Of a stretch of DNA of 64,000 nt, positions 1 through 64,000 are shown piece by piece. Every line of letters begins with the position of its first letter. The stretch's first letter is position 1. The DNA is from Microthrixaceae bacterium (GTDB lineage Bacteria; Actinomycetota; Acidimicrobiia; Acidimicrobiales; Acidimicrobilacustridaceae): the NCBI GenBank assembly GCA_947446975.1, contig CANFHM010000001.1, forward strand, positions 1 through 64,000, read 5' to 3'. The position numbers and the translations under genes are program-made. The notes below the pieces were generated by a model. It was not told the DNA's origin. It worked only from the letters and a program-made list of their open reading frames with translations, and ran no database searches.

Positions 1-725
1 GCCTCGATGCGATGGTCGATGCCGGTGATCCAGGCCGGACGCTCGCACAACTCGTAGGCCTTCTTGCCGCGGGCCAGGATGATCGCCGCGCAACCATCGG
101 TGGTGGGCGGAAGATCGTGACGACGCAGCGGGTTGCGCACGTAGTCGGCGGCGAGCAGTTCGTCGATGTCGAAGTCACCCGACAACTGCGCCTTGGGGTT
201 GCTCTTGGCGTTGGCCCGGTTGCGGGACACCACCTCGGCGAAGTCACGCTCGGTGGCCTTGCCGGAGTCGAGCAGCGCACGAGCCTGCAGCGCGGCGAGC
301 GACCAGGGGTCGGCGCCGAGCGGGGTGAGGTAGTACGGGTCCATCTCGATCGTGTAGAGCGTGCTCGCATCCGAGTTCGAGTTCTTGCCCACACCAGCGG
401 CGAGCGCAGTGTCGATATCGCCCTGCATGAGGCGCACGAACGCCTCGTACAGCGCCCACGCACCGTCCATCTCGACATGGGACTCGTTGATCGGCGGCCA
501 GGCGCCGTAGGCATCCACGTTCGAGACGAACGAGAAGGCCTGTCCGGACAGGTAGTCGCAGGAGCCGGACACGGTGAACCCGATGTCGCTCTTGGTGAGA
601 CCGACGCTGGCGATGGCCTCGGCCACCACCGGGAGCATCATCTCGGTCTCGGTCTTCTGGGAGCGTCGGACCATGTCGCCCTGGGCGAATCCGACGATCG
701 CGATGTCGTTCTCTGAGCGGGCCAT
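1..725 (-). CDS. Thiolase-superfamily lipid-transfer protein (partial, C-terminus outside window)
   Basis: The first 241 or so codons of a thiolase-fold protein of the SCP-x/lipid-transfer type. Such proteins act on CoA thioesters, in actinobacteria often in sterol or fatty-acid side-chain degradation. The visible part starts MARSENDIAIVGFAQGDMVR and continues with a typical thiolase N-terminal half; the C-terminal catalytic half lies beyond position 1. Its ATG overlaps the stop of the upstream DUF35 gene by one base (TGATG), so the two are translationally coupled. Thiolases of this group usually form a complex with a DUF35 partner, as in the Ltp2-type aldolases, which fits the neighbour. The exact substrate cannot be told. 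The family is clear; a thiolytic versus retro-aldol role is open. Confidence 0.85.
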   Translation of the reverse strand, partial: MARSENDIAIVGFAQGDMVRRSQKTETEMMLPVVAEAIASVGLTKSDIGFTVSGSCDYLSGQAFSFVSNVDAYGAWPPINESHVEMDGAWALYEAFVRLMQGDIDTALAAGVGKNSNSDASTLYTIEMDPYYLTPLGADPWSLAALQARALLDSGKATERDFAEVVSRNRANAKSNPKAQLSGDFDIDELLAADYVRNPLRRHDLPPTTDGCAAIILARGKKAYELCERPAWITGIDHRIE

Positions 726-1747
726 CACATCATCCGTTCCACGTAGTTCTCGGCCGGTTCATCCGGTTGACCAGTCGGGCGCCAGCCGCGGATGCAATCG
801 CCTCCGCTGCCCCACCCGCGATTGCCGATGTCGGAGACATCGCGCTCGGCCTCGGGAGCCCACACCGCTTCGACATGCATGCCGACGCGCACCTCGGAGG
901 CGGGGATCTCGAGCACCGACTGCTGAGCCATCACGGCGTCGGTGCCCTCGAGCAGGATCGAGACGCGCACGAAGGGCTCCGTCTCGGTCTGGCCCGGGTA
1001 CTGGACAGGCGTGATGATGGTGAAGTTCGTGACGACACCGCGATCGGGGACCGTCACGAGCATGGTCTCGTCGAGCTCGATGGCATCGACGCAGCACATG
1101 TTGCGGGGACCGACGTAGGTGCGGTTGCAGGCCGGGCACACCTGCCCGATGATCTGACCCTCGAGCAGGCTCTCCATCCACAGCAGCGTGGAGGCCGAGG
1201 TGTTGTCGACGTAGGTGAGATCGCAGAAGGAGTCGAGCGTGGTGATCGCGTTCTCCTCGGGAGCGACGAAGGGCTCACCGGCGCCGGCGCTGGGCGAGGG
1301 ATCGGCGGCGGGGACGAAGGCGACGATGTCGTCGATGCGACCCACGCACTCCTCGGCCGGCTTGAACTGCGCCTCGACCCGCATGCCCGGGACCATGGCG
1401 CTCTCCGACCCTGCGTCGACCACATGGATCATCGGGGTGTCGGCGCCGTCGAGCGTGATGAACGCGAAGGCGAAGGCATGGTCGAGGGTGTGCAGATGCG
1501 TGGGCTCGGGGACCCACGTCCAGGTGGACACGGTGCCCTTCGGGCCGACCTTGACGTAGTCGGTGCCGGAATCGGCGGCGGTGTCGGGGTCGTACTCGAG
1601 CGGCGGGGCGATGACACGGCCACCGGTGCGCACACCGATGATCTGCCCCTGCGCGAGCGCTGAGAAGAAGGTGCTGAGCGTCGAACCGAGTGTCCGCGTG
1701 AACGGAAACTGCAGGTTGAAGACGGACTCACGGACAACGTCGGGCAT
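725..1747 (-). CDS. Double DUF35 OB-fold protein, partner of the thiolase
   Basis: 340 residues containing two tandem DUF35 (OB-fold, acyl-CoA-associated) modules, roughly residues 30-150 and 195-320. The second module keeps a zinc-ribbon, CPACNRTYVGPRNMCC, with Cys204, 207, 218 and 219. In the first module the equivalent stretch around residues 36-52 (GQIIGVRTGGRVIAPP) has no cysteine, so it has lost the metal site. DUF35 proteins bind CoA substrates and pair with thiolase-like enzymes such as the one immediately downstream. An AGAGGA Shine-Dalgarno lies just before the ATG, and a promoter with -35 and -10 boxes lies 75-100 bases upstream. Most DUF35 partners have one module, so this fused form is larger than usual. 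Confidence 0.85.
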   Translation of the reverse strand: MPDVVRESVFNLQFPFTRTLGSTLSTFFSALAQGQIIGVRTGGRVIAPPLEYDPDTAADSGTDYVKVGPKGTVSTWTWVPEPTHLHTLDHAFAFAFITLDGADTPMIHVVDAGSESAMVPGMRVEAQFKPAEECVGRIDDIVAFVPAADPSPSAGAGEPFVAPEENAITTLDSFCDLTYVDNTSASTLLWMESLLEGQIIGQVCPACNRTYVGPRNMCCVDAIELDETMLVTVPDRGVVTNFTIITPVQYPGQTETEPFVRVSILLEGTDAVMAQQSVLEIPASEVRVGMHVEAVWAPEAERDVSDIGNRGWGSGGDCIRGWRPTGQPDEPAENYVERMM

Positions 1748-1821
1748 GGTTCCTCTTTCTGGACTGGTCTGCTGCTCACGGCTCCGGACACCGGGACCTG
1801 CGCCCCCGTGCCGCAGCGGTG

Positions 1822-1850
1822 AACCTAGATTAGTTGACGCTGCTGATCAA
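1822..1850 (-). promoter_or_regulatory. Promoter of the DUF35-thiolase operon
   Basis: On the minus strand TTGATC (1850-1845) is separated by exactly 17 bases from TAGGTT (1827-1822). This is a good housekeeping -35/-10 pair. Transcription would start near 1815, giving a leader of about 65 bases that carries the Shine-Dalgarno of the DUF35 gene. Confidence 0.6.
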
Positions 1851-1936
1851 TTTCTGCGCCGAGGAATCCGGCGGCCGCTCGGAGACGGTCCGGTGCGTCG
1901 CTGAGGAGAGCCTTCTGCTGCGTGGAGAAGCGCCTG

Positions 1937-2587
1937 CTACTGCGTGTAGAAGGGATTGTCACCGGCGGTGTGATCGGTGACATCGATGACCTCGGTGACC
2001 TCGGGGATGGCCTCGAGGATCTGCTCACGGATCCCCATCTGGAGGGTCTGGGCGCTGGCGGCGCACCCCTGACATCCACCGCCCATCGTGAGGTACACCT
2101 TCGAGTCGTCCACGCCGACGAGGGCGGCGAACCCGCCATGGGCCGCCAGCTGCGGGTTGACGACATGCTCGAGCAGCATCGAGACCTTCTCGGCCACATC
2201 GCCGGTGACGGAGAGATCGAGGCCGGCGAGCGGATCAGCCCGGTTGGGATTGCGGATGATCAGCCCGGGCTGACCGGCGTTGCTGGGGAGATCGAGGGTG
2301 GCGCCGCGCATGCGATCGATGCTCGCCGCCGCGACCACGACCGACAGGCCGTCCTGCACCGAGAGGTCGTCCTCGGCGTCCATCTCGGCGATGGGGGCGA
2401 AGGAGAGGTCGTAGCTGTAGTCCGTGCCGGACTGGCCGATGATCTCGACCCGCAGGGCGACCGAACCGGGGTCCTCCTCGCCGTCGCGAATCTCGATGAC
2501 CCGTTCGATCGCCTCCGGGGTGACGGTGAGCACGAACTGCGGCTCCTCGTCGAGGAGGATCTCGGTGGCGTCGGCATCGACCGTCAT
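1937..2587 (-). CDS. NfuA/NifU-like Fe-S cluster carrier
   Basis: 216 residues. The C-terminal part is a NifU-type Fe-S scaffold domain with the CxxC motif in GGGCQGCAAS (Cys172, Cys175), which in this family holds a [4Fe-4S] cluster at the dimer interface. The N-terminal 110 residues resemble a degenerate HesB/IscA-like domain, as in NfuA. Role: delivery of Fe-S clusters to apoproteins in the cytoplasm. Start chosen at the ATG preceded by AAGGAG four bases upstream; longer readings have no ribosome site. A TAGCGT hexamer at 2650-2655 gives a leader of about 55 bases. The gene ends before the promoter of the thiolase operon and is probably a single unit. Confidence 0.88.
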   Translation of the reverse strand: MTVDADATEILLDEEPQFVLTVTPEAIERVIEIRDGEEDPGSVALRVEIIGQSGTDYSYDLSFAPIAEMDAEDDLSVQDGLSVVVAAASIDRMRGATLDLPSNAGQPGLIIRNPNRADPLAGLDLSVTGDVAEKVSMLLEHVVNPQLAAHGGFAALVGVDDSKVYLTMGGGCQGCAASAQTLQMGIREQILEAIPEVTEVIDVTDHTAGDNPFYTQ

Positions 2588-2649
2588 TGGTCTCCTTCGG
2601 GGGCGGATCTCACTGCGGCACCTGACCGGCGTCGCTCGGAAGAACCGTG

Positions 2650-2655
2650 ACGCTA
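2650..2655 (-). promoter_or_regulatory. -10 element of the nfuA-like gene
   Basis: TAGCGT on the minus strand, the same hexamer used by several other genes in this window. It would give an mRNA with a leader of about 55 bases carrying the strong AAGGAG site. No clear -35 is seen. Confidence 0.4.
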
Positions 2656-2663
2656 TCGCCCGT

Positions 2664-3935
2664 TCAGGCGAGATAGGTGCCCCGCCCGTAGGCCACCGCC
2701 ATGACGACGAGCGCCAGCAGCGACAGCACCAGCACCACGAACCGCAGCGGCGGGCGGGCGGCGAGCGGTTCGGCGAGCACGGCGAAGCACGGGAACGCCC
2801 CAATCAGATAGCGGCCCGAGCTCTGGAAATCCTTGGTGCCCACGAGCGCCAGCCCGATGACGCCGAGGGTGTAGAGCGCATAGGTCCAGCCGTACCGACG
2901 GATGATCCGCGGGACGAGCGCCAGCGCCCCGAGCAGCAGCAGCCCCTGGACCACATGCCCGATCGCGCCGGCGGCCAGCGGCTTGTCGCGCAGCTCCTCG
3001 AACACCCGGACCTTGAACCAAGTGGCCGGGCCGGCGCCCTGACCCCAGTTCGACTCCACCGTGGCGAACAGCAGCGGATCACCGAAGCGCACCCACAGGA
3101 ACAGCATCCACGCCCCCACCCCACCGAAGGCCAGCAGCACGGGCGTGTCACGACGACGCAGACCACGGGGGTCGAACCGCTGCCACAGGGTGACATGACC
3201 GGTGCCGGCGGCCGACGGATCAGCGGACATCCGGGCGAGGTTTCGCCGTTCGATGACCCGCAGCACGAGCGCCACCGCCACCACCACACCGGCAGGGCGG
3301 GCCGCCGTGGCGACCACCCCCACCAGCCCCGCCCAGAACAGGCGGTCGCGCTCGACCAGCAGGAAGGCGGCGATGGTGACCGCGACGAACAGGGCGTCGG
3401 CGTAGATGGCGCCGTACTGGTAGTAGCCGTAGGGATAGAGCAGGAACAGCACCACCGTGGTGACCGCCGCGGCCCGGGGGAGGAACACACCCGCCCACCG
3501 TCGCAGCAGCACGGCGGTGGCCGCCCCGCTGCACAGCGTCACGATCGACCCGGTGATGAAGATGCTCGGGAAGAGCCAGCTCACCGAGCGCACGACCAGT
3601 GGATAGGAGGGCCAGTAGGCCACCGATGACTGCACACCGGGGAAGTAGGTGTAACCCTCCCTCGCGATCGTGCGGTACCAGTAGGCGTCCCAGCGCTGCC
3701 ATCCCTCGAACCAGGTGCCGCCGGCGATGCCCGGACGGGCGGGGAAGAACGCGTCGTGGGCGAAATGCGTGGTGCCGATCCAGATCGAGATCCACACGAC
3801 CACGGCGACGAGGAGGAACAGGATCAGCGGTTCGCGGATCCGCCCCGGGCCGGCCGGATGGTTGGCGATGGTGGGCACCCGACGCGTGGCGCGACGGCGG
3901 CTCGCTGAGGTCGATGGTTCGGCGGTGTCGGTCAT
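2664..3935 (-). CDS. PIG-V/Gpi18-like membrane mannosyltransferase (GT-C fold)
   Basis: 423-residue multi-spanning membrane protein. After a first transmembrane helix near residues 35-55 comes an extracytoplasmic loop containing QRWDAYWYRTIAREGY and then YWPSYPLVVR, followed by about nine hydrophobic segments including a TAARPAG turn. The RWD-x-WY and P-x-YP signatures are those of the PIG-V/Gpi18 family, whose members transfer mannose from polyprenyl-phosphate-mannose. In actinobacteria such enzymes build cell-envelope glycans or glycolipids. Start set at MTDTAEPS; an upstream in-frame extension to 4076 would run into the divergent ABC-F gene and lacks ribosome-site support. A TAGCGT -10 lies at 3971-3976. 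Acceptor unknown. Confidence 0.75.
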   Translation of the reverse strand: MTDTAEPSTSASRRRATRRVPTIANHPAGPGRIREPLILFLLVAVVVWISIWIGTTHFAHDAFFPARPGIAGGTWFEGWQRWDAYWYRTIAREGYTYFPGVQSSVAYWPSYPLVVRSVSWLFPSIFITGSIVTLCSGAATAVLLRRWAGVFLPRAAAVTTVVLFLLYPYGYYQYGAIYADALFVAVTIAAFLLVERDRLFWAGLVGVVATAARPAGVVVAVALVLRVIERRNLARMSADPSAAGTGHVTLWQRFDPRGLRRRDTPVLLAFGGVGAWMLFLWVRFGDPLLFATVESNWGQGAGPATWFKVRVFEELRDKPLAAGAIGHVVQGLLLLGALALVPRIIRRYGWTYALYTLGVIGLALVGTKDFQSSGRYLIGAFPCFAVLAEPLAARPPLRFVVLVLSLLALVVMAVAYGRGTYLA

Positions 3936-3970
3936 GGTCGGGCCTGGACCCCCGGTGGGGACGAACCGAG

Positions 3971-3976
3971 ACGCTA
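3971..3976 (-). promoter_or_regulatory. -10 element of the mannosyltransferase gene
   Basis: TAGCGT on the minus strand, about 35 bases before the ATG at 3935. It lies in the 89-base divergent spacer shared with the ABC-F gene. Confidence 0.4.
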
Positions 3977-4012
3977 GTGGGGAGCCCGTGTCGGGCCGGT
4001 GCGGTGAGGCCC

Positions 4013-4018
4013 TAGCCT
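4013..4018 (+). promoter_or_regulatory. -10 element for leaderless ABC-F transcript
   Basis: TAGCCT followed by six bases and the GTG at 4025. This spacing puts the transcription start at or next to the start codon. Confidence 0.5.
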
Positions 4019-4024
4019 CGCAGG

Positions 4025-5833
<1,809 letters not shown>

Positions 5834-5845
5834 GCCCGGGACCGG

Positions 5846-5851
5846 TAGATT
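5846..5851 (+). promoter_or_regulatory. -10 element for leaderless permease transcript
   Basis: TAGATT, then eight bases, then GTG at 5860. It favours 5860 over the overlapping ATG at 5830 as the start of the permease. Confidence 0.45.
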
Positions 5852-5859
5852 CCTCCCCT

Positions 5860-7425
5860 GTGATCGATCTCGAGGCCACGACCGCTGCGCTGCACGACCT
5901 GCGCCGCACTCGCCGCCACAACCGCCTCTCCGATGTCCACTGGATCGATGCGCTCTATCGCGTCTACATGGTCGGTCTCGCCACGGTCATCTTCGTGATG
6001 TTCGCCTCGAGCCAGCTGCCGAACAACCGGCTGAGCGTCGCCGAGGCCGCCGACTTCGCCACCACCGCACCCATGTGGCTCGGACTCGCCTTCGCCGCCG
6101 TCATCGGCATCGGCCTCCGCTCGGGTGGGCGCGGCGGTCCGCTCGTGCTCGAAGCGCCCGTGGTGATGCACGAGCTGAGTGCACCCGTGCCCCGCTCGGC
6201 CGTGGTGCGCGGGCCGGCGATCAAGCAGCTGCGGTTCCTGGCCTTCGCCGGCGCCGTGGCCGGCGCCATCGTGGGCGAGCTCGCCGCCCGACGCCTGCCC
6301 GTCAACCCGGTGGCGTCCATCGTGAGCTGCGCCGCCACCTTCGCCCTCGTCGGAGTCGCCGCCTCGGCCACCGCCATGGCCGTCTCGGGCCGGCGCATCC
6401 GCTGGTGGCCGGCCAACGCACTGGCCGTGGTGCTGCTCGCATGGTCGGCCGTCGACATCCTCACCGGCCATCAGACCTCCCCGCTCACCCTGATGGCCGA
6501 TCTTGCGTTCTGGCCCATCACGTTCCGGGTCCTCGCCCTCGTACCGGTGGCGATCATCGGCCTGCTGGTGTACCTCGGACTCGCCCGCATCGGCGACCTC
6601 TCCATCGAACATGCCCTGCGGCGCGCCGGCCTCGTGGCGCAGCTGCGGTTCGCCGTCACCCTCCAGGACGTCCGCACGGTGGTGCTGCTGCGCCGGCAGC
6701 TCTCCCAGGAGAACCCCCGACTGCGTCCCTGGATCCGCATCGGTCGGGCCCGACGACGCTCGTTCATCCCGCCGGTCTGGAAACGCGACTGGCAGAGCTA
6801 TCTGCGCTTCCCGCTCCCGCGCATCGCCCGCATGGTGCTCATGGCGGCGCTCGGTGGTCTCGCCATCGGCGCGGTGTGGCGCGGCACCATCCCCGCGATC
6901 ATGCTCGCCGGCCTGGCGCTCTACATCGTCGCCTACGACGCCGCCGAGCCCACCGCCCAGGAGGTCGACCATCCCACGCGCTGGGAGAGCTACCCCGAGG
7001 CACCGGGCGCCTTCCTGCTCCAGCATCTCGCCGCCGCCTTCGCCGTCATGGTGCTGATGGGCGTGGTCGCCGGCGCCGCCGCCACCATCCTCGTGCCGTT
7101 CGCCGTGGTCTGGAAGATCGGACTCATCCTCATCATCCCGGTGTCACTCGCCGCCGCGGTGGCCGCCACCATCAGCACCGCGATGGGCGCCCCCGATGTC
7201 GCCGGGCTCTCCGGACTCGGACCCGATGTCATGGGCTGGGTCATGCTCGCCCGCCTGGTCATCCCGCCCGCCATCGTCGTCATCTCCCTGCTGCCGATGC
7301 TCAACGCCGGGTCGGATCCGGCTGCACTCAACACCACCAAGGTCGGCAACGCCACCGTCTACGCACTCTTCGCGGTCGGCGGTGCCATCATCTATCTCCG
7401 CACACGGAAGCCGAAACACCTGTGA
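5860..7425 (+). CDS. ABC transporter permease, about 520 residues
   Basis: Large integral membrane protein with about twelve hydrophobic segments in two sets, separated by a basic cytoplasmic region (GRARRRSFIPPVWKRDWQSY, near residue 300). No match to a well-characterised exporter is recognised by eye. Its stop overlaps the start of an ABC ATPase (GTGA), so the pair forms one transporter. The ATPase resembles those of export systems of the ABC-2 kind, which makes export the likelier direction. The GTG at 5860 is preceded by TAGATT eight bases upstream and gives the N-terminus MIDLEATTAALHDLRR. An ATG at 5830 overlapping the ABC-F stop is the alternative, adding ten residues. Substrate unknown. 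Confidence 0.7.
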   Translation: MIDLEATTAALHDLRRTRRHNRLSDVHWIDALYRVYMVGLATVIFVMFASSQLPNNRLSVAEAADFATTAPMWLGLAFAAVIGIGLRSGGRGGPLVLEAPVVMHELSAPVPRSAVVRGPAIKQLRFLAFAGAVAGAIVGELAARRLPVNPVASIVSCAATFALVGVAASATAMAVSGRRIRWWPANALAVVLLAWSAVDILTGHQTSPLTLMADLAFWPITFRVLALVPVAIIGLLVYLGLARIGDLSIEHALRRAGLVAQLRFAVTLQDVRTVVLLRRQLSQENPRLRPWIRIGRARRRSFIPPVWKRDWQSYLRFPLPRIARMVLMAALGGLAIGAVWRGTIPAIMLAGLALYIVAYDAAEPTAQEVDHPTRWESYPEAPGAFLLQHLAAAFAVMVLMGVVAGAAATILVPFAVVWKIGLILIIPVSLAAAVAATISTAMGAPDVAGLSGLGPDVMGWVMLARLVIPPAIVVISLLPMLNAGSDPAALNTTKVGNATVYALFAVGGAIIYLRTRKPKHL

Positions 7426-8165
7426 CCTCAGCCTTCTCACCCCCGAAGCAGCCGCCCACCCCCGCCACCGAGCCGCGACTCGATCCGGGTGCCGCGCTGC
7501 AGGCCCTCGACCTCGCCAAGGACTACGGCGACGGCATGGGTCTCACCACGCAGCTGGATCTCACCATCGGCAGCGGCGAACTCGTGATGCTCGTCGGCCC
7601 GAACGGCGCCGGGAAGTCCACGTTCCTCGGTCTCGCCTCGGGGATGCTCGAGGCCACCAGCGGCTGGGCGTTCATCCAGGGCCATCCCGCCGGCACGGTC
7701 GAGGCGCGCGCCGCGCTCTCCTATCTCCCCGACAATCCGGTGCTCTACGACGACCTCAGCCTCTCCGAGCACATCGAGTACGTCGCCCGTCTGCACCAGA
7801 CCGTCGAATGGGAGGACTACGCCGACGATCTGGTCGAGATGTTCGGCCTCAGCGATCGCGTCGACGATCTCCCCTCGCGCTTCAGCCGCGGGCTCAAGCA
7901 GAAGACCGGTCTCATCCTCGGCCTCATCCGTCCGTTCCGGGTGATGCTCGTGGACGAACCCTTCGTCGGTCTCGACACCCCCGGGCAGGAGACTCTCGTC
8001 GAGATCATGAGCGATGTGGTCGCCCAGGGCGCCACCATCGTGTGCTCCACCCATCAGCTCGATCTGGTGCCCAGTGCCACCCGCTGCATCGGACTGCGCG
8101 ACGGCGAACTCGCCTACGACGGACCCGCCACCGAGGCCAAGATCCGCGAACTCGTCGGCGGCTGA
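7422..8165 (+). CDS. ABC transporter ATP-binding protein
   Basis: 247-residue cytoplasmic ATPase. Walker A is GPNGAGKST near residue 56, the signature is the divergent FSRGLKQK, Walker B is MLVDEPFVGLD, and the switch histidine sits in STHQLDL. The layout matches ATPases of ABC-2 type exporters. GTG start overlaps the permease stop by four bases. Before the Walker region is a 30-residue Pro-rich, poorly conserved N-terminus. Works with the upstream permease; the cargo cannot be inferred. Confidence 0.9.
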   Translation: MTSAFSPPKQPPTPATEPRLDPGAALQALDLAKDYGDGMGLTTQLDLTIGSGELVMLVGPNGAGKSTFLGLASGMLEATSGWAFIQGHPAGTVEARAALSYLPDNPVLYDDLSLSEHIEYVARLHQTVEWEDYADDLVEMFGLSDRVDDLPSRFSRGLKQKTGLILGLIRPFRVMLVDEPFVGLDTPGQETLVEIMSDVVAQGATIVCSTHQLDLVPSATRCIGLRDGELAYDGPATEAKIRELVGG

Positions 8166-8166
8166 G

Positions 8167-9000
8167 ATGGCCGACACGCCGTACCGACGCGGGATCCTCT
8201 CGGAACCGCTCGATCTCGACGGCGACGCTCCCCGGGTGCGACGGGCTCCCCCGAAGATGGCCGCCGAGGCCGGACTCGAGGTCGAGGTCCGCGGCACACC
8301 GCTGTACGGCGTGGTCGTCAGCTGCGACGCCGCCATCGTCACCATCCGCGACCGCATGGGCCGTGATCACAAGGTGCGACTCCGCGACGGAGCCTTCGAT
8401 GTGCAGGGCCGACAGGTGACACTCGTGCGTCCGAAGGCCGCCGCCACCGCTGAGGCCTCGCGCACCGCGTCGGGATCCGTCGCCGTGGCCGGTGCCTCGG
8501 CCCGTGTCGCCCGGGCCAGCCGACTGCTCGTCGAGGGCGTGCATGATGCCGAACTGGTCGAGAAGGTCTGGGGCGATGATCTGCGGGTCGAGGGCGTCGT
8601 GGTCGAACTGCTCGACGGTGCCGACAACCTGCTCGAGATCGTGCGCGGGTTCGGTCCCCGGCCCGGGCGCCGTCTCGGGATACTGCTCGACCATCTGGTG
8701 GACGACTCCAAGGAGAGTCGCATCGCAGCGGGCATCGACCATCCCGACGTCCTCGTCACCGGTCACCCCTTCGTCGACATCTGGGCCGCCGTGAAACCCT
8801 CGGTCGTGGGCATCGAACGCTGGCCCGAGGTGCCGAAAGGACAATCATGGAAGGACGGCGTCTGCGCCGCCCTCGGGGTCGACGATCCCCGCCTGTTCTG
8901 GAAGCGGATCCTCAACTCGGTGAGCAGCTGGACCGATCTCGAACCGCAGCTGATCGGTGCGGTCGAGCAGCTCATCGATTTCGTCACCGAACCGGCCTGA
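8167..9000 (+). CDS. DUF3097 family protein
   Basis: 277 residues matching the actinobacterial DUF3097 family, whose function is not established. After an N-terminal region with PYRRGILSEPL comes a small beta-rich part (residues 35-85). A TOPRIM-like core follows, starting RLLVEGVHDAELVEKVWGDD and ending near GHPFVDIWAAVKP, where conserved acidic residues (E in VEGVHD and the paired D in LLDHLVDD) could bind a metal. The C-terminus is helical. Starts directly after the ABC ATPase stop, so it may be co-transcribed, but a functional link is not evident. Confidence 0.8.
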   Translation: MADTPYRRGILSEPLDLDGDAPRVRRAPPKMAAEAGLEVEVRGTPLYGVVVSCDAAIVTIRDRMGRDHKVRLRDGAFDVQGRQVTLVRPKAAATAEASRTASGSVAVAGASARVARASRLLVEGVHDAELVEKVWGDDLRVEGVVVELLDGADNLLEIVRGFGPRPGRRLGILLDHLVDDSKESRIAAGIDHPDVLVTGHPFVDIWAAVKPSVVGIERWPEVPKGQSWKDGVCAALGVDDPRLFWKRILNSVSSWTDLEPQLIGAVEQLIDFVTEPA

Positions 9001-9074
9001 ACCGACCCACCCCAGCGTTGCGCCATCGTCGTCGTGCCATCACCGCTGCGGCGCCGACGGTCCGGCTCGGCGGG

Positions 9075-9080
9075 TAGCGT
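9075..9080 (+). promoter_or_regulatory. -10 element for leaderless crotonase transcript
   Basis: TAGCGT, seven bases, then ATG at 9088. It also decides the start against an in-frame ATG at 9034. Confidence 0.55.
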
Positions 9081-9087
9081 CTCGGCC

Positions 9088-9801
9088 ATGTCCGACTCCG
9101 TCGTCACCTACGAACTCCAGGGCCGTGTCGCGGTCATCACCATCGATGACGGCAAGGCCAACGCCGTCACCCATGAACTCGCCGAAGGTCTGCGGTCGGG
9201 TCTCGAGCGGGCCCGCTCCGAGGCCGGCGCCGTCGTCATCGCCGGACGCCCCGGTCGGTTCTCCGCCGGATTCGACCTCGCCGTCATGACCTCCAGCCCC
9301 GAGGGTGCCCGCAACCTGCTGCGGGCCGGCGCCGAGGTGGCGCTCGAGATCTTCGAGTTCCCGATGCCCGTGGTCATCGCCTCCACCGGTCATGCGCTCG
9401 CCATGGGCGCCATCCTGCTGCTCGCCGCCGACTACCGGATCGGTGCCGAGGGCACCTTCAAGATCGGGCTCAACGAGGTGGCGATCGGCATGCCCGTCCC
9501 GAGCTTCGCCGTCGAACTGGCCCGCAACTGCCTCACCACGAAGTCGTTCACCGTGGCCATCAACCACGCCCATGTCTACGACCCGGCCGGCGCCGTCACC
9601 GCCGGCTATCTCGACGCCACCGTCGCCGCCGATGAGGTGATCCCCGCAGCCATCGCCCATGCCGCCGAGCTGGCCGAACGGCTCCGCTCGGGCGCCTTCG
9701 CCCTCACCCGCGTCAACTGTCGGGGTGCCGCCGGTGCGCTCATGGCCTCGAAGCTCGAGGAGGACCTCGCCAGCTTCGTCGTGGAACTCCCCGCCGACTG
9801 A
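9088..9801 (+). CDS. Crotonase-fold enoyl-CoA hydratase/isomerase family protein
   Basis: 237 residues with the crotonase fold. The first oxyanion-hole region is GRPGRFSAGFDLAVM (residues 50-66) and the second is STGHALAMGAILLLAADYRIG (near 100-120). The usual catalytic glutamates of enoyl-CoA hydratase are not in their standard context, so hydratase activity should not be assumed; related proteins are annotated as crotonase/enoyl-CoA hydratase family only. It acts on an acyl-CoA in the cytoplasm. The start at 9088 has a TAGCGT -10 seven bases ahead. The gene runs towards the flavin/heme operon, with a hairpin between the two 3' ends. Confidence 0.85.
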   Translation: MSDSVVTYELQGRVAVITIDDGKANAVTHELAEGLRSGLERARSEAGAVVIAGRPGRFSAGFDLAVMTSSPEGARNLLRAGAEVALEIFEFPMPVVIASTGHALAMGAILLLAADYRIGAEGTFKIGLNEVAIGMPVPSFAVELARNCLTTKSFTVAINHAHVYDPAGAVTAGYLDATVAADEVIPAAIAHAAELAERLRSGAFALTRVNCRGAAGALMASKLEEDLASFVVELPAD

Positions 9802-9808
9802 CCCGCTG

Positions 9809-9836
9809 ACTGACCGGCCACCAGGGCTCGGTCAGT
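9809..9836. terminator. Hairpin between convergent genes
   Basis: ACTGACCG (9809-9816) pairs perfectly with CGGTCAGT (9829-9836) around a 12-base loop, just after the crotonase stop and across the stop of the heme-protein gene. There is no T-tract, so bidirectional termination is inferred from placement. Confidence 0.45.
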
Positions 9837-10458
9837 GACCCGACGTCGCCTCGTCGGAACCCACTGATGCGGCGGCACCCGCCGAGGCGCGCTTCGGGTT
9901 GCGCACGCTGGCCGCCCGCCCCGGTCCCACCAGCCGGTACGCGGTGAAGAACACCACCGCACCCACGCTGGTCAGCACCGTCCAGCGCAGCACCGGATTG
10001 AACCGGTCGGTGCCGGCGGTGAGCAGATGCACCGTGGCGAACGCGTAGAGCGCGTAGCTGGTGAGGTGCACGCCGCGCCACAGGCGGGCCGGGATGCGCT
10101 TCTTCAGCAATGACGTGGCCTCGACCGCCACCAGCAGGTACATCGCCACGATGCCCCAGGCCACGGCGTTCGGCTTGTACTGGGTGGATGCGAACGGGAC
10201 GAGGAGATCACCGAGGGTGAACTTCACGAACGGATCGAGCATGAGCGACACCATGTGCGCGCCGACGAACGTGACGGCGAGCCCGGCGAGGAAGCGATGC
10301 AGGTCGAGCAACCAGGGGGCAGACGGCTTGCGCCCCAGGGCCCGGGTGGACAGCGCCATCCCCCACAGCACCGAGGCCGCGCACAGCGCCCAGCCGACGA
10401 TGCCCGCCGAACGGGAGACGTACCACCACAGCTTGGTGCTGGCGAGGATGAGGGTCAT
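9832..10458 (-). CDS. Ferric-reductase-like heme-binding membrane protein
   Basis: 208 residues with about six transmembrane helices. Histidines placed for heme ligation occur in LLDLHRFLAG, VGAHMVSL, WRGVHLTSY and ATVHLLTAG, that is, pairs on neighbouring helices as in ferric-reductase-like domains and MsrQ. Role: electron transfer across the membrane through b-type heme. The gene is last in a four-gene operon after the FMN transferase, and its ATG overlaps the apbE stop by one base. MsrQ-like proteins act with extracytoplasmic flavoproteins, so a flavinylated partner is expected, but none is encoded next to it. Confidence 0.8.
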   Translation of the reverse strand: MTLILASTKLWWYVSRSAGIVGWALCAASVLWGMALSTRALGRKPSAPWLLDLHRFLAGLAVTFVGAHMVSLMLDPFVKFTLGDLLVPFASTQYKPNAVAWGIVAMYLLVAVEATSLLKKRIPARLWRGVHLTSYALYAFATVHLLTAGTDRFNPVLRWTVLTSVGAVVFFTAYRLVGPGRAASVRNPKRASAGAAASVGSDEATSGH

Positions 10459-11447
10459 CAGAGACTCGTTCCGGTGGGGAGCAGGAACCCATCGATACCA
10501 CCGACGGGCAGGAGTCGAGCGTCTTCGGTGACGAACAGCGCCGACAGCCCGGCTCGTTCGAGCAGTTCGGTCCCCGCCTCGGAGCCGGCGATCAGCGCCG
10601 CCTTGGCATGGACCTCGGCCCACATGGCCTCGGCGGCCACGACGGTGACCGCCAGCAGGTCGGAGACGGCCGGGCGGCCGGTGCGGGGATCGATGAGGTG
10701 ATGGGCCGCACCGGCGGGAGTGGTCCATCGGCGGCGGGCACGGGAGCTCGTGGCCACCGCTCCCCGATCGAGGACGAGCAGGGCGAGATCGGTGCCGGGG
10801 TGCGCCGGATCGTCGACGGCGACCGCCCAGGGTTCGTCCGCGGCACGGGCCCCGAACACCACCATGTCGCCCCCGAGGTCGACGCATCCCCCGGGGACGC
10901 CGGTGCGTTCCAGGGAGGCGGCCACGATGTCCGCGGCCCGCCCCTTGCCGATCCCACCGAGATCGAGCTGCATGGCCGCCGGGAGGGTGACGAAGAAGGT
11001 CTCATCGTCGAACCTGATCTCGGTGGGCAGGACCCCGCTCGGCGAAGGATCACCGGCCCCGGCACCCGCATCGGCATCAGCGCTCCCGGGGATCACCGCT
11101 GCGCCCGGGGATGCCGCTGCCAGCTGTTCGAAGCTGCGGTCGTACCCGGCGCCGCGCAGGGCGTCGAGCAGTGTGGGGTCGAACAGACAGCCGGTGAGGC
11201 GCCATGCATCCACGGCGGCACCGATCAGGGCGAAGGTGTCAGGGCTCACCCCGATAGCCGAACCGGCGCCGGCGTTCAGCACCATCAGCTCGCTGTCGGG
11301 CCGGAACCGCGACCACAAAGCCTCGAGCTGGCGCACGGTGGTCTCGGCCTGTTCGGCCGACCTCTGCGCCGACCCGACATCGGGGGCGGTGATCGTGATC
11401 GTGCACTCGCTGCCCATGGCGGCGAACCGGTGGACCGATTCGATCAT
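10458..11447 (-). CDS. apbE: FAD:protein FMN transferase (ApbE)
   Basis: 329 residues. ApbE hallmarks are LDLGGIGKGRAADIV (near residue 160), GGCVDLGGDMVVFG (near 190) and HHLIDPRTGRPA with the conserved His-Asp-Pro (near 260). The enzyme covalently attaches FMN to Ser/Thr of extracytoplasmic redox proteins using FAD and Mg2+. There is no obvious lipobox or signal peptide at the N-terminus (MIESVHRFAAMGSECTIT), unlike many secreted ApbE proteins, so its side of the membrane is unclear. A small insertion rich in Ala/Asp occurs near residues 120-140. It lies between a secreted low-complexity gene and the heme protein. Confidence 0.9.
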   Translation of the reverse strand: MIESVHRFAAMGSECTITITAPDVGSAQRSAEQAETTVRQLEALWSRFRPDSELMVLNAGAGSAIGVSPDTFALIGAAVDAWRLTGCLFDPTLLDALRGAGYDRSFEQLAAASPGAAVIPGSADADAGAGAGDPSPSGVLPTEIRFDDETFFVTLPAAMQLDLGGIGKGRAADIVAASLERTGVPGGCVDLGGDMVVFGARAADEPWAVAVDDPAHPGTDLALLVLDRGAVATSSRARRRWTTPAGAAHHLIDPRTGRPAVSDLLAVTVVAAEAMWAEVHAKAALIAGSEAGTELLERAGLSALFVTEDARLLPVGGIDGFLLPTGTSL

Positions 11448-11451
11448 GGGA

Positions 11452-11907
11452 TCAGCTGGCGCGGGTGCGTGCGACCGTGGTGGGAGGCGTGGTGACCCGC
11501 GGGGTGGTCGGGGTCGGGGCGGGTGCGACGGTCGTGGGCGCCGGGGTCGGGGCCACCGGTTGGCTCACCGTCTGGGCCGGTGCGGTGCGGACCTGCGATG
11601 CCGGGCTCGATACCGGGGCCGTGCCCTGCGCCGGTGCGGTGGCAGGAGCGGTGACGACCGGCGCTGCCGGATCGACGGGAGGCGCCGACGCAGGCACGGT
11701 GCCGGCCACGGCAGGGGCACCGCCGGTGACATCGACGGCGACGGGAGCGGGTTCGGACGCCGGGGCGTTCATGGCCAGCGCCGCGATGATCGTGCAGGTG
11801 GCGGCCAGACTCAGGCCGGTGACGAAGGCGCGCGACGCCGGAGCGGCAGACCCCTTCTGACGGCGGGGAGTCCCCGGCGCCACCGACCCGGGGGTGTCGG
11901 GGGCCAT
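11452..11907 (-). CDS. Membrane-anchored Pro/Thr/Ala/Val-rich protein, unknown
   Basis: 151 residues, not recognised as a family. A basic N-terminus (PRRQKGSAAPASR) is followed by one hydrophobic segment at about residues 26-48 (FVTGLSLAATCTIIAALAMN). The rest is a low-complexity extracytoplasmic tail of Pro, Ala, Thr and Val with repeated APAPT/TVAPAPTPTT patterns. This looks like a single-pass anchor with a wall-spanning spacer. It has no cysteine in the tail and no visible flavinylation motif. It sits three bases after the preceding secreted protein gene and four bases before apbE. Confidence 0.6.
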   Translation of the reverse strand: MAPDTPGSVAPGTPRRQKGSAAPASRAFVTGLSLAATCTIIAALAMNAPASEPAPVAVDVTGGAPAVAGTVPASAPPVDPAAPVVTAPATAPAQGTAPVSSPASQVRTAPAQTVSQPVAPTPAPTTVAPAPTPTTPRVTTPPTTVARTRAS

Positions 11908-11910
11908 GGC

Positions 11911-12411
11911 TCAGCGGATCCGTTCGCTGACGTGGACCTCTTCGAGCTGATGCGGGCTCTCGATCATGAAGGAATCGTCCTGGACATGATCGTCGAGGGA
12001 ACCCTCGATCTCATCAGAGGAGGACTCGACCTCGTGATCGACATGCGTGGTCGTCGGCACGGGGGTGGGTGCCGGAGACTCGACCACAGCCGGCGCCTCG
12101 GGCGAGGGGGCGGGCGTGGAGGCCACCCACGTGGAGCGGGGGGCGACAGGAGGGGCGGACACCTCGGGAGCGGTGGGGGCCTCGACCGGGGCCGGGGTCT
12201 CGCCGGGAAGGACCACCGAGATCGGCTGGGTGGCGGCGATGGAGGCGGGGGTGGACACGGCGAGTTCGGCGACGCGGGTGGCGTCGAGCTGACCGACATC
12301 GGCCTTCGGGCTGGCCGTGAGGATCCCGAGATTGGCTGCGACAGCGGCACCGGCGGTGATGACGACCAGTGCGGAGGATCCGGCGACGGTGAGGGCGAGG
12401 CGTCGATTCAT
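11911..12411 (-). CDS. Secreted or anchored low-complexity acidic protein, unknown
   Basis: 166 residues. It begins MNRRLALTVAGSSALVVITA, a basic start plus hydrophobic stretch with an Ala-rich end (GAAVAAN) that fits a signal peptide or anchor. The middle is Pro/Ala/Val-rich. The last 40 residues are acidic (HVDHEVESSSDEIEGSLDD and onward). First gene of the operon leading to apbE and the heme protein, divergent from the response regulator. ATG at 12411 is chosen because TACGAT lies seven bases upstream, the leaderless spacing seen elsewhere here; an in-frame ATG nine bases earlier is possible. No known domain is visible. Confidence 0.6.
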   Translation of the reverse strand: MNRRLALTVAGSSALVVITAGAAVAANLGILTASPKADVGQLDATRVAELAVSTPASIAATQPISVVLPGETPAPVEAPTAPEVSAPPVAPRSTWVASTPAPSPEAPAVVESPAPTPVPTTTHVDHEVESSSDEIEGSLDDHVQDDSFMIESPHQLEEVHVSERIR

Positions 12412-12418
12412 GCCCCGC

Positions 12419-12424
12419 ATCGTA
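12419..12424 (-). promoter_or_regulatory. -10 element for leaderless flavin/heme operon transcript
   Basis: TACGAT on the minus strand, seven bases before the ATG at 12411. It lies in the 103-base divergent spacer with the two-component system. Confidence 0.45.
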
Positions 12425-12474
12425 GGGAGGCTCGGGTGAGCGGGGAACCCCCGATGGGTAAAGGTTGCGCCAAA

Positions 12475-12490
12475 TCCCCCCTCAGGGGGA
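12475..12490. promoter_or_regulatory. Short inverted repeat upstream of the response regulator
   Basis: TCCCCC and GGGGGA flank a four-base CTCA loop, starting 40 bases before the response regulator start. In the divergent spacer it could be an operator for autoregulation or a stem in the mRNA leader; sequence alone cannot decide. Confidence 0.3.
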
Positions 12491-12514
12491 CATTCCCGTG
12501 CAACCCTGTGGGCC

Positions 12515-13207
12515 GTGCATGTGCTCCTTGTGGAAGACGACGACGCCATCGCAGTACCCCTCGCGAAGGGGCTCGAACGGCAGAACTTCACAGTCCGGCG
12601 CGAGGCCAGCGGTCTCGCCGCGGTCGACGCGATCACCGAGCCGCCAGCGCCGAACATCGTGCTGCTCGATCTCGGGCTCCCCGACATCGACGGCTACGAG
12701 GTCTGTCGACGCATCCGGGCCACCTCATCGGTACCGATCATCGTGGTCACGGCCCGCGGTGAGGAGATCGATCGCGTGCTCGGCCTCGAACTGGGTGCCG
12801 ACGACTACATCGTGAAGCCCTTCGGGTTCCGTGAGCTCGTCGCCAGGATCAACGCCGTCACCCGCCGCACCGCGGCGTCGGAGGAGCCCGAGGAACCGAT
12901 CGTCCATCTCAGCGGCGGCTTCGTCCTCGACAACCGAACCCGACGTGTCACCCGCGGCGACACCGAGATCGTGCTCACCCGCAAGGAGTTCGATCTGCTG
13001 GCGCTGCTGGCCACCGATCCCGGCGCCACCCACACCCGTGAGGAGATCCTCGAACAGGTCTGGGACGCCCACTGGTACGGCCCCACCAAGACCCTCGACG
13101 TGCACATCGCATCGCTGCGCAAGAAGCTCGACGATCATGAGCTCATCGAGACGGTCCGCGGCGTGGGGTTCCGTCTCCGCACCGCCGAGCTGCCCCCCAC
13201 CGCCTGA
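12515..13207 (+). CDS. OmpR/PhoB-family response regulator
   Basis: 230 residues. Receiver domain (1-120) starts HVLLVEDDDA, with phospho-acceptor Asp52 in LLDLGLPDIDG and the conserved Lys in DDYIVKPFGF. The C-terminal winged helix (about 130-225) ends with the typical LIETVRGVGFRL. It is encoded four bases before its histidine kinase. The divergent flavin/heme operon is its most likely target, by position only. Start is GTG at 12515; the stimulus is unknown. Confidence 0.92.
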   Translation: MHVLLVEDDDAIAVPLAKGLERQNFTVRREASGLAAVDAITEPPAPNIVLLDLGLPDIDGYEVCRRIRATSSVPIIVVTARGEEIDRVLGLELGADDYIVKPFGFRELVARINAVTRRTAASEEPEEPIVHLSGGFVLDNRTRRVTRGDTEIVLTRKEFDLLALLATDPGATHTREEILEQVWDAHWYGPTKTLDVHIASLRKKLDDHELIETVRGVGFRLRTAELPPTA

Positions 13208-13210
13208 CCC

Positions 13211-14593
13211 GTGGGACTCCGGCTCCTCGGAGCGATCCTGGCGATCACGCTGTTCGTCCTCGTGGCCCTCGAGGTGCCGCTGGCGGTCAACTACCGCGAC
13301 CGCCAGCTCGCCGAGCTCAAGAACGGGCTCGAACGTGATGCGTTCGTGCTGTCGTCCTATGTCCAGTCGAAGCTCGAGAACCCCGACACGAACGAACTCT
13401 CGACCATCGCGTTCAACTACAGCCGCGAGACCGAGGGACGGGTCGTGATCATCGCGGCGAACGGCGATGTGCTGGCCGACACCGATCCCCTGCGCGACGG
13501 CATCCGCAACTTCGCCACCCGACCCGAGGTCGCCGCCGCGCTCGAGCAGAAGGTGGCCAGCGGCTCGCGCTATTCCCAGTCGTTGAAGACCGGGCTCGTC
13601 TATGTGGCGGTGCCGGTGTCGCAGGGCAACGAGGTGGTCGGTGTCGTCCGCCTCAGCTACTCCACCTCACAGGTCGATGCCCGGGTGCACCAGTACTGGG
13701 CGCTGCTCGCGCTGGCCGGGGTGTTCACCCTGCTCGTGGCCTCGGTGATCGGCGTGCTGCTCGCCCGTTGGGTCACCCGTCCGCTCGGCGATCTCGCCGA
13801 TGTCGCCCGTGACATCGGCGACGGCGAGCTCGACGCCCGGGCTGATGCCAAGCACGGGCCACCCGAGGTGCGGGCGCTGGCGTCGTCGTTCAACTCCACC
13901 GCCGGCCGCCTCGAGAAGCTGCTCGTGGCCCAGGAGCAGTTCGTCGCCGACGCCTCCCATCAGCTGCGCACCCCGTTGACCGCGCTGCGCCTGCGCCTCG
14001 AGATGATCGAGGCGGAGATCGACGGCCCCGCCCTCGATGATCTGGAGGCGGCGCATTCCGAGGTGCTGCGCATGTCGCGTCTCGTCGACGGCCTGCTCGC
14101 ACTCGCCCGGGCCGAACGCGCCCCCGGGGCCGGGCCGACGCGCATCGAACTGAGCGAGGTGATCGCCGAGCGTCGCACCACATGGGAACCCATCGCCCAT
14201 GAACGGGCGGTGGAGATCCTGCTCACCGGTGGTTCGGCCACCGCCACCTTCGACGCCGACTCGCTCAGCCAGATCCTCGACAACTACATCGCCAACGCAC
14301 TCGAGCTGGCCCCCGCCGGCAGCACCCTGACGATCCGCACCGGTGTCGAGACCCACGGCAGCGAGACCTTCACCGCTGTGCATGTGATCGATCAGGGTCC
14401 GGGCATGACCGACGAGCAGCGCCAGCATGCCTTCGACCGCTTCTGGCGGGCCGAGGCCACCCGCAGCGAGCTCGGCGGCAGCGGCCTCGGTCTGGCGATC
14501 GTGCAGAAGCTGGCGGAGGCCGACGGCGGCCGGGCGGAACTGCGCGTGGCCCCCGGTGGCGGGGTCGATGCCGTGGTGCTCCTGCCGGGGTGA
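13211..14593 (+). CDS. Membrane sensor histidine kinase
   Basis: 460 residues. TM1 lies at residues 3-24. An extracytoplasmic sensor of about 130 residues follows and ends at TM2 (WALLALAGVFTLLVASVIGV). Then come HAMP, a dimerisation/phosphorylation helix with DASHQLRTPLT (His near residue 250), and an HATPase domain with N-box NYIANALELAP, DQGPGMT and GGSGLGLAIV. The sensor shape resembles small PAS-like/Cache domains. It pairs with the adjacent response regulator. GTG start three bases after the regulator stop. Confidence 0.9.
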   Translation: MGLRLLGAILAITLFVLVALEVPLAVNYRDRQLAELKNGLERDAFVLSSYVQSKLENPDTNELSTIAFNYSRETEGRVVIIAANGDVLADTDPLRDGIRNFATRPEVAAALEQKVASGSRYSQSLKTGLVYVAVPVSQGNEVVGVVRLSYSTSQVDARVHQYWALLALAGVFTLLVASVIGVLLARWVTRPLGDLADVARDIGDGELDARADAKHGPPEVRALASSFNSTAGRLEKLLVAQEQFVADASHQLRTPLTALRLRLEMIEAEIDGPALDDLEAAHSEVLRMSRLVDGLLALARAERAPGAGPTRIELSEVIAERRTTWEPIAHERAVEILLTGGSATATFDADSLSQILDNYIANALELAPAGSTLTIRTGVETHGSETFTAVHVIDQGPGMTDEQRQHAFDRFWRAEATRSELGGSGLGLAIVQKLAEADGGRAELRVAPGGGVDAVVLLPG

Positions 14594-14596
14594 TTG

Positions 14597-14614
14597 ACGC
14601 CCGTTGCCGGGCGT
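14597..14614 (+). terminator. Hairpin after the histidine kinase
   Basis: ACGCCCG (14597-14603) and CGGGCGT (14608-14614) around a TTGC loop, three bases after the kinase stop. No T-run; probable terminator separating the universal stress gene. Confidence 0.45.
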
Positions 14615-14651
14615 GGGAGCGTCACAGCGATCCGACAAGCCAGGAGAAGCC

Positions 14652-15437
14652 ATGCCGAACACCCTGCTCGTCCCCCTCGACGGCTCCGATCTCTCGGAAT
14701 CCGCACTGCCCGTCGCCGAGCAGCTGAGCGTCGGACTCGACAGCCCGGTCACCCTGCTCACCTCGGGCTGGGGCAGCACGGTCACTGATCTCGAGGGCTA
14801 TCTCGCCGCCAACGCCGCCATGCTCGGCACGGCCTGCAGCACCGTGGTCATCCCCGACACCTTCCCCGCCACCGCGATCGCCGGGGCGGTCCGATCCGCC
14901 GACGACACCGTGGTGATGGCCACCCACGGACGCACCGGGATCGGTCGGGCCCTGCTCGGATCCGTGGCCGAGGATCTCCTCCGGCGCACCGACAGCACCG
15001 TGGTGCTGCTCGGACCCAGCACCACGACCACCACCCCGATCGTCGGGGGCACGCTCGTGGTCACCACCGACGGTTCGGCCCGCTCTGCCCGGATCCTCCC
15101 GGTGGCCGCCCGTTGGGCCCGCGGCCTCGAGATGCGGATCATCGTCGTCACCGTCGCCGCACCGGGATCCGATGCACTGGCCGACGAGCTCGAGCGTGCT
15201 GCTGCCGCCTCGGTCGGGTTCTTCCGCAGTGAGGGGCTCGACGCCAGCCACGAGGCCCTCATCGGGGCCACCCCGGCGGAGACCATCGCCGCATTCGCCC
15301 GGCAGGTGCCCGCCGCGCTCATCGCCATGTGCACCCACGGGCGCACGGGCCTCGGCCGCACGGCACTCGGCAGCACCACCATCAAGGTCGTGCACAGCTC
15401 CACCTGCCCGGTCGTGGTGATCCGCACCAGCGACTGA
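14652..15437 (+). CDS. Tandem universal stress protein (UspA) domains
   Basis: 261 residues with two Usp domains. Each ends in an ATP-binding type glycine motif: THGRTGIGRALLGSVAEDLL near residue 97 and THGRTGLGRTALGSTT near 235. Tandem, ATP-binding Usp proteins are common in actinobacteria, where they respond to hypoxia, starvation or redox stress in the cytoplasm. Start at the ATG with AGGAGA five bases upstream, one of the clear Shine-Dalgarno starts in the window. Flanked by hairpins on both sides, so likely a single-gene unit. Confidence 0.9.
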   Translation: MPNTLLVPLDGSDLSESALPVAEQLSVGLDSPVTLLTSGWGSTVTDLEGYLAANAAMLGTACSTVVIPDTFPATAIAGAVRSADDTVVMATHGRTGIGRALLGSVAEDLLRRTDSTVVLLGPSTTTTTPIVGGTLVVTTDGSARSARILPVAARWARGLEMRIIVVTVAAPGSDALADELERAAAASVGFFRSEGLDASHEALIGATPAETIAAFARQVPAALIAMCTHGRTGLGRTALGSTTIKVVHSSTCPVVVIRTSD

Positions 15438-15444
15438 ACGAACC

Positions 15445-15464
15445 GGCGGATCATCGGATCCGCC
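15445..15464 (+). terminator. Hairpin after the universal stress gene
   Basis: GGCGGATC (15445-15452) and GATCCGCC (15457-15464) with ATCG loop, seven bases after the stop. An eight-base-pair perfect stem. Confidence 0.5.
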
Positions 15465-15611
15465 CTGTGGTCGGCCCCAGAGTTCGCCGAGAATTCACCC
15501 TCCCATCACCGCAGACACCTCCTGTTCGCGCGGCGAACGGCCAAGATCGCCGCTGGTACGGTGCCCTGCTGCTCCGGGAAGGCGGTTTGTGATGAATCCG
15601 ACGCTCACCTC

Positions 15612-15617
15612 TAGCCT
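15612..15617 (+). promoter_or_regulatory. -10 element for leaderless phosphatase transcript
   Basis: TAGCCT, seven bases, then GTG at 15625. It makes the in-frame ATG at 15589 unlikely as the start, because that would lie upstream of the promoter. Confidence 0.5.
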
Positions 15618-15624
15618 CCGCTCC

Positions 15625-16398
15625 GTGACCGGACCCCTCGACGACGCCACTGCCGACCATCCCGACCGCCAGCTCCCGTTCCGCAGCACGTTCAACTTCC
15701 GCGACCTCGGCGGCTACCGGGCCCGGGCGGGTCAGACCGTGCGCTGGCGCACGCTGTTCCGGGCCGATGCGCTCCATCGCATGGACACCGAGGAGCTCGC
15801 CGAGCTCCGGGGTCTCGACGTGCGCACCGTGCTCGATCTGCGCACCCGGGCCGAGCTCGACGAGGGTCGCATCGAGGCCGACCATCTCGGGATCACCCAC
15901 TTCCACATGCCCGTGCTCGGTCTGGTCTGGGAACCCGAGGATCTCGATCCCGACGCCGATGCGGGGGTCGTGCTCGGCGAGCTCTACATCGACATGCTCA
16001 CCGTGGGCGCCCCGGCCCTGGCCGCCGCCCTCGACACGCTCGCCTCGGAGGAACGTCTCCCGGCGGTGTTCCACTGCGCCGCCGGCAAGGACCGCACGGG
16101 CGTGCTCGCCGCCATCGTGCTGTCGCTGCTCGGCGTGGACGAGTCGATCATCGTCGCCGACTACCACCGCACGGCGGCCTCGATGGATGCGCTCATGGAA
16201 CGGCTGGCCACCGAGCGGCCCGAGACCTGGACGGCGATGACCTCCCAGCCCTCGCCCTACATGAAGACTCCGCCCGAGGCCATGACCGGCTTCCTCGCCC
16301 ATGTGCGGGCCGAGCACGGTTCTGTCCTGGGCTATGTCCGCAGCATCGGGGTGTCGGCCGACACCATCGAGGCGATCAATCGCAATCTGCTGGTCTGA
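15625..16398 (+). CDS. Protein tyrosine/serine phosphatase
   Basis: 257 residues of the bacterial dual-specificity phosphatase family. The N-terminal signature FRSTFNFRDLGGYR is typical. The catalytic P-loop HCAAGKDRTG provides the nucleophilic Cys and the Arg of C-x5-R. Acidic residues upstream (around LGLVWEPEDLDPD) may supply the general acid. Homologues dephosphorylate protein Tyr/Ser or phosphoinositides. Expressed alone; the GTG start is chosen from the adjacent TAGCCT element. The true substrate cannot be told from sequence. Confidence 0.88.
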   Translation: MTGPLDDATADHPDRQLPFRSTFNFRDLGGYRARAGQTVRWRTLFRADALHRMDTEELAELRGLDVRTVLDLRTRAELDEGRIEADHLGITHFHMPVLGLVWEPEDLDPDADAGVVLGELYIDMLTVGAPALAAALDTLASEERLPAVFHCAAGKDRTGVLAAIVLSLLGVDESIIVADYHRTAASMDALMERLATERPETWTAMTSQPSPYMKTPPEAMTGFLAHVRAEHGSVLGYVRSIGVSADTIEAINRNLLV

Positions 16399-16428
16399 TC
16401 CGCCCCGCTCCGGGTGCCTCGACCCGGG

Positions 16429-16779
16429 TCAGCGGCGACGACGACGGCGAAGGACGATCGCCAGCACCGCCATGGTGAGCCCGGCACCGGCGAGCAGCAG
16501 GAGCCGGGTGCGGGAACGCTCCGCCGCCGAGACCTGCGTGGGCACATAGGGCGCCTCGGGCACCGGTGCGGGGATCGGCTGGACTGCCGGTTCGACGGCC
16601 GGTTCGACGGCCGGCTCGACGGCCGGTTCGGTCGTCGCCTCGGTCATCGGCTCTGGTGCAGTGGTGATGATCGGTTCGACGACCGGTTCGGGTGCACCGA
16701 GCAGCGCATCGACCGGGGCCGGCGCATCCTCGGCCACAACCGGACGGGGCCGCGCGCGTTGGGGGTCGTAGCCGGCCAT
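16429..16779 (-). CDS. Small tail-anchored protein with EPAV repeats, ParA neighbour
   Basis: 116 residues, family not recognised. Residues 1-45 are Pro/Arg/Ala-rich. Residues 46-70 contain four near-identical EPAV tetrapeptides encoded by 12-base DNA repeats. A single hydrophobic helix (LLLLAGAGLTMAVLAIVL) follows at about 92-110 and ends with six arginines. The charge pattern predicts a C-terminal tail anchor with the repeat region on one side of the membrane. Its ATG overlaps the parA stop by one base, so it is translationally coupled to parA and could be the membrane adaptor of that ATPase, which is inference. Confidence 0.55.
   Translation of the reverse strand: MAGYDPQRARPRPVVAEDAPAPVDALLGAPEPVVEPIITTAPEPMTEATTEPAVEPAVEPAVEPAVQPIPAPVPEAPYVPTQVSAAERSRTRLLLLAGAGLTMAVLAIVLRRRRRR
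16586..16633. repeat. Four 12-base tandem repeats encoding EPAV
   Basis: GCCGGTTCGACG repeated with small changes (third copy has C for T, fourth diverges at its end). The period is in frame and gives the EPAV units of the ParA-linked protein. Such repeats can vary in copy number by slippage. Confidence 0.8.
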
Positions 16780-17582
16780 CAGTGCTGCTCCGCCGCTGGG
16801 GTGCGCCCGACCAGTTCCGGTGCGATGGCGTTGAGCAGCACATCGAACTCGCGGGCGGCGTCGGCGGCACCGGATCGGTTGCCGACCGCATGGATGGGGA
16901 GCGACTGGGCCGAGGCCTCGGCCACGGCGGCCCGCAGATGCACCGGCGGATGGACCTGATCGCCGTACTGGTCGAGCAGCTGCGTGTGCCAGTAGTGGGC
17001 ATCACGGGTGCGTCCGAGCCGGTTGACCGCCACCCCGGCCACGGTGAGCGCATCGCCCCGACGGGACGCGATACGGGCGATGGTGCGCTGGATCTGGGCC
17101 ACGCCGTCGCAGGCCCAGGCCCCCGGTTCGGTGACGATGAGCGCGCGATCAGCGGCGAACAGGCCGTTGATGGTGAGCAGCCCGAGCGAGGGCGGGCAGT
17201 CGATCACGACGAGGTCGTGAGCGTGTCCCTCGAGGGCGATGGCGAGGCGATCCTGAGCACCGATGGGATCGTTGGCCAGCAGCGGTTCACGGGTGGCCAG
17301 GGCGGGCGTGCTGGCCACGACCCTCGGCACCGAACCACCGGGAAGCACCCAGGTGGAGTCGACGGCGAGCGACCCGATGACCCCGGGCCGGTCGAGGTCG
17401 AGGGCGCCGTCGACGGTGGTGGGGGGCTCCCAGACACCGAGACCGCTGGTGGCATTGGCCTGCGGGTCGAGATCGATGACGAGCACCGACGCACCCCGGG
17501 CCGCCGCCGCCGAGGCGAGTCCGAGCGCCACGGTGGTCTTGCCCACCCCGCCCTTCTGGTTCACGACCGCTACGACCGGCAT
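16779..17582 (-). CDS. ParA/MinD-family ATPase without a ParB neighbour
   Basis: 267 residues. The deviant Walker A is QKGGVGKTT with Lys10 and Lys15, Walker A' is VLVIDLDPQAN and Walker B is LVVIDCPPSLG. All point to a ParA-type ATPase that dimerises on ATP and binds DNA non-specifically. No ParB, parS-like site or origin genes are nearby, so this is an orphan ParA. Such proteins often position cargo other than chromosomes, such as polar or membrane complexes. The coupled downstream tail-anchored protein is the only candidate partner here. Leaderless start: TACCGT six bases before the ATG. Confidence 0.88.
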   Translation of the reverse strand: MPVVAVVNQKGGVGKTTVALGLASAAAARGASVLVIDLDPQANATSGLGVWEPPTTVDGALDLDRPGVIGSLAVDSTWVLPGGSVPRVVASTPALATREPLLANDPIGAQDRLAIALEGHAHDLVVIDCPPSLGLLTINGLFAADRALIVTEPGAWACDGVAQIQRTIARIASRRGDALTVAGVAVNRLGRTRDAHYWHTQLLDQYGDQVHPPVHLRAAVAEASAQSLPIHAVGNRSGAADAAREFDVLLNAIAPELVGRTPAAEQH

Positions 17583-17588
17583 CCCGAC

Positions 17589-17594
17589 ACGGTA
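17589..17594 (-). promoter_or_regulatory. -10 element for leaderless parA-like transcript
   Basis: TACCGT on the minus strand, six bases before the ATG at 17582. Confidence 0.5.
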
Positions 17595-17670
17595 CCCCCT
17601 CACCCGACCGGACCCCACAACTGTCCCCCGTCCGGGAATAGAACGACCTCCGGGGACGCTGACCATCGTC

Positions 17671-18126
17671 ATGACCGCACTCGAAGGTTCCCCCGCGCCC
17701 GATTTCACCCTGCAGGACCAGAACGGCACCAGCATCACGCTCTCGTCGCTGCGGGGGCAGTGGGCGATCGTGTACTTCTACCCGAAGGATGACACCCCGG
17801 GCTGCACCGCCGAGTCCTGCTCGTTCCGCGACAGCTTCGAGGCGTTCACCGATGTCGGCGCCCGGGTGGTGGGCATCAGTTCGGACTCGGTGGATTCCCA
17901 TCGGGCCTTCGCCGAGAAGTACAACCTCCCCTTCATGCTGCTCTCCGACACCGGTGGCGCCGTGCGCAAGCAGTGGGGCGTCGGTCGCACGCTCGGCCTC
18001 ATCCCCGGGCGGGTCACCTACGTGATCGACCCCGAGGGTGTGGTGCGCAAGCGCTTCTCGTCCCAGTTCTCGCCGAAGAAGCACATCGACGAGGCCCTCG
18101 CCGTGATCAGCCCCGCCGGGGTCTGA
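17671..18126 (+). CDS. bcp: BCP/PrxQ-type thioredoxin-dependent peroxiredoxin
   Basis: 151 residues. The peroxidatic cysteine is Cys45 in DDTPGCTAESC, with the atypical 2-Cys resolving cysteine Cys50 five residues later, the same spacing as E. coli BCP. The enzyme reduces hydrogen and organic peroxides in the cytoplasm with thioredoxin as reductant. Start set at MTALEGSPAPDFTL, the usual family N-terminus. Divergent from parA by 88 bases; a GACCAT sequence ten bases upstream is only a weak -10. Confidence 0.92.
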   Translation: MTALEGSPAPDFTLQDQNGTSITLSSLRGQWAIVYFYPKDDTPGCTAESCSFRDSFEAFTDVGARVVGISSDSVDSHRAFAEKYNLPFMLLSDTGGAVRKQWGVGRTLGLIPGRVTYVIDPEGVVRKRFSSQFSPKKHIDEALAVISPAGV

Positions 18127-18152
18127 TCCCGACCCTCTCCGGGCTGGGCCGG

Positions 18153-18863
18153 TCAGGACACCGAATAGAGGGTGGGGTCGGCGATCCCGGCATCGGCGAA
18201 CCCGCGGGCCCGCAGCAGACACGCCTCACAGGACCCGCAGGCGCCGCCATCGGCACCCGGGTCGTAGCAGGTGGATGTTCGCGAGTAGTCGACCCCGAGT
18301 GACATCCCGAGCGAGATGATCTCCCCCTTCGTCAGGTCGATGAGCGGGGTGTGGATCCGCAGCGGCGATCCCTCGATGCCCCGGCGGGTGGCCACGGCGG
18401 CCATGGCGGCGAAGGCGTCGATGAACTCGGGACGACAGTCGGGATAGCCGGAGTAGTCGACGGCGTTCACCCCGATGAAGACGTCGTCGGCGCCGCGAAC
18501 CTCGGCCACCGCCATGGCGATGCTCAGGAAGATCGTGTTGCGGGCCGGGACGTAGGTGATCGGGACACCCACCGGGGTCTCCTCGAGCGAGTCATGGTGG
18601 GGCACGGCCAGCTCCGGATCCACGAGCGCTGATCCGCCGAACGCCGCCAGATCGATGTCGGAGATGATGTGTTCGACGCCGGCCGCCGCGGCGAGGGCCG
18701 CCGCGCATTCCAGTTCCACGGTGTGGCGCTGCCCGTAGCGGAAGCTCAGGGCGATGGGCGTGAACCCCTCGGAACGGGCGATGGCGAGGCAGGTGGTGGA
18801 GTCGAGTCCGCCGGAGAACAGGACGATCGCCGGGCGAGCGCCGGGTTCGGCGGTGGGCGTCAC
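18153..18863 (-). CDS. queC: 7-cyano-7-deazaguanine synthase (QueC)
   Basis: 236 residues. PP-loop ATPase motif [10 protein letters not shown] sits at the N-terminus, and C-terminal zinc ligands lie in STCYDP and [10 protein letters not shown]. The enzyme converts 7-carboxy-7-deazaguanine to preQ0 with ATP and ammonia, a step to queuosine or deazapurine products. queD, queE and folE are not in the window, so the rest of the pathway must lie elsewhere. The GTG start at 18863 overlaps the carboxylesterase stop (GTGA); a longer ATG reading to 18878 is less likely. Nothing around it suggests a phage or DNA-modification island. Confidence 0.9.
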
Positions 18864-20374
18864 AGGATGCCGTCCCACAGCACGCGCTCATGCCCGTCGT
18901 GATCGTGGAGCAGTTCCCGGGTGAGGTCGAACCGCATGGCCGGACGCGAGGTGGTGTCGGCCTCCGGCCACTGGGGCAGCCCGTCGTGGCCGGGATCGCC
19001 GGTGCGGGCGAAGGCCAGCCAGGCGTCCTGCATGTGCAGCGCCAGTTCCCGCAGCTGTGGGTCGGGGGCGGCCCCGAGGATCATCGCCGCACCCGGATTG
19101 TCGAGCACCCCGAACACGAACGGGATCTCGAGCGCATGACAGGAGCCGAGCACGCCGTCGAACGCCGAACTGGGCCAGGAGAACAGGTACTGGTAGGTGG
19201 CGCTCGTGGCCTGCTCCCGGGCCTCGATCAGGCGGATGGCGGGGATCCGGAAGATGGCATCGGTGAGCACGGCGCTCCAGAGATCGGCCGGGGTGGCGTC
19301 GGGACGGGTGGAGCTGTAGCGGGCATGGGCCAGCTCACCGTCGCCGAACACCCGGGTGAGGCGCGCCAGCAGTTCCTCCTGCTCGAGCACACCGGAACCC
19401 ATGAGGCGGAACAGATGCCATTCGTCGAGATTGGTGCCGATGAGCAGCGGCACATCAGCGGCGCGTCCCTGCGCCACGGCCACCAGCGGGTCCTCGGGCA
19501 GCCAGTCGCCATCGATCACCGGCTGGAACACCATCGCCAGTGCGCCGGTGCGATGGGCGCTGCGGCCCGGTTCGGAGTGGATCGCGCCGTCGACGCGTGT
19601 GCCCGCCTCGACCAGTGCCTGCGGCGGCAGGGCGCGCAGCTCCTCGATGGTGGACACGCCGAGATCGGCCATGATCGCCGCGGTGACACCCGCGGCCACC
19701 GTGGTGGACATCACATGCTCGGCGGCACCGCTCTGGGCGATGGCCCGGTGGAACAGACCGCGAGCGGCAGGGGTGGCCAGCAGCGTGGAGACGCTCATGG
19801 CACCGGCGGACTCACCGAAGATGGTGACGTTGTCGGGATCCCCACCGAAGGCGGCGATGTTCCCGCGCACCCATGCCAGCGCCGCCGCCTGGTCGAGGAT
19901 GCCGTTCATGCCGCTGGAGCGGAGGCCCTCGTCGAGATCACCGAGCCAGAGGAACCCGAGCGCCCCGAGGCGATAGTTGATGGTGACCACGACGACGTCG
20001 CCGCGGGTGGCGAGTGCCGTGCCGTCGTACCAGGACGCCGAGCCGGACCCGCCGGTGAAGCTGCCGCCATGGATCCACACCATCACCGGACGGGCGGCGT
20101 CGTCACAGCCCGGGGTGAACACGTTGAGATAGAGGCAGTCCTCATCGGCGCCGGGCCCCTCGTCGCCGAGCAGCGCGGTGACCCCGCCGGGCTCGGGCCA
20201 TGCCGTGGCCCCGAAGCTGGCACCGGACCGCACGCCCTCCCACGGCTCCGGAGGTGCGGGCGGCAGGAACCGGCGTTCGCCCACCGGGGCGGCGGCGTAC
20301 GGGATCCCGCGGAACTGCCAGATCGAGTCGCGCTCGATCCCCTCGATGCGTCCATGGGCGGTGGTGATGATCAT
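18860..20374 (-). CDS. Type B carboxylesterase
   Basis: 504 residues of the carboxylesterase/para-nitrobenzyl esterase family. N-terminal [15 protein letters not shown] and [12 protein letters not shown] are family marks. The oxyanion hole is in [13 protein letters not shown], the nucleophile elbow is FGESAGAMS, and a catalytic His lies in [13 protein letters not shown]. No signal peptide, so it is cytoplasmic. It hydrolyses carboxylic esters; substrate unknown. The ATG has AGGAGG nine bases upstream and a TAGCGT -10 at 20407-20412. Its stop overlaps the queC start, making an unexpected two-gene unit. Confidence 0.9.
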
Positions 20375-20406
20375 GTGGATGGGCCTCCTGCGCCGAGATC
20401 GCCGAC

Positions 20407-20412
20407 ACGCTA
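20407..20412 (-). promoter_or_regulatory. -10 element of the carboxylesterase-queC unit
   Basis: TAGCGT on the minus strand, about 33 bases before the ATG, leaving a short leader that carries AGGAGG. Confidence 0.45.
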
Positions 20413-20453
20413 CCGGTGCCGGCCCGACTGCGCCCCGGACCATCCCGTGCCCG

Positions 20454-20459
20454 TAGCGT
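20454..20459 (+). promoter_or_regulatory. -10 element for leaderless ABC1-kinase transcript
   Basis: TAGCGT, six bases, then GTG at 20466. Divergent to the carboxylesterase -10 of the same sequence. Confidence 0.55.
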
Positions 20460-20465
20460 GAGGCC

Positions 20466-21968
20466 GTGGACCGATCCCGAGCCGTGCGCGCCCTCACCAT
20501 CTCCGCATGCGCCGCTGCGCTCATCGCCCTTCTCGCCCCCGCCGTCCGTCGGTTCCGTCGTGACGGTGACGGCCCGGTGCGTCATGGCCGTCGGGCCAGC
20601 CGCAACGCCCGGCTCGCCGTGCTCGGGGTTCGCACCGGCGGCTCCTACGCCGCTCATCGGGCCCGTCGGGTGTTCGCCGATGCCGGTGAGCGACGACGTC
20701 TCGACACCGAGTTCGAGATGCGCACCGCCGAGCAGATCGCCGAGACCCTCGGGCATATGAAGGGCGCCCTGATGAAGGTCGGTCAGATGGCCAGCTACCT
20801 CGATCAGGGGCTCCCCGACCATGTGCGCACGGTGCTGGCCCAGCTCCAGCAGAACGCCCCGCCGATGAGCGCGGAGCTCGCCGCGGGCGTCATCGAGGCG
20901 GAGCTCGGGGCCCGCCCCGAACGCATCTTCGCCGAATGGGACCCGGTACCGATCGCCTCCGCCTCGATCGGTCAGGTGCATCGCGCCATGACCCACGACG
21001 GTCGGGCCGTGGCCGTGAAGGTGCAGTACCCGGGCATCGCCGAGGCCATCGCCGCCGACCTCGACAACGCCGGGCTCCTGTTCGCCGGACTCGGCCAGCT
21101 GTTCCCCGGCCTCGAGCACCGAACCATCGTGGCCGAGCTGCGCGAACGGCTCATCGAGGAGCTCGACTACGAGCATGAGGCCCGCAACCAGGACCTGTTC
21201 CGCCAGTGCTATCTCGGCCACCCGTACATCCACGTTCCCGAGGTGTTCCCGCAGCTGTCGGGTGCCACGGTGCTCACCACCGAGCTCGCCGATGGCGTCC
21301 ACTGGGACGAGGTCCTCACCTGGTCGCAGGAGGAGAAGAACCTCGCCGCCGAGACCCTCTACCGATTCGCGTTCGGCAGCCTGTTCGGACTCGCCGCCTT
21401 CAACGGCGATCCGCATCCGGGGAACTACCTGTTCCGTCCGGGCGGGCAGGTCACGTTCCTCGACTTCGGACTGGTGAAGCGCTTCACCCCCGGCGAGCTC
21501 GAGGACTTCGGCGAGATGATCAAGCACATCGTGATCGATCCGGTGCCCTCTCGGTTCCGGGCCACCGTCGAGCGGCTCGGCCTGCTCCCGGAGGGCCTCG
21601 AGGTCACCGACGCCGAGGTCTTCGAGTACCTGCGCCACTTCTACGACTTCGTCGAGGAGGACGGGATCTACACCATCACCCCGGAGTTCGGTTCCGAGAC
21701 TGTTCGACGGATCTTCGACACCAGCGGTCCGTTCGCCACCATCCAGAAGGCCGCCAACGTGCCGCCCAGCTTCGTGATCATCCAGCGGATCAACCTCGGT
21801 CTCTACGCCATGTTCGGCGAACTCATGGCGACGGGGAACTGGCGACGGCTCGCCGAGGAGATCTGGCCGTTCGTGGCCGGACCCCCATCGACCCCCATGG
21901 GGCTCGAGATCGAGCAGTGGCGGCGCCGTCGCCCGGCCGTGTCCGATGATGCGATGCTTTCGGTGTGA
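20466..21968 (+). CDS. ABC1/UbiB-family atypical kinase
   Basis: 500 residues. UbiB/ADCK hallmarks are the KxGQ motif in MKGALMKVGQMASYLDQGLP, the Ala-rich loop in IASASIGQVHRA, VAVKVQYPG with the ATP-site Lys, GDPHPGNYLF and FLDFGLVKR with the metal-binding Asp. A hydrophobic segment near residues 10-25 may anchor it. Family members support quinone or lipid metabolism as ATPases or kinases. The biotin genes follow directly by a GTGA overlap, so it is in the same transcript although no direct biotin role is known. Confidence 0.9.
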   Translation: MDRSRAVRALTISACAAALIALLAPAVRRFRRDGDGPVRHGRRASRNARLAVLGVRTGGSYAAHRARRVFADAGERRRLDTEFEMRTAEQIAETLGHMKGALMKVGQMASYLDQGLPDHVRTVLAQLQQNAPPMSAELAAGVIEAELGARPERIFAEWDPVPIASASIGQVHRAMTHDGRAVAVKVQYPGIAEAIAADLDNAGLLFAGLGQLFPGLEHRTIVAELRERLIEELDYEHEARNQDLFRQCYLGHPYIHVPEVFPQLSGATVLTTELADGVHWDEVLTWSQEEKNLAAETLYRFAFGSLFGLAAFNGDPHPGNYLFRPGGQVTFLDFGLVKRFTPGELEDFGEMIKHIVIDPVPSRFRATVERLGLLPEGLEVTDAEVFEYLRHFYDFVEEDGIYTITPEFGSETVRRIFDTSGPFATIQKAANVPPSFVIIQRINLGLYAMFGELMATGNWRRLAEEIWPFVAGPPSTPMGLEIEQWRRRRPAVSDDAMLSV

Positions 21969-23290
21969 CTGACGCCGAGCCGCCGACCACCCTCGCCTCC
22001 CGCCACGACCAGTGGGTGGCCCGCGATGCCGCCGTGGTCTGGCACGGGTTCACCCAGATGTCGGCCTATGCCGACAACCAGCCGATCATCGTGGCCTCGG
22101 CCGAGGGTCGGGAACTTATCGACGTCGACGGCAACCGCTATCTCGACGCCATCTCCTCACTGTGGGTCACCACCCTCGGACATCGGGTCCCCGAGCTCGA
22201 CGCCGCCGCACGTGAGCAGCTCGACCGGGTGGCCCACACCACCCTGCTCGGCAACGGCAACGTGGCCACCATCGCGCTCGCCGAGGCGCTGGCGCCCTGC
22301 GTGCCGGTGAGCGAACCGCATTTCCTGTTCGCCTCCGATGGTGCCGCCGCCGTGGAGCAGGCCCTCAAGATCGCCTTCCAGTTCTGGACCAACCAGGGCA
22401 TCACCACCCGCACCCGGTACCTCGCCCTCGGTGGCGCCTATCACGGCGACACCATCGGTTCGATCTCGGTGGGGGCCGGCGGGTTCGGCACCGACGTGTT
22501 CGATCCGCTGCGGTTCCCCGTGCTCCGAGCCCCCGGCTACGACGACCCGGGCTGGGCCGACACCGCCGTGGCGCTCATCGCCGCCCACGGTCATGAGCTC
22601 GCCGCCGTGGTCATCGAGCCGCTCGTGCAGGGTGCAGTGGGCATGTGGGTCACCGAGCCCGACGCCGTCGAGCGCGTGGCCGAGGCCTGCCGCGAGCACG
22701 ATGTCCTGCTCATCGCCGATGAAGTGGCCACCGGATTCGGACGCACGGGCACGCTGTTCGCCTCGCAGCAGTGCAGGATCCGACCCGACATCATGTGCAT
22801 CGGCAAGGGACTCACCGGCGGGTACCTCGCCATGGCAGCCACCGTGGCCTCACGTCGTGTGTACCAGGCGTTCCTCGGTCCCGACCTCAGCGAGATGACC
22901 CTCTACCACGGCCATTCCTTCTCGGGGAACGCGCTGGCCGCAGCGGTGGCGCTCCGCCATCTGCGGCTGTTCGAGGAGCTCGAGGTGCTGCCGAACGTGC
23001 GCGCCCGGGCCGCCCAGCTCTCGACGGCGCTCGCCGGACTCGCCGCCGACCGACCCGCCGTGGGTGCGATCCGTCAGCGGGGCCTCATGGTCGGGGTCGA
23101 GATGCACCCCCCGGCCGACGGTCTGCGCTGGGGCCGGCGGATCTGCGCAGCGGCGGTGCGACGCGGGGTGCTGCTGCGCCCCCTCGGCGATGTCGTGGTG
23201 CTCATGCCCATCCTCACCAGCACCGCCGAGGAGATCGACCGGATCGTCACTGTGCTCGCCGAGGCCATCGACGAGGTCTGCGCGGCGTGA
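21965..23290 (+). CDS. bioA: Adenosylmethionine-8-amino-7-oxononanoate aminotransferase (BioA)
   Basis: 441 residues of class III PLP aminotransferases. N-terminal WHGFTQMSAYADNQP is typical of BioA, where W and Y contact KAPA. SDGAAAVEQALK, DEVATGFGRTG (PLP-contacting Asp) and IGKGLTGGYLAM (Schiff-base Lys near residue 280) complete the signature. It makes 7,8-diaminopelargonate from KAPA, using SAM as amino donor. GTG start overlaps the kinase stop by four bases. Confidence 0.95.
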   Translation: MTDAEPPTTLASRHDQWVARDAAVVWHGFTQMSAYADNQPIIVASAEGRELIDVDGNRYLDAISSLWVTTLGHRVPELDAAAREQLDRVAHTTLLGNGNVATIALAEALAPCVPVSEPHFLFASDGAAAVEQALKIAFQFWTNQGITTRTRYLALGGAYHGDTIGSISVGAGGFGTDVFDPLRFPVLRAPGYDDPGWADTAVALIAAHGHELAAVVIEPLVQGAVGMWVTEPDAVERVAEACREHDVLLIADEVATGFGRTGTLFASQQCRIRPDIMCIGKGLTGGYLAMAATVASRRVYQAFLGPDLSEMTLYHGHSFSGNALAAAVALRHLRLFEELEVLPNVRARAAQLSTALAGLAADRPAVGAIRQRGLMVGVEMHPPADGLRWGRRICAAAVRRGVLLRPLGDVVVLMPILTSTAEEIDRIVTVLAEAIDEVCAA

Positions 23291-24450
23291 ACCAGCAGGG
23301 CGCATGGTCGCAGTGGGCGGCCGGACGCATCGGGGCCATCCATGACGCCGACCAGTGGCGGGCACCCCGGGTGTTCGACGCCGCCGGGCCGATCGGGACG
23401 CTCACCGCATCGCAGCAGCAGGTGGTCTCGTTCGCCTCGAACGATTACCTCGGCCTCTCGCAGCATCCGGCCGTGCGCGCCGCGGCGGTCGAGGCCATCG
23501 GGCGATGGGGCACCGGCAGCGGCGCCTCACGGCTCGTGGTCGGTTCCCGCCCGGTGCACCATGCGCTCGAACACGCTCTCGCCCAGTGGCGCGGCACCGA
23601 GGCCGCCGTGGTGTTCCCCACCGGATTCGCCGCCAACCTCGGCGTGCTGTCCACCTTCGCCGGACCCGACGTGCACGTGTTCTCCGATTCGTTGAACCAT
23701 GCCTCAATCGTCGACGGCTGCCGCCTCGCCCGGGCCGGCGGCGCCACCATCCATGTGTACGACCATCTCGATCTCGAGAGCCTCGAGGCCGGCATCACGG
23801 CTGTCGCCGGCGCCCGGTGCATGGTGGTCACCGATGTGGCGTTCTCCATGGACGGCGATGTCGCCGACGTCGCCGCGCTCATCGACCTGTGTGCCCGGCA
23901 CGATGCACTGCTCGTGCTCGACGAGGCCCATTCCGTCCTGCAGGAGATCCCGGTCGTTCCCCTCGACCCCACGACCGGGGCCCCCACCGCCCTGGTGGTG
24001 CAGGTCGGCACGCTGTCGAAGACCCTCGGCGCACTCGGGGGTTTCGTCGCCGGTCCCCGACCGCTCATCGACCTGCTGGTCAACCGGGCCCGCTCCTACA
24101 TCTTCACCACCGCCGTGAGTCCCGCCGACGCCGCCGCCGCCCTCGCCGCCCTCGGGATCCTCACCTCGGCCGAGGGTGCACAGCTGCGTGCGCATCTGCG
24201 CACCCTGGTCGACATGATCCTGCCCGACCACCCCACCCCGATCATCCCGATCGTCGTCGGCGAGGAGCGTCGTGCCGTCGAGGCGTCGCAGTCGCTGCTG
24301 GCCATGGGTCTGCTCGTACCGGCGATCCGGCCGCCCTCCGTGCCGCCCGGATCCAGCCGCCTCCGGGTGGCGCTCAGCGCGATCCATACTGAAGCCCAGG
24401 TCGCCGAGCTGGCGACGGCACTGTCCCGACTCCCCGGAGGCACTCCCTGA
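23287..24450 (+). CDS. bioF: 8-amino-7-oxononanoate synthase (BioF)
   Basis: 387 residues of the alpha-oxoamine synthase family. VSFASNDYLGLSQHP, GSGASRLVVGS, SLNHASIVDG, LVLDEAHSV and GTLSKTLGALGG (PLP Lys near residue 240) follow the BioF order. It condenses pimeloyl thioester with alanine to KAPA. GTG start overlaps bioA (GTGA). BioF precedes BioA in the pathway but follows it in the operon. No bioB or pimeloyl-forming genes are in the window. Confidence 0.95.
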   Translation: MNQQGAWSQWAAGRIGAIHDADQWRAPRVFDAAGPIGTLTASQQQVVSFASNDYLGLSQHPAVRAAAVEAIGRWGTGSGASRLVVGSRPVHHALEHALAQWRGTEAAVVFPTGFAANLGVLSTFAGPDVHVFSDSLNHASIVDGCRLARAGGATIHVYDHLDLESLEAGITAVAGARCMVVTDVAFSMDGDVADVAALIDLCARHDALLVLDEAHSVLQEIPVVPLDPTTGAPTALVVQVGTLSKTLGALGGFVAGPRPLIDLLVNRARSYIFTTAVSPADAAAALAALGILTSAEGAQLRAHLRTLVDMILPDHPTPIIPIVVGEERRAVEASQSLLAMGLLVPAIRPPSVPPGSSRLRVALSAIHTEAQVAELATALSRLPGGTP

Positions 24451-25100
24451 TGCCCGCTCCCCGCAGACTCATCGTGGTCACCGGCACCGGCACCGAGGTG
24501 GGCAAGACCTGGGTGGCGGCCCGACTCCTGCGGGAGCTCCGGGCCGAGGGTCACGATGTGGCGGCTCGCAAGCCGGTGCAGTCCTTCGACCCCGATGATC
24601 CGTTCACCGACGCCCATCTGCTCGGTGACGCCACCGGTGAGAGCGCCACCGACGTCTGCCCCCGCCACCGCTGGCTCCCGATCCCGATGGCACCGCCGAT
24701 GGCCGCCGACGCACTCGGCCGTCCGCCGTTCACCGTGGCCGATCTCGCCGCCGAGATCACCTGGCCGGTCCCCGGTCCCGACATCGCGATGGTCGAGTGC
24801 GTGGGTGGGGTCCGGTCCCCCCATGCCTCCGATGGCGATGCCATCACGCTCATCGAGGAACTCCAGCCCGATCTCGTGCTGCTCGTGGCCGATGCCGGTC
24901 TCGGCACGGTGAACGCCGTTCGTCTCAGCCTCGAGGCCATCGATCGCGGCTCCCATGTGGCCACCCCCATCGTGGTGCTCAACCGCTACGACCCGACGGT
25001 GGATCTCCATCGCCGCAACCGCGAATGGCTCGAGACCCACCTCCCCGTCGAGGTCCTGTCCTCGGTGCCCGCCGTGATGAACCGGCTGCGCCCGAACTGA
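24450..25100 (+). CDS. bioD: Dethiobiotin synthetase (BioD)
   Basis: 216 residues. P-loop VVTGTGTEVGKTWVAA is at residues 9-24, with RKPVQSF supplying the second Lys and MVECVGGVRSP the metal-site acidic residue; LNRYDP near the C-terminus replaces the usual NxxD base-recognition loop. It closes the ureido ring of dethiobiotin with CO2 and ATP. ATG overlaps the bioF stop by one base. Last gene of the biotin operon, followed by a strong hairpin. Confidence 0.93.
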   Translation: MPAPRRLIVVTGTGTEVGKTWVAARLLRELRAEGHDVAARKPVQSFDPDDPFTDAHLLGDATGESATDVCPRHRWLPIPMAPPMAADALGRPPFTVADLAAEITWPVPGPDIAMVECVGGVRSPHASDGDAITLIEELQPDLVLLVADAGLGTVNAVRLSLEAIDRGSHVATPIVVLNRYDPTVDLHRRNREWLETHLPVEVLSSVPAVMNRLRPN

Positions 25101-25107
25101 CCCTCTC

Positions 25108-25123
25108 CCCCCGGAAGGGGGGT
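25108..25123 (+). terminator. Terminator hairpin after bioD
   Basis: Six C and six G residues pair around a GGAA tetraloop (25114-25117), eight bases after the stop. The stem is very stable, followed by only two T residues, so intrinsic termination is likely but not canonical. Confidence 0.6.
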
Positions 25124-25134
25124 TCGCGGACAAT

Positions 25135-25153
25135 TCCCCGCCCGATAGGGGAA
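25135..25153. promoter_or_regulatory. Palindrome upstream of the CarH-like regulator
   Basis: TTCCCC, seven bases, GGGGAA: a perfect inverted repeat ending 17 bases before the TACGTT -10 (25171-25176). It therefore sits over the -35 region, where a repressor would act. A second TTCCCC follows at 25175-25180. It is a candidate autoregulatory operator. Confidence 0.45.
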
Positions 25154-25170
25154 ACAGGTGTGACGAACGC

Positions 25171-25176
25171 TACGTT
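25171..25176 (+). promoter_or_regulatory. -10 element of the CarH-like operon
   Basis: TACGTT, giving a leader of about 55 bases before the ATG at 25239. The leader carries GGAAG and GAGGTG as possible ribosome sites. Confidence 0.4.
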
Positions 25177-25238
25177 CCCCTCCGTCCCCCCGACGGCAGT
25201 TCACCCCTGCCACCCCCCCCCGACGGAAGTGAGGTGAC

Positions 25239-26099
25239 ATGACGGCTGAGTCGATCACCCTCAATGAAGCCGCCGAGCGACTCGGCGTGCATTACATGAC
25301 CGCGTATCGCTACGTCCGCACCGGTCGCCTCCACGCCGTGAAGGTCGGAGGGGAATGGCAGGTCGGACTCGCTGATCTCGACGCCTTCACCGCTGCGGCG
25401 GCGGCACCGGCCACCGCGACCGCAGCCCGCTCCGGGCGGGCGGGCCGGGCCGGACGGGCCGACTACCACCAGCGCCTCGAGGATCGTCTCCTCGTCGGAG
25501 ATGAGAACGGCGCCTGGAGCGTCATCGAATCCGCCCTCGCCTCAGGCACCGAACCCCGCGACATCTACCTCGACGTGCTCGCCCCGGCGCTGGCCCACAT
25601 CGGTGAGGAATGGGCCGCAGGACGGGTCACGGTCGCCGAGGAGCACCGCGCCTCGGTGGTCACCCAGCGCATCATCGGACGGCTCGGCCCGCGGTTCAAC
25701 CGGCCCGGCCGCAAGCGGGGCACGATCGTCACCGGTGCGCCGCAGGGCGACCATCACAGCGTGCCCAGTTCCATGGCCTCCGATCTCCTCCGGGGGCAGG
25801 GCTTCGAGGTCATCGATCTCGGCGCCAACACCCCGGCCCAGTCGTTCCTCGACGCCCTGAGCGGCATCGACGATCTCGTGGCGGCGGGCCTGTGCGCCAC
25901 CCGCAGCGACAACGAGGCGGCCATCGAGGACACCATCGAGATGATTCACAAGAGCATCGCCTGCCCGGTGGTGCTCGGTGGTGGCGCCATCACGCCCACC
26001 ACCCGCGACTGCGGTGCCGATGTCGTCTCCTACGATCCCGGCTCGATGCTCGCTGCGTTCGAGGAACTCGCCGTCAGGAACTCCCGGTCCCGGTCGTGA
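25239..26099 (+). CDS. CarH/LitR-type cobalamin-binding light-sensing regulator
   Basis: 286 residues. Residues 5-50 are a winged helix-turn-helix of the MerR/excisionase type (AAERLGVHYMTAYRYVRTGR). Residues 78-150 form the helical cobalamin-cap domain and contain W125-x9-E135-H136, the CarH signature that packs over the 5'-deoxyadenosyl group. Residues 160-280 are a Rossmann B12 domain with QGDHHSVP (Asp171, His173 as lower ligand candidate) and VLGGGAIT. The Gly of the common DxHxxG motif is Pro here. In Thermus CarH the equivalents are W131, E141, H142 and H177. The protein should bind DNA in the dark with AdoCbl and release it in light. An Ala/Arg-rich linker (51-75) joins the halves. 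Confidence 0.85.
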   Translation: MTAESITLNEAAERLGVHYMTAYRYVRTGRLHAVKVGGEWQVGLADLDAFTAAAAAPATATAARSGRAGRAGRADYHQRLEDRLLVGDENGAWSVIESALASGTEPRDIYLDVLAPALAHIGEEWAAGRVTVAEEHRASVVTQRIIGRLGPRFNRPGRKRGTIVTGAPQGDHHSVPSSMASDLLRGQGFEVIDLGANTPAQSFLDALSGIDDLVAAGLCATRSDNEAAIEDTIEMIHKSIACPVVLGGGAITPTTRDCGADVVSYDPGSMLAAFEELAVRNSRSRS

Positions 26100-27058
26100 A
26101 CCCCCGCTCTTCGCAGAGCGCCGTCGATCAGATCCTCGAGCTGGCGATCGCCCCCAGCTGGAGCAGTGTGGGCTACGACATCCGCCGGCGGATGTTCGGC
26201 TGGGACGCCGCTGCGCTGCCCCGTCTCGACGGGAGGGTCATCGTGCTCACCGGGTTCACCTCGGGCATCGGACGGGCCGCCGCCTCTGCGCTCGGGGCGC
26301 TGGGCGCCACCCTGCATCTGGTGGGTCGCGATCCCGGTCGGGTGGCGGCCACCAGCGCCGAGCTCGCCGGTGAGGGCGTCGAGGTCTCGACGAGCATCGC
26401 CGATCTGTCCGATCTCGACGCCGTGCGGCGCATCGCCGCCGAGATCATCGAGCAGCACCCCTCGATCGATGTGCTGATCCACAATGCCGGTGCTCTCACC
26501 CGCACGTACGCCACCTCCCCCCAGGGGTACGAGACCACAGTCGCGGCGCAGGTGCTCGGTCCGTTCCTGCTCACCACCCTGCTGCTGGAACCACTGCGGG
26601 CGGCGCGGGGCCGCGTGCTCACCGTGGCCTCCGGGGGCATGTACGCCGAGCGACTCTCGGTGGCCGACCTCGAGATGACCCCGGATGACTACGACGGCGT
26701 GCGCGCCTATGCCCGGGCCAAGCGGGCCCAGGTGGAACTCACCCGTGAATGGACCCGGCGCGGCGATGGCACCGTGAGCTTCCACACCATGCATCCGGGC
26801 TGGGCCGACACCCCCGGTGTGGTCGAGTCGCTGCCGACCTTCCATCGCATCACCCGACCCTTCCTGCGGGATCCCGCGGCCGGCGCCGACACGCTCGTGT
26901 GGCTGGCGGCCGTCGATCAGGACGAGCTCGGCACCAGTGGCGGGTTCTGGCTCGACCGACGTCGACGGTCCATCAGCAAGCTGCCCTGGACCGATGCACC
27001 TGCCGGGGAGCGCTACCGGTTGTGGAGCTGGTGCACGGAGCGCACCGGACTCGACTGA
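26096..27058 (+). CDS. Short-chain dehydrogenase coupled to the CarH-like regulator
   Basis: 320 residues. Rossmann motif VLTGFTSGIGRAAA is near residue 45, IHNAG near 125, and a catalytic-type Tyr-x3-Lys in YARAKRAQ near 205. The shape resembles DHRS12/retinol-dehydrogenase-like SDRs. The first 40 residues form an extra N-terminal helix region (PSWSSVGYDIRRRMFGW), also seen in that subgroup. GTG start overlaps the regulator stop by four bases, so expression follows the regulator, and light control is expected if the regulator is a working CarH. Substrate not known; a lipid or isoprenoid alcohol or ketone is a guess from the family. Confidence 0.82.
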   Translation: MNPRSSQSAVDQILELAIAPSWSSVGYDIRRRMFGWDAAALPRLDGRVIVLTGFTSGIGRAAASALGALGATLHLVGRDPGRVAATSAELAGEGVEVSTSIADLSDLDAVRRIAAEIIEQHPSIDVLIHNAGALTRTYATSPQGYETTVAAQVLGPFLLTTLLLEPLRAARGRVLTVASGGMYAERLSVADLEMTPDDYDGVRAYARAKRAQVELTREWTRRGDGTVSFHTMHPGWADTPGVVESLPTFHRITRPFLRDPAAGADTLVWLAAVDQDELGTSGGFWLDRRRRSISKLPWTDAPAGERYRLWSWCTERTGLD

Positions 27059-28030
27059 TCAGCGGCCGTGTGGTGCCGGGGTGAGTGCGGGTCGACCCCC
27101 GAGCACCTCGATGATGTTCTCGCTGCACAGTCGCACCATGGAGGCCCGGGCCTCGGTGCTCGCCGACCCGAGATGCGGGGCCAGCAGCACGTTGTCGAGT
27201 TCGGCGAGGCCGTGGGCCAGTTCCGGTTCCCGCTCGAACACATCGAGGCCGGCGGCGGCGATGCGATGGTGCCGGAGCGCCTCGACCAGTGCCGCCTCGT
27301 CGATGAGCGCACCCCGGCCGGTGTTGATGAGCACGGCGGTGGACTTCATACGGGCGAGGGCGTCGGCGTCGATGATGCGATGGCTCTGCTCGTTGCGCGG
27401 CGCATGCAGGCTCACGAAATCCGAGGTGGCCAGCAGCTCGTCGAGCGGCAGATACTGGGCACCGAGCTCCGCTTCGATGGCGGGATCCACCCGGCGACGG
27501 TTGAAGTAGCGCACCGCCATGCCGAATCCATGGGCCCGGCGGGCCACGGCCTGACCGATCGCACCCATGCCGATGATGCCGAGCACCCGACCGGCCACCG
27601 GCTGCCCGAGCAGCTGATCCGGAGCCCAGCCCTGCCACAGGCCGGCGCGCACCATGCGCTCACCGGCGCCGAGCTGACGGGCGGCGCCCAGCAGCAGCGC
27701 CCAGGTGAGATCCGCAGTGGCCTCGGTGAGCACATCGGGTGTCGTGGTGACCTCGATGCCGCGGCGACGGGCCTCGGCGACGTCGATGTTGTCGAACCCG
27801 ACCGCATAGTTGGCGATGACCCGCAGGTTCGGTGCGGCGTCGAGCAGTGCGGCGTCGATGCGATCTGTGAGCATGCACAGCAGTGCGTCGGCGGTGGCCA
27901 CCCCGGCACGGAGTTCCGCATCGGTCATGGGGCGGTCGCGCGTGCTCATGTGCACGGTGAACCCGGCGGCCTCGAGCAGACCGGCGCCCGGTGCCGGCAG
28001 CGGCCGGGTGATCAGCACCTCGGCGCTCAT
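27059..28030 (-). CDS. D-2-hydroxyacid dehydrogenase (glyoxylate/hydroxypyruvate reductase type)
   Basis: 323 residues. Substrate loop NYAVGFDNIDV, NAD(P) motif GIIGMGAIGQAVA, NINTGRGALIDE-type Arg/Glu region and the catalytic His in LLAPHLGSAS give the full D-isomer dehydrogenase set. It reduces glyoxylate, hydroxypyruvate or a related 2-oxoacid in the cytoplasm; the cofactor loop (FNRRRVDP) with two Arg after the beta strand favours NADPH. ATGA overlap with the ECF S-component puts it at the end of the riboswitch-controlled operon. Why it belongs there is not clear. Its stop abuts the SDR stop from the other strand. Confidence 0.88.
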   Translation of the reverse strand: MSAEVLITRPLPAPGAGLLEAAGFTVHMSTRDRPMTDAELRAGVATADALLCMLTDRIDAALLDAAPNLRVIANYAVGFDNIDVAEARRRGIEVTTTPDVLTEATADLTWALLLGAARQLGAGERMVRAGLWQGWAPDQLLGQPVAGRVLGIIGMGAIGQAVARRAHGFGMAVRYFNRRRVDPAIEAELGAQYLPLDELLATSDFVSLHAPRNEQSHRIIDADALARMKSTAVLINTGRGALIDEAALVEALRHHRIAAAGLDVFEREPELAHGLAELDNVLLAPHLGSASTEARASMVRLCSENIIEVLGGRPALTPAPHGR

Positions 28031-28989
28031 GGCCGTGCCCCGGGTGCTGGTGCGTGTGCTGCAGCTGGCGCGAGTGCTGGAGCCGGTTCGTGCCCGGGTT
28101 CGGGCGTGGCGCCCGGGGAGGTCGGAGCATCGAACGAGACCGCAGCGCCGAACGCCGCCCGCCGCGAGACCCGCCGCAGCGCACCGAGGATGGGGCGGCC
28201 GGCCACGAGCAGGAACAGCGCCGTGAACACCGCCCGGGGGAGGTCGAATCCCATCGAGGTCGTGAGATGGAACGCCCAGAAGTGGCGCAGGTTCTCGGCG
28301 AGACCGGCGCCGGGCACGAACGAGATCGATGAACCGCTGCCGGTGGCGAAGGGCCAGAACCACAGGTTCAGCACGAGGCCGTAGGCCAGCGCAGCGATGG
28401 CGCCGTAGATCGCCAGCATGATGACCTCGGCCCGCCCCCGCAGCGCCGGCAGACATCCGGCGAAGAAGCCGATCCAGGCGGCACCGAACATCTGGAACGG
28501 CAGCCATGGGCCCACACCGCCGGTGAGCAGTGCCGACACGAACAGCGTGAGCGCACCCAGCACGAAGCCGAATCCCCGACCGAGCACCCGACCGGCCGGT
28601 ACCAGCAGGAAGAACACCGGCTCGAACCCCGCCACGCCACCGCTGGGGAGCCGCAGGGCCGCACCACACGCCGCCAGCACACCCAGCAGGGCCACCGCCT
28701 TGGCGTCGAGTTCGCCGTCGGCGAGTTCCGCCATGATCACGCACAGCAGCAGCGGCACGAGGATCACGAAGATCCAGGGGGCATCGCCGGAATGGGCGAG
28801 ATCGACGGCGCTGGAGCGCGAGGCGAACAGCGGCCAGCCGAACGCCACCACACCAAGTGCCGAGGCGGCCACCAGCAGGGCCGAGGCACGTCGGCGCAGC
28901 CGGATGGCGCCGCTCCCGGCCGGTGTCACCGCGGAGGAGGCGGGGGCGGGCGACGCCGGGGGCACGGTGGGTGCCGCTGCGGAGGTCAT
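28027..28989 (-). CDS. ECF transporter substrate-binding (S) component
   Basis: 320 residues, about eight hydrophobic segments (two more than the six of classical S components), with cytoplasmic basic N-terminus and a Pro/Ala-rich C-terminal tail. Conserved stretches such as LRLPSGGVAGFEPVFFLLV, GRVLGRGFGFVLGALT and GPWLPFQMFGAAWIGFFAG are those of S proteins in actinobacterial ECF clusters related to SCO2325. The S component binds the vitamin outside and delivers it through EcfT. The operon lies behind a cobalamin riboswitch, so cobalamin or a corrinoid or lower-ligand precursor is the predicted cargo. TGATG overlap with the ATPase gene. Confidence 0.82.
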   Translation of the reverse strand: MTSAAAPTVPPASPAPASSAVTPAGSGAIRLRRRASALLVAASALGVVAFGWPLFASRSSAVDLAHSGDAPWIFVILVPLLLCVIMAELADGELDAKAVALLGVLAACGAALRLPSGGVAGFEPVFFLLVPAGRVLGRGFGFVLGALTLFVSALLTGGVGPWLPFQMFGAAWIGFFAGCLPALRGRAEVIMLAIYGAIAALAYGLVLNLWFWPFATGSGSSISFVPGAGLAENLRHFWAFHLTTSMGFDLPRAVFTALFLLVAGRPILGALRRVSRRAAFGAAVSFDAPTSPGATPEPGHEPAPALAPAAAHAPAPGARP

Positions 28990-30611
28990 CAGCGCGATTC
29001 CCCGAGCGTTGCCAGCGCATCGCTGACCTCGCCGACGGTCATCCAGGTCTCCGGAGCGAGCACCTTGGCGATCTGCGGGGCGAACACCGGCGAATGCACC
29101 ACGACATCGCGGGCCGGCCCATCGGCCACGACCTCCCCCTCGGCGAGCACCACGGCCCGATGGGCCACGGCGGCCACCACCTCGACATCGTGGGTGGCCA
29201 TCACCACGGCCCGACCCTCTGCGGCGAGCCCCTCGAGCATGGCGATGAGTCGCTGCTTGGCGCCGTAGTCGAGACCGCGAGTGGGTTCGTCGAGCAGCAC
29301 CAGCGCCGGCTCGGCACCGAGCACGATGGCCAGTGCCAGCGCGAGACGCTGACCCTCGGAGAGATCGCGGGGATGAGCACGGTGATCGATGCCCGGCACG
29401 AGACGATCGAGCACCGCCCGGGTGGTGCCGGCGGCGAGATCACCATCCCGGTCGGCGGCCACACATTCGGCCGCCACCGTGTCGTGGTAGAGCAGCACGC
29501 CGTTGTCCTGCGGCACCAGACCCACCGAGCGGATGACCGAGCGAGCGGGGAGTCGATGGGGCTCCTCACCGCGCACCCGCACCTCGCCACGCTGCGGCGC
29601 CCGCAGACCGACCAGATGCGACAGCAGCGTGGACTTCCCGGCGCCGTTGCGTCCCATGAGGGCCACGACCTCACCGGCACGCACCTCGAGCTCCACATCA
29701 CTGAGCGCCGCCACCGGGCCGTACCCGGCGTGGAGTCCGGTGACACGGGCCACGATCTCGCCATGGGCGGGAGCCGAGGGCACCGGAGGGGTGAGCGGTG
29801 CGAGGCGCTCGCGCAGGTCGGCTGCGGCCCGGCGGGCATCGCGCACCGACAGCGGCAACGGCGACCAGCCGGCCACCCGGCCCAGTTCGACGATGGGCGG
29901 CACGACCACCGAACCGGCCAGGATCCGGCCGGGATCGCCGATGACGACGGGAGCGCCATCGCCGGGCACGTAGACGATGGAATCGGCGTACTGCACCACG
30001 CGCTCGAGCCGATGCTCGGCCACCAGCACCGTGATGCCGAGATCATGGACGAGTCGGGTGAGGGCGGCCAGCACCTCCTCGGCGGCGGCGGGATCGAGCG
30101 CCGAGGTGGGTTCGTCGAGCACCAGCACACGCGGCCCGGCGGTGAGCACCGCACCGATGGCCACTCGCTGCTGCTGCCCGCCCGAGAGCGTGGAGAGCGG
30201 TCGGTTGCGCAGCTCATGCAGACCGAGCAGATCGAGGACATCCTCGACCCGGCGCCGCATGATGTCGGGCGCAACACCGAGGTTCTCCATCACATGGGCG
30301 AGTTCGTCCTCGACCATGTCGGTGACGAAGCCGGCGGCGGGATCCTGGCCCACGAGGCCGACCACATCGGCGAGCTCGCGCGGTGGCACCAGCGCCGTGC
30401 TGCGTCCGCCGACGGTGACGGTGCCGGTGAGCAGGCCGCCCGAGAACCGCGGGACCAGTCCGTTGACGGCCCGCAGCAGCGTGGACTTGCCCGATCCGGT
30501 CTCACCCACCACCAGACACAGCTCCCCCTCGGGAACGGTGAAGTCCACATCGACGAGTGTGGGCGCCGGAGCGTCGGGATACGTGAACGAGACATGGTCG
30601 AAGCGGATCAT
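28989..30611 (-). CDS. Fused ECF transporter ATPase (EcfA-EcfA')
   Basis: 540 residues with two ABC ATPase halves in one chain. Half 1 (1-250): Walker A GETGSGKST, signature LSGGQQQR, VLVLDEPTSALD. Half 2 (280-540): Walker A GRNGAGKST, signature LSEGQ, LVLLDEPTRGLD. Both switch His are present (AEHRLE, ATHDVE). Q-loops are intact, so both sites look active. The fusion of the two ECF ATPases is usual in actinobacterial clusters. It powers S-component toppling through EcfT at the inner face of the membrane. ATG overlaps the ecfT stop (ATGA). Confidence 0.9.
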   Translation of the reverse strand: MIRFDHVSFTYPDAPAPTLVDVDFTVPEGELCLVVGETGSGKSTLLRAVNGLVPRFSGGLLTGTVTVGGRSTALVPPRELADVVGLVGQDPAAGFVTDMVEDELAHVMENLGVAPDIMRRRVEDVLDLLGLHELRNRPLSTLSGGQQQRVAIGAVLTAGPRVLVLDEPTSALDPAAAEEVLAALTRLVHDLGITVLVAEHRLERVVQYADSIVYVPGDGAPVVIGDPGRILAGSVVVPPIVELGRVAGWSPLPLSVRDARRAAADLRERLAPLTPPVPSAPAHGEIVARVTGLHAGYGPVAALSDVELEVRAGEVVALMGRNGAGKSTLLSHLVGLRAPQRGEVRVRGEEPHRLPARSVIRSVGLVPQDNGVLLYHDTVAAECVAADRDGDLAAGTTRAVLDRLVPGIDHRAHPRDLSEGQRLALALAIVLGAEPALVLLDEPTRGLDYGAKQRLIAMLEGLAAEGRAVVMATHDVEVVAAVAHRAVVLAEGEVVADGPARDVVVHSPVFAPQIAKVLAPETWMTVGEVSDALATLGESR

Positions 30612-31717
30612 GCGGCCACCTCGAAGCGGGGATCGAGTGTCGGTTCCAGCGGGGCGGGCGGTCGCGGCGCGAGCCATGCGGGCAGCAGCGCCACGAGGAT
30701 GCCGGCGGCGGCCACAGGAACCAGCTGAGGCACGGCCAGCGGCGATGCGGGAGGCTCGAGCACGGCGCCGGTGCGGCCGGCGATCACGATGGCCACCAGT
30801 GCCGCCACACCGCTGAGCGAGACGATCCACTCCGGCGAACGCCAGGGATCGGGGCGGTACCGGGTGCGCTCGACACCGCGACCGCTGAGCATCAGCGACG
30901 CGGTGAGGGCGACGGCGCCGGCGATGAAGGGGGGAAGTCGCAGGACCGCAGGTGCCGTGGCGTCGAGCAGTCCGTAGGCGCCCACCGCCACGAGACACAG
31001 TCCCAGCAGCATGAGCGCCGAGATGCCCCGACGGCGGGCGACCGGGATGGCGCCGCGTCGGCCGTAGCCCCGGGCGTCCATGGATGCGGCGAGCGCCACC
31101 GAACGGTCGAGGGCTCCCTCGAGCACAGGCATGGCCGAACCGGCCCAGGCCCGCACGCCGCGATCAGCCCGGCCGCGCAGCCGACGGGCATCGCGCACCT
31201 GACGCGACGCGATGATCGCCTGGGGGGCGAAGGTGAGTGCCACGGTGATGGCCACGCCCGCCTCGTAGAGCGCGGACGGCAGGGCCCGCAGCATGCGATA
31301 GGGGCTGCACAACGAGGAGGCGGCGCCGAAGCACAGCAGCACCACGGCGAGGCGGAGCCCCTGCCGGGCGGCGTCCACGAGTGCCTCGGCCGTGACCGGA
31401 CCCCCGAGGCTGACCCCCGCCGCCCAGGAGGGCAGCGTGACCGAGGGGATGGTGAACAGCGTGGTGCCCTCGATGCGCACGCCGAAGAGCATCTGGAACA
31501 CCACCCGGATGACGATGACGATGACCCCGAGGCGCAGGAAGCTGCCGAACGATCGGGCCCAGGGCGCATCGGTGCGACGGGCCGACACCACGTACGCCAC
31601 GACCACCGCGATGAGTCCGAGCAGCAGCGCGTCGGTGGTGCGCAGCGCCGTGGCGGCGAGGGCGATCGCCCAGATCCACCAGGCGCCCGGATGCAGCATG
31701 CGACGAGATGCGCTCAT
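30608..31717 (-). CDS. ECF transporter transmembrane component (EcfT/CbiQ family)
   Basis: 369 residues with N-terminal and C-terminal membrane helices and a cytoplasmic coupling region. The two coupling motifs contain Ala-Arg-Arg/Gly-type signatures: QVRDARRLRGR near residue 180 and ASMDARGYGRRG near 212, which contact the ATPases in known ECF structures. CbiQ-like proteins link S component and ATPases. The C-terminal 120 residues hold two extra hydrophobic segments and a Pro-rich end, longer than the typical 250-270 residue EcfT. ATGA overlap with the upstream secreted protein gene. Confidence 0.88.
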   Translation of the reverse strand: MSASRRMLHPGAWWIWAIALAATALRTTDALLLGLIAVVVAYVVSARRTDAPWARSFGSFLRLGVIVIVIRVVFQMLFGVRIEGTTLFTIPSVTLPSWAAGVSLGGPVTAEALVDAARQGLRLAVVLLCFGAASSLCSPYRMLRALPSALYEAGVAITVALTFAPQAIIASRQVRDARRLRGRADRGVRAWAGSAMPVLEGALDRSVALAASMDARGYGRRGAIPVARRRGISALMLLGLCLVAVGAYGLLDATAPAVLRLPPFIAGAVALTASLMLSGRGVERTRYRPDPWRSPEWIVSLSGVAALVAIVIAGRTGAVLEPPASPLAVPQLVPVAAAGILVALLPAWLAPRPPAPLEPTLDPRFEVAA

Positions 31718-32682
31718 GCGCGGCGTCGCGATCGGACGAGCGCTGCGGCACCCAGCACGACGATGATGGCCACGACGATGCCCGCACCGAGCAGCGCGGT
31801 GCCACCGGAGGACCCACCGGCGGCGTGCGTGGCCAGCACCGTGGCGTCGACCCCATCGACGCCGTCGACCCCGTCGTTGGCGGAGGCGCCGGAGGAACCC
31901 GTGCGCCCCTGGCCGCCTGCGACCCCGATCGCCGGGTCGATGGAACCCGACGGGGAACCGTCGGCAGTCGGCGAGGCATCAGCGGAGCTTCCGGAGGCCG
32001 CAGCGGCATCGATGCTCCCGGGTGCACCAGCACCACCGCCCGAGGCCGGGGCCGCCGACGGCTCATCGCATCCCCAAGCATCGGCCGGACGCACCGATGC
32101 CGGGTCGAGACGGGGCTGGGGATCGCCGGCTGCGCCGGTGCCTTGCACCACATAGCGCCAACCCTCGACATCGCCATCGCACACACGACGGATGAACGGG
32201 TTGTAACTGCTGTAGTTCCACACTCCATCGGTGCCGGAGAAGTTGGCCCAGTAGGAGCCGCTGCCGGTGTCGGCGCACTGCGAGGCGGGGAAGGAATCGA
32301 TCGTGCACAGCAGCCCGCTGCCGGCATGGCTCGGTGCTGCGGTGCCGAGTCGGGCGGCGCGGGCGGCGAGCACCAGCGACCCCTTCGACCCTCGGGGCAC
32401 GACCACGCAGGTGGCCACCGCATGATCGGCACCACCCTCACCGTCATCCACCACCACCACGACGCGGGCCTGGCCGATGACCGGCGCAGCACACGGTCCC
32501 GACGCTGCCGATGCGGCCGATGCGCCGACGACCAGCGCACCCATCGACGCCAGCGCCATGGATACCAGTGCGAGGAACCCCAGCAGGAACCAGGCCAGCA
32601 CGCCCGACACCGCGACCGCCGACGAGCGTGCGCGCAGACGGGCACGGGGTGCTCGTCCAGCGGCATTCGATCGGCGGTTCAC
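31714..32682 (-). CDS. SCO2322-like secreted, C-terminally anchored protein of the ECF operon
   Basis: 322 residues from GTG at 32682. A signal or anchor helix is at about residues 25-60. An extracytoplasmic domain follows with the SCO2322-like pattern GSYWANFSGTDGVWNYSS and CDGDVEGWRYV (about 130-185) and several Cys. A long Gly/Ser/Ala/Asp linker with DGVDGVDGVD repeat then leads to a C-terminal TM helix (ALLGAGIVVAIIVVLGAAAL) and RSRRRA. In Streptomyces such proteins sit beside ECF components, role not established; delivery of the vitamin to the S component is a reasonable inference. First gene after the cobalamin riboswitch. An upstream reading from 32745 is possible. Confidence 0.75.
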   Translation of the reverse strand: MNRRSNAAGRAPRARLRARSSAVAVSGVLAWFLLGFLALVSMALASMGALVVGASAASAASGPCAAPVIGQARVVVVVDDGEGGADHAVATCVVVPRGSKGSLVLAARAARLGTAAPSHAGSGLLCTIDSFPASQCADTGSGSYWANFSGTDGVWNYSSYNPFIRRVCDGDVEGWRYVVQGTGAAGDPQPRLDPASVRPADAWGCDEPSAAPASGGGAGAPGSIDAAAASGSSADASPTADGSPSGSIDPAIGVAGGQGRTGSSGASANDGVDGVDGVDATVLATHAAGGSSGGTALLGAGIVVAIIVVLGAAALVRSRRRA

Positions 32683-32805
32683 GGCAGATGTGGTTCCTTC
32701 TTGGATCGGGAGACAGGAGGACCCGAGGCCGCACCGGCGGACCACGCCGGAGAGGAACCGAGCCCCACCTCCCGTAATCCGACGACGGTTGACAGTGGAG
32801 CAGCA

Positions 32806-32928
32806 CCTCGCAGCGGGCAGTCCGGCTCGCCAGTGCCCCGCCGGAAGAATCTGTGGGGCCTGTGCCTACGGTTGCGGGTCAGCGCCGGAATCGGACCGGC
32901 TTCCCCCGCAGCGAGGAGTTGAGTTGTG
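32806..32928 (-). promoter_or_regulatory. Cobalamin riboswitch upstream of the ECF operon
   Basis: On the minus strand the conserved B12-box core reads GGGGAAGCCGGTCCGATTCC (32905-32886), followed directly by GGCGCTGACCCGCAACCGTA, and the 3' part GCGAGCCGGACTGCCCGC. These match the RF00174 core (GGAA...CCGG...CTGACCCGCAACCGT...AGCC..GGA..CTGCC). An outer helix CCTCGC (32916-32911) with GCGAGG (32811-32806) closes it, and GCGGG/CCCGC extends the stem. It lies 124 bases before the GTG of the first ECF gene and would turn the operon off when adenosyl- or other cobalamin is abundant. The expression platform between 32805 and 32683 was not folded. Confidence 0.85.
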
Positions 32929-32934
32929 CGCCCG

Positions 32935-32940
32935 ACACTA
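32935..32940 (-). promoter_or_regulatory. -10 element of the riboswitch-ECF operon
   Basis: TAGTGT on the minus strand, placing the transcription start near 32928, just before the aptamer. It lies 20 bases from the opposite-strand -10 of the DUF2236 gene. Confidence 0.45.
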
Positions 32941-32960
32941 CTCCGGCGCACCTGCGGCCG

Positions 32961-32966
32961 TAGCCT
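32961..32966 (+). promoter_or_regulatory. -10 element for leaderless DUF2236 transcript
   Basis: TAGCCT, six bases, then ATG at 32973. Confidence 0.55.
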
Positions 32967-32972
32967 CACAGC

Positions 32973-33947
32973 ATGACCACGCCCCCGCTCCCCTCGACAG
33001 CCCCCGATGTGGGCGCAGCGATCGACGCGGCGGTCAGGGCGGCGGTGGAACCGTTCCGCGTGCAGCTCGGGCGGGGACTGCGCGGCTTCATCGCCGGCGA
33101 CGGCGAACCCATCCGTGATCTCATCGGACCGATCGAGGGCGACCCGGGTCTGTTCGGTCCCGACAGCGTCACCTGGAAGGTGCACAGCGACGGCGCCATG
33201 CTCATCGGCGGCATCCGGGCCCTGCTGCTGCAGATCATGCACCCGCTGGCCATGGCCGGGGTGGCCGATCATTCCGACTACCGCCATCACCCCGAGGCCC
33301 GTCTGGCCCGCACCAGCCAGTTCGTGGCCACCACCACCTTCGGCACCACCGAGCAGGCCCATCAGGCTGCGGCGATCGTGAAGCGCGTGCACAGCAGGGT
33401 CGTGGGCACCGCACCCGATGGTCGGCCCTACAGCGCCTCGGACCCGCACCTCATCAGCTGGGTGCACCATGCCGAGGTCGACAGCTTCCTGGCCGCCCAC
33501 CAGCGCTACGGCGCCGAGCCGCTCACCGAGGCCGAGGCCGATCAGTACGTGGCTGAGATGGCCGTCATCAACGAACTGCTCGACGGTGAGCCGCCGGCCC
33601 GCTCGGTGGCCGAACTGCGCGAGTACTTCGAACGGATCGCCCCCGAACTCACCGTCGGCAAGCAGGGACGCGACGCGGCACGCTGGCTGCTGTTCCCGCC
33701 GGTGCCGGTGGCGGTGCGTCCCGCGTATGGCGTGCTGGCCCCAGCCGCCATCGGCCTGCTGTCGCCCGAGGCCCGCAGGGCACTGCGGCTGCCGCTGCTG
33801 CCGGGCGTCGATCCGCTCATGGTGCAGCCGGCAGCCCGGGCGATCGTGCGCACGCTGGGCTGGGCCATCACGGGGCTCGCCGAGTTCGAGTACGCCGAAC
33901 GCCTCGCTGCGGAGCACAGTGCCGCGGCCGACCCCGAAGCAGCCTGA
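32973..33947 (+). CDS. DUF2236 / MpaB-type oxygenase-like protein
   Basis: 324 residues of the DUF2236 family, which includes MpaB and the heme-containing latex-clearing proteins. LLLQIMHPLAMAGVADHSDY contributes conserved His residues, and DPHLISWVHHAEVDSF the second His group that in relatives coordinates metal or heme. Mostly helical; no signal peptide, so probably cytosolic or membrane-associated. Activity unknown; proposed as a heme or metal oxygenase. Single gene, leaderless start, followed by repeats and a hairpin. Confidence 0.85.
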   Translation: MTTPPLPSTAPDVGAAIDAAVRAAVEPFRVQLGRGLRGFIAGDGEPIRDLIGPIEGDPGLFGPDSVTWKVHSDGAMLIGGIRALLLQIMHPLAMAGVADHSDYRHHPEARLARTSQFVATTTFGTTEQAHQAAAIVKRVHSRVVGTAPDGRPYSASDPHLISWVHHAEVDSFLAAHQRYGAEPLTEAEADQYVAEMAVINELLDGEPPARSVAELREYFERIAPELTVGKQGRDAARWLLFPPVPVAVRPAYGVLAPAAIGLLSPEARRALRLPLLPGVDPLMVQPAARAIVRTLGWAITGLAEFEYAERLAAEHSAAADPEAA

Positions 33948-33973
33948 TCACACGGCGCTGATCACACGGCCCT
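33944..33973. repeat. Tandem 14-base repeats after the DUF2236 stop
   Basis: CTGATCACACGGCG and CTGATCACACGGCC follow each other, then the partial copy CTGATCGGA runs into a hairpin. The first copy contains the stop codon. Short duplication by slippage is likely. Confidence 0.6.
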
Positions 33974-33991
33974 GATCGGACAGTTCCGATC
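33974..33991. terminator. Hairpin between convergent DUF2236 and SDR genes
   Basis: GATCGGA and TCCGATC pair perfectly around CAGT, 27 bases after the DUF2236 stop and 28 before the SDR stop, so it can serve both strands. No T-tract. Confidence 0.5.
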
Positions 33992-34018
33992 TGGAACCGC
34001 CGGGTCGGGCTCCGCTGC

Positions 34019-34789
34019 TCAGACGCCGTAGCCGCCGTCGACGTCGAGCATCTGGCCGGTGATGAAATCGGCCCGGTCGGAGGCGAGGAAGCACACGGCC
34101 TCGGCGATGTCGACGGCGTCGCCGAAGGTGCGCAGCGGGATGTTGCGGCGGGTGACGGCGAGGGCTGCGTCATCGAGATCGCCCGAGGCCATGAGCCGAG
34201 CCGCCATGCCGTCGGTGAGCATGCCCGGACCCACGCAGTTGGCCCGCACTCCGAAGCGACCCTCCTCGGCCGCGATGGCCCGCACGACCGCCTCGACCGC
34301 ACCCTTGGTGCCCGAGGACAGTCCGTCGCGCACCGGATAGCGGCGGGTGGCCGCCGTGGTGACCGCCACGATGCTGCCGTGGGTCTCGCGCAGGTGCTCG
34401 AGCGAGGGCTGCAGCACGTTGAAGAACGCCACCGCCTCACCCTCGATCTGCGCCCGGTACGCCGAGGGCACCACCCGGCTCAGGTGCATCTGGGTGACAT
34501 GGGGCCCGGCGGCGTGCACGAGCGTGTGGATGCCACCGAAGTTCTCGACCGTGGCCGCCACCACCGCAGCCGCTGCGGCCTCATCGGCGAGATCGACCGA
34601 CACCGACATGGCCCGACGACCAAACGCGGTGATCTCGGCCTCGAGGGCCAGCGCCGCCTCGATGTTGGTCCGGAACGTGAACATCACATCGCTGCCGCGC
34701 TCGGCGAACATGCGGCAGATCGCAGCGCCGATGCCGCCACTGCCCCCGGTGACCAGCACTGCCCCTGTACGTCCGGCGAAATCGTCCAC
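34019..34789 (-). CDS. Atypical short-chain dehydrogenase (catalytic Ser/Tyr replaced)
   Basis: 256 residues from GTG at 34789. Rossmann motif VLVTGGSGGIGAAICRMFAERG and LVHAAG are intact, so NAD(P) binding is likely. The catalytic region differs: where most SDRs have Ser then Tyr-x3-Lys, this protein has AVTTAATRR and LSSGTKGAVEA, with Lys kept but Ser at the Tyr position. The C-terminal FITGQMLDVDGGYGV is standard. It may be a non-catalytic or altered SDR, or use Tyr in TRRYPVRD instead. Start supported by AGGAGG four bases upstream; an ATG at 34840 is the alternative. Confidence 0.8.
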   Translation of the reverse strand: MDDFAGRTGAVLVTGGSGGIGAAICRMFAERGSDVMFTFRTNIEAALALEAEITAFGRRAMSVSVDLADEAAAAAVVAATVENFGGIHTLVHAAGPHVTQMHLSRVVPSAYRAQIEGEAVAFFNVLQPSLEHLRETHGSIVAVTTAATRRYPVRDGLSSGTKGAVEAVVRAIAAEEGRFGVRANCVGPGMLTDGMAARLMASGDLDDAALAVTRRNIPLRTFGDAVDIAEAVCFLASDRADFITGQMLDVDGGYGV

Positions 34790-34846
34790 TGGTCCTCCTG
34801 CGACCTCGAAAGCGGTGCGTATCCTCCCCCGATCCTCCATACCGGC

Positions 34847-34888
34847 GCCACCTCACCGCCACGCCACCTCACCGCCACGCCACCTCCA
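34847..34888. repeat. 2.5 copies of a 16-base direct repeat in a divergent spacer
   Basis: GCCACCTCACCGCCAC starts at 34847 and again at 34863, followed by a partial copy (GCCACCTCCAC). It lies between the atypical SDR and the LMW phosphatase and could be a regulator site or a slippage duplication. Confidence 0.55.
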
Positions 34889-34923
34889 CACGATCGGGTG
34901 CACGTCTGCGGAAGACTGCATGG

Positions 34924-35442
34924 ATGAGCGAGACCGAACCCATCCGACTGTGCTTCGTCTGCCTGGGCAACATCTGCCGCTCCCCCACGGCCGAGGGCAT
35001 CATGGCATCGCTCATCGCCGACGCCGGCCTGCAGACCCGCATCGAGGTGGATAGCGCCGGCACCGCGTCATGGCATCGCGGCGAACCGGCCGATGCGCGG
35101 GCGATCGCCGAGGCGGCCCGGCGCGGTGTGGCCCTGCGCTCGCGGGCCAGCACGTTCCGTACCGGCGACGCCCACGCCTACGATCTCGTCCTCGCCATGG
35201 ATCACACCAACCGGTTCGATCTGCTCGACCTGACCCCCGAGCCCGAACTGCGCGAGCGAATCCTCCTGCTGCGCAGCTTCGACCCGGCGCTCGCCGACGA
35301 CGACCCCCACGACGGCGCCGTGCCCGACCCGTGGTCCGGCGGCGAGGAGGGGTTCGCCATGGTGTACGACCTCATCGAGGCGGCCTGCATCGGGCTGCTC
35401 GACCATGTGCGCACCACCATGCTCACCGAGGGCCACCGGTAG
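34924..35442 (+). CDS. Low-molecular-weight protein tyrosine phosphatase
   Basis: 172 residues. The P-loop is at the N-terminus, CFVCLGNICRSPTAEG, with nucleophile Cys13 and Arg19 (C-x5-R). The general acid is in VPDPWSGGEEGF. The length and order are standard for LMW-PTP, which dephosphorylate tyrosine phosphates and in bacteria often control envelope polysaccharide or signalling. Its TAG stop forms part of the -10 of murT. No obvious -10 is seen before its own ATG. Confidence 0.92.
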   Translation: MSETEPIRLCFVCLGNICRSPTAEGIMASLIADAGLQTRIEVDSAGTASWHRGEPADARAIAEAARRGVALRSRASTFRTGDAHAYDLVLAMDHTNRFDLLDLTPEPELRERILLLRSFDPALADDDPHDGAVPDPWSGGEEGFAMVYDLIEAACIGLLDHVRTTMLTEGHR

Positions 35443-35445
35443 CAT
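35440..35445 (+). promoter_or_regulatory. -10 element for leaderless murT, built on the upstream stop codon
   Basis: TAGCAT, ten bases, then GTG at 35456. The first three bases are the TAG stop of the LMW phosphatase. Confidence 0.4.
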
Positions 35446-35455
35446 CGGCGGCGCC

Positions 35456-36754
35456 GTGACCTCCGCCCGCCCCTCCCCTGCGCCCTCGACGCCATCGCCC
35501 GGTGCCCCGCCGCCACTGCGGGCCCGACTCGCCGTCACCGTGGGGCGATCGGTGGCCACCGTCTCCCGAGCGCTGCACCTCGGGTCCGGCAGCGTCATCG
35601 GCGGACGGGCGGCGCTGGTGGTGGATCCACGACTGCTGCGCGATCTCACCGCCGGGCGCGATGTCGTGATCGTGAGCGCCACCAACGGCAAGACCACCAC
35701 CACCCGACTCATCGCCGCTGCGCTGGCCGGGGACCGACCGGTGGTCTCGAACGCCACCGGCGCCAACATGACCGCCGGCATCGTGGCCGCCCTCGGTGGC
35801 GCAGCATCCGATGCCACTGCGGTGCTCGAGGTCGACGAGCGATGGGTGGCCGGTGTGTTGCAGGCCACCTCGGCCGGAACCGTGGTGCTGCTCAACCTGA
35901 GCCGGGATCAGCTCGACCGCACCCAGGAGGTGCGCAAGCTGGCCGAGGCCTGGCGCACCTGCCTGTCGGCCACTCCGCCCGCCACCGTGATCGCCAACGC
36001 CGATGATCCGCTGGTGGTGTGGGCTGCACAGGCGGCGCCCAGCGTGATCTGGGTGGCCACCGGTCAGGACTGGCGGGCCGACGCCGCCGGGTGTCCGCAG
36101 TGCGCCGGGCGCATCTCGTTCACGGGGGCGGCGTGGCGCTGCACCGACTGTGATCTCGCCCGTCCCGAACCATCGGTGTCGGTCGAGGATGCGGCCATCG
36201 CCATCGCTGACGACCGAGTGGCCATCGCCATGCGACTGCCCGGTCGGGTCAACATCGTGAACGCCGCGTTCGCACTCGCCACCGCCACCTCGCTCGGGGT
36301 CCCCACGCCGATCGCTGTCACGGGTCTGGAATCGGTGGAGGAGGTCGCCGGTCGCTATCGGGTGACCTCGCTCGCCGGACGACCGGTACGACTCCTGCTG
36401 GCCAAGAACCCCGCCGGTTGGCATGAGGCGATCGAACTGCTCGCCGATCCACCGGCGCCGGTGGTCGTGGCCATCAACGCCCGTATCGCCGATGGTCATG
36501 ATCCCTCATGGCTGTGGGACGTCGACTTCGAACGACTGCGCTCCCGTTTCGTCGTGGCCACCGGTGAGCGTCGCCATGATCTCGCCGTGCGGCTGCGCTA
36601 CGCGGATGTCGAACACGCCACCGCAGACACCATCGACGAGGCGCTGCGGGTGGCGATGGGCCGACCCGAACACACGGCCGGACGCCCGGTCGACATCGCC
36701 GCCAACTACACGGCGTTCCAGGAGTACTTCGAACGGGTCGGCGGTTCGCGATGA
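35456..36754 (+). CDS. murT: Lipid II isoglutaminyl synthase, MurT subunit
   Basis: 432 residues. Mur-ligase core with P-loop SATNGKTTTTRL and Asn/Asp motifs LEVDERWV and NLSRDQLDR. A zinc ribbon insertion has CPQC and CTDC (about residues 214-242), as in pneumococcal MurT. The C-terminal DUF1727 domain binds GatD. With GatD it amidates the alpha-carboxyl of D-Glu in lipid II, using glutamine and ATP, which strengthens cross-linking. GTG start taken from the -10 element; the upstream in-frame ATG would lie inside the phosphatase gene. ATGA overlap with gatD. Confidence 0.93.
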   Translation: MTSARPSPAPSTPSPGAPPPLRARLAVTVGRSVATVSRALHLGSGSVIGGRAALVVDPRLLRDLTAGRDVVIVSATNGKTTTTRLIAAALAGDRPVVSNATGANMTAGIVAALGGAASDATAVLEVDERWVAGVLQATSAGTVVLLNLSRDQLDRTQEVRKLAEAWRTCLSATPPATVIANADDPLVVWAAQAAPSVIWVATGQDWRADAAGCPQCAGRISFTGAAWRCTDCDLARPEPSVSVEDAAIAIADDRVAIAMRLPGRVNIVNAAFALATATSLGVPTPIAVTGLESVEEVAGRYRVTSLAGRPVRLLLAKNPAGWHEAIELLADPPAPVVVAINARIADGHDPSWLWDVDFERLRSRFVVATGERRHDLAVRLRYADVEHATADTIDEALRVAMGRPEHTAGRPVDIAANYTAFQEYFERVGGSR

Positions 36755-37551
36755 GCTCGCCCCGACCCACGGAATCCACAGTGCGCATCTGCTCGCTGTA
36801 TCCCGATCTCCTCGGCACCTACGGCGACGGCGGCAACGCCACGGTGCTCGCCCAGCGTCTGCGTTGGCGCGGCATCGCCGTCGATCTCGTGAGCATCGAT
36901 GCCGGCGGCAGCGTGCCGGACTCCTGCGATCTCTATCTCGTCGGCGGCGGTGAGGACGGCCCCCAGACCCGTGCCACCGAGGATCTCCTCGCCAGCGGGG
37001 CGCTGAAGCGGGCCGCTGACAACGGAGCGGTGGTGTTCGCCGTGTGCGCCGGCATGCAGATCCTCGGCGAGCGATTCCCCGACATGGACGGCGTGGATCG
37101 GACGGGTCTCGGACTTCTCGACTGCGTCACGGTCCGCGTCGATCGCCCCCGTGCTGTGGGCGAACTGCTCACCCACGACGCGGTCATCACCTCACCCGAT
37201 GGTGACCGGCGGCCGCTCGGCACGCTCACCGGGTTCGAGAACCACGCCGGTCGCACCATCCCCGGCGCCAGCGCCACCACGTTCGGTCGGGTCGAGATCG
37301 GCGAGGGCAACGGCGACGGCTCCGAGGGCGTCATCAATGGTTCCGTGGTCGGCACATACCTGCATGGTCCGGCGCTCGCCCGCAACCCCGCACTCGCCGA
37401 TGAGCTGCTGCGCTGGATCATCGGCGACGCCGCGCTCACGCCGATCGACGACACCGATGTCGGAGCGCTGCGAGCCGAACGACATGCCGCCGCCCGATCC
37501 CATGAACTGGCACCGCGTCGCTCATGGCGCGACCGCCTGCGGGGTTCCTGA
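36751..37551 (+). CDS. gatD: Lipid II isoglutaminyl synthase, GatD glutamine amidotransferase
   Basis: 266 residues of the CobB/CobQ-like class I glutaminase family. Nucleophile Cys99 lies in VFAVCAGMQILGE and the catalytic His in GTYLHGPALARNP. It releases ammonia for MurT. Start overlaps the murT stop by four bases, ensuring paired expression. The C-terminus (residues 230-266) is basic and less conserved. The pair predicts amidated peptidoglycan stem peptides in this organism. Confidence 0.93.
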   Translation: MSSPRPTESTVRICSLYPDLLGTYGDGGNATVLAQRLRWRGIAVDLVSIDAGGSVPDSCDLYLVGGGEDGPQTRATEDLLASGALKRAADNGAVVFAVCAGMQILGERFPDMDGVDRTGLGLLDCVTVRVDRPRAVGELLTHDAVITSPDGDRRPLGTLTGFENHAGRTIPGASATTFGRVEIGEGNGDGSEGVINGSVVGTYLHGPALARNPALADELLRWIIGDAALTPIDDTDVGALRAERHAAARSHELAPRRSWRDRLRGS

Positions 37552-37647
37552 GCGCAGCTCCCGAGCCCGGTTCCCGATCGGGGTCCCGGTCGCTGCCGGT
37601 CCCGCGCACCCACCGCTCCGGCCCCGTGGAACGCCGTCCCGCTCGCC

Positions 37648-37653
37648 TACTAT
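37648..37653 (+). promoter_or_regulatory. -10 element for leaderless peroxiredoxin transcript
   Basis: TACTAT, six bases, then ATG at 37660: the hexamer closest to the TATAAT consensus among the leaderless set. Confidence 0.55.
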
Positions 37654-37659
37654 CGGGCC

Positions 37660-38142
37660 ATGGCACTTTCCATCGGAGACAACATCCCTGATATCGAACT
37701 GTTCGTCATGGGCGCCGAAGGCCCCCAGAAGGTCTCGACCGGCGAACTCCTCGGCACCGGCAAGGTGGTGCTGTTCGCCGTCCCCGGCGCCTTCACCCCC
37801 GGCTGCTCACGTGTGCATCTGCCCGGCTTCGTCCAGCAGGCCCAGGACGTCACTGACAAGGGCGTCGACCGCATCGTTTGCGTGTCGGTCAACGATGCGT
37901 TCGTCATGGGCGCATGGGGCGAGGATCAGGGCGTGGGCGAGTCCATCGTCATGCTCGCTGATGGCAATGGCGCCTTCACCGAGGCCATGGGCCATGTGAT
38001 GGACGGCTCGGGCTTCGGTCTCGGTATCCGCTCCAAGCGCTACGCGGCGATCATCGACAACGGCGTCATCACCAGCCTCGACATCGATGAGACCGGTGGC
38101 GTCGAGGTCAGCTCCTGCTCCGCCGTGCTCGGCCGCCTGTAG
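37660..38142 (+). CDS. Peroxiredoxin, Prx5 type
   Basis: 160 residues. Active site VPGAFTPGCSRVHLPGF with peroxidatic Cys49, the long P-x3-T-x2-C form of Prx5 enzymes. A further Cys153 near the C-terminus (VEVSSCSAV) could resolve the sulfenate. Prx5 enzymes reduce alkyl hydroperoxides and peroxynitrite using thioredoxin, glutaredoxin or mycoredoxin, and a mycoredoxin gene is in this window. Single gene with a convergent hairpin after it. Confidence 0.92.
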   Translation: MALSIGDNIPDIELFVMGAEGPQKVSTGELLGTGKVVLFAVPGAFTPGCSRVHLPGFVQQAQDVTDKGVDRIVCVSVNDAFVMGAWGEDQGVGESIVMLADGNGAFTEAMGHVMDGSGFGLGIRSKRYAAIIDNGVITSLDIDETGGVEVSSCSAVLGRL

Positions 38143-38152
38143 GAACGCCCTG

Positions 38153-38183
38153 ACCGCCCGTCGGCTCAGAGCTGACGGGCGGT
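38153..38183. terminator. Strong bidirectional hairpin
   Basis: ACCGCCCGTC (38153-38162) pairs perfectly with GACGGGCGGT (38174-38183) across an 11-base loop. It lies between convergent genes, and its right arm is the last codons of the oxidoreductase. Ten GC-rich base pairs and no T-tract. Confidence 0.6.
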
Positions 38184-40310
38184 GACATACCCGCTGCGCA
38201 CGGCACCCTCGATGTAGCCGACCTTCTCGGCATCGCCGACGACTCGCACATCGAACCCTTCTGCGTGCAACCTGTCGGCCAGCGCATGATCGGGTTCGAC
38301 CCCGCTGGCGATGATGACCTGCGAGGCTCTCGCCGTGCGGAGCTCATCAGCGACGACGTACTCGACGCTGTCGCGACTGATCGACCGCAACGACGCACCG
38401 GTGACGAACTCGACCCCGTGCGAGCGGGCCTCATGCAGCGCACGCGCCCGCCGGGGATGCGCCATCTCGATCGCCAGCTTGTCGCCCTCCTCGAGCACCG
38501 TGACCCGGCGACGGCGTTCGGCGAGGAACTCGGCGAGCTCGACACCCACCAATCCGCCCCCGACCACGACGACATCGCGGCCGAGGGGCATCCATCGGGT
38601 GGACCAGTGGCGCACACGATCGAGGGTGGAGAGCAGCCCCAGTGAGCGACCGGTGGACACGATCATCCGCTTCATCAAGGGGAGCCGCTCCATGACCGAG
38701 GGGTCGTCGCCGGTGAGCAGTGCCCGGAGATCATCGCCGGAGAGCACATGGGGCAGATCGGCGCCGGGGACCGCCGGACGCTCGCGGCGCGCGCCGGTGG
38801 CCACCACCACGACATCGGGCGCCAGCGCACGCAGGGCCTCCGCCGTGGCCGGCGAACCCAGACGCACCTCGACATCGAGATCGGTCATCATCGTCGAGAG
38901 ATAGCGCACCAGCTCGGCGTTCATCGGCGTGGTGAGCGAGGAGAAACGGGCGGTGCCTCCGAGCTGTGGGCTGCGCTCGAACAGCACCACCCGATGGCCG
39001 CGCAGCGCCGCCACACGAGCGGCCTCCATGCCACCGGGACCACCACCGATGACCGCGACCGTGCGCGTGGTGTCGGAGGTCGCGATCGGACCTTCGTCGT
39101 AATGACCGAGCTCGGCGTTGACCGCGCAGATCGGAGTGCCGTCCCAGAAGTTCTGGGCCACGCACACATAACAGTTGATGCACGTGCGCACGGCGTCGGG
39201 TCGACCGGCGAGCAGCTTGGCCGGCAGGTCGGGATCGGCCAGCAGCTGACGACCCATGGAGATGAAATCGCAGTCGCCGTCGGCGAGCACGCTCTCGGCC
39301 TGTGCCGGCATGATCCGCCCCACCGCGATGACCGGGATGCCGACACGCTGCTTCACCACCGCCGCCAGACCGACGTACTGACCGGGCTGCCAGGGCAGCG
39401 GCCCGTTGGTGAACCCCACACCCATGGCGTCGACACCACTGGCGCTGACATGGATGGCATCGGCGCCGGCCTGTTCGGCCATGGCCGCGTACTCGGCGGC
39501 GAGCAACGGCTCGATGCCACCCTCGGAGTACTCACGGCCGTCGAGACGCACGATGATGGCGAAGCCGGAACCGCAGCGGGCGCGGATGCCCCGGATGATC
39601 TCGACGAGGAGTCGGGCCCGGTTCACATCGGAACCGCCGTAGTCGTCGGTGCGCCGGTTGAACCTCGGCGACAGGAACGTGGAGATCAGGTAGCCGTGGG
39701 CGCCATGCACCTCGATGCCGTCGAAGCCGGCCCGCTGCACCCGAGCGGCGGCCTCGACGAACTGATCGACGACCCAGGCGATGTCATCGACAGTGGCCTC
39801 CCGCTGGCTGGCCCGCTTGCCGCCGGTGAGCGCCGCCATCCGCATCAGTTCGGGCATGGTGATGGCGCTGATATCGGCAGGGTCCTCGGGCAGCGGCACC
39901 GACGGCACGAGCTGCTCGCGGTCCTGCATGGGATCCACACCGGCGGTCTTGCCGTGATGGCAGGCCTGCACGACGATGCGGGCGCCATGGGCGTGCGCCG
40001 CGGCGGCGAGTCGGGCCAGGCCGGGGATGAACCGATCCTCCGAGAGCGCCGGCTGGTGGATGGAGGTGGCACCCACCGGCCAGGCCACCGCCGAGGTCTC
40101 GAGGATGAGCAGCCCCACACCGCCCTTCGCGCGGGCCTCGTAATGGGCGATCGTGAGATCGGTGATGGCGCCCTCATCGCAGGTGTTCTGGTCCATCGCC
40201 GGCATCACGATGCGATTGCGCAGTTCCATCGGACCGATGCGGCCGGGCTCGAGCAGCCGTCGCACCGGTGCCCGTGATGCTCCATTCGGACGTCGTTCCC
40301 TCGTGGCCAT
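38166..40310 (-). CDS. Old-yellow-enzyme family oxidoreductase with Fe-S and FAD domains (2,4-dienoyl-CoA reductase/TMADH type)
   Basis: 714 residues in three parts. Residues 20-370 are an FMN-binding TIM barrel with IEVHGAHGYLISTFLSPRFN as the active-site loop. A cysteine cluster TCINCYVCVAQNFWDGTPIC then has spacing C-x2-C-x2-C-x11-C, closer to trimethylamine dehydrogenase than to the C-x2-C-x3-C of FadH. The rest is a disulfide-reductase-like FAD/NAD(P) module with AVIGGGPGGMEAAR near residue 425 and VVVVGGGLVGVELAEF near 600. It transfers electrons from NAD(P)H to an enoyl-type substrate or from an amine. Substrate undecided. ATG at 40310 has GGAGAG upstream. Confidence 0.85.
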   Translation of the reverse strand: MATRERRPNGASRAPVRRLLEPGRIGPMELRNRIVMPAMDQNTCDEGAITDLTIAHYEARAKGGVGLLILETSAVAWPVGATSIHQPALSEDRFIPGLARLAAAAHAHGARIVVQACHHGKTAGVDPMQDREQLVPSVPLPEDPADISAITMPELMRMAALTGGKRASQREATVDDIAWVVDQFVEAAARVQRAGFDGIEVHGAHGYLISTFLSPRFNRRTDDYGGSDVNRARLLVEIIRGIRARCGSGFAIIVRLDGREYSEGGIEPLLAAEYAAMAEQAGADAIHVSASGVDAMGVGFTNGPLPWQPGQYVGLAAVVKQRVGIPVIAVGRIMPAQAESVLADGDCDFISMGRQLLADPDLPAKLLAGRPDAVRTCINCYVCVAQNFWDGTPICAVNAELGHYDEGPIATSDTTRTVAVIGGGPGGMEAARVAALRGHRVVLFERSPQLGGTARFSSLTTPMNAELVRYLSTMMTDLDVEVRLGSPATAEALRALAPDVVVVATGARRERPAVPGADLPHVLSGDDLRALLTGDDPSVMERLPLMKRMIVSTGRSLGLLSTLDRVRHWSTRWMPLGRDVVVVGGGLVGVELAEFLAERRRRVTVLEEGDKLAIEMAHPRRARALHEARSHGVEFVTGASLRSISRDSVEYVVADELRTARASQVIIASGVEPDHALADRLHAEGFDVRVVGDAEKVGYIEGAVRSGYVTARQL

Positions 40311-40360
40311 CAGCCTCTCCCCCTCGTCGATCCCCGGTGCGACGCTGCCCCCGCAGACGC

Positions 40361-40417
40361 CGACGGCCCGGCCGCAGCGGTGACGATCATCGTCACACAC
40401 CACGGGCCGGGCCGTCG
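40361..40417. repeat. Nested inverted repeats upstream of the oxidoreductase gene
   Basis: Thirteen bases CGACGGCCCGGCC (40361-40373) pair perfectly with GGCCGGGCCGTCG (40405-40417). The 31-base spacer holds a palindrome, GTGACGAT-C-ATCGTCAC (40380-40396). It lies 51 bases before the oxidoreductase ATG and 60 after the SHOCT gene. Read on the minus strand it could end the SHOCT transcript or form a regulatory leader; the inner palindrome looks like a protein operator. Confidence 0.65.
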
Positions 40418-40476
40418 CACTCCTGCTTGTCGTGATGGTGGACCGGCCACCGCCACGAGGGCTCAGTCGAGCTGGA

Positions 40477-40869
40477 TCAGACGATCTGGCTCTTGAGCTT
40501 GGCGAACTCGGCGTCGTCGATGACGCCGCGGTCCTTGAGGTCGGCCAGACGATGCAGCTCGTCGGCGGCGCTGCTGGTGCCGGCGGCCTGACGGATGTAA
40601 TCCTTCATGGCTGCGTCCTGCTGCTTGGCGGCATTCATCGAGTGCACGCGCATCTTGTCGCCACGGATGATGAGGTACGCCAGCACACCGATGAGGTTGA
40701 ACAGCAGGATGCCGACCAGCCAGAGGGCCTTGTGGAGGCCACCCATGTCGTCGCTGCGGAAGATGTCGATGAAGACGCTGATCATCAACCAGATCCAGAT
40801 GAACAGAAGCATGAACCAGAGGAAGGTCAGGACGACCTGACCGACGCCCCACGTCGCTGCGAGAACCAT
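40477..40869 (-). CDS. Membrane protein with PLDc_N-like helices and SHOCT domain
   Basis: 130 residues. Two hydrophobic helices (about 10-36 and 48-68, the second within ALWLVGILLFNLIGVLAYLI) resemble the PLDc_N membrane module. The C-terminal 30 residues (LADLKDRGVIDDAEFAKLKS) form a SHOCT motif, a short helical oligomerisation element. No enzymatic residues. Family function unknown; such proteins are common in actinobacteria. The ATG has AGGAGG six bases upstream, so a longer reading to 40935 is rejected. Confidence 0.8.
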   Translation of the reverse strand: MVLAATWGVGQVVLTFLWFMLLFIWIWLMISVFIDIFRSDDMGGLHKALWLVGILLFNLIGVLAYLIIRGDKMRVHSMNAAKQQDAAMKDYIRQAAGTSSAADELHRLADLKDRGVIDDAEFAKLKSQIV

Positions 40870-40985
40870 GTGTTGCCTCCTGAAGAGACACCGACGACCG
40901 AGCCGCCGATGTGTACGAACTCGTGCGAGGTGCACGAACGGGTCAGATCGTAGTCAGAGAAGTGCTGCGTCTCGGACCACCCGAT

Positions 40986-41000
40986 GGGGGAATCTCCCCT
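40986..41000 (-). terminator. Short hairpin after the carboxyltransferase gene
   Basis: GGGGA and TCCCC pair around three bases, 12 bases past the stop on the minus strand. Weak but well placed. Confidence 0.35.
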
Positions 41001-41010
41001 GCGGCTCGGC

Positions 41011-42546
41011 TCAGGGGACGATCGCGGTGCGCGTGACCGGTTCGGGTGCGACCTGTCGACGCAGCACGGCACGACGCACCGCCTCGAGCAGGACCGTGCG
41101 GGTCTCGCGCGGATCGATGAGCTCGTCGAACCCGAGGCCGGCGGCTGATCGGTACGAGGCCTGCAGTTCCGCCTCGCGCAGTTCCGCCGCCTCATCGGCC
41201 GCGGCACCGGTGGCCCGACTCATGGCACTGGCACCCATGGCCCCCAGCGTGGCGCCCGGGTAGGCGAAGGTGGCCGACTGGTTGTCGAACCCCACCATCG
41301 ACATCACCATCGAACCGAACCCGTACGCCTTGCGCAGGGTGAGGTGGATCTTCGGGCTGGTGGCCTGGGTCTGGGCGGCGAACATCCGCGCCCCGCTGCG
41401 CAGCACGCCGGCGCGCTCGGAGACACTGCCGGGCAGCATGCCGGGATTGTCGGCGAGGAAGATCAGCGGCAGGTGGAAGGAATCGGCCACCGTGATGAAA
41501 TGCGCGGCCTTGTCGGCGGCGTCGGCGTCGATCGAACCGGCGAGCACCTTGGGCTGGTTGGCGATGATGGCCACCGATTCGCCGCCGAGATGGGCGAGAG
41601 CACAGATCATCGACGGACCGAAGCCCGGCTGCACCTCGAACCAGGAGCCGTCGTCGACGATCACATCGAGCACATCGTGCATGTCGTAGACCTGCCGGGT
41701 GTCGCGCGGGATGATGCGCAGCAGTTCGTCGGTGGGACGCGGCGCATGATCGGCACTGTGGGCGAGCGGCGGGTACGACCACGCACTGGACGGGAAGAAA
41801 TGCAGATACACCCGCAGCATGTCGAGGGCCGTGGGGTCGTCCGGAGCCACGTTGTGGATGAGTCCGCTGGCCACCGCCACGGCCGGACCACCCAGCTCCT
41901 CCTTGGTGATGTCCTCACCGAGGGAGTCCTTGACCACCGGCGGCCCGGCGGTGAACACCGCGCCATCAGCGGTCATCACGCTGAAGTCCGACATGGGCAC
42001 GATGAGCGCCCCATGGCCGGCCGAGGGCCCCATCACCGCGCTGAGCACCGGCACCCGACCGGAGCACTGCGCCTGGATCAGCAGATCGGTGGGCGTGCGG
42101 CCACCACCCCCGCCGCCACGATGGCCGGCACCCTCGAGCAGCATGACGAGCGGGATGCGCTCGGCCAGCGCCAGCTCGGCGATCCGCCAGCGCTTCGAGG
42201 TGCTGCCCGAACCGATGGAACCGGCGAGCGTGGTGAAGTCCTCGGCCCCGACCATGACGGGACGACCATCGACGGTGCCGGCGCCGGCCACGATGCCGTC
42301 AGCGGGCACATCCCCCACCAGCGTGCCGATCTCCTGGAACGAACCGAGATCGAGGAGATGCTCGACCCGCTGACGGGCATCGAGCTGACCCTTGGCGTAT
42401 CGCTTCGCCAGTCGTTCGGGCCCGCCCATCGAGCGCGCGGCGCTGCGTCGCTCGGCCAGATCGGCGAGGGCCGGACCCCAGCCACCGGGGAGGTCGTCGG
42501 GCAGGTGGTCAGGACGTTCGCCGGGCAGTGCACTCGGATCGGTCAT
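41011..42546 (-). CDS. Acyl-CoA carboxylase carboxyltransferase (beta) subunit
   Basis: 511 residues of the acetyl/propionyl/methylcrotonyl-CoA carboxyltransferase family. Both crotonase-like halves are visible: the first with RGGGGGGRTPTDLL (a Gly-rich loop) and MGPSAGHGALIVPMSDF, the second with FLADNPGMLPGSVSERAGV, an oxyanion region, and LRKAYGFGSMVMSMVG. It transfers carboxyl from carboxybiotin to an acyl-CoA. No biotin carboxylase/BCCP gene is nearby; the biotin operon in the window makes its cofactor. The start overlaps a six-codon leaderless reading frame (ATGA), and GGGAG lies four bases ahead. Confidence 0.9.
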   Translation of the reverse strand: MTDPSALPGERPDHLPDDLPGGWGPALADLAERRSAARSMGGPERLAKRYAKGQLDARQRVEHLLDLGSFQEIGTLVGDVPADGIVAGAGTVDGRPVMVGAEDFTTLAGSIGSGSTSKRWRIAELALAERIPLVMLLEGAGHRGGGGGGRTPTDLLIQAQCSGRVPVLSAVMGPSAGHGALIVPMSDFSVMTADGAVFTAGPPVVKDSLGEDITKEELGGPAVAVASGLIHNVAPDDPTALDMLRVYLHFFPSSAWSYPPLAHSADHAPRPTDELLRIIPRDTRQVYDMHDVLDVIVDDGSWFEVQPGFGPSMICALAHLGGESVAIIANQPKVLAGSIDADAADKAAHFITVADSFHLPLIFLADNPGMLPGSVSERAGVLRSGARMFAAQTQATSPKIHLTLRKAYGFGSMVMSMVGFDNQSATFAYPGATLGAMGASAMSRATGAAADEAAELREAELQASYRSAAGLGFDELIDPRETRTVLLEAVRRAVLRRQVAPEPVTRTAIVP

Positions 42547-42563
42547 CGGGCTCCCTTGTCCAT
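42543..42563 (-). CDS. Possible leaderless six-codon upstream reading frame
   Basis: ATG GAC AAG GGA GCC CGA TGA (product MDKGAR) starts six bases after a TATCCT hexamer, the leaderless spacing used in this genome. Its stop overlaps the ATG of the carboxyltransferase (ATGA), and its codons contain the GGGAG ribosome site. It could couple ribosomes to the main start, or be chance. Confidence 0.25.
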   Translation of the reverse strand: MDKGAR

Positions 42564-42569
42564 CCGGCG

Positions 42570-42579
42570 AGGATACATT
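42570..42579. promoter_or_regulatory. Overlapping divergent -10 elements
   Basis: TATCCT on the minus strand (42575-42570) and TACATT on the plus strand (42574-42579) share two bases. One melted region could fire the carboxyltransferase leftwards and the sulfotransferase-amidase pair rightwards. Confidence 0.4.
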
Positions 42580-42595
42580 TCGTGCTGACATCGCC

Positions 42596-43798
42596 ATGGG
42601 GGGCATGTCGGGGGGACACGACATGGCACCGCAACCATCTGCTGTCGATGCACTGCTCGAGACCGCGGTCGCGGCCACGGGAGGGCTCGACGACTTCGGC
42701 GATCCGAGCTTCCGGGAGGGGCTCGAGGTCTTCCTGTCCTCCGGCGCCGCCGACGGGAGGTTCACCGAGATCGGCGCAGCCGCCGCCGAGGGCATGGCGC
42801 TGGGCAATCTCATCAACCGGCTGAAGGTCGTCGATCACCACCGGGCCCACCCCGAGCTGGCCGAGGCCGGCGTCGAGGCGCCGATCTTCCTCATCGGCCT
42901 CCCCCGCACCGGCACCACCGCGCTGAGCCATCTGCTCTCTGTCGATCCCGGGAACCGTTCGCTGCTCGGCTGGGAGATCAACGACTCGGTGCCGCCGCCC
43001 ACCACCGCCACCTATCGCACCGACCCCCGCTTCCTCGCGGCGATGGATGCACCCGACATGCTCAGCATGATCAATCCCGGGTTCAAGGCGATCCACCACG
43101 ATCCACCCGACATGCCGCTGGAATGCGCCACCGTGCTGGGTCAGCACTTCACCAGCCTGCACCTGTCCACCACGTTCAACATCGACGGCTACATGCAGTG
43201 GGTGCTGCAGGCCGATCATGAACCGGCGTACCGGTACCACCGCATGATGCTGCAGCTGCTGCAGTCGCAGTGCCCGGGCCGCTGGCAGCTGAAATCACCG
43301 GTGCATCTGATCGACCCGTCGGCACTCATCGCCGTGTACCCCGATGCGAAGTTCGTGCTCACCCATCGCGATCCCGTCAACGTCATCGCCTCGGTGTGCT
43401 CTCTCGTGCGTTCACTCACCAGCACCTTCACCGACGCCGATTTCCGCGACTACATCCGCGCCATCTGGCCGGAGGTGGTGTGCACGCTGCTCGATCGGCA
43501 GAACGCGTTCCGCGATGCCCAGATCGCCGCCGGCAACGGTGATGCGTTCGTCGATGTGGCCTATGCCGATCTGGTCGCCGATCCCATCGCCACCGTGGCC
43601 GCCATCTACGACTCGCTGGATCATCCGTTCACCGCCGGGGCCGAGGCCGCCATGGTCGCCCACAGCGCCGAACATCGACAGAACCGCTTCGGCACGCACT
43701 CGTACTCGCTCGAGGAATGGGACCTCTCCCGCCCCGAGCTCGAGGAACGCTGCGCCCCGTATCTCACCCGCTACGCCGAGTTCCTGGAGACACCATGA
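42596..43798 (+). CDS. Sulfotransferase-family protein
   Basis: About 400 residues. The PAPS 5'-phosphosulfate loop is PIFLIGLPRTGTTALSHLL (near residue 100), and the 3'-phosphate site is FVLTHRDPVNVIASVCSLV (near 255). These define the sulfotransferase_1/Stf0-like fold of large bacterial members. It should transfer sulfate from PAPS to a lipid, glycan or small molecule. The substrate is unknown and no PAPS synthesis genes are adjacent. Start uncertain among ATGs at 42596, 42605 and 42623. The amidase gene overlaps its stop, so the products may act on one pathway. Confidence 0.82.
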   Translation: MGGMSGGHDMAPQPSAVDALLETAVAATGGLDDFGDPSFREGLEVFLSSGAADGRFTEIGAAAAEGMALGNLINRLKVVDHHRAHPELAEAGVEAPIFLIGLPRTGTTALSHLLSVDPGNRSLLGWEINDSVPPPTTATYRTDPRFLAAMDAPDMLSMINPGFKAIHHDPPDMPLECATVLGQHFTSLHLSTTFNIDGYMQWVLQADHEPAYRYHRMMLQLLQSQCPGRWQLKSPVHLIDPSALIAVYPDAKFVLTHRDPVNVIASVCSLVRSLTSTFTDADFRDYIRAIWPEVVCTLLDRQNAFRDAQIAAGNGDAFVDVAYADLVADPIATVAAIYDSLDHPFTAGAEAAMVAHSAEHRQNRFGTHSYSLEEWDLSRPELEERCAPYLTRYAEFLETP

Positions 43799-45219
43799 CC
43801 GAGTTCGAGGCACTGCTCGACACCCACGACACGATCGCCCTGGCCGGGCTGGTCCGCTCCGGGGAGGTCTCCCCGCGTGAACTCGTCGAGGCATCGATCG
43901 CTCGGATCGAGCAGCGCAATCCCATGCTCAACGCGGTGGTCAACCGGCGGTTCGAGGAGGCACTCGCCGAGGCCGATGCCGTGGATCGCACCGCACCGCT
44001 CGCCGGCGTGCCGTTCCTCGTGAAGGACCTCAACTGCGATGTCGCCGGCCTCCCCTCCACCCGGGGGAGCCGCCTGTTCGCCGATGTCGTCCCCACCGTC
44101 GACAGCGAACTCACCGTCCGGTTCAAGCGGGCCGGCCTCATCATCCTCGGCAGCACCAACACCCCCGAATTCGGCAAGAACGCCTCCACCGAACCCGCCC
44201 TCCACGGCCCCACCCACAACCCCTGGAACACCGCCCACTCCCCCGGCGGTTCCTCGGGCGGTTCCGCCGCCGCCGTGGCCGGTGGCATGGTCACCGCCGC
44301 TCACGCCAACGATGGTGGCGGCTCGATCCGTATCCCCGCCTCGGCCTGCGGTCTGGTCGGCCTCAAGACCACCAGGGGTCGCACACCGGCCTGGCCCATC
44401 CCGGCCTCGTTCGCGTATCCGGTCGGTGTGAGCAACTGCGTCACCCGCACCGTGCGCGACAGCGCCGCGATCCTCGATGCCATCGCCGGCCCGCTGCCCG
44501 GCGATCCGTACCCGGCCCCGCCCGCTCCGGCGGCCGGTTCGTTCCTCGCCGCCCTCGACACCGCACCGCCGGCGTTGCGCATCGGATGCAGCGCGGTGAT
44601 GCCCAACGGCGATCCCGTCCACCCCGCCGGCATCGCCGCCATCGAACGCACCGCTGCGGTGCTCGCGTCACTCGGCCATCAGGTGGACGAGGCCATGCCC
44701 GAATGGGATCGCCGCATGCCTGCGTTCGCGGTGAGCACGGCCATGGGGATCAACGGCGCCCGGCAGGTCATCGATCGACTCGCCCAACTCGGCCGCCCGC
44801 TGGCCGACGACGATCTCGAGGTCTTCACCCGGGAGATGCATGATCGGGCGCTGGCCGCCAGCGGCATCGACCTCTCCCGGGCACTCCAGCAGATGGAGAT
44901 CACCAGTCGTGATGTGGCGCGGTTCCACGAGCATCACGACCTCTGGCTCACCGTCACCCTCGGTGTGCCGGTGCCCCCGCTGGGCTGGCTCGACACCTCG
45001 AGCGTCGAAGCCATGTTCACCCGCGGCGGTGCGTTCTCGGCCATCACCTCGTTGGCGAACGCGACTGGCCAGCCCGCCATCTCCGTGCCCGCCGGGTTCG
45101 ACGAGAACGGTCTGCCCGTCGGCATCCATCTCATGGCCCGTCACTGCGACGAGCAGACCCTGCTGCAGGTGGCCGCCCAGCTCGAGATCGCCCAGCCCTG
45201 GCCGACCCTGGCCCCCTGA
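43795..45219 (+). CDS. Amidase-signature hydrolase
   Basis: 474 residues. Catalytic Lys in VPFLVKDLNCD, cis-Ser in HSPGGSSGGSAAAVAGGM and nucleophile Ser in ANDGGGSIRIPAS give the full Ser-cisSer-Lys triad. The overall shape resembles 6-aminohexanoate-cyclic-dimer hydrolase and related amidases. It hydrolyses a C-N amide bond in the cytoplasm. No gatB/gatC, so not the tRNA amidotransferase. ATGA overlap with the sulfotransferase gene. Confidence 0.9.
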   Translation: MTEFEALLDTHDTIALAGLVRSGEVSPRELVEASIARIEQRNPMLNAVVNRRFEEALAEADAVDRTAPLAGVPFLVKDLNCDVAGLPSTRGSRLFADVVPTVDSELTVRFKRAGLIILGSTNTPEFGKNASTEPALHGPTHNPWNTAHSPGGSSGGSAAAVAGGMVTAAHANDGGGSIRIPASACGLVGLKTTRGRTPAWPIPASFAYPVGVSNCVTRTVRDSAAILDAIAGPLPGDPYPAPPAPAAGSFLAALDTAPPALRIGCSAVMPNGDPVHPAGIAAIERTAAVLASLGHQVDEAMPEWDRRMPAFAVSTAMGINGARQVIDRLAQLGRPLADDDLEVFTREMHDRALAASGIDLSRALQQMEITSRDVARFHEHHDLWLTVTLGVPVPPLGWLDTSSVEAMFTRGGAFSAITSLANATGQPAISVPAGFDENGLPVGIHLMARHCDEQTLLQVAAQLEIAQPWPTLAP

Positions 45220-45228
45220 CGAACGCGC

Positions 45229-46776
45229 TCAGCCCGGACAGCGCTGGCGGTCGAGTCGCCACAGCGGCAGTCCGTCGATGACCGCCTCACGGGTGTAGCA
45301 GCGCTGCATGAGCGCCCCGATCGGGTACTTCTCGGGCTGATAGCCGGCCCAGTCGGTGCCGGGTCGGGCGGCATCGATGATGATCGCCGGCGGCGCCGAC
45401 TCCAGATCAGCGAGGGCGATCGACCACCGGCTGCGGAAGGGTTCGGTGCGGGCCACCGAGGGGTCGAGCGGCGTGGAACGGCTCGCCCAGTTCCCCGTGA
45501 GATACCCGCCGTGCAGGAACACCCCGGCGGGCGCACGATCGGCCGACACATACACATCGGGGAGCGCGCCCCACACGAGGATCCGATCCGTGGGAGCGGT
45601 GGTGCGCTGGACGTGGCGACCGATCGCCGTGAAGTTCGACAGATCGGCGGGATGCACGAACGCCAGTCCGACGAGCGCGATGGTGGACACCGCCGTGGCC
45701 GCGGCCACCAGACGCCAGACGACCCGGGGAGCCGATGCCAGCGCCACGCCCGTGATGACCGCCAGCGGCGGGACCACCTGCTGGTAATAGTGCCCGAAGA
45801 AGCGAAGACCGATGGGCAGCACCATCACCGAGGCCACCAGCCAGACCAGCAGCATCGGATCGATCCGCACCCGTCGGGTGACGGCCGCCCACACGCCGTA
45901 GAACAGCGGGAGATGGAACAGGGCGAACACCACGGTGAGTCCGGCACCGACGGCCAGCGCCCGTGAGGTCGAGATGCCGCCGGCGAGATAGTCGCCGTTG
46001 TCGGCCCAGCCCCAGCGCCACATCCGCGAGCCGTCCACGACCAGCAGCAGCGGCAGGGTGGCCAGCACCGCTCCGCCGATGGTGGCGAGCGTGAGACGAA
46101 CCCGCTGTCCCGACACGCGGACCGCCTCGAACAGCACCGGCAGGAACATCACGACAGCGGGCTGCTTGCAGTTCGCCGCCACCGCCACACACGCTCCGGC
46201 GGCGAGGAAGTGGACCCAGCGCGGCAGTCGGGAGGTGCGCGCCAGCACGATGCAAAGCACGGCCGCCGATGCCGGCAGCAGCCCCCAGAGTTCGAAGTTG
46301 GCAGCCTGTCCGTCGGCGGGCAGGAACATCGCCGTGCCCAGCACCGCCAGCACACCGGCGGCGAGCGCCGCCGGACGACGCCCGGTGAGCCGGTCGACGA
46401 TGGCGACGGCGACGACCCCGCTCAGCAGGATGCCGATCGCGCACAGCAGTCGCACCCAGCGCATGTCGACGCTCACCTGCTGCACGAGCGCGTAGAGATA
46501 CGGGACGATCGGTGGCTTGCGGTCGATGACGTCGACGTACATGTGACCGCCGCGCCCGACCACCCCGCCCATCACCGTGAGGAAGGCCTCATCCCGATCG
46601 AAGAGACCCGTGTAGATGACCCCGGGTGACCGGGCGATGACCGTGGCCACCCCCAGCACCGACACGACCACCCAGGACCAGGACGCGCCGAGGATCCGCT
46701 GCTTCCAGCGGTCGACGGAGGTGGTGACGAACGTGGAAGCCGCCGTTCGTGTCGAGGTGGGGATGAGGGGGATCAC
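45229..46776 (-). CDS. GT-C type membrane glycosyltransferase (ArnT/PMT-like)
   Basis: 515 residues with about ten to twelve transmembrane helices. The first extracytoplasmic loop contains FDRDEAFLTVMGGVVGRGG and YVDVIDRKPPIVPYLYALV; the Asp-Glu pair and the DRKPP motif are typical of ArnT/PMT-like GT-C enzymes that use polyprenyl-phosphate sugars. The C-terminal 130 residues form an outside domain with GALPDVYVSADRAPAG. It likely adds a sugar to an envelope acceptor; identity unknown. Start uncertain: GTG at 46776, or TTG at 46803. Confidence 0.75.
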   Translation of the reverse strand: MIPLIPTSTRTAASTFVTTSVDRWKQRILGASWSWVVVSVLGVATVIARSPGVIYTGLFDRDEAFLTVMGGVVGRGGHMYVDVIDRKPPIVPYLYALVQQVSVDMRWVRLLCAIGILLSGVVAVAIVDRLTGRRPAALAAGVLAVLGTAMFLPADGQAANFELWGLLPASAAVLCIVLARTSRLPRWVHFLAAGACVAVAANCKQPAVVMFLPVLFEAVRVSGQRVRLTLATIGGAVLATLPLLLVVDGSRMWRWGWADNGDYLAGGISTSRALAVGAGLTVVFALFHLPLFYGVWAAVTRRVRIDPMLLVWLVASVMVLPIGLRFFGHYYQQVVPPLAVITGVALASAPRVVWRLVAAATAVSTIALVGLAFVHPADLSNFTAIGRHVQRTTAPTDRILVWGALPDVYVSADRAPAGVFLHGGYLTGNWASRSTPLDPSVARTEPFRSRWSIALADLESAPPAIIIDAARPGTDWAGYQPEKYPIGALMQRCYTREAVIDGLPLWRLDRQRCPG

Positions 46777-46856
46777 ACGGACTCCGGGATGAACAGGTTC
46801 CAAGCCTCACACATCACGACCCCTCCGTCGTGCCGCTCGCCCCCGGAACCGGCCTC

Positions 46857-46862
46857 TACGCT
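46857..46862 (+). promoter_or_regulatory. -10 element for leaderless SnoaL-like transcript
   Basis: TACGCT, seven bases, then GTG at 46870. Confidence 0.5.
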
Positions 46863-46869
46863 GGCCGCC

Positions 46870-47397
46870 GTGCCCGACAACGACCCGATCGCCTCGCTGC
46901 TCGACAAGCAGGAGATCCACGAGCTGGTGCTGCGGTACTGCCGGGGCATCGATCGGTTCGATCGGGCGGCCGTGGCGGCCTGCTTCCATCCCGATGCCAC
47001 CGACACCCACGGTTCGTTCAACGGCACCATCACGGAGTTCATCGACTGGGCCTTCCGGCTGCTGGAACGGTACGACGCCACGATGCACCTCGTGGCCAAC
47101 CAGCTCATCACCCTGTCGGGCGATCTGGCCGTCGCCGAGACCTACGGCATCGCGCACCACCGCAGTTCCGACCCTGATCCCCGCCGGAACCTCACGGTGG
47201 GGTTCCGCTACATCGATCGGGTGGAACGGCGCCAGGACCGTGTCTGGCGCATCGCCGAACGCGTCGCCACCACCGAATGGGTCACGGCGCCGGCACCGGG
47301 CAGTGAATGGCCCATCCCGGCCGACTCCGCCGTCGGTGTGCGCGGCCCCGACGATCCCATCCATCGGTTCCTCGCCCGCCTCGACCCCACCAGCTGA
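46870..47397 (+). CDS. SnoaL/NTF2-like fold protein
   Basis: 175 residues. The N-terminal helices IHELVLRYCRGIDRFD and AACFHPDATDTHGSF are the hallmark of SnoaL_4-type NTF2-like proteins such as BaiE and scytalone dehydratase. The conserved Tyr, Asp and His in this region form the acid-base site in relatives. It may be a dehydratase or isomerase on a steroid- or polyketide-like substrate; no precise activity can be given. GTG start from the leaderless pattern; a reading from 46789 is longer but unsupported. Confidence 0.85.
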   Translation: MPDNDPIASLLDKQEIHELVLRYCRGIDRFDRAAVAACFHPDATDTHGSFNGTITEFIDWAFRLLERYDATMHLVANQLITLSGDLAVAETYGIAHHRSSDPDPRRNLTVGFRYIDRVERRQDRVWRIAERVATTEWVTAPAPGSEWPIPADSAVGVRGPDDPIHRFLARLDPTS

Positions 47398-47477
47398 CAC
47401 ACTCGTCCCGCCAGTTCGATCCACCGGTTCGATCCACCACCGGCCCATCATCGGCCGCTCACCCCGCAGGAGATCCA

Positions 47478-48413
47478 ATGCGCGCCGTCCGCTGCATCGA
47501 AGGCAGGCCCACCGTCGTCGACGTCGAACCCTCCGTGGGTGAGGGCGTCCGGGTGAAGGTGGCGTCGGCCGGCATCTGCGGCTCCGATCTGCACCTCATG
47601 CAGATGGGACTGCCACTCACCTTCGGCCACGAGATCGCCGGCACCCTCCCCGATGGCACGCCGGTGGCGGTGGAACCGCTCGCCCCCTGTGGCGAATGCG
47701 GCCCCTGCCTCGATGGCCAGTACCAGCGCTGCTCGCTGGGCCCCACCATCGTGTTCGGTGTGGGCCGTGATGGCGGCATGGCCGAGGAGGTCCTCACGCC
47801 GCCGTCCTCGCTCTCGCTGCTGCCCGCCGGGGTCGCCGCCTCCGACGGCTGTCTGGTCGAGCCGCTGGCCGTGGCGGTGCACGGCGTCCGCCGCGGTGGC
47901 ATCCGCCCCACCGATCGGGTGGCGGTCATCGGTGGCGGCACGATCGGGCAGATGGCGCTGGTCGTGTCCCAGGCCACCGGTGCCTCGGTGGATCTCACCG
48001 CCCGTCATGACCGTCAGCGCGAGGCCGCCGAACGCCTGGGCGCCGGCGAGATCCGCGATGGCGGCTACGACGTCGTCATCGAGGCAGCGGGCACCTCCTC
48101 GGCGCTCACCGAAGCCGTCAATCGCTGCCGTTCGGGCGGCACCGTGGTGCTGCTGGGCAGCTACTGGGACGGCACCATCGAGATGCCCGGCCTGAGCGTC
48201 ACCATGAAGGAGATCACGCTGGTGCCGGCCACCATGTACAACCGGGTGGGCCCGTCACGCGACATCGATGTGGCCGCCACCATCCTCGGGGCCCGGCCCG
48301 AACTCCCCGATGCCGTGATCACCCACCGGTTCCCGCTCGACGCCGGCGCCGAGGCGTTCGCCGTGGCCGCCGACCGCTCGGCCGGTGCCATCAAGGTCGT
48401 GCTCGAGCCGTAG
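47478..48413 (+). CDS. Zinc-dependent alcohol dehydrogenase (MDR family)
   Basis: 311 residues. Catalytic zinc ligands are Cys in GICGSDLH, His-Glu in FGHEIAG and the later Glu in CLVEPLAVAV; the structural zinc loop CGECGPCLDGQYQRC is intact. The cofactor fold has VAVIGGGTIGQMALVV. The chain is about 30 residues shorter than the usual 340-350, mainly in the Rossmann part. It oxidises an alcohol or polyol with NAD(P). Start at ATG with AGGAG five bases upstream. Confidence 0.9.
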   Translation: MRAVRCIEGRPTVVDVEPSVGEGVRVKVASAGICGSDLHLMQMGLPLTFGHEIAGTLPDGTPVAVEPLAPCGECGPCLDGQYQRCSLGPTIVFGVGRDGGMAEEVLTPPSSLSLLPAGVAASDGCLVEPLAVAVHGVRRGGIRPTDRVAVIGGGTIGQMALVVSQATGASVDLTARHDRQREAAERLGAGEIRDGGYDVVIEAAGTSSALTEAVNRCRSGGTVVLLGSYWDGTIEMPGLSVTMKEITLVPATMYNRVGPSRDIDVAATILGARPELPDAVITHRFPLDAGAEAFAVAADRSAGAIKVVLEP

Positions 48414-48416
48414 GGG

Positions 48417-48440
48417 CCGCAGCCGACACGAGCCCTGCGG
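48417..48440. terminator. Weak hairpin between convergent genes
   Basis: CCGCAG and CTGCGG pair around 12 bases directly after the dehydrogenase stop. A six-base-pair stem only. Confidence 0.3.
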
Positions 48441-48476
48441 AGTCACCGTGGGAACCCGGTGGAACCGCTGCGGAAC

Positions 48477-48761
48477 TCAGGAACCGAGGCGCTCCAGCAG
48501 GTCGGTGATCGAGGGGTTCACCAGCACGGCATCGCCGATGAGCACGGTGGGTACGGTCTCGGAACCGATGCGGTCGTTGAGCATCGCACGGGCGCCGGCG
48601 TCCTCCCAGATGTTGACGGTGGTGTGCGCGACCCCATGGCGTTCGAGCCCGGCGAACAGGATGCGGCAGAACCCGCAGCCGGGGCGCCACAGCACGGTGA
48701 TCCCGGGAGTGTCGCCCGGGCCGGACATCGCCGGATCGAGCTCCGCTGCGCCCTCGCTCAT
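48477..48761 (-). CDS. Mycoredoxin/glutaredoxin-like protein
   Basis: 94 residues. The redox motif is RPGCGFCRILF (C-G-F-C), close to the CGYC of mycoredoxin-1. The C-terminal VPTVLIGDAVLVNPSITDLL carries the cis-Pro and the thiol-binding loop. It would reduce mycothiol-mixed disulfides in the cytoplasm. The first 18 residues are an unconserved extension, so MSGPGDTPG may be the true start. ATGA overlap with the preceding Rv2466c-like gene ties the two together. Confidence 0.85.
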   Translation of the reverse strand: MSEGAAELDPAMSGPGDTPGITVLWRPGCGFCRILFAGLERHGVAHTTVNIWEDAGARAMLNDRIGSETVPTVLIGDAVLVNPSITDLLERLGS

Positions 48762-49414
48762 GTGAAGTCGAGCGGATCGCGCAGCGAGCGCTTGAGTTCG
48801 GCGAACCCGGGCGTGCGGGCCAGCGTGACGACGGCATCCCAGAGTTCCAGCGCCGCAGCACCCGTCGGAGCCTTCGAGATCACCGGGCCGAAGAGCGAGG
48901 CCTCGGTGGCCGCTCCCGGGTCGAAGGTGAGGATCGGCGTGCCGACATCGCGTCCGGTGCGGCTGAAGGCGAGGTCGGTCTCCTCCCGCAGCAGTGCGTC
49001 GTGTCGATCGTCGTCAGCGGCGGCGGCGAGGGCGGTATCGAGTCCGGCGGCGGCCACGACCTCCTCGATCAGGGTGTCGGAGATCGGCTCACCACCGAAC
49101 ACGGCGAACGAGGTGCCCTCGACATGCATGCGCTGCCCGGCAGCGCTGTAGAACGCCGCCACTGCGTCGTTGCCACCAGCCTCCCGGGCGGCGGCGGCCA
49201 CCCGCAGGAGTCGACGACCGAGACCATGCAGCGCCGGATAGGCGGGCGGGAACGTCGAGTAATCGGTGTCCTCGTTGACGATGGACAGTGCGATGAACCG
49301 CCACTGCACATCGAGCCCGCGGCTCGCCGCCACCTCGGTGACCCATCGACTGGTGACCCAGGCGAAGGGGCAGATCGGATCGAAGAAGAACTCGAGATCA
49401 GCGTCGGATGCCAT
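48758..49414 (-). CDS. Rv2466c-like DsbA-fold protein with single active-site Cys
   Basis: 218 residues resembling mycobacterial Rv2466c, a mycothiol-dependent nitroreductase of the DsbA superfamily. The active site, FFFDPICPFAWVTSRWVTEV, has Cys-Pro-Phe-Ala where Rv2466c has Cys-Pro-Trp-Cys, so the second Cys is missing. DVGTPILTF supplies the cis-Pro loop, and FGPVISKAP is conserved. It would act by a monothiol mechanism with mycothiol. ATG is preceded by TACACT six bases upstream. Co-transcribed with the mycoredoxin. Confidence 0.85.
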   Translation of the reverse strand: MASDADLEFFFDPICPFAWVTSRWVTEVAASRGLDVQWRFIALSIVNEDTDYSTFPPAYPALHGLGRRLLRVAAAAREAGGNDAVAAFYSAAGQRMHVEGTSFAVFGGEPISDTLIEEVVAAAGLDTALAAAADDDRHDALLREETDLAFSRTGRDVGTPILTFDPGAATEASLFGPVISKAPTGAAALELWDAVVTLARTPGFAELKRSLRDPLDFT

Positions 49415-49420
49415 GGGGAG

Positions 49421-49426
49421 AGTGTA
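49421..49426 (-). promoter_or_regulatory. -10 element for leaderless Rv2466c-like transcript
   Basis: TACACT on the minus strand, six bases before the ATG at 49414. Confidence 0.5.
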
Positions 49427-49479
49427 CGGGGGTGACCACCCGGACCGGGGCTGACCGCCTGCCATGCGTACGGCTCAGG

Positions 49480-49485
49480 TAGGTT
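49480..49485 (+). promoter_or_regulatory. -10 element for leaderless TetR transcript
   Basis: TAGGTT, nine bases, then ATG at 49495. The divergent thiol-redox promoter is only 54 bases away. Confidence 0.5.
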
Positions 49486-49494
49486 CTCCTCCCG

Positions 49495-50163
49495 ATGAGT
49501 GCACTGCAGCCCCCCGAGATCTCGACCGACGACACCATCGCACTGGTGTCGGCCCTCGAGCTGGCGCTCAACGCCGATGGCACCACAGGAGCCGAGGAGC
49601 CCACCGAGCTCGACGGACGCAAGCTTCGGGCCGAGCGCGGCCGCTCGGCGGTGGTCAACGCCGCGATCGAGCTGGTCAACGCCGGCAACCCCGAACCCAC
49701 GATCGCCGAGATCGCCGTCGCCAGCGGCGTGTCCGAACGCACCATCTTCCGCTACTTCCCGGATCGGGAGGCCCTGTTCAGCGCACTGGTCTTCGAGGTC
49801 GTCCCGAGGGTGGCGCAGTACCTGAGCTTCGATCGACCGAAGCGACCTCTCGCCGAGCGCGCCTCGGCTCTCGTGGCCCAGCGCTGCGACTTCGTCCGGA
49901 TCGCCGGACCCTTCGCCCGATCGGTCGAGACCCTCAGCCCCCGCTCATCAGTGGCGGCCGTGATGCTGCAGCTCCGCCGCACCCGTCTGCGCGATCAGGT
50001 CATCGTGTGGCTCGGACCCGAACTCTCCGCCGATGACTCCGAGCGCATCGCCGTGCTCGACGCCCTGCTGTCGCGATCGGTCATCGAACCGCTCATCGAG
50101 GAGCTCGGTCCCGACGGCGCCGTGCGATCGCTCAGCGATGCCATCATCCGCATCGTCAGCTGA
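49495..50163 (+). CDS. TetR-family transcriptional regulator
   Basis: 222 residues. The helix-turn-helix occupies about residues 45-92 (TIAEIAVASGVSERTIFRYF), the family signature. The first 40 residues are an acidic extension longer than usual. The C-terminal ligand domain is divergent, as is normal. It is divergent from the Rv2466c-mycoredoxin pair, so it may control that pair and itself. Ligand unknown. Confidence 0.88.
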   Translation: MSALQPPEISTDDTIALVSALELALNADGTTGAEEPTELDGRKLRAERGRSAVVNAAIELVNAGNPEPTIAEIAVASGVSERTIFRYFPDREALFSALVFEVVPRVAQYLSFDRPKRPLAERASALVAQRCDFVRIAGPFARSVETLSPRSSVAAVMLQLRRTRLRDQVIVWLGPELSADDSERIAVLDALLSRSVIEPLIEELGPDGAVRSLSDAIIRIVS

Positions 50164-50508
50164 TCAGAAGGCCGCCTCGATCACATCCACGCGGTTGCCG
50201 ACCACGGCAGCCACATCGAAGCGCAGATGGGCACCGTGCTCGTCGTGGGCGCGCAGCCACGCCACCGCCAGCGCCCTGATCCGCCGCTGCTTCGCCGGGG
50301 TGACCGCCGACGCGGGAGAGCCGTAGGCATCGGAGGATCTGGTCTTCACCTCGACGAAGACGATCGTGTCGCCGCGACGGACCACGACGTCGAGTTCGCC
50401 GCTGCGGCAGCGCCAGTTGCGATCGAGCACCGTGAACCCGTTCGCCTCGTACCAGCGCACGGCGAGGGTCTCACCACGGGCGCCGAGAGCCCGACGGCCG
50501 GCGGTCAC
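50164..50508 (-). CDS. UPF0102/YraN family nuclease-like protein
   Basis: 114 residues. RRALGARGETLAVRWYEANGF, then NWRCRSGELDVVVRRGDTIVFVEVKTRSS: the E-x-D...E-V-K pattern is the PD-(D/E)xK nuclease core of YraN proteins. The cellular role is not settled, though it commonly sits near rplS and DUF2469 in actinobacteria. Start set at GTG 50508, seventeen bases after the DUF2469 stop begins; its own stop abuts that of the TetR gene. Confidence 0.88.
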   Translation of the reverse strand: MTAGRRALGARGETLAVRWYEANGFTVLDRNWRCRSGELDVVVRRGDTIVFVEVKTRSSDAYGSPASAVTPAKQRRIRALAVAWLRAHDEHGAHLRFDVAAVVGNRVDVIEAAF

Positions 50509-50521
50509 GCAGGTGCGCCAC

Positions 50522-50824
50522 TCATTCGAGCCCCAACTCCTCACGAGGAAGCTCTTCGATGTTGACGTCCTTGAACGTGACGACGCGCACATGGGTGACG
50601 AACCGGTTCTGCCGGTACATGTCCCAGACCCATGCGTCGCGCAGGTCGAGCTCGACCCTGGTGCGGCCGTTCTCGTGCACCACCTCCTGGTGCACCTCAT
50701 TGGCCAGATAGAACCGACGCTCGGTCTCCACCACGAACCGGAACATCGGGCAGACGTCCTTGTACTCGCGATAGAGCTGGAGCTCGACGTCGGACTCGTA
50801 CTCCTCGAGATCCTCAGCAGTCAT
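50522..50824 (-). CDS. DUF2469 protein
   Basis: 100 residues, acidic, matching the actinobacterial DUF2469 family (MTAEDLEEYESDVELQLYRE start). It is rich in aromatic residues in the middle (MFRFVVETERRFYLANEV). No enzymatic motif and no membrane segment. Conserved next to yraN and the rplS region in many actinobacteria; function unknown. Here lepB and rnhB, which usually lie between rplS and this gene, are absent. Confidence 0.88.
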   Translation of the reverse strand: MTAEDLEEYESDVELQLYREYKDVCPMFRFVVETERRFYLANEVHQEVVHENGRTRVELDLRDAWVWDMYRQNRFVTHVRVVTFKDVNIEELPREELGLE

Positions 50825-50891
50825 TGGAACCCTCGCTGATCGAGCTGCCGCACCGGACCGACCATGGTCCGGAGGAGATCGGGGCCACGAG

Positions 50892-50912
50892 CGGTCATCG
50901 CGATGATGACCG
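50892..50912 (-). terminator. Hairpin after rplS
   Basis: CGGTCATC and GATGACCG pair around GCGAT, about 20 bases past the rplS stop on the minus strand and before the DUF2469 gene. An eight-base-pair stem. Confidence 0.45.
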
Positions 50913-50932
50913 GCCGGGGCCGACAGGATCGA

Positions 50933-51277
50933 TCAGTAGCGCTTCTCTTTGATCTTGGCGGCCTTGCCGACGCGATCGCGCAGGTAGTACAGCTTGGCGC
51001 GACGCACATCGCCACGGGTGACGATCTCGATCTTGGACACGATCGGGGAATGCACGGGGAAGGTGCGCTCGACGCCGACACCGAAGCTCACCTTGCGGAC
51101 GGTGAAGGTCTCGCGCAGGCCATCGCCCTGACGGCGGATGACCGCACCCTGGAACACCTGGACACGCTCGCGATTGCCCTCGACCACGCGGACATGGACC
51201 TTGAGGGTGTCGCCGGCCTCGAAGGCGGGGACATCGTCGCGGAGGCTCTGGGCATCAATGAGATCGATGGCGTTCAT
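50933..51277 (-). CDS. rplS: 50S ribosomal protein L19
   Basis: 114 residues, full length for bL19. [20 protein letters not shown] and [13 protein letters not shown], with the C-terminal [20 protein letters not shown], are diagnostic. It sits at the 30S-50S interface. It has its own promoter (51356-51384) and a leader of about 70 bases with a hairpin, in addition to read-through from trmD. Confidence 0.97.
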
Positions 51278-51325
51278 CTGTGGGAGTTCCTGGCACTGGG
51301 AGGCGGAGACCGCCGGCGGATCGAA

Positions 51326-51343
51326 GGGAACCGACCGGTTCCC
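51326..51343 (-). promoter_or_regulatory. Hairpin in the rplS leader
   Basis: GGGAACC and GGTTCCC pair perfectly around a four-base loop, midway in the rplS leader. Ribosomal protein leaders, including an L19 leader known in Bacillus, often regulate their gene by protein binding; homology to that element was not tested. Confidence 0.35.
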
Positions 51344-51355
51344 CGAGGACTCGCC

Positions 51356-51384
51356 ATGCTACGCAGTCGGGTCGCCCACGGCAA
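51356..51384 (-). promoter_or_regulatory. rplS promoter
   Basis: TTGCCG (51384-51379), exactly 17 bases, TAGCAT (51361-51356) on the minus strand. It starts transcription near 51349, after the trmD stop, giving rplS an independent supply. Confidence 0.55.
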
Positions 51385-51416
51385 AGCCCACGCCGATCAG
51401 CGCCGATCGACCCGGG

Positions 51417-52142
51417 TCAGTCGGCAGCGGGGAACTCCTCGAGCAGCGCCCGATCGGCGTCGGAGAGACCACCGCGGGCCTCGATGAGGTCCGGTCGGGC
51501 CGCCATGGTGCGCAGCAGGGCCATCGAGCGCCGCCAGCGCTCGATGCGGGCATGGTCACCGGAGCGCAGCACCTCGGGCACCTCCATGCCACGGAACACC
51601 GCCGGTTTGGTGAACTGCGGATACTCGAGCAGGCCGTGGCTGAACGATTCGTCACCGGCCGACGCCGCGTTGCCCATCACCCCGGGGACGAGGCGTCCGA
51701 CGGCCTCGAGCACCACCATGGCCGCCACCTCTCCTCCACCGAGCACGTAGTCGCCGATCGAGAGCTCCCCGTCGCACAGCTCGGTGCGCACGCGATCGTC
51801 GACGCCCTCGTACCGGCCGCACAGCATCGAGAACCCTCCCGACACGGCGAGCTCCTGGGCGAGGGCCTGATCGAGGCGCCGGCCGCCGGGGCCGAGCAGG
51901 AACAGCGGGCGGGGAGGATCGGCGGCCTCGACCGATGCGTAGATGGGCTCGGCGCGCAGCACCATGCCCGCGCCGCCACCGAACGGGGAGTCGTCGACGG
52001 TGCGATGCACATCGGTGGTGTGCTCTCGCAGATCGTGCACGCGGATGTCGAGCAGGCCCTTCTGCCCCGCCCGTCCCAGCAGGCTCTGCGAGGCGAAGTC
52101 ACCCACCATCGCCGGGAAGATCGAGAAGACGTCGATCCTCAT
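51417..52142 (-). CDS. trmD: tRNA (guanine37-N1)-methyltransferase
   Basis: About 241 residues. MRIDVFSIFPAMVGDF start, DSPFGGGAGMVLRAEP, the trefoil-knot motifs MLCGRYEGVDDRV and SIGDYVLGGGEVAAMV, and a C-terminal RSGDHARIERWRR define TrmD. It methylates G37 with SAM and prevents frameshifting. The start given is the standard family N-terminus; an ATG at 52166 that overlaps the rimM stop by eight bases would add eight residues. Confidence 0.95.
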   Translation of the reverse strand: MRIDVFSIFPAMVGDFASQSLLGRAGQKGLLDIRVHDLREHTTDVHRTVDDSPFGGGAGMVLRAEPIYASVEAADPPRPLFLLGPGGRRLDQALAQELAVSGGFSMLCGRYEGVDDRVRTELCDGELSIGDYVLGGGEVAAMVVLEAVGRLVPGVMGNAASAGDESFSHGLLEYPQFTKPAVFRGMEVPEVLRSGDHARIERWRRSMALLRTMAARPDLIEARGGLSDADRALLEEFPAAD

Positions 52143-52158
52143 GGCCCGCGGGGCAGCG

Positions 52159-52641
52159 TCAGTCATCGTCGAGGAGTTCGAACAGACCCGCCGGCACGTC
52201 GACCACGAGCCGACCGAGGGCGTCGCGTTCGACGAGGAACCGCAGGGGCACGAGGGCACCGGTGTCGAGCACCAGCAGATCGCTGGCCGGATTGTCCTGC
52301 ACCGCCTCGACCATGCCCCGTTCGGTGCCATCGGGTTCGATCACGGCCGACCCGATGAGATGGTGCACCCAGAGATCGGCGGGATCGTCATCGTCGAGCG
52401 GTTCGGCCCGCAGCACCCGACCGGCGATGGCCTCGGCGCCCTCCCGCCCGTGCACACCTTCGAAGGTGACCACGAACCGGTGCTGGTGCGGACGCGACGC
52501 GGCGACCACGAGGTCGCGGTCGCCGGCCCGGAGAACGGAGCCCACCGCGACCCGGGAGGTCTCGGTGGTGATGAGTGAGACGACGACATCGCCACGCACG
52601 CCGTGCGGTTTGTCGATGCGCCCGACCTCGAGGAGGGTCAC
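52159..52641 (-). CDS. rimM: 16S rRNA processing protein RimM
   Basis: 160 residues. N-terminal LLEVGRIDKPHGVRGDVVVS is the RimM beta-barrel start, and the C-terminal PRC-barrel has LIGSAVIEPDGTERGMVEAV, VLDTGALVPLRFL and VVDVPAGLFEL. It assists 30S head maturation and binds S19. GTG start four bases after the KH-protein stop. Confidence 0.93.
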   Translation of the reverse strand: MTLLEVGRIDKPHGVRGDVVVSLITTETSRVAVGSVLRAGDRDLVVAASRPHQHRFVVTFEGVHGREGAEAIAGRVLRAEPLDDDDPADLWVHHLIGSAVIEPDGTERGMVEAVQDNPASDLLVLDTGALVPLRFLVERDALGRLVVDVPAGLFELLDDD

Positions 52642-52645
52642 GTCG

Positions 52646-52933
52646 TCAGTCGAGGAACTCGACCTCGACGTCGCCACCGTCGCGGGCGGCGGCGGCTCGG
52701 ACCACGGTGCGGATCGACTGCGCCACACGACCGCGCTTGCCGATGACCCGACCCATGTCGCCGGGGCCCACATGCACGTTGAGCACGGGACGACGACCAC
52801 GATCGTCGAGCTCGATCTCGACGGCGTCGGGCTGCTCGACGAGCTGCTTCACGACATAGAGGAGCACGGCCTTCGCCGTGACGAGATCCGGACCCGCGGT
52901 GTCATCCGCGGTGGCGTCGGCGACGTCGGTCAC
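52646..52933 (-). CDS. khpA: KhpA-like KH-domain RNA-binding protein
   Basis: 95 residues. Type II KH fold with GDMGRVIGKRGRVAQSIRTV, where the GxxG loop is GKRG. It binds RNA and, with KhpB, affects cell elongation and division in Gram-positive bacteria. Located between rpsP and rimM as in most actinobacteria. GTG start overlaps the rpsP stop by four bases. Confidence 0.92.
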   Translation of the reverse strand: MTDVADATADDTAGPDLVTAKAVLLYVVKQLVEQPDAVEIELDDRGRRPVLNVHVGPGDMGRVIGKRGRVAQSIRTVVRAAAARDGGDVEVEFLD

Positions 52934-53193
52934 GATGCTGCGCCGGTGAACTGCTCCCAGGCGCCGGAGATCTTCAGGAGCTTGGCGACCGCTTCGGTCG
53001 GCTGGGCACCCTTCTTCAGCCAGGCGACGGCCTTGTCGTTGTCGACGGTGATCGACGACGGCTCGGTGCGGGGGTTGTAGTGACCGACGATCTCGATGAA
53101 GCGACCGTTGCGCGGCGAGCGCGCGTCGGCGGCGACGATGCGATACGTCGGCTGCTTGGTCTTACCCATCCGCATCAGGCGGAGCTTTACCAC
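52930..53193 (-). CDS. rpsP: 30S ribosomal protein S16
   Basis: 87 residues. VKLRLMRMGKTKQPTYRIV and GRFIEIVGHYNP are diagnostic of bS16. Start set at GTG 53193, which gives the usual N-terminus. First gene of the rpsP-khpA-rimM-trmD unit, placed after ffh in the same direction. Confidence 0.97.
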   Translation of the reverse strand: MVKLRLMRMGKTKQPTYRIVAADARSPRNGRFIEIVGHYNPRTEPSSITVDNDKAVAWLKKGAQPTEAVAKLLKISGAWEQFTGAAS

Positions 53194-53245
53194 GGCGATT
53201 CTCTCTTCTGCTTGGAACGAACGGCCTACCATCGTGGCCCTTGGA

Positions 53246-53258
53246 GCCCCTCAGGGGC
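53246..53258 (-). terminator. Short hairpin between ffh and rpsP
   Basis: GCCCC and GGGGC pair around TCA, 12 bases after the ffh stop on the minus strand. Five base pairs. Confidence 0.35.
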
Positions 53259-53269
53259 AAGTCTGACGG

Positions 53270-54778
53270 TCAGCCCCGGCCGGGACCCACCCCGCCGGGA
53301 CCCGGGAGTCCGAGATCGGGCAGGCCGAGATCAGGCAGGCCCCGACCCGCACCCGGAGCACGGGGATCGAGGTTCGGCAGCCGCAGCGGCGCCTTCGTGC
53401 TGGGCGCCACCCGGCCGCCACCGGTGGTGCGACCGCCGGGGCCCTTCCCCTTGGACTTGCCCGCCTTGCGCCGGGACTTGGCGAGCTTCTTCGAGCCCAT
53501 CCCCCCCATGCGCTTCATCATCTTGGACATCTCCTTGAACTGCTTGATCAGTTCGGCCACCCGGGTGGGGTCCGAGCCGGAACCCCTGGCGATCCGCACC
53601 CGCCGGGACTGATCGATGAGGTCCGGATCGCGGCGCTCGGCCGGAGTCATCGAGCGGATGATGGCCTCGACCCGGGCGATCTCGCGATCGTCGATCTGGG
53701 CGTTGCGCACCTCCTTGGGCACACCGGGCATCATGCCGAGCACACCGGAGAGCGGACCCATCTTCTTGAGCTGCTGCATCTGGTCGAGGAAGTCCTCGAA
53801 CGTGAACTGGCCCTCGAGCAGACGAGCGGCGGCGGCCTCGGTCTCCTCCTTCTCGAAGACCTGCTCGGCCTTCTCGATGAGCGTGAGCATGTCGCCCATG
53901 CCGAGGATGCGACCGGCGAGGCGATCGGGATGGAACAGGTCGAACTCGTCGAGCTTCTCCCCGGTGGAGGCGAAGGCGATGGGACGACCCACCACCTCCT
54001 TGACGCTGAGGGCGGCACCGCCACGGGCATCGCCGTCGAGCTTGGTGAGGATGACACCGTCGAGCTCGAGGGTCTGATGGAAGGCCTCGGCGGTGGTGAC
54101 GGCGTCCTGACCGGTCATGGCGTCGATGACGAGGAACGTGTAGTTCGGATCGACGGCCTCGGAGATGCGTCGGACCTCATCCATGAGCTCGGCGTCGATG
54201 GCGAGACGGCCGGCGGTGTCGACGATGACGACATCACGACCGGTGCGCCGGGCCTCGGCCAGACCGGCGGCGGCCACCGCCACGGGATCGGTGGCCTCGG
54301 AGAACACGGGCACCTCGAGCTGCCGACCGAGGGTGCGCAGCTGCTCGACGGCGGCGGGACGCTGGAGATCGGCACCGACGAGCAGCGGATGGCGACCCTG
54401 GCTCTTGAACCAGCGGGCCAGCTTGGCGGAGTTGGTGGTCTTGCCCGAACCCTGCAGACCGGCCATGAGCACCACGGTGGGCGGCTTGGCGCTGTAGGCG
54501 ATGCGGATGGTCTCGCCGCCGAGGGTGCGGGTGAGTTCCTCGTTGACGATCTTGATGACCTGCTGGCCCGGGTTCAGGGCCTTGGAGAGCTCCTCGCCGA
54601 GCGCCCGCTCGCGGACGCGGGCGATGAAGTTCTTGACGACGGTGAAGTTGACGTCGGCCTCGAGCAGGGCGAGACGGATCTCGCGCATGGCGTCATCGAC
54701 ATCGGCCTCGGTGAGTCGGCCCTTGCCGCGCAGGCGACCGAGCACACCTTCAAAACGATCGGAGAGTGCTTCGAACAT
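53270..54778 (-). CDS. ffh: Signal recognition particle GTPase Ffh
   Basis: 502 residues. N domain; G domain with GLQGSGKTTNSAKLA, DTAGRLAID and TKLDGDARGGAALS; then a methionine-rich M domain ending in GMGSKKLAKSRRKAGKSKGK. A non-conserved tail of about 55 residues follows, rich in Gly, Pro and Leu, with repeats of the type GLPDLGLP. Co-translational targeting of membrane proteins with 4.5S RNA and FtsY. The tail is longer than in most bacteria. ftsY lies just upstream. Confidence 0.96.
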   Translation of the reverse strand: MFEALSDRFEGVLGRLRGKGRLTEADVDDAMREIRLALLEADVNFTVVKNFIARVRERALGEELSKALNPGQQVIKIVNEELTRTLGGETIRIAYSAKPPTVVLMAGLQGSGKTTNSAKLARWFKSQGRHPLLVGADLQRPAAVEQLRTLGRQLEVPVFSEATDPVAVAAAGLAEARRTGRDVVIVDTAGRLAIDAELMDEVRRISEAVDPNYTFLVIDAMTGQDAVTTAEAFHQTLELDGVILTKLDGDARGGAALSVKEVVGRPIAFASTGEKLDEFDLFHPDRLAGRILGMGDMLTLIEKAEQVFEKEETEAAAARLLEGQFTFEDFLDQMQQLKKMGPLSGVLGMMPGVPKEVRNAQIDDREIARVEAIIRSMTPAERRDPDLIDQSRRVRIARGSGSDPTRVAELIKQFKEMSKMMKRMGGMGSKKLAKSRRKAGKSKGKGPGGRTTGGGRVAPSTKAPLRLPNLDPRAPGAGRGLPDLGLPDLGLPGPGGVGPGRG

Positions 54779-54800
54779 GGGGAATCCGTTCCGGAGGGGA

Positions 54801-55967
54801 TCAGGAGAAGAGTGCGTCGACGAACTCGGCGGGATCGAAGGGTACGAGGTCGTCGATGCCCTCGCCGAGACCGACGGCCTTGACCGGGATGCCGAGCTGC
54901 TCGTGGATGGCGATGACGATGCCACCCTTGGCCGAACCGTCGAGCTTGGTGAGCACCACGCCGGTGAGTTCCACGGCATCGGTGAACTGCTGGGCCTGCA
55001 CGAGACCGTTCTGGCCGGTGGTGGCGTCGAGCACGAGCAGCACCTCGGTGACGGTGCCGGCACCCTGATCGGCCACCCGGCGCACCTTGCGCAGCTCCTC
55101 CATCAGATTGGTCTTGGTGTGGAGACGGCCGGCGGTGTCGCCCAGCACGAGATCGGCGCCACGGGCGGCGGCGGCGGCCACACCGTCGAAGATGACGGCG
55201 CTGGGGTCGCCACCCTCGTTGCCGCGCACGAGCTCGGCACCGGATCGCTCGGCCCACATGCCGAGCTGCTCGGCGGCGGCGGCCCGGAAGGTGTCGCCCG
55301 CCGCCATGATGACCCGATGACCGGCGGCGACCTCACGGGCCCCCAGCTTGCCGATCGTGGTGGTCTTGCCCACGCCGTTGACCCCGACGAACAGCCAGAC
55401 GGTGGGACCCTCGGCCTCGCTGAAGTGCAGCTCGCGATCGAAATCGCCGAGTCGGGAGGTGAGTTCGGCCTTGAGCGCACCGAGCAGTTCCTCACCGGTG
55501 CCCAGACCCTGTGCCTTCACCTGCGAGCGGAGATGCTCGAGCAGATCCTGGGTGGCGGCCATGCCGACATCGGCGAGGATCAGGGCCTCCTCGAGCTCGT
55601 CCCACGTCTCGGCGTCGATCCGCGACCGGCCGCCGATGGCACCCATGTACCCCGACAGCGCGTTGCGGGCCTTGGAGAGTCGGTCGCGGAACCGGGGTCG
55701 TTCGACCACCCGGGGCTCGGGTTCAGGCTCGGGTTGAGGTTCCGGTTCGGGCGCGGCTTCGGGCTCCGGTTCGAGCGCCTGCGCCGGTTCGGGTTCCGGC
55801 CCGGCTTCGGCATCGGGGGCGATGACCGGTGCGGGAGCGGGTCGGACCGGTGCCGGCGACGGCGGTTCGAGCAGGCCGGAACGACCACGACGGCGGCTGA
55901 CGACGAGACCCAGACCCGTGCCGACCAGCACGACCAGGACCAGAGCGATGATGAGCACCAGAGACAT
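54801..55967 (-). CDS. ftsY: Signal recognition particle receptor FtsY
   Basis: 388 residues. An N-terminal TM helix (LVLIIALVLVVLVGTGLGLV) anchors it, as in actinobacterial FtsY. A Pro/Glu-rich linker (about 35-95, EPEPAPE-type) replaces the acidic A domain. The NG domain carries GVNGVGKTTTIGKLG, DTAGRLHT and TKLDGSAKGG. It docks SRP at the membrane. Leaderless start: TAGGCT nine bases before the ATG. Confidence 0.96.
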   Translation of the reverse strand: MSLVLIIALVLVVLVGTGLGLVVSRRRGRSGLLEPPSPAPVRPAPAPVIAPDAEAGPEPEPAQALEPEPEAAPEPEPQPEPEPEPRVVERPRFRDRLSKARNALSGYMGAIGGRSRIDAETWDELEEALILADVGMAATQDLLEHLRSQVKAQGLGTGEELLGALKAELTSRLGDFDRELHFSEAEGPTVWLFVGVNGVGKTTTIGKLGAREVAAGHRVIMAAGDTFRAAAAEQLGMWAERSGAELVRGNEGGDPSAVIFDGVAAAAARGADLVLGDTAGRLHTKTNLMEELRKVRRVADQGAGTVTEVLLVLDATTGQNGLVQAQQFTDAVELTGVVLTKLDGSAKGGIVIAIHEQLGIPVKAVGLGEGIDDLVPFDPAEFVDALFS

Positions 55968-55976
55968 GAGGTGCGC

Positions 55977-55982
55977 AGCCTA
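55977..55982 (-). promoter_or_regulatory. -10 element for leaderless ftsY transcript
   Basis: TAGGCT on the minus strand, nine bases before the ATG at 55967. It may drive ftsY-ffh. Confidence 0.5.
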
Positions 55983-56078
55983 GTGGGCCTCCCCATCGGC
56001 TCCACGGGGCCGGACGCGCCGATGGGGCCGCACTGCGACCCCATCGGATGCTCCCGTCGGAGGTACCGGGAGTGACTG

Positions 56079-56097
56079 GTCGATCAGTTCGATCGAC
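56079..56097 (-). terminator. Hairpin after the HtrA gene
   Basis: GTCGATC and GATCGAC pair around five bases, seven bases past the HtrA stop on the minus strand, before ftsY. Confidence 0.45.
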
Positions 56098-56103
56098 GGC
56101 GGC

Positions 56104-57477
56104 TCAGCGGGTGCCGAGGGTCCCGAGGGCCACCTGGACCTTCGAGCTCTGCCCACCGCGCTCGATGGTGACGGTCACGGTGTCGCCGGGGTTGTAGGCG
56201 CTGATCGTGCCCCGCAGTTCGTCGAAGGCGTGGATCGGGGTGTCGTCGACGGCGGTGATGAGATCGCCGGGCTGGATGCCGGCCGCATCGGCCGGACCGC
56301 CCGGGGTGACGCTCTTGACGTAGGCGCCGCTCGCACCGTTGGGCGTGGTGCTGGGACCGCTGAGTCCGAGGCCGGCCTTGGCCACCGACTGACCGGCCAC
56401 CAGCTTGTCGGCGGCGTTCTTGGCGGTGGCGATCGGGATGGCGAACCCGATGCCGTTGTTCTCACCTGTCTGGCTGAAGATCGCCGTGTTGATCCCCATG
56501 ATCTGGCCGGCCCGATCGGCGAGCGCACCGCCGGAGTTGCCCGGGTTGATCGAGGCATCGGTCTGGATCATGTTGACCACGACGCCCTTGTCGTTGTCGA
56601 CCGGACGGTTCACCGCCGACACGATGCCCGAGGTGACCGACTGCGTGAGCCCGAAGGGACTGCCGACGGCGACGGTCATCTGTCCGACCATCGGCTTGGA
56701 CTGGGAGAGGGTCGCCGCCGGGACGTTGAGGTCGGTGACCCGCACCACGGCGATGTCGGTCCCGGTGTCGGCGCCGAGCACCTGACCCTTGTGGCTCTTG
56801 CCATCAGCGGTGCGGACCGTGACGGAGGTCTCGCTGCCCACGACGTGGGCGTTGGTCATGACCAGACCGGATGCGTCATAGACCACCCCGGAACCGAGCC
56901 CCTGTGTGGTGTCGATCTGCACGACCGACGGAGACACCGTGAGCGCCACGGCGGCGACCGGCTCCTGACCGGGATCGATGGTGACCACCGGACGGGAGGT
57001 CTGGCTCACGCCGTTGACGATGGTGGTGTTCGAGTCCTTGAAGAGGGAACGGACGCCGAACCCTCCACCGAACAGGCCGAGCACGATGACCACCACTGCG
57101 AGCGTGCGCAGGGCGCGGTGTCGCGTGCGCGGTGCACCGGCCGACAGGTCATGGGCCGGCGGAGGAGTCGGGGCTCCGGTCCCCCAGGTCGGGGGCCCAG
57201 CGGGCGGAACGCCACCGGTCGGGGGGACCGGAGCCATGGGGGCAGGACTGTGTGTGGCCCAGCTCGGGGGTGCGGGGGGTGCGGGCGGGGTCGGCGGCAC
57301 GGACGTCTCAGTGACGGGTGCGAACGGCTGGGTGGGCGGTGCCGGTGGGGTCGGGGGTGCCGGCGGCGGGGGCGGCGGCTGCATCGAGGGGACCACCGGC
57401 TGGACATCGGGCGCGACCGGGGTCGGCGGCATGGGCGGCGGTGGCGGTGAGGCGGGGGGTTGGTTCTCCCAGGTCAT
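56104..57477 (-). CDS. HtrA/DegP-type membrane serine protease with PDZ domain
   Basis: 457 residues. Residues 1-125 are a cytoplasmic Pro-rich region (many PPxP units). One TM helix follows at about 133-152 (LRTLAVVVIVLGLFGGGFGV). The trypsin-like domain has His in MTNAHVVG, Asp in GTDIAVVRV and Ser in INPGNSGGAL. A PDZ domain (about 370-450) includes PGGPADAAGIQPGDLI. It degrades or refolds damaged envelope proteins. AGGAG five bases before the ATG. Order regulator-kinase-HtrA matches the mycobacterial mprA-mprB-pepD block. Confidence 0.92.
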   Translation of the reverse strand: MTWENQPPASPPPPPMPPTPVAPDVQPVVPSMQPPPPPPAPPTPPAPPTQPFAPVTETSVPPTPPAPPAPPSWATHSPAPMAPVPPTGGVPPAGPPTWGTGAPTPPPAHDLSAGAPRTRHRALRTLAVVVIVLGLFGGGFGVRSLFKDSNTTIVNGVSQTSRPVVTIDPGQEPVAAVALTVSPSVVQIDTTQGLGSGVVYDASGLVMTNAHVVGSETSVTVRTADGKSHKGQVLGADTGTDIAVVRVTDLNVPAATLSQSKPMVGQMTVAVGSPFGLTQSVTSGIVSAVNRPVDNDKGVVVNMIQTDASINPGNSGGALADRAGQIMGINTAIFSQTGENNGIGFAIPIATAKNAADKLVAGQSVAKAGLGLSGPSTTPNGASGAYVKSVTPGGPADAAGIQPGDLITAVDDTPIHAFDELRGTISAYNPGDTVTVTIERGGQSSKVQVALGTLGTR

Positions 57478-57551
57478 GACGGCTCCTGTGGGCGGGTTCC
57501 CGGGCGGTGATCCACCCGGATGGGATCGATGAGGTGCTGCTCGATGCCCGT

Positions 57552-57557
57552 ACCGTA
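57552..57557 (-). promoter_or_regulatory. Possible -10 element of the HtrA gene
   Basis: TACGGT on the minus strand within the palindrome-like CCGTACGGTACGG, 75 bases before the HtrA ATG. This 115-base spacer between kinase and protease would allow separate induction of the protease. Confidence 0.3.
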
Positions 57558-57592
57558 CGGAGCCGCGTCGAAAACGCAGCGAAAGCGGCGGA

Positions 57593-58960
57593 TCAGTCCT
57601 GCGAGCCCGGTTCGACGGCCCCCGAGACCGACGACGGTGCCGTGATGTCCGTGCGTTCCGCAGCTCTCGGCGTGGGAAGCGCCGGGAGCCACAGGGCGAA
57701 CGCCGAGCCCTGACCGAGCACCGAGGCGAGCTTCGCCTCACCACCGTGCGCCTCGGCGATCTGCCGCACGATGGTGAGCCCGAGCCCGCTGCGACCCTGC
57801 TCCCGACCCTCCTGCGGATCGCCGCGCCAGAACCGTTGGAACACCCGATCCTGATCGGCCACGGCGATGCCCGGCCCCTGGTCCTCGACCGACATCCAGA
57901 TCCATGCCCCTTCGCGACCGGCCCGCACCCGGATGGATCCGCCCGCCGGGGTGTAGCGCACGGCGTTGGCGAGCAGATTGGCCAGGGCTTGACGAAGGGC
58001 GAGGCGGTCGCCGAGCACCCAGAGTCCGACGATGGGCTCACGGGCCAGATGGATGCCGGCGAGATCAGCGGTGACGACGAACTCGTCGGCGGCCTCCACG
58101 ATGAGCGCCCCGACATCCACCGGATCCCGGGTGATCGAGAGGGTGCCCTTGCGGGCGTACACGAGCAGATCGTCGACGAGGCGGGTCATCCGCTCGGTGG
58201 ATCGCTCGACCACCTCGGCGGTGCGACGGAGCTCCTCGACACTCGCATCATGATCCGAGAGTGTGACCTCGAGATTGGTGCGGATGACGGCGAGCGGATT
58301 GCGCAGCTCATGGCTGGCCTCGTGGATGAACTGCCGCTGGCCCTCGAAGGCCTCGTCGACGCGGCCGAGCATGTCGTCGAAGGTGTCGGCGAGACGGCGC
58401 AGCTCATCATCAGGGCCACCGAGGTCGATGCGCTGCGAGAGGTCGCTGGCCTGGATCCGGCGCACCGCCGCGGTGATCTGCCCGATGGGTCGCAGCATCC
58501 GTCCGCTCACGAGCCAGCCGACGGCGAGGCTGAGGAAGAACAGCACGAGCAGCGCGGCGAAGGAGTAGAGCCGCAGCGAATCGAGGGTCTGGGCCTTGAC
58601 CTGGGCCTGGATGAGCTGGGCCTGATCGGGCTTGATCAGCACCGGACCCCCGGGGATCTGCACGATCAGCGCCGAGATCCGCTGGTTCTGCAACGAGTGG
58701 CGCAGACCGAAGTAGATGACCCCGATCACGAGCGCGGCGAGACCGAAGATCACCGTGGACGACACGACGGTGAGCCGGAACCGGATGGAGCCCATCCAGT
58801 TGGGGAGGCGCTCGGCGAGACGTCGGCCACGGGAGTGGAGTCGGGTGTGGACCCGCACACTCGCGTCGGGCTGGGCGGGATCGGAGTGGGCGGGGTCCGG
58901 CAGGGTGGGTTCGGGCGGGAGGCCTCCGTCGGAGCGGGCGGGATCGGGACCGGCGACCAT
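57593..58960 (-). CDS. Sensor histidine kinase, MprB/TrcS-like
   Basis: 455 residues. Two TM helices (about 65-88 and 140-162) flank a short extracytoplasmic loop of some 50 residues, then HAMP, HisKA with IHEASHELRNPLAVIR (His near 248), and HATPase with N-box LANLLANAVRYTP, DQGPGI and GRSGLGLTIVRQI. The N-terminal 60 residues are Pro/Asp-rich and cytoplasmic. ATG overlaps the response regulator stop by one base. It probably senses envelope stress, judging from the following HtrA gene. Confidence 0.92.
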   Translation of the reverse strand: MVAGPDPARSDGGLPPEPTLPDPAHSDPAQPDASVRVHTRLHSRGRRLAERLPNWMGSIRFRLTVVSSTVIFGLAALVIGVIYFGLRHSLQNQRISALIVQIPGGPVLIKPDQAQLIQAQVKAQTLDSLRLYSFAALLVLFFLSLAVGWLVSGRMLRPIGQITAAVRRIQASDLSQRIDLGGPDDELRRLADTFDDMLGRVDEAFEGQRQFIHEASHELRNPLAVIRTNLEVTLSDHDASVEELRRTAEVVERSTERMTRLVDDLLVYARKGTLSITRDPVDVGALIVEAADEFVVTADLAGIHLAREPIVGLWVLGDRLALRQALANLLANAVRYTPAGGSIRVRAGREGAWIWMSVEDQGPGIAVADQDRVFQRFWRGDPQEGREQGRSGLGLTIVRQIAEAHGGEAKLASVLGQGSAFALWLPALPTPRAAERTDITAPSSVSGAVEPGSQD

Positions 58961-59634
58961 CAGGCGTCGAGTCGGTAGCCCCGACCGATGACGGTCTCGA
59001 TGGCGGGGGTCTCGTCGCCCGCCTGGAGCTTGCGACGCAGCGTGCCCACGGTGACCCGCACGGTGTTGGTGAACGGATCGGCGTGCTCGTCCCACACGTG
59101 CTCGAGCAGAGTCTCCTGGGAGAGCACCTCACCGGGATGACTCATGAAGAAGCGCAGCAGGGCGAACTCCTTCGCCGTGAGCTCGAGCTGCCGCTCGCCG
59201 CGTCGTGCCCGGTGCCGCGCCGCATCGAGTTCGATATCACCGACCCGCAGCATCGAGGAGGTGACCGGCGTGTCGCGGCGCAGCAGCGAACGTGCACGGG
59301 CGAGCAGTTCGGGGAAGGCGAATGGCTTGACGAGATAGTCATCGGCACCGTCGTCGAGGCCGCCGACGCGATCGTCGATGCCGTCGCGGGCGGTGAGCAT
59401 CAGGATGCGCGGCTGCGGATCGAAGGGATGCTGGCGGATCCGTCGACACACCTCACGACCATCGATACCGGGCATCGTGATGTCGAGACAGATGAGGTCA
59501 TACCCGTTGAACACGGCCTTCTCGACGGCATCGGCACCGTCGTTGGCCACATCGACGGCGTAGCCCTCACGACGCAGACCCCGTGCCACGGCATCGGCCA
59601 GCTCCACCTCATCGTCGACCACGAGCACTCGCAC
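58960..59634 (-). CDS. OmpR-family response regulator, MprA-like
   Basis: 224 residues. Receiver domain starts MRVLVVDDEVELADAV, the phospho-acceptor Asp is in LICLDITMPGIDGREV, and Lys in DDYLVKPFAFPEL. The winged-helix output domain ends in TVIGRGYRLDA. The GTG at 59634 is chosen because TACGTT ends seven bases before it; the TTG at 59643 would overlap the -10. Likely controls the HtrA gene downstream. Confidence 0.93.
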   Translation of the reverse strand: MRVLVVDDEVELADAVARGLRREGYAVDVANDGADAVEKAVFNGYDLICLDITMPGIDGREVCRRIRQHPFDPQPRILMLTARDGIDDRVGGLDDGADDYLVKPFAFPELLARARSLLRRDTPVTSSMLRVGDIELDAARHRARRGERQLELTAKEFALLRFFMSHPGEVLSQETLLEHVWDEHADPFTNTVRVTVGTLRRKLQAGDETPAIETVIGRGYRLDA

Positions 59635-59641
59635 ATCGGGC

Positions 59642-59647
59642 AACGTA
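59642..59647 (-). promoter_or_regulatory. -10 element for leaderless response regulator transcript
   Basis: TACGTT on the minus strand, seven bases before GTG at 59634. Confidence 0.5.
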
Positions 59648-59716
59648 GCCGCCGGACCCGTGTGCGCATCGTCTCCCCGCGAGGAGCGGGAGGAGGTGCG
59701 GGGCGCGGTCTTGCGG

Positions 59717-60247
59717 TCAGCCCTGCGTGTCGGCGCTCGCCGGGCGATCCCGGATGACCTCGACCATCATCCACACGGCGACTGCACCCTTCGCCGTCCA
59801 CAGCAGGGCCCGGATGAGGTCGGCCACCATCAGACGGTCATAGGTGTGCTGATCCCAGTGGTCGAGCAGCACACCATGGGCCGGGGCGGCGAAGCCGGCG
59901 GTGTCGATGATGATGAACAGCATCAGGAACGCACTGATCAGCGCCAGCACCCGCAGACGCATCGGATGAGCGAGCAGCAGCACCAGCACGCAGATGCCCT
60001 CGAGCAGCCATGGGGCGAACAGCACCTTGCCGATCTGGTCGACATGGGCATGCTCGTAGGCGTCCCAGGACTGCGCTCCGACCAGCGGGAAGAGGCTGTA
60101 GTGCACGACGTGCACCGTCCAGATCATCCCGACCATGAGCACGGTGACGACCAGCTGGACCAGCACCACCCAGCGCAGCCGGAGCCGGTCGATGCCCGGG
60201 ACGGCGGGCGACCACTCGCCGCTCGACGTGGGTTCGGGCAGGGGCAT
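59717..60247 (-). CDS. Four-helix membrane protein, unknown
   Basis: 176 residues. Four hydrophobic segments: LRWVVLVQLVVTVLMVGMIW, then after the loop WTVHVVHYSLFPLVGAQSWD come LLEGICVLVLLLAHP, VLALISAFLMLFIIIDTAGF and a C-terminal one with LLWTAKGAVAVWMMVEVI. The VHY-x-LFP and Y-x-H-A-H motifs recur in small membrane proteins of unknown function, and the His residues could bind a metal or heme. Leaderless start (TACCGT six bases upstream). Divergent from the HNH gene. Confidence 0.65.
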   Translation of the reverse strand: MPLPEPTSSGEWSPAVPGIDRLRLRWVVLVQLVVTVLMVGMIWTVHVVHYSLFPLVGAQSWDAYEHAHVDQIGKVLFAPWLLEGICVLVLLLAHPMRLRVLALISAFLMLFIIIDTAGFAAPAHGVLLDHWDQHTYDRLMVADLIRALLWTAKGAVAVWMMVEVIRDRPASADTQG

Positions 60248-60253
60248 GGCGAC

Positions 60254-60259
60254 ACGGTA
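60254..60259 (-). promoter_or_regulatory. -10 element for leaderless four-helix protein transcript
   Basis: TACCGT on the minus strand, six bases before the ATG at 60247. Confidence 0.5.
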
Positions 60260-60349
60260 GTGAGGGCGTCGTCGAGATGGCTGGTCCACGACGCTTCGGC
60301 GGGGCGAGAGCGGGCCGGATGGCCCATTCCGGGTGTCACATCGGGGGCG

Positions 60350-60355
60350 TAGTGT
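60350..60355 (+). promoter_or_regulatory. -10 element for leaderless DUF222/HNH transcript
   Basis: TAGTGT, seven bases, then ATG at 60363. Confidence 0.5.
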
Positions 60356-60362
60356 CGAACAG

Positions 60363-61772
60363 ATGTTCGATGAGCGAGCCGATCCCGGATCCACCTCCAC
60401 GAGCCCGGCGGATCACGCGTGGTCCGGTTCGTTCGATGAGGCGTTCGCGATGCTCACCGGGGCCATCGACGCCCTCGGGCGCTGCGGGGTGCCGGCGGCG
60501 GCCGACACCCTCATCGCCGTGCGAGCACAGCAGGACCGTCTCGCGGCCATGCTCGCCGAGTCCGAGGTGCGCTTCGACACCGCCGCGCTGTGGCGCGACG
60601 ACGGTGCCGGTTCGATGCGCGGGTGGCTGGCCGACCGCGGCCGACTCGGGCGTCGGGCAGGAGCCGACGTCGCCCGCCGCATCGAGCGACTCGAGCACTG
60701 GCCCGAGATCTCCCGGGCATGGCTCACCGGGCAGCTCAGCGGCGCCCAGGTCGAGCTCATCGTCGCGGCGATACCCCGCCGGTTCCGCTCGTTGTTCGCC
60801 GACCATGCCGCTTCGATGGTCGAGCACCTCGCCCCGCTCGACATGGCCGACACCGAGACCGCACTGCGCCACTGGGTGCGCTGTGCCCAGAACCCCGACG
60901 GCCCCGACCAGTTCCATGAGCGTCCGTCAGGGCTCCATCTCGACCGCACCTTCGATGACCTCTTCGTCCTCACCGCCCATGTCGGAGCTGCCGACGCCGC
61001 CATCATCCACGCCGCCCTCCGGGATTTCGCCGTCCCCGAGCTCACCGACACCGACGGCACTCCGATCGGCGATCCGCGCACGCTCGCCCAGCGCCACGCC
61101 GATGCGCTCGTCGCCGCCTGCCGGTTCGCCGTGACCCACCGCGAGAGCGTCACCGACAACCGTCGGCTGCTCCCGCACGTGTCGCTCACCATCGACATCG
61201 ACGCACTCCGTGCTTCGGCCCTCCGAGGTGCCGGCATCCGCACCCGCACCGAACTCGACAGGTGCGCGATCGACCACGCCTGGTCAGCCGTCGAGCACGC
61301 CTGGTTCGCCGACGCGCTCGAGCAGCGCATCTCCGGCTCCGCCGTCACCCACGAGGGCACCGAGCTCGACGCCACTGCGGTCGCGCTGCTCACCTGCGAC
61401 TCCGTCCTGCAGCGGGTCATGACCTCCGGGAACAGGATCCTGCAGCTCGGCAGGGAGACACGAACAGCGTCGCTCCCCCAACGACGGGCGATCATCGCCC
61501 GCGATCATCACTGCCGGGCACCCGGCTGCCGGACACAGCCCGCACACTGCGACGTCCACCATGTGGATCACTGGATCAACGGCGGACGGACCGACGTCGA
61601 CCGCATGGTCCTGCTCTGCGGGACCCACCATCGGCTGTTCCACCGGCCCGGCTATCGGATGGAGCTCGACGAGGATGCCACCCTCACCATCCACGCCCCC
61701 ACCGGCTGGACACGCTCCACCACTCCCCCGCGCTCACGCTCCGAGCATCTGCACCCACCCCTGCGCCGATGA
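60363..61772 (+). CDS. DUF222 (13E12 repeat) protein with C-terminal HNH endonuclease domain
   Basis: 469 residues. The first 330 residues are the helical DUF222 domain of the mycobacterial 13E12 family. The C-terminus has DHHCRAPGCRTQPAHCDVHH, the H-N-H metal site continuing through WINGG and LCGTHHRLFH; the catalytic HH pair, Asn and final His are all present. These proteins are multicopy in many actinobacteria; their role (DNA repair, mobile element or defence) is not established. No partner gene or end repeats are seen here. Leaderless start. Confidence 0.88.
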   Translation: MFDERADPGSTSTSPADHAWSGSFDEAFAMLTGAIDALGRCGVPAAADTLIAVRAQQDRLAAMLAESEVRFDTAALWRDDGAGSMRGWLADRGRLGRRAGADVARRIERLEHWPEISRAWLTGQLSGAQVELIVAAIPRRFRSLFADHAASMVEHLAPLDMADTETALRHWVRCAQNPDGPDQFHERPSGLHLDRTFDDLFVLTAHVGAADAAIIHAALRDFAVPELTDTDGTPIGDPRTLAQRHADALVAACRFAVTHRESVTDNRRLLPHVSLTIDIDALRASALRGAGIRTRTELDRCAIDHAWSAVEHAWFADALEQRISGSAVTHEGTELDATAVALLTCDSVLQRVMTSGNRILQLGRETRTASLPQRRAIIARDHHCRAPGCRTQPAHCDVHHVDHWINGGRTDVDRMVLLCGTHHRLFHRPGYRMELDEDATLTIHAPTGWTRSTTPPRSRSEHLHPPLRR

Positions 61773-61834
61773 CCCCGCGACGACCGACGGCATCTTTATG
61801 GAGATCTTCGGCCCGATGTGGTCTTCTTCCACCC

Positions 61835-62965
61835 ATGTCCACGGAATCCCCCTTCCCCACCGCACCCGGCCCGACCACCGAGGCTGTCCCGACACAGCCC
61901 GTTGAAGCAGCCCAGCCTCTTGAAACAGCCCAGCGTCTCGAGGCAGCCCAGCGTCTCGAGGCAGCACAGAGCATCGACGCGGCGCAGACCCTCGAAGCAG
62001 CGCTGTTCGAGATGAAGAAGGTCATCGTCGGGCAGGACCGTGCGATCGAGCGCCTGTTCGTGGGTCTGCTCGCCCGCGGCCATGTGCTGCTCGAGGGTGT
62101 GCCCGGCCTGGCCAAGACCCTCGCGGTCGAGACCCTCTCGCGGGTCATCGGCGGCACGTTCAACCGCCTCCAGTTCACCCCCGATCTCCTGCCCGCCGAT
62201 CTCGTGGGCACCCGGATCTTCCGTTCCTCCAGCGAGACCTTCGACATCGAGTGGGGCCCGGTGTTCGCCAACATCGTGCTCGCCGACGAGATCAACCGCG
62301 CCCCGGCGAAGGTGCAGTCGGCCCTGCTCGAGGTCATGGCTGAGCACCAGGTGTCGATCGCCGGCACCACCCGCAGCGTCCCCGAGCCGTTCCTCGTGCT
62401 GGCCACGCAGAACCCGATCGAGAGCGAGGGTGTCTACCCGCTGCCCGAGGCCCAACGCGACCGCTTCCTGATGAAGGTCGTCGTCGGGTATCCCACCGCC
62501 GCCGAGGAGGCCCAGATCGTCTCGCGGATGGGAGTGCGCCCACCCCGGGCCGAGCAGGTGCTGTCGCTCGAGGATCTCGTGTCGCTGCAGGAGGCCGCCG
62601 ACGCCGTGCACGTCGCACCGGCCGTGGCCGACTACGCCGTGCGTCTGGTGCTCGCCACCCGCGAACCGGCCGCCAACGGCCTGCCCGAACTCGCCGAACT
62701 CATCCAGTGGGGCGCCAGCCCCCGGGCCACGCTCGGGCTCGTCGCCGCTGGTCGGGCCCTCGCCCTCATGCGGGGCCGCACCTACGTCCTGCCCCAGGAC
62801 ATCTTCGATGTCGCACCCGATGTGCTGCGCCACCGGGTCGTGCCCTCCTACGAGGCGCTGGCCCAGGGTCTGGCGGTGGAGCAGCTCCTCGCCCGCCTCC
62901 TCTCCACGATCCATGCACCGGTCGTGGCGCCCTCCCAGGATCCGACCGCAGTCCTGTCCCGGTGA
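61835..62965 (+). CDS. MoxR-family AAA+ ATPase
   Basis: 376 residues. The first 55 residues are a Glu/Ala/Gln-rich helix with six-residue QRLEAA repeats, absent from typical MoxR proteins. The AAA core follows: Walker A GVPGLAKT, Walker B IVLADEINRAPAK, sensor 1 LATQNPIESEG, the Arg finger in EAQRDRFLMKV, and sensor 2 near GASPRATLGL. MoxR ATPases act as chaperones that load cofactors or assemble complexes with VWA proteins. DUF58 and BatA-like genes follow in one operon. Confidence 0.92.
   Translation: MSTESPFPTAPGPTTEAVPTQPVEAAQPLETAQRLEAAQRLEAAQSIDAAQTLEAALFEMKKVIVGQDRAIERLFVGLLARGHVLLEGVPGLAKTLAVETLSRVIGGTFNRLQFTPDLLPADLVGTRIFRSSSETFDIEWGPVFANIVLADEINRAPAKVQSALLEVMAEHQVSIAGTTRSVPEPFLVLATQNPIESEGVYPLPEAQRDRFLMKVVVGYPTAAEEAQIVSRMGVRPPRAEQVLSLEDLVSLQEAADAVHVAPAVADYAVRLVLATREPAANGLPELAELIQWGASPRATLGLVAAGRALALMRGRTYVLPQDIFDVAPDVLRHRVVPSYEALAQGLAVEQLLARLLSTIHAPVVAPSQDPTAVLSR
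61926..61961. repeat. Two exact 18-base tandem repeats in the MoxR N-terminus
   Basis: CAGCCCAGCGTCTCGAGG occurs twice head to tail, with diverged copies on both sides. The period is six codons and extends a predicted coiled-coil helix. Recent slippage expansion is likely. Confidence 0.8.
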
Positions 62966-63960
62966 GCCAGCGGACCCCCACCGCCCCACGCATCACCGGC
63001 ACGCCCGCGGCCGAGGTGCTGCGGCGTCTCGAGCTCAGCGTCACCCGCCGGCTGGACGGTCTGCTCCAGGGCGATCACCGGGGCCTCACCCCCGGTCACG
63101 GCACCGAGCCGGGCGATATCCGGGCCTATCAACCGGGCGACGACGTGCGCCGCATCGACTGGAACGTCACCGCACGGCTCCGCGAGCCCCATGTCCGCGA
63201 CACCATCGCCGATCGGGAGCTCGAGACCTGGATGCTCGTCGACACCTCCTCCACGATGGCCTTCGGCACCGCGCGGTGCGAGAAGCGCGATCTCGCCCTG
63301 GCCGCCGTGGCCGCCACCGGCTTCCTCACCAGCCGCACCGGCAACCGCGTCGGCGCCATGACCATCGGCTCGGCCGGTGCCTCGACACCCATCCCCGCCC
63401 GCTCGGGTCGGGTGCAGCTGCAGGCACTCACCCGCCAGGTGCTCACCGCACTGCACCACCCGGCCGAGGGACGAGCCGATCTCGCGCTCGGCCTGCGCCG
63501 CATCGCCGCCACGGCGACGCGTCGCGGTCTCGTCGTCGTGATCTCCGATTTCCTCGGTCCCGACGACTGGAGCCATGCGCTGCGCTCGCTGGCCCTGCGC
63601 CATGACGTGCTGTGTGTGGAGGTCCTCGACCCTCTCGAGATCGCGCTCCCCGATGTCGGCATGCTCACGGTCCGTGATGTCGCAACCGGCGGCGAGCTCG
63701 ACATCCCCACCGGCAACGCGCAGCTGCGTCAGCAGTACGCCGACGCCGCCGCCGCCCAGCGCGCCACGATCGCCGCCAGCATCCGCCGGGCCGGCGCCGA
63801 CCATCTCCAGCTGCGCACCGATCGCGACTGGCTGCTCGACCTCGCCGCATTCGTCTCCGGTCGACGCGACCGCATCGACGCCCAGTCCCGTGCCGCCGCG
63901 CACCGCTCCGGCGATGCCGGCCCCACCGGCACCGCCCCCTCAGCAGGAGTCCCCCGATGA
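62962..63960 (+). CDS. DUF58 protein (VWA-like)
   Basis: 332 residues. Contains the DUF58 signature YQPGDDVRRIDWNVTARL and a VWA-like metal site with MLVDTSSTMAFG (DxSxS-like) near residue 94 and VVVISDFLGPDDW near 193. DUF58 proteins work with MoxR ATPases and BatA-type membrane proteins in envelope stress or complex assembly. GTG start overlaps the moxR stop by four bases. No TM helix. Confidence 0.92.
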   Translation: MSQRTPTAPRITGTPAAEVLRRLELSVTRRLDGLLQGDHRGLTPGHGTEPGDIRAYQPGDDVRRIDWNVTARLREPHVRDTIADRELETWMLVDTSSTMAFGTARCEKRDLALAAVAATGFLTSRTGNRVGAMTIGSAGASTPIPARSGRVQLQALTRQVLTALHHPAEGRADLALGLRRIAATATRRGLVVVISDFLGPDDWSHALRSLALRHDVLCVEVLDPLEIALPDVGMLTVRDVATGGELDIPTGNAQLRQQYADAAAAQRATIAASIRRAGADHLQLRTDRDWLLDLAAFVSGRRDRIDAQSRAAAHRSGDAGPTGTAPSAGVPR

Positions 63961-64000
63961 ACGGTCTCACCTTCCTGTCGCCATGGCGTCTGCTCGCGCT
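63957..64000 (+). CDS. BatA-like membrane protein (5' fragment, cut by window edge)
   Basis: Only 14 codons are visible, MNGLTFLSPWRLLA, matching the N-terminal hydrophobic start of BatA/aerotolerance regulator proteins with a first TM helix containing F-x-x-P-W-x-L. The ATG overlaps the DUF58 stop (ATGA). It would be the VWA membrane partner of the MoxR-DUF58 operon, which is inference from the operon order. Confidence 0.65.
   Translation, partial: MNGLTFLSPWRLLA

Follow-up and report, generated by a model that had tools for sequence, protein, structure and literature searches.

A putative B12-dependent photoreceptor-repressor family with an excisionase-type DNA-binding domain beside photodamage genes in Acidimicrobiia

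A gene in the first 64,000 nucleotides of contig CANFHM010000001.1 from a Microthrixaceae bacterium (the whole stretch analysed, hereafter the window) codes for a regulator, REG, which probably acts as an AdoCbl photoreceptor and repressor from a lineage other than that of CarH, with the palindrome TTAGYRCTAA as its ancestral operator and photodamage genes that would be freed by light; we give this reading a probability of about 0.6. AdoCbl binding, the light response, repression and binding of the palindrome are ascribed to REG on the strength of homology, conserved residues and genome comparison. Members of the REG family are spread over a large group of bacteria from water and soil, mainly Acidimicrobiia. 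Relatives (E <= 1e-20) were present in 45 of 198 sampled Acidimicrobiia genomes and in 33 of the 37 genomes of the window's family, and two loci (L053 and L076) stem from Candidatus Dormiibacterota. Some genomes hold two or three REG paralogues (G052 C35 and C36; G197 C149). The database labels of L033, L036 and L039, given as Acidobacteria or Bifidobacterium breve, are probably wrong; the REG proteins and the gene order of these loci group with the window genome.

Domains, signature residues and fold of REG

As shown in Table 1, REG consists of a helix-turn-helix, a four-helix cap and a Rossmann B12-binding domain, all three scoring above the Pfam cut-offs (27 bits for HTH_17, 23 bits for B12-binding_2 and 32.1 bits for B12-binding). 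An earlier note on this DNA had placed the open reading frame and numbered its residues (W125, E135, H136, D171, H173 and P176) correctly, and its description of the DNA-binding half as excisionase-like instead of MerR agrees with our profile searches, in which none of the MerR models of Pfam and NCBIfam matched REG and only HTH_17 and the excisionase model did. The recognition helix, VHYMTAYRY, is conserved in all family rows. Nothing follows the B12 domain in the protein, and according to both Pfam and the structural model, a biliverdin-binding globin-like domain is absent.

Table 1. Positions of the REG and SDR genes, their promoter elements and the REG domains in the window
Feature	Position	Strand	Description and basis
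Upstream block CGCCCGATAGGG of the REG promoter	25139..25150	+	Conserved in close relatives (comparison of L001 and L125-L127)
Probable -10 of the REG-SDR promoter, TACGTT (GCTACGTTC conserved)	25171..25176	+	Inferred from upstream comparison
REG	25239..26099	+	Regulator of HTH_17 + B12-binding photoreceptor type, 286 aa
Excisionase-type helix-turn-helix, residues 7-52	25257..25394	+	HTH_17 42.0 bits, TIGR01764 41.4 bits
Four-helix cap, residues 78-149, with G122-W125 and E135-H136	25470..25685	+	B12-binding_2 59.9 bits; AlphaFold2 helices
Rossmann B12-binding domain, residues 162-268	25722..26042	+	B12-binding 36.7 bits; fold match to photocobilins, CarH and CtMerR
Overlap (GTGA) between the REG stop and the SDR start	26096..26099	+	Sequence; also in L032 and L034
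SDR, 320 aa, likely remnant of a REG-SDR-oxidase-DUF1365-CFA operon	26096..27058	+	adh_short 84.3 bits; operon comparison

The motifs GxxW, EH, GxxH and GxxxP have been proposed by Yu et al. as the mark of light-responsive B12 domains, several of which were tested (PMC11796333). REG carries this signature in full, with G122-W125 and E135-H136 followed in the Rossmann domain by G170-H173, which includes D171 and the predicted axial ligand H173, and by G195-P199. In the alignment of 81 family members, collected in a contig scan with peptide patterns of which two cover signature stretches, G122, W125, E135, H136, H173, G195 and P199 never vary, and the same invariance was observed in an alignment of 54 rows obtained from whole-genome protein searches without peptide pre-selection. 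A B12 module of the photoreceptor type, as had been proposed from the window alone, is supported. The Pro in place of Gly in DxHxxG (P176) is indeed present, but it is no peculiarity of this protein, being the family norm (65 of 81 members); the light-responsive photocobilin SasPcob has it as well (GEWHALP). The position of CarH His132 corresponds to A126 in REG and is mostly Ala across the family, so that the bis-His light state of CarH cannot form in REG. CtMerR (Arg) and the photocobilins (Gln, Tyr) also lack this His, yet they are light-responsive (PMC11796333).

It could be argued that in the lineage of the window REG no longer binds a cofactor and persists as a plain DNA-binding protein, since B12-independent paralogues of CarH are known (CarA; PMC9304148). 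This seems very improbable, as His173 and the EH pair are found in every row and REG is under purifying selection (dN/dS 0.08-0.22). An adenosyltransferase able to make AdoCbl, which an AdoCbl-dependent REG would need, is encoded in the window genome.

The AlphaFold2 model of REG (pLDDT 92.7, pTM 0.74) gave SasPcob (3.4e-15), full-length CarH (3.6e-14) and CtMerR (1.1e-13) as its best PDB matches in Foldseek; the comparison with CarH that had been put forward as a check shows a fold like that of the CarH B12 domain, alongside those of a photocobilin and CtMerR. A profile of 64 family members placed SasPcob first (E 1.9e-35), ahead of CtMerR (2.2e-28) and AbDPcob (2.6e-27), with methionine synthases next (from 1e-26) and Thermus CarH later (about 1e-18), and a single-sequence search likewise located the C-terminal half of REG among B12 domains. 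Against the NCBIfam equivalog model of CarH, REG scored 65.5, the cut-off being 400. The earlier label of a CarH-type protein had to be given up: given its DNA-binding domain, its score against the equivalog model and the rank of CarH in the profile search, REG is not a CarH member, although it probably works like one.

Among characterized proteins, photocobilins (SasPcob, 8j2w/8j2x, and AbDPcob, 8j2y; PMC10979010) share with REG the signature and the Pro after HxL, and they are the nearest to its B12 domain by profile and among the nearest by fold, but they have a globin-like biliverdin domain, in some cases together with a diguanylate cyclase, where REG has a DNA-binding helix-turn-helix. 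CtMerR of Chloracidobacterium thermophilum (8jbs/8jbt; PMC11796333) resembles REG in that its light-responsive B12 domain, which lacks His132, stands behind a DNA-binding domain; unlike that of REG, its N-terminal half is assigned to the MerR type, and its B12 part is about 26% identical to REG. CarH and class I LitR (5c8d-5c8f) coincide with REG in domain order, W-x9-EH, the axial His and a presumed dark-repressor logic, and differ from it by their MerR domain (HTH_17 in REG), their carotenoid output and His132, missing in REG. Fusions of light-type B12 domains to HTH domains are already known in general terms (PMC11796333). In the open-access literature we found no report of an HTH_17 B12-photoreceptor family or of its palindrome, and none of a B12 photoreceptor linked to imuB/dnaE2 or adjoining imuA'-imuB-dnaE2, both of which are weak evidence.

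Gene neighbourhoods of REG family members

The ORFs of 80 REG loci were clustered and named by Pfam and NCBIfam, and neighbours were counted from 3.5 kb before to 6 kb after REG. ImuB-type genes were found in 28 of the 80 loci, ImuA' in 25 and DnaE2 in 18. In 13 loci, imuA' is the first gene after REG and lies on the same strand, mostly at a distance of 9-114 nt, while in another subset REG and imuA' do not belong to one transcript because a convergent gene (cluster c265) separates them. The imu loci and their truncated members make up one 33-row clade (support 100/97). Loci in which imuA'-imuB come within about 100 nt after the regulator include L044, L046, L080, L085, L093, L103, L106 and L109, among others. 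Such REG-imuA'-imuB loci often add a Nudix gene and dnaE2, the resulting mutasome being possibly light-controlled.

Other clades have other neighbours. In one of them REG stands between a sigma-70 gene and a following DPRP-type photolyase gene, another has a whiB-REG pair with Fpg and ferrochelatase, and a further set combines the same SDR as in the window with a flavin oxidase, DUF1365 (UfaO domain) and a CFA-type methyltransferase. A photolyase gene was found near REG in L040, L050, L053 and L091, and hemB/hemL in L040 and L061; HemL matches beside the REG genes of the window clade are cross-hits to bioA and were left out of the counts. About ten of the 80 loci had no photodamage gene nearby, and several of these end at the contig end. 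On the tree, contexts group by clade (19 changes versus 47 after shuffling), and the SDR/ufa context requires at least three changes on well-supported branches. Judged by these gene arrangements, one receptor type appears with different photodamage outputs, clade by clade. Photodamage neighbours occur in most loci. The non-carotenoid output that had been suspected for the window gene is probably right.

Several of these neighbours (Fpg, ferrochelatase and the glutaredoxin-like c151) are suited to general oxidative damage and would also be expected if REG sensed cobalamin supply or redox state, alternating between AdoCbl-bound and empty or reduced and oxidised forms to govern oxidative-stress genes, with light being incidental. 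The Ala at the CarH His132 position would be in line with such a sensor, as would the scores of methionine synthase B12 domains, which fall between those of the photoreceptors and CarH. This is the main alternative to our reading, though we consider it improbable, given that the complete light signature is retained in the family, that photolyases and DPRP are specific to light damage, and that no B12 synthesis or transport gene was a recurrent neighbour of REG in the clustered loci.

In the window, REG is preceded by bioA, bioF and bioD, and downstream of REG-SDR the opposite strand carries a 2-hydroxyacid dehydrogenase gene and that of the ATPase of an ECF-type transporter. The transporter (window 28030-31717, minus strand), comprising a two-cassette ATPase and two membrane proteins without Pfam match, is close to the biotin genes and REG. 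The overlap listed in Table 1 bears out the translational coupling of the SDR that had been noticed before. This SDR begins with the GTG codon at 26096 and retains TGxxxGIG, NAG and YxxxK, as read directly from the sequence; since purifying selection continues to act on it (dN/dS 0.10 and 0.27), it has a use of its own. The complete set REG-SDR-oxidase-DUF1365-CFA was found in L038 and REG-SDR-oxidase, followed by the contig end, in L035, while the window and L032-L034 have only REG-SDR, and many genomes of the same genus have REG alone between bioD and the dehydrogenase. In L036:9868-10150 only some 94 N-terminal residues are left of the oxidase after the SDR, which marks an intermediate step in the loss of the lipid operon. 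No oxidase follows the SDR in the window, and in the window genome (88.6% complete) neither DUF1365 nor a convincing CFA-type methyltransferase was found, weak CMAS matches reaching at most 29.6 bits. By comparison with these loci, the REG-SDR pair of the window looks like the leftover of a furan-fatty-acid-type operon otherwise lost from the genome.

DUF1365 corresponds to UfaO of the furan-fatty-acid genes of the Rhodobacter sphaeroides RpoE-ChrR system (PMC7380195), and in several clades REG/SDR adjoin homologues of the oxidase and the CFA-type methyltransferase of that set; from domain and neighbourhood, these would be UfaD and UfaM. Unlike the REG loci, the R. sphaeroides genes are under a singlet-oxygen sigma/anti-sigma pair (PMC7380195). 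The light regulons of the LitR/PplR type in Pseudomonas (PMC9758184) resemble REG loci in that the regulator adjoins a photolyase, an SDR, an FAD-dependent oxidoreductase and a UfaM-type gene, but class II LitR of Pseudomonas works with LOV proteins, has a MerR-type DNA-binding domain and belongs to another phylum.

A palindrome as candidate operator

Reading of the promoters pointed to TTAGTGCTAA, which immediately precedes REG or the opening gene of a REG operon, or lies in oxidase/SDR promoters. When every 10-mer in the 500 bp before REG was counted, TTAGCACTAA was present in 13 of 72 non-redundant loci versus 0.5 expected and scored best among the 10-mers that do not belong to the coding sequence of the upstream gene; the top 10-mers (CCAGTACTGG and similar) came from that coding sequence and were set aside. 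The palindrome is scarce, with 1-4 copies per genome and 17 in total in eight genomes of 2.1-5 Mb, 9 of them upstream of REG and 2 just downstream, and since these genomes were picked for REG loci carrying the motif core, what counts as independent evidence is how few other sites there are and what these sites are. In G115 and G194 the only palindrome is the one at REG, while G052 has two TTAGTGCTAA sites, one per REG paralogue, and none elsewhere in the genome. The second palindrome of G193 is the divergent promoter of an oxidase and an SRPBCC-SDR. In L037 and L038, the palindrome TTCAGTGCTGAA stands at the REG -10, directly after a TACGTT identical to that of the window. Overlap of such sites with the -10 region argues for repression.

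Within the window's family, TTTAGCGCTAAA precedes REG in G035, and TTAGCGCTAA was found before a whiB gene that is convergent with a photolyase gene in eleven genomes, the surrounding sequence having diverged. In the window-clade genomes G000, G204, G207 and G213, every one of the seven exact TTAGCGCTAA sites lies before one or the other of two whiB genes. At G000 C7:44911-44920 (L121, L153), TTTAGCGCTAAA is situated between hemD-hemB and whiB, and the photolyase gene is convergent to whiB. The window genome has just one further exact TTAGCGCTAA, at G000 C5:36589-36598 (L120), which is before the second whiB, likewise in G204, G207 and G213.

The seven whiB sites, together with the lack of TTAGYRCTAA in the window's own REG promoter, would be explained if another regulator, for example a WhiB protein, read the palindrome and controlled REG, which would then have other sites. 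This second alternative is unlikely in our view. Most other loci have the site before REG, an oxidase or an SDR with no whiB near, and the paralogues of G052 account for every site of that genome. Moreover, among 26 readable class-wide whiB loci (four others were not readable), only three, each from the window's family, have the palindrome. As it is absent before the readable class-wide whiB orthologues outside that family, a role as a general whiB promoter element is unsupported.

The CGCCCGATAGGG block of the window promoter is partly retained in L004/L039. Word counts gave no support to an operator common to the window promoter and the imu clade, as no word was shared between them; the imu clade yielded GTYACGCA, and the window clade CGCCCGATAGGG / GCTACGTTC. 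The palindrome is absent from the REG promoters of the imu clade, where the recognition helix is the same as elsewhere. In this clade, GTYACGCAG recurs upstream of REG about 20 nt before the likely -10 (e.g. L093, L071), and the version in L093 is a perfect palindrome, CGCTGCGTTACGCAGCG, a possible clade-specific operator.

Proposed mode of action and its meaning

In the reading that we prefer, of REG as a light-released repressor, the protein would bind AdoCbl in the dark, with His173 below the cobalt and W125, E135 and H136 around the adenosyl group. AdoCbl-bound REG would oligomerise, and its excisionase-type helices would occupy promoters at or beside the -10, the palindrome TTAGYRCTAA being the putative ancestral operator. 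Light would break the Co-C bond, REG would lose its DNA and the photodamage genes would be transcribed. In the window genome, the co-transcribed partner would be the SDR, derived from the ancestral REG-SDR-oxidase-DUF1365-CFA lipid operon, and the two whiB genes are likely further targets. Points against this reading are the Ala at the CarH His132 position, the lack of the palindrome in the REG promoters of the window and the imu clade in spite of an identical recognition helix, and the roughly ten loci lacking a photodamage neighbour.

More tentatively, HTH_17 AdoCbl photoreceptor-repressors may form an undescribed class that governs the photodamage response of Acidimicrobiia, with a large clade putting imuA'-imuB-dnaE2 under direct light control. 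The relatives of REG have as neighbours photodamage genes, whose products repair or prevent harm from sunlight. In many of these relatives they include the genes of an error-prone machinery for DNA copying, and mutagenic repair may accordingly be turned on by light itself.

If this is true, a field resting largely on CarH would gain a second type of DNA binder controlled by light through B12, together with a candidate operator and a natural target set. In bacteria that are widespread and for the most part uncultivated, B12 light sensing would be tied to mutagenic lesion bypass and photolyase as well as to base-excision repair, porphyrin metabolism and the protection of membrane lipids. This reading also raises the question of whether error-prone repair is switched on by seeing light or by sensing DNA damage: in these organisms, light could raise lesion bypass and mutation before, or independently of, the SOS response.
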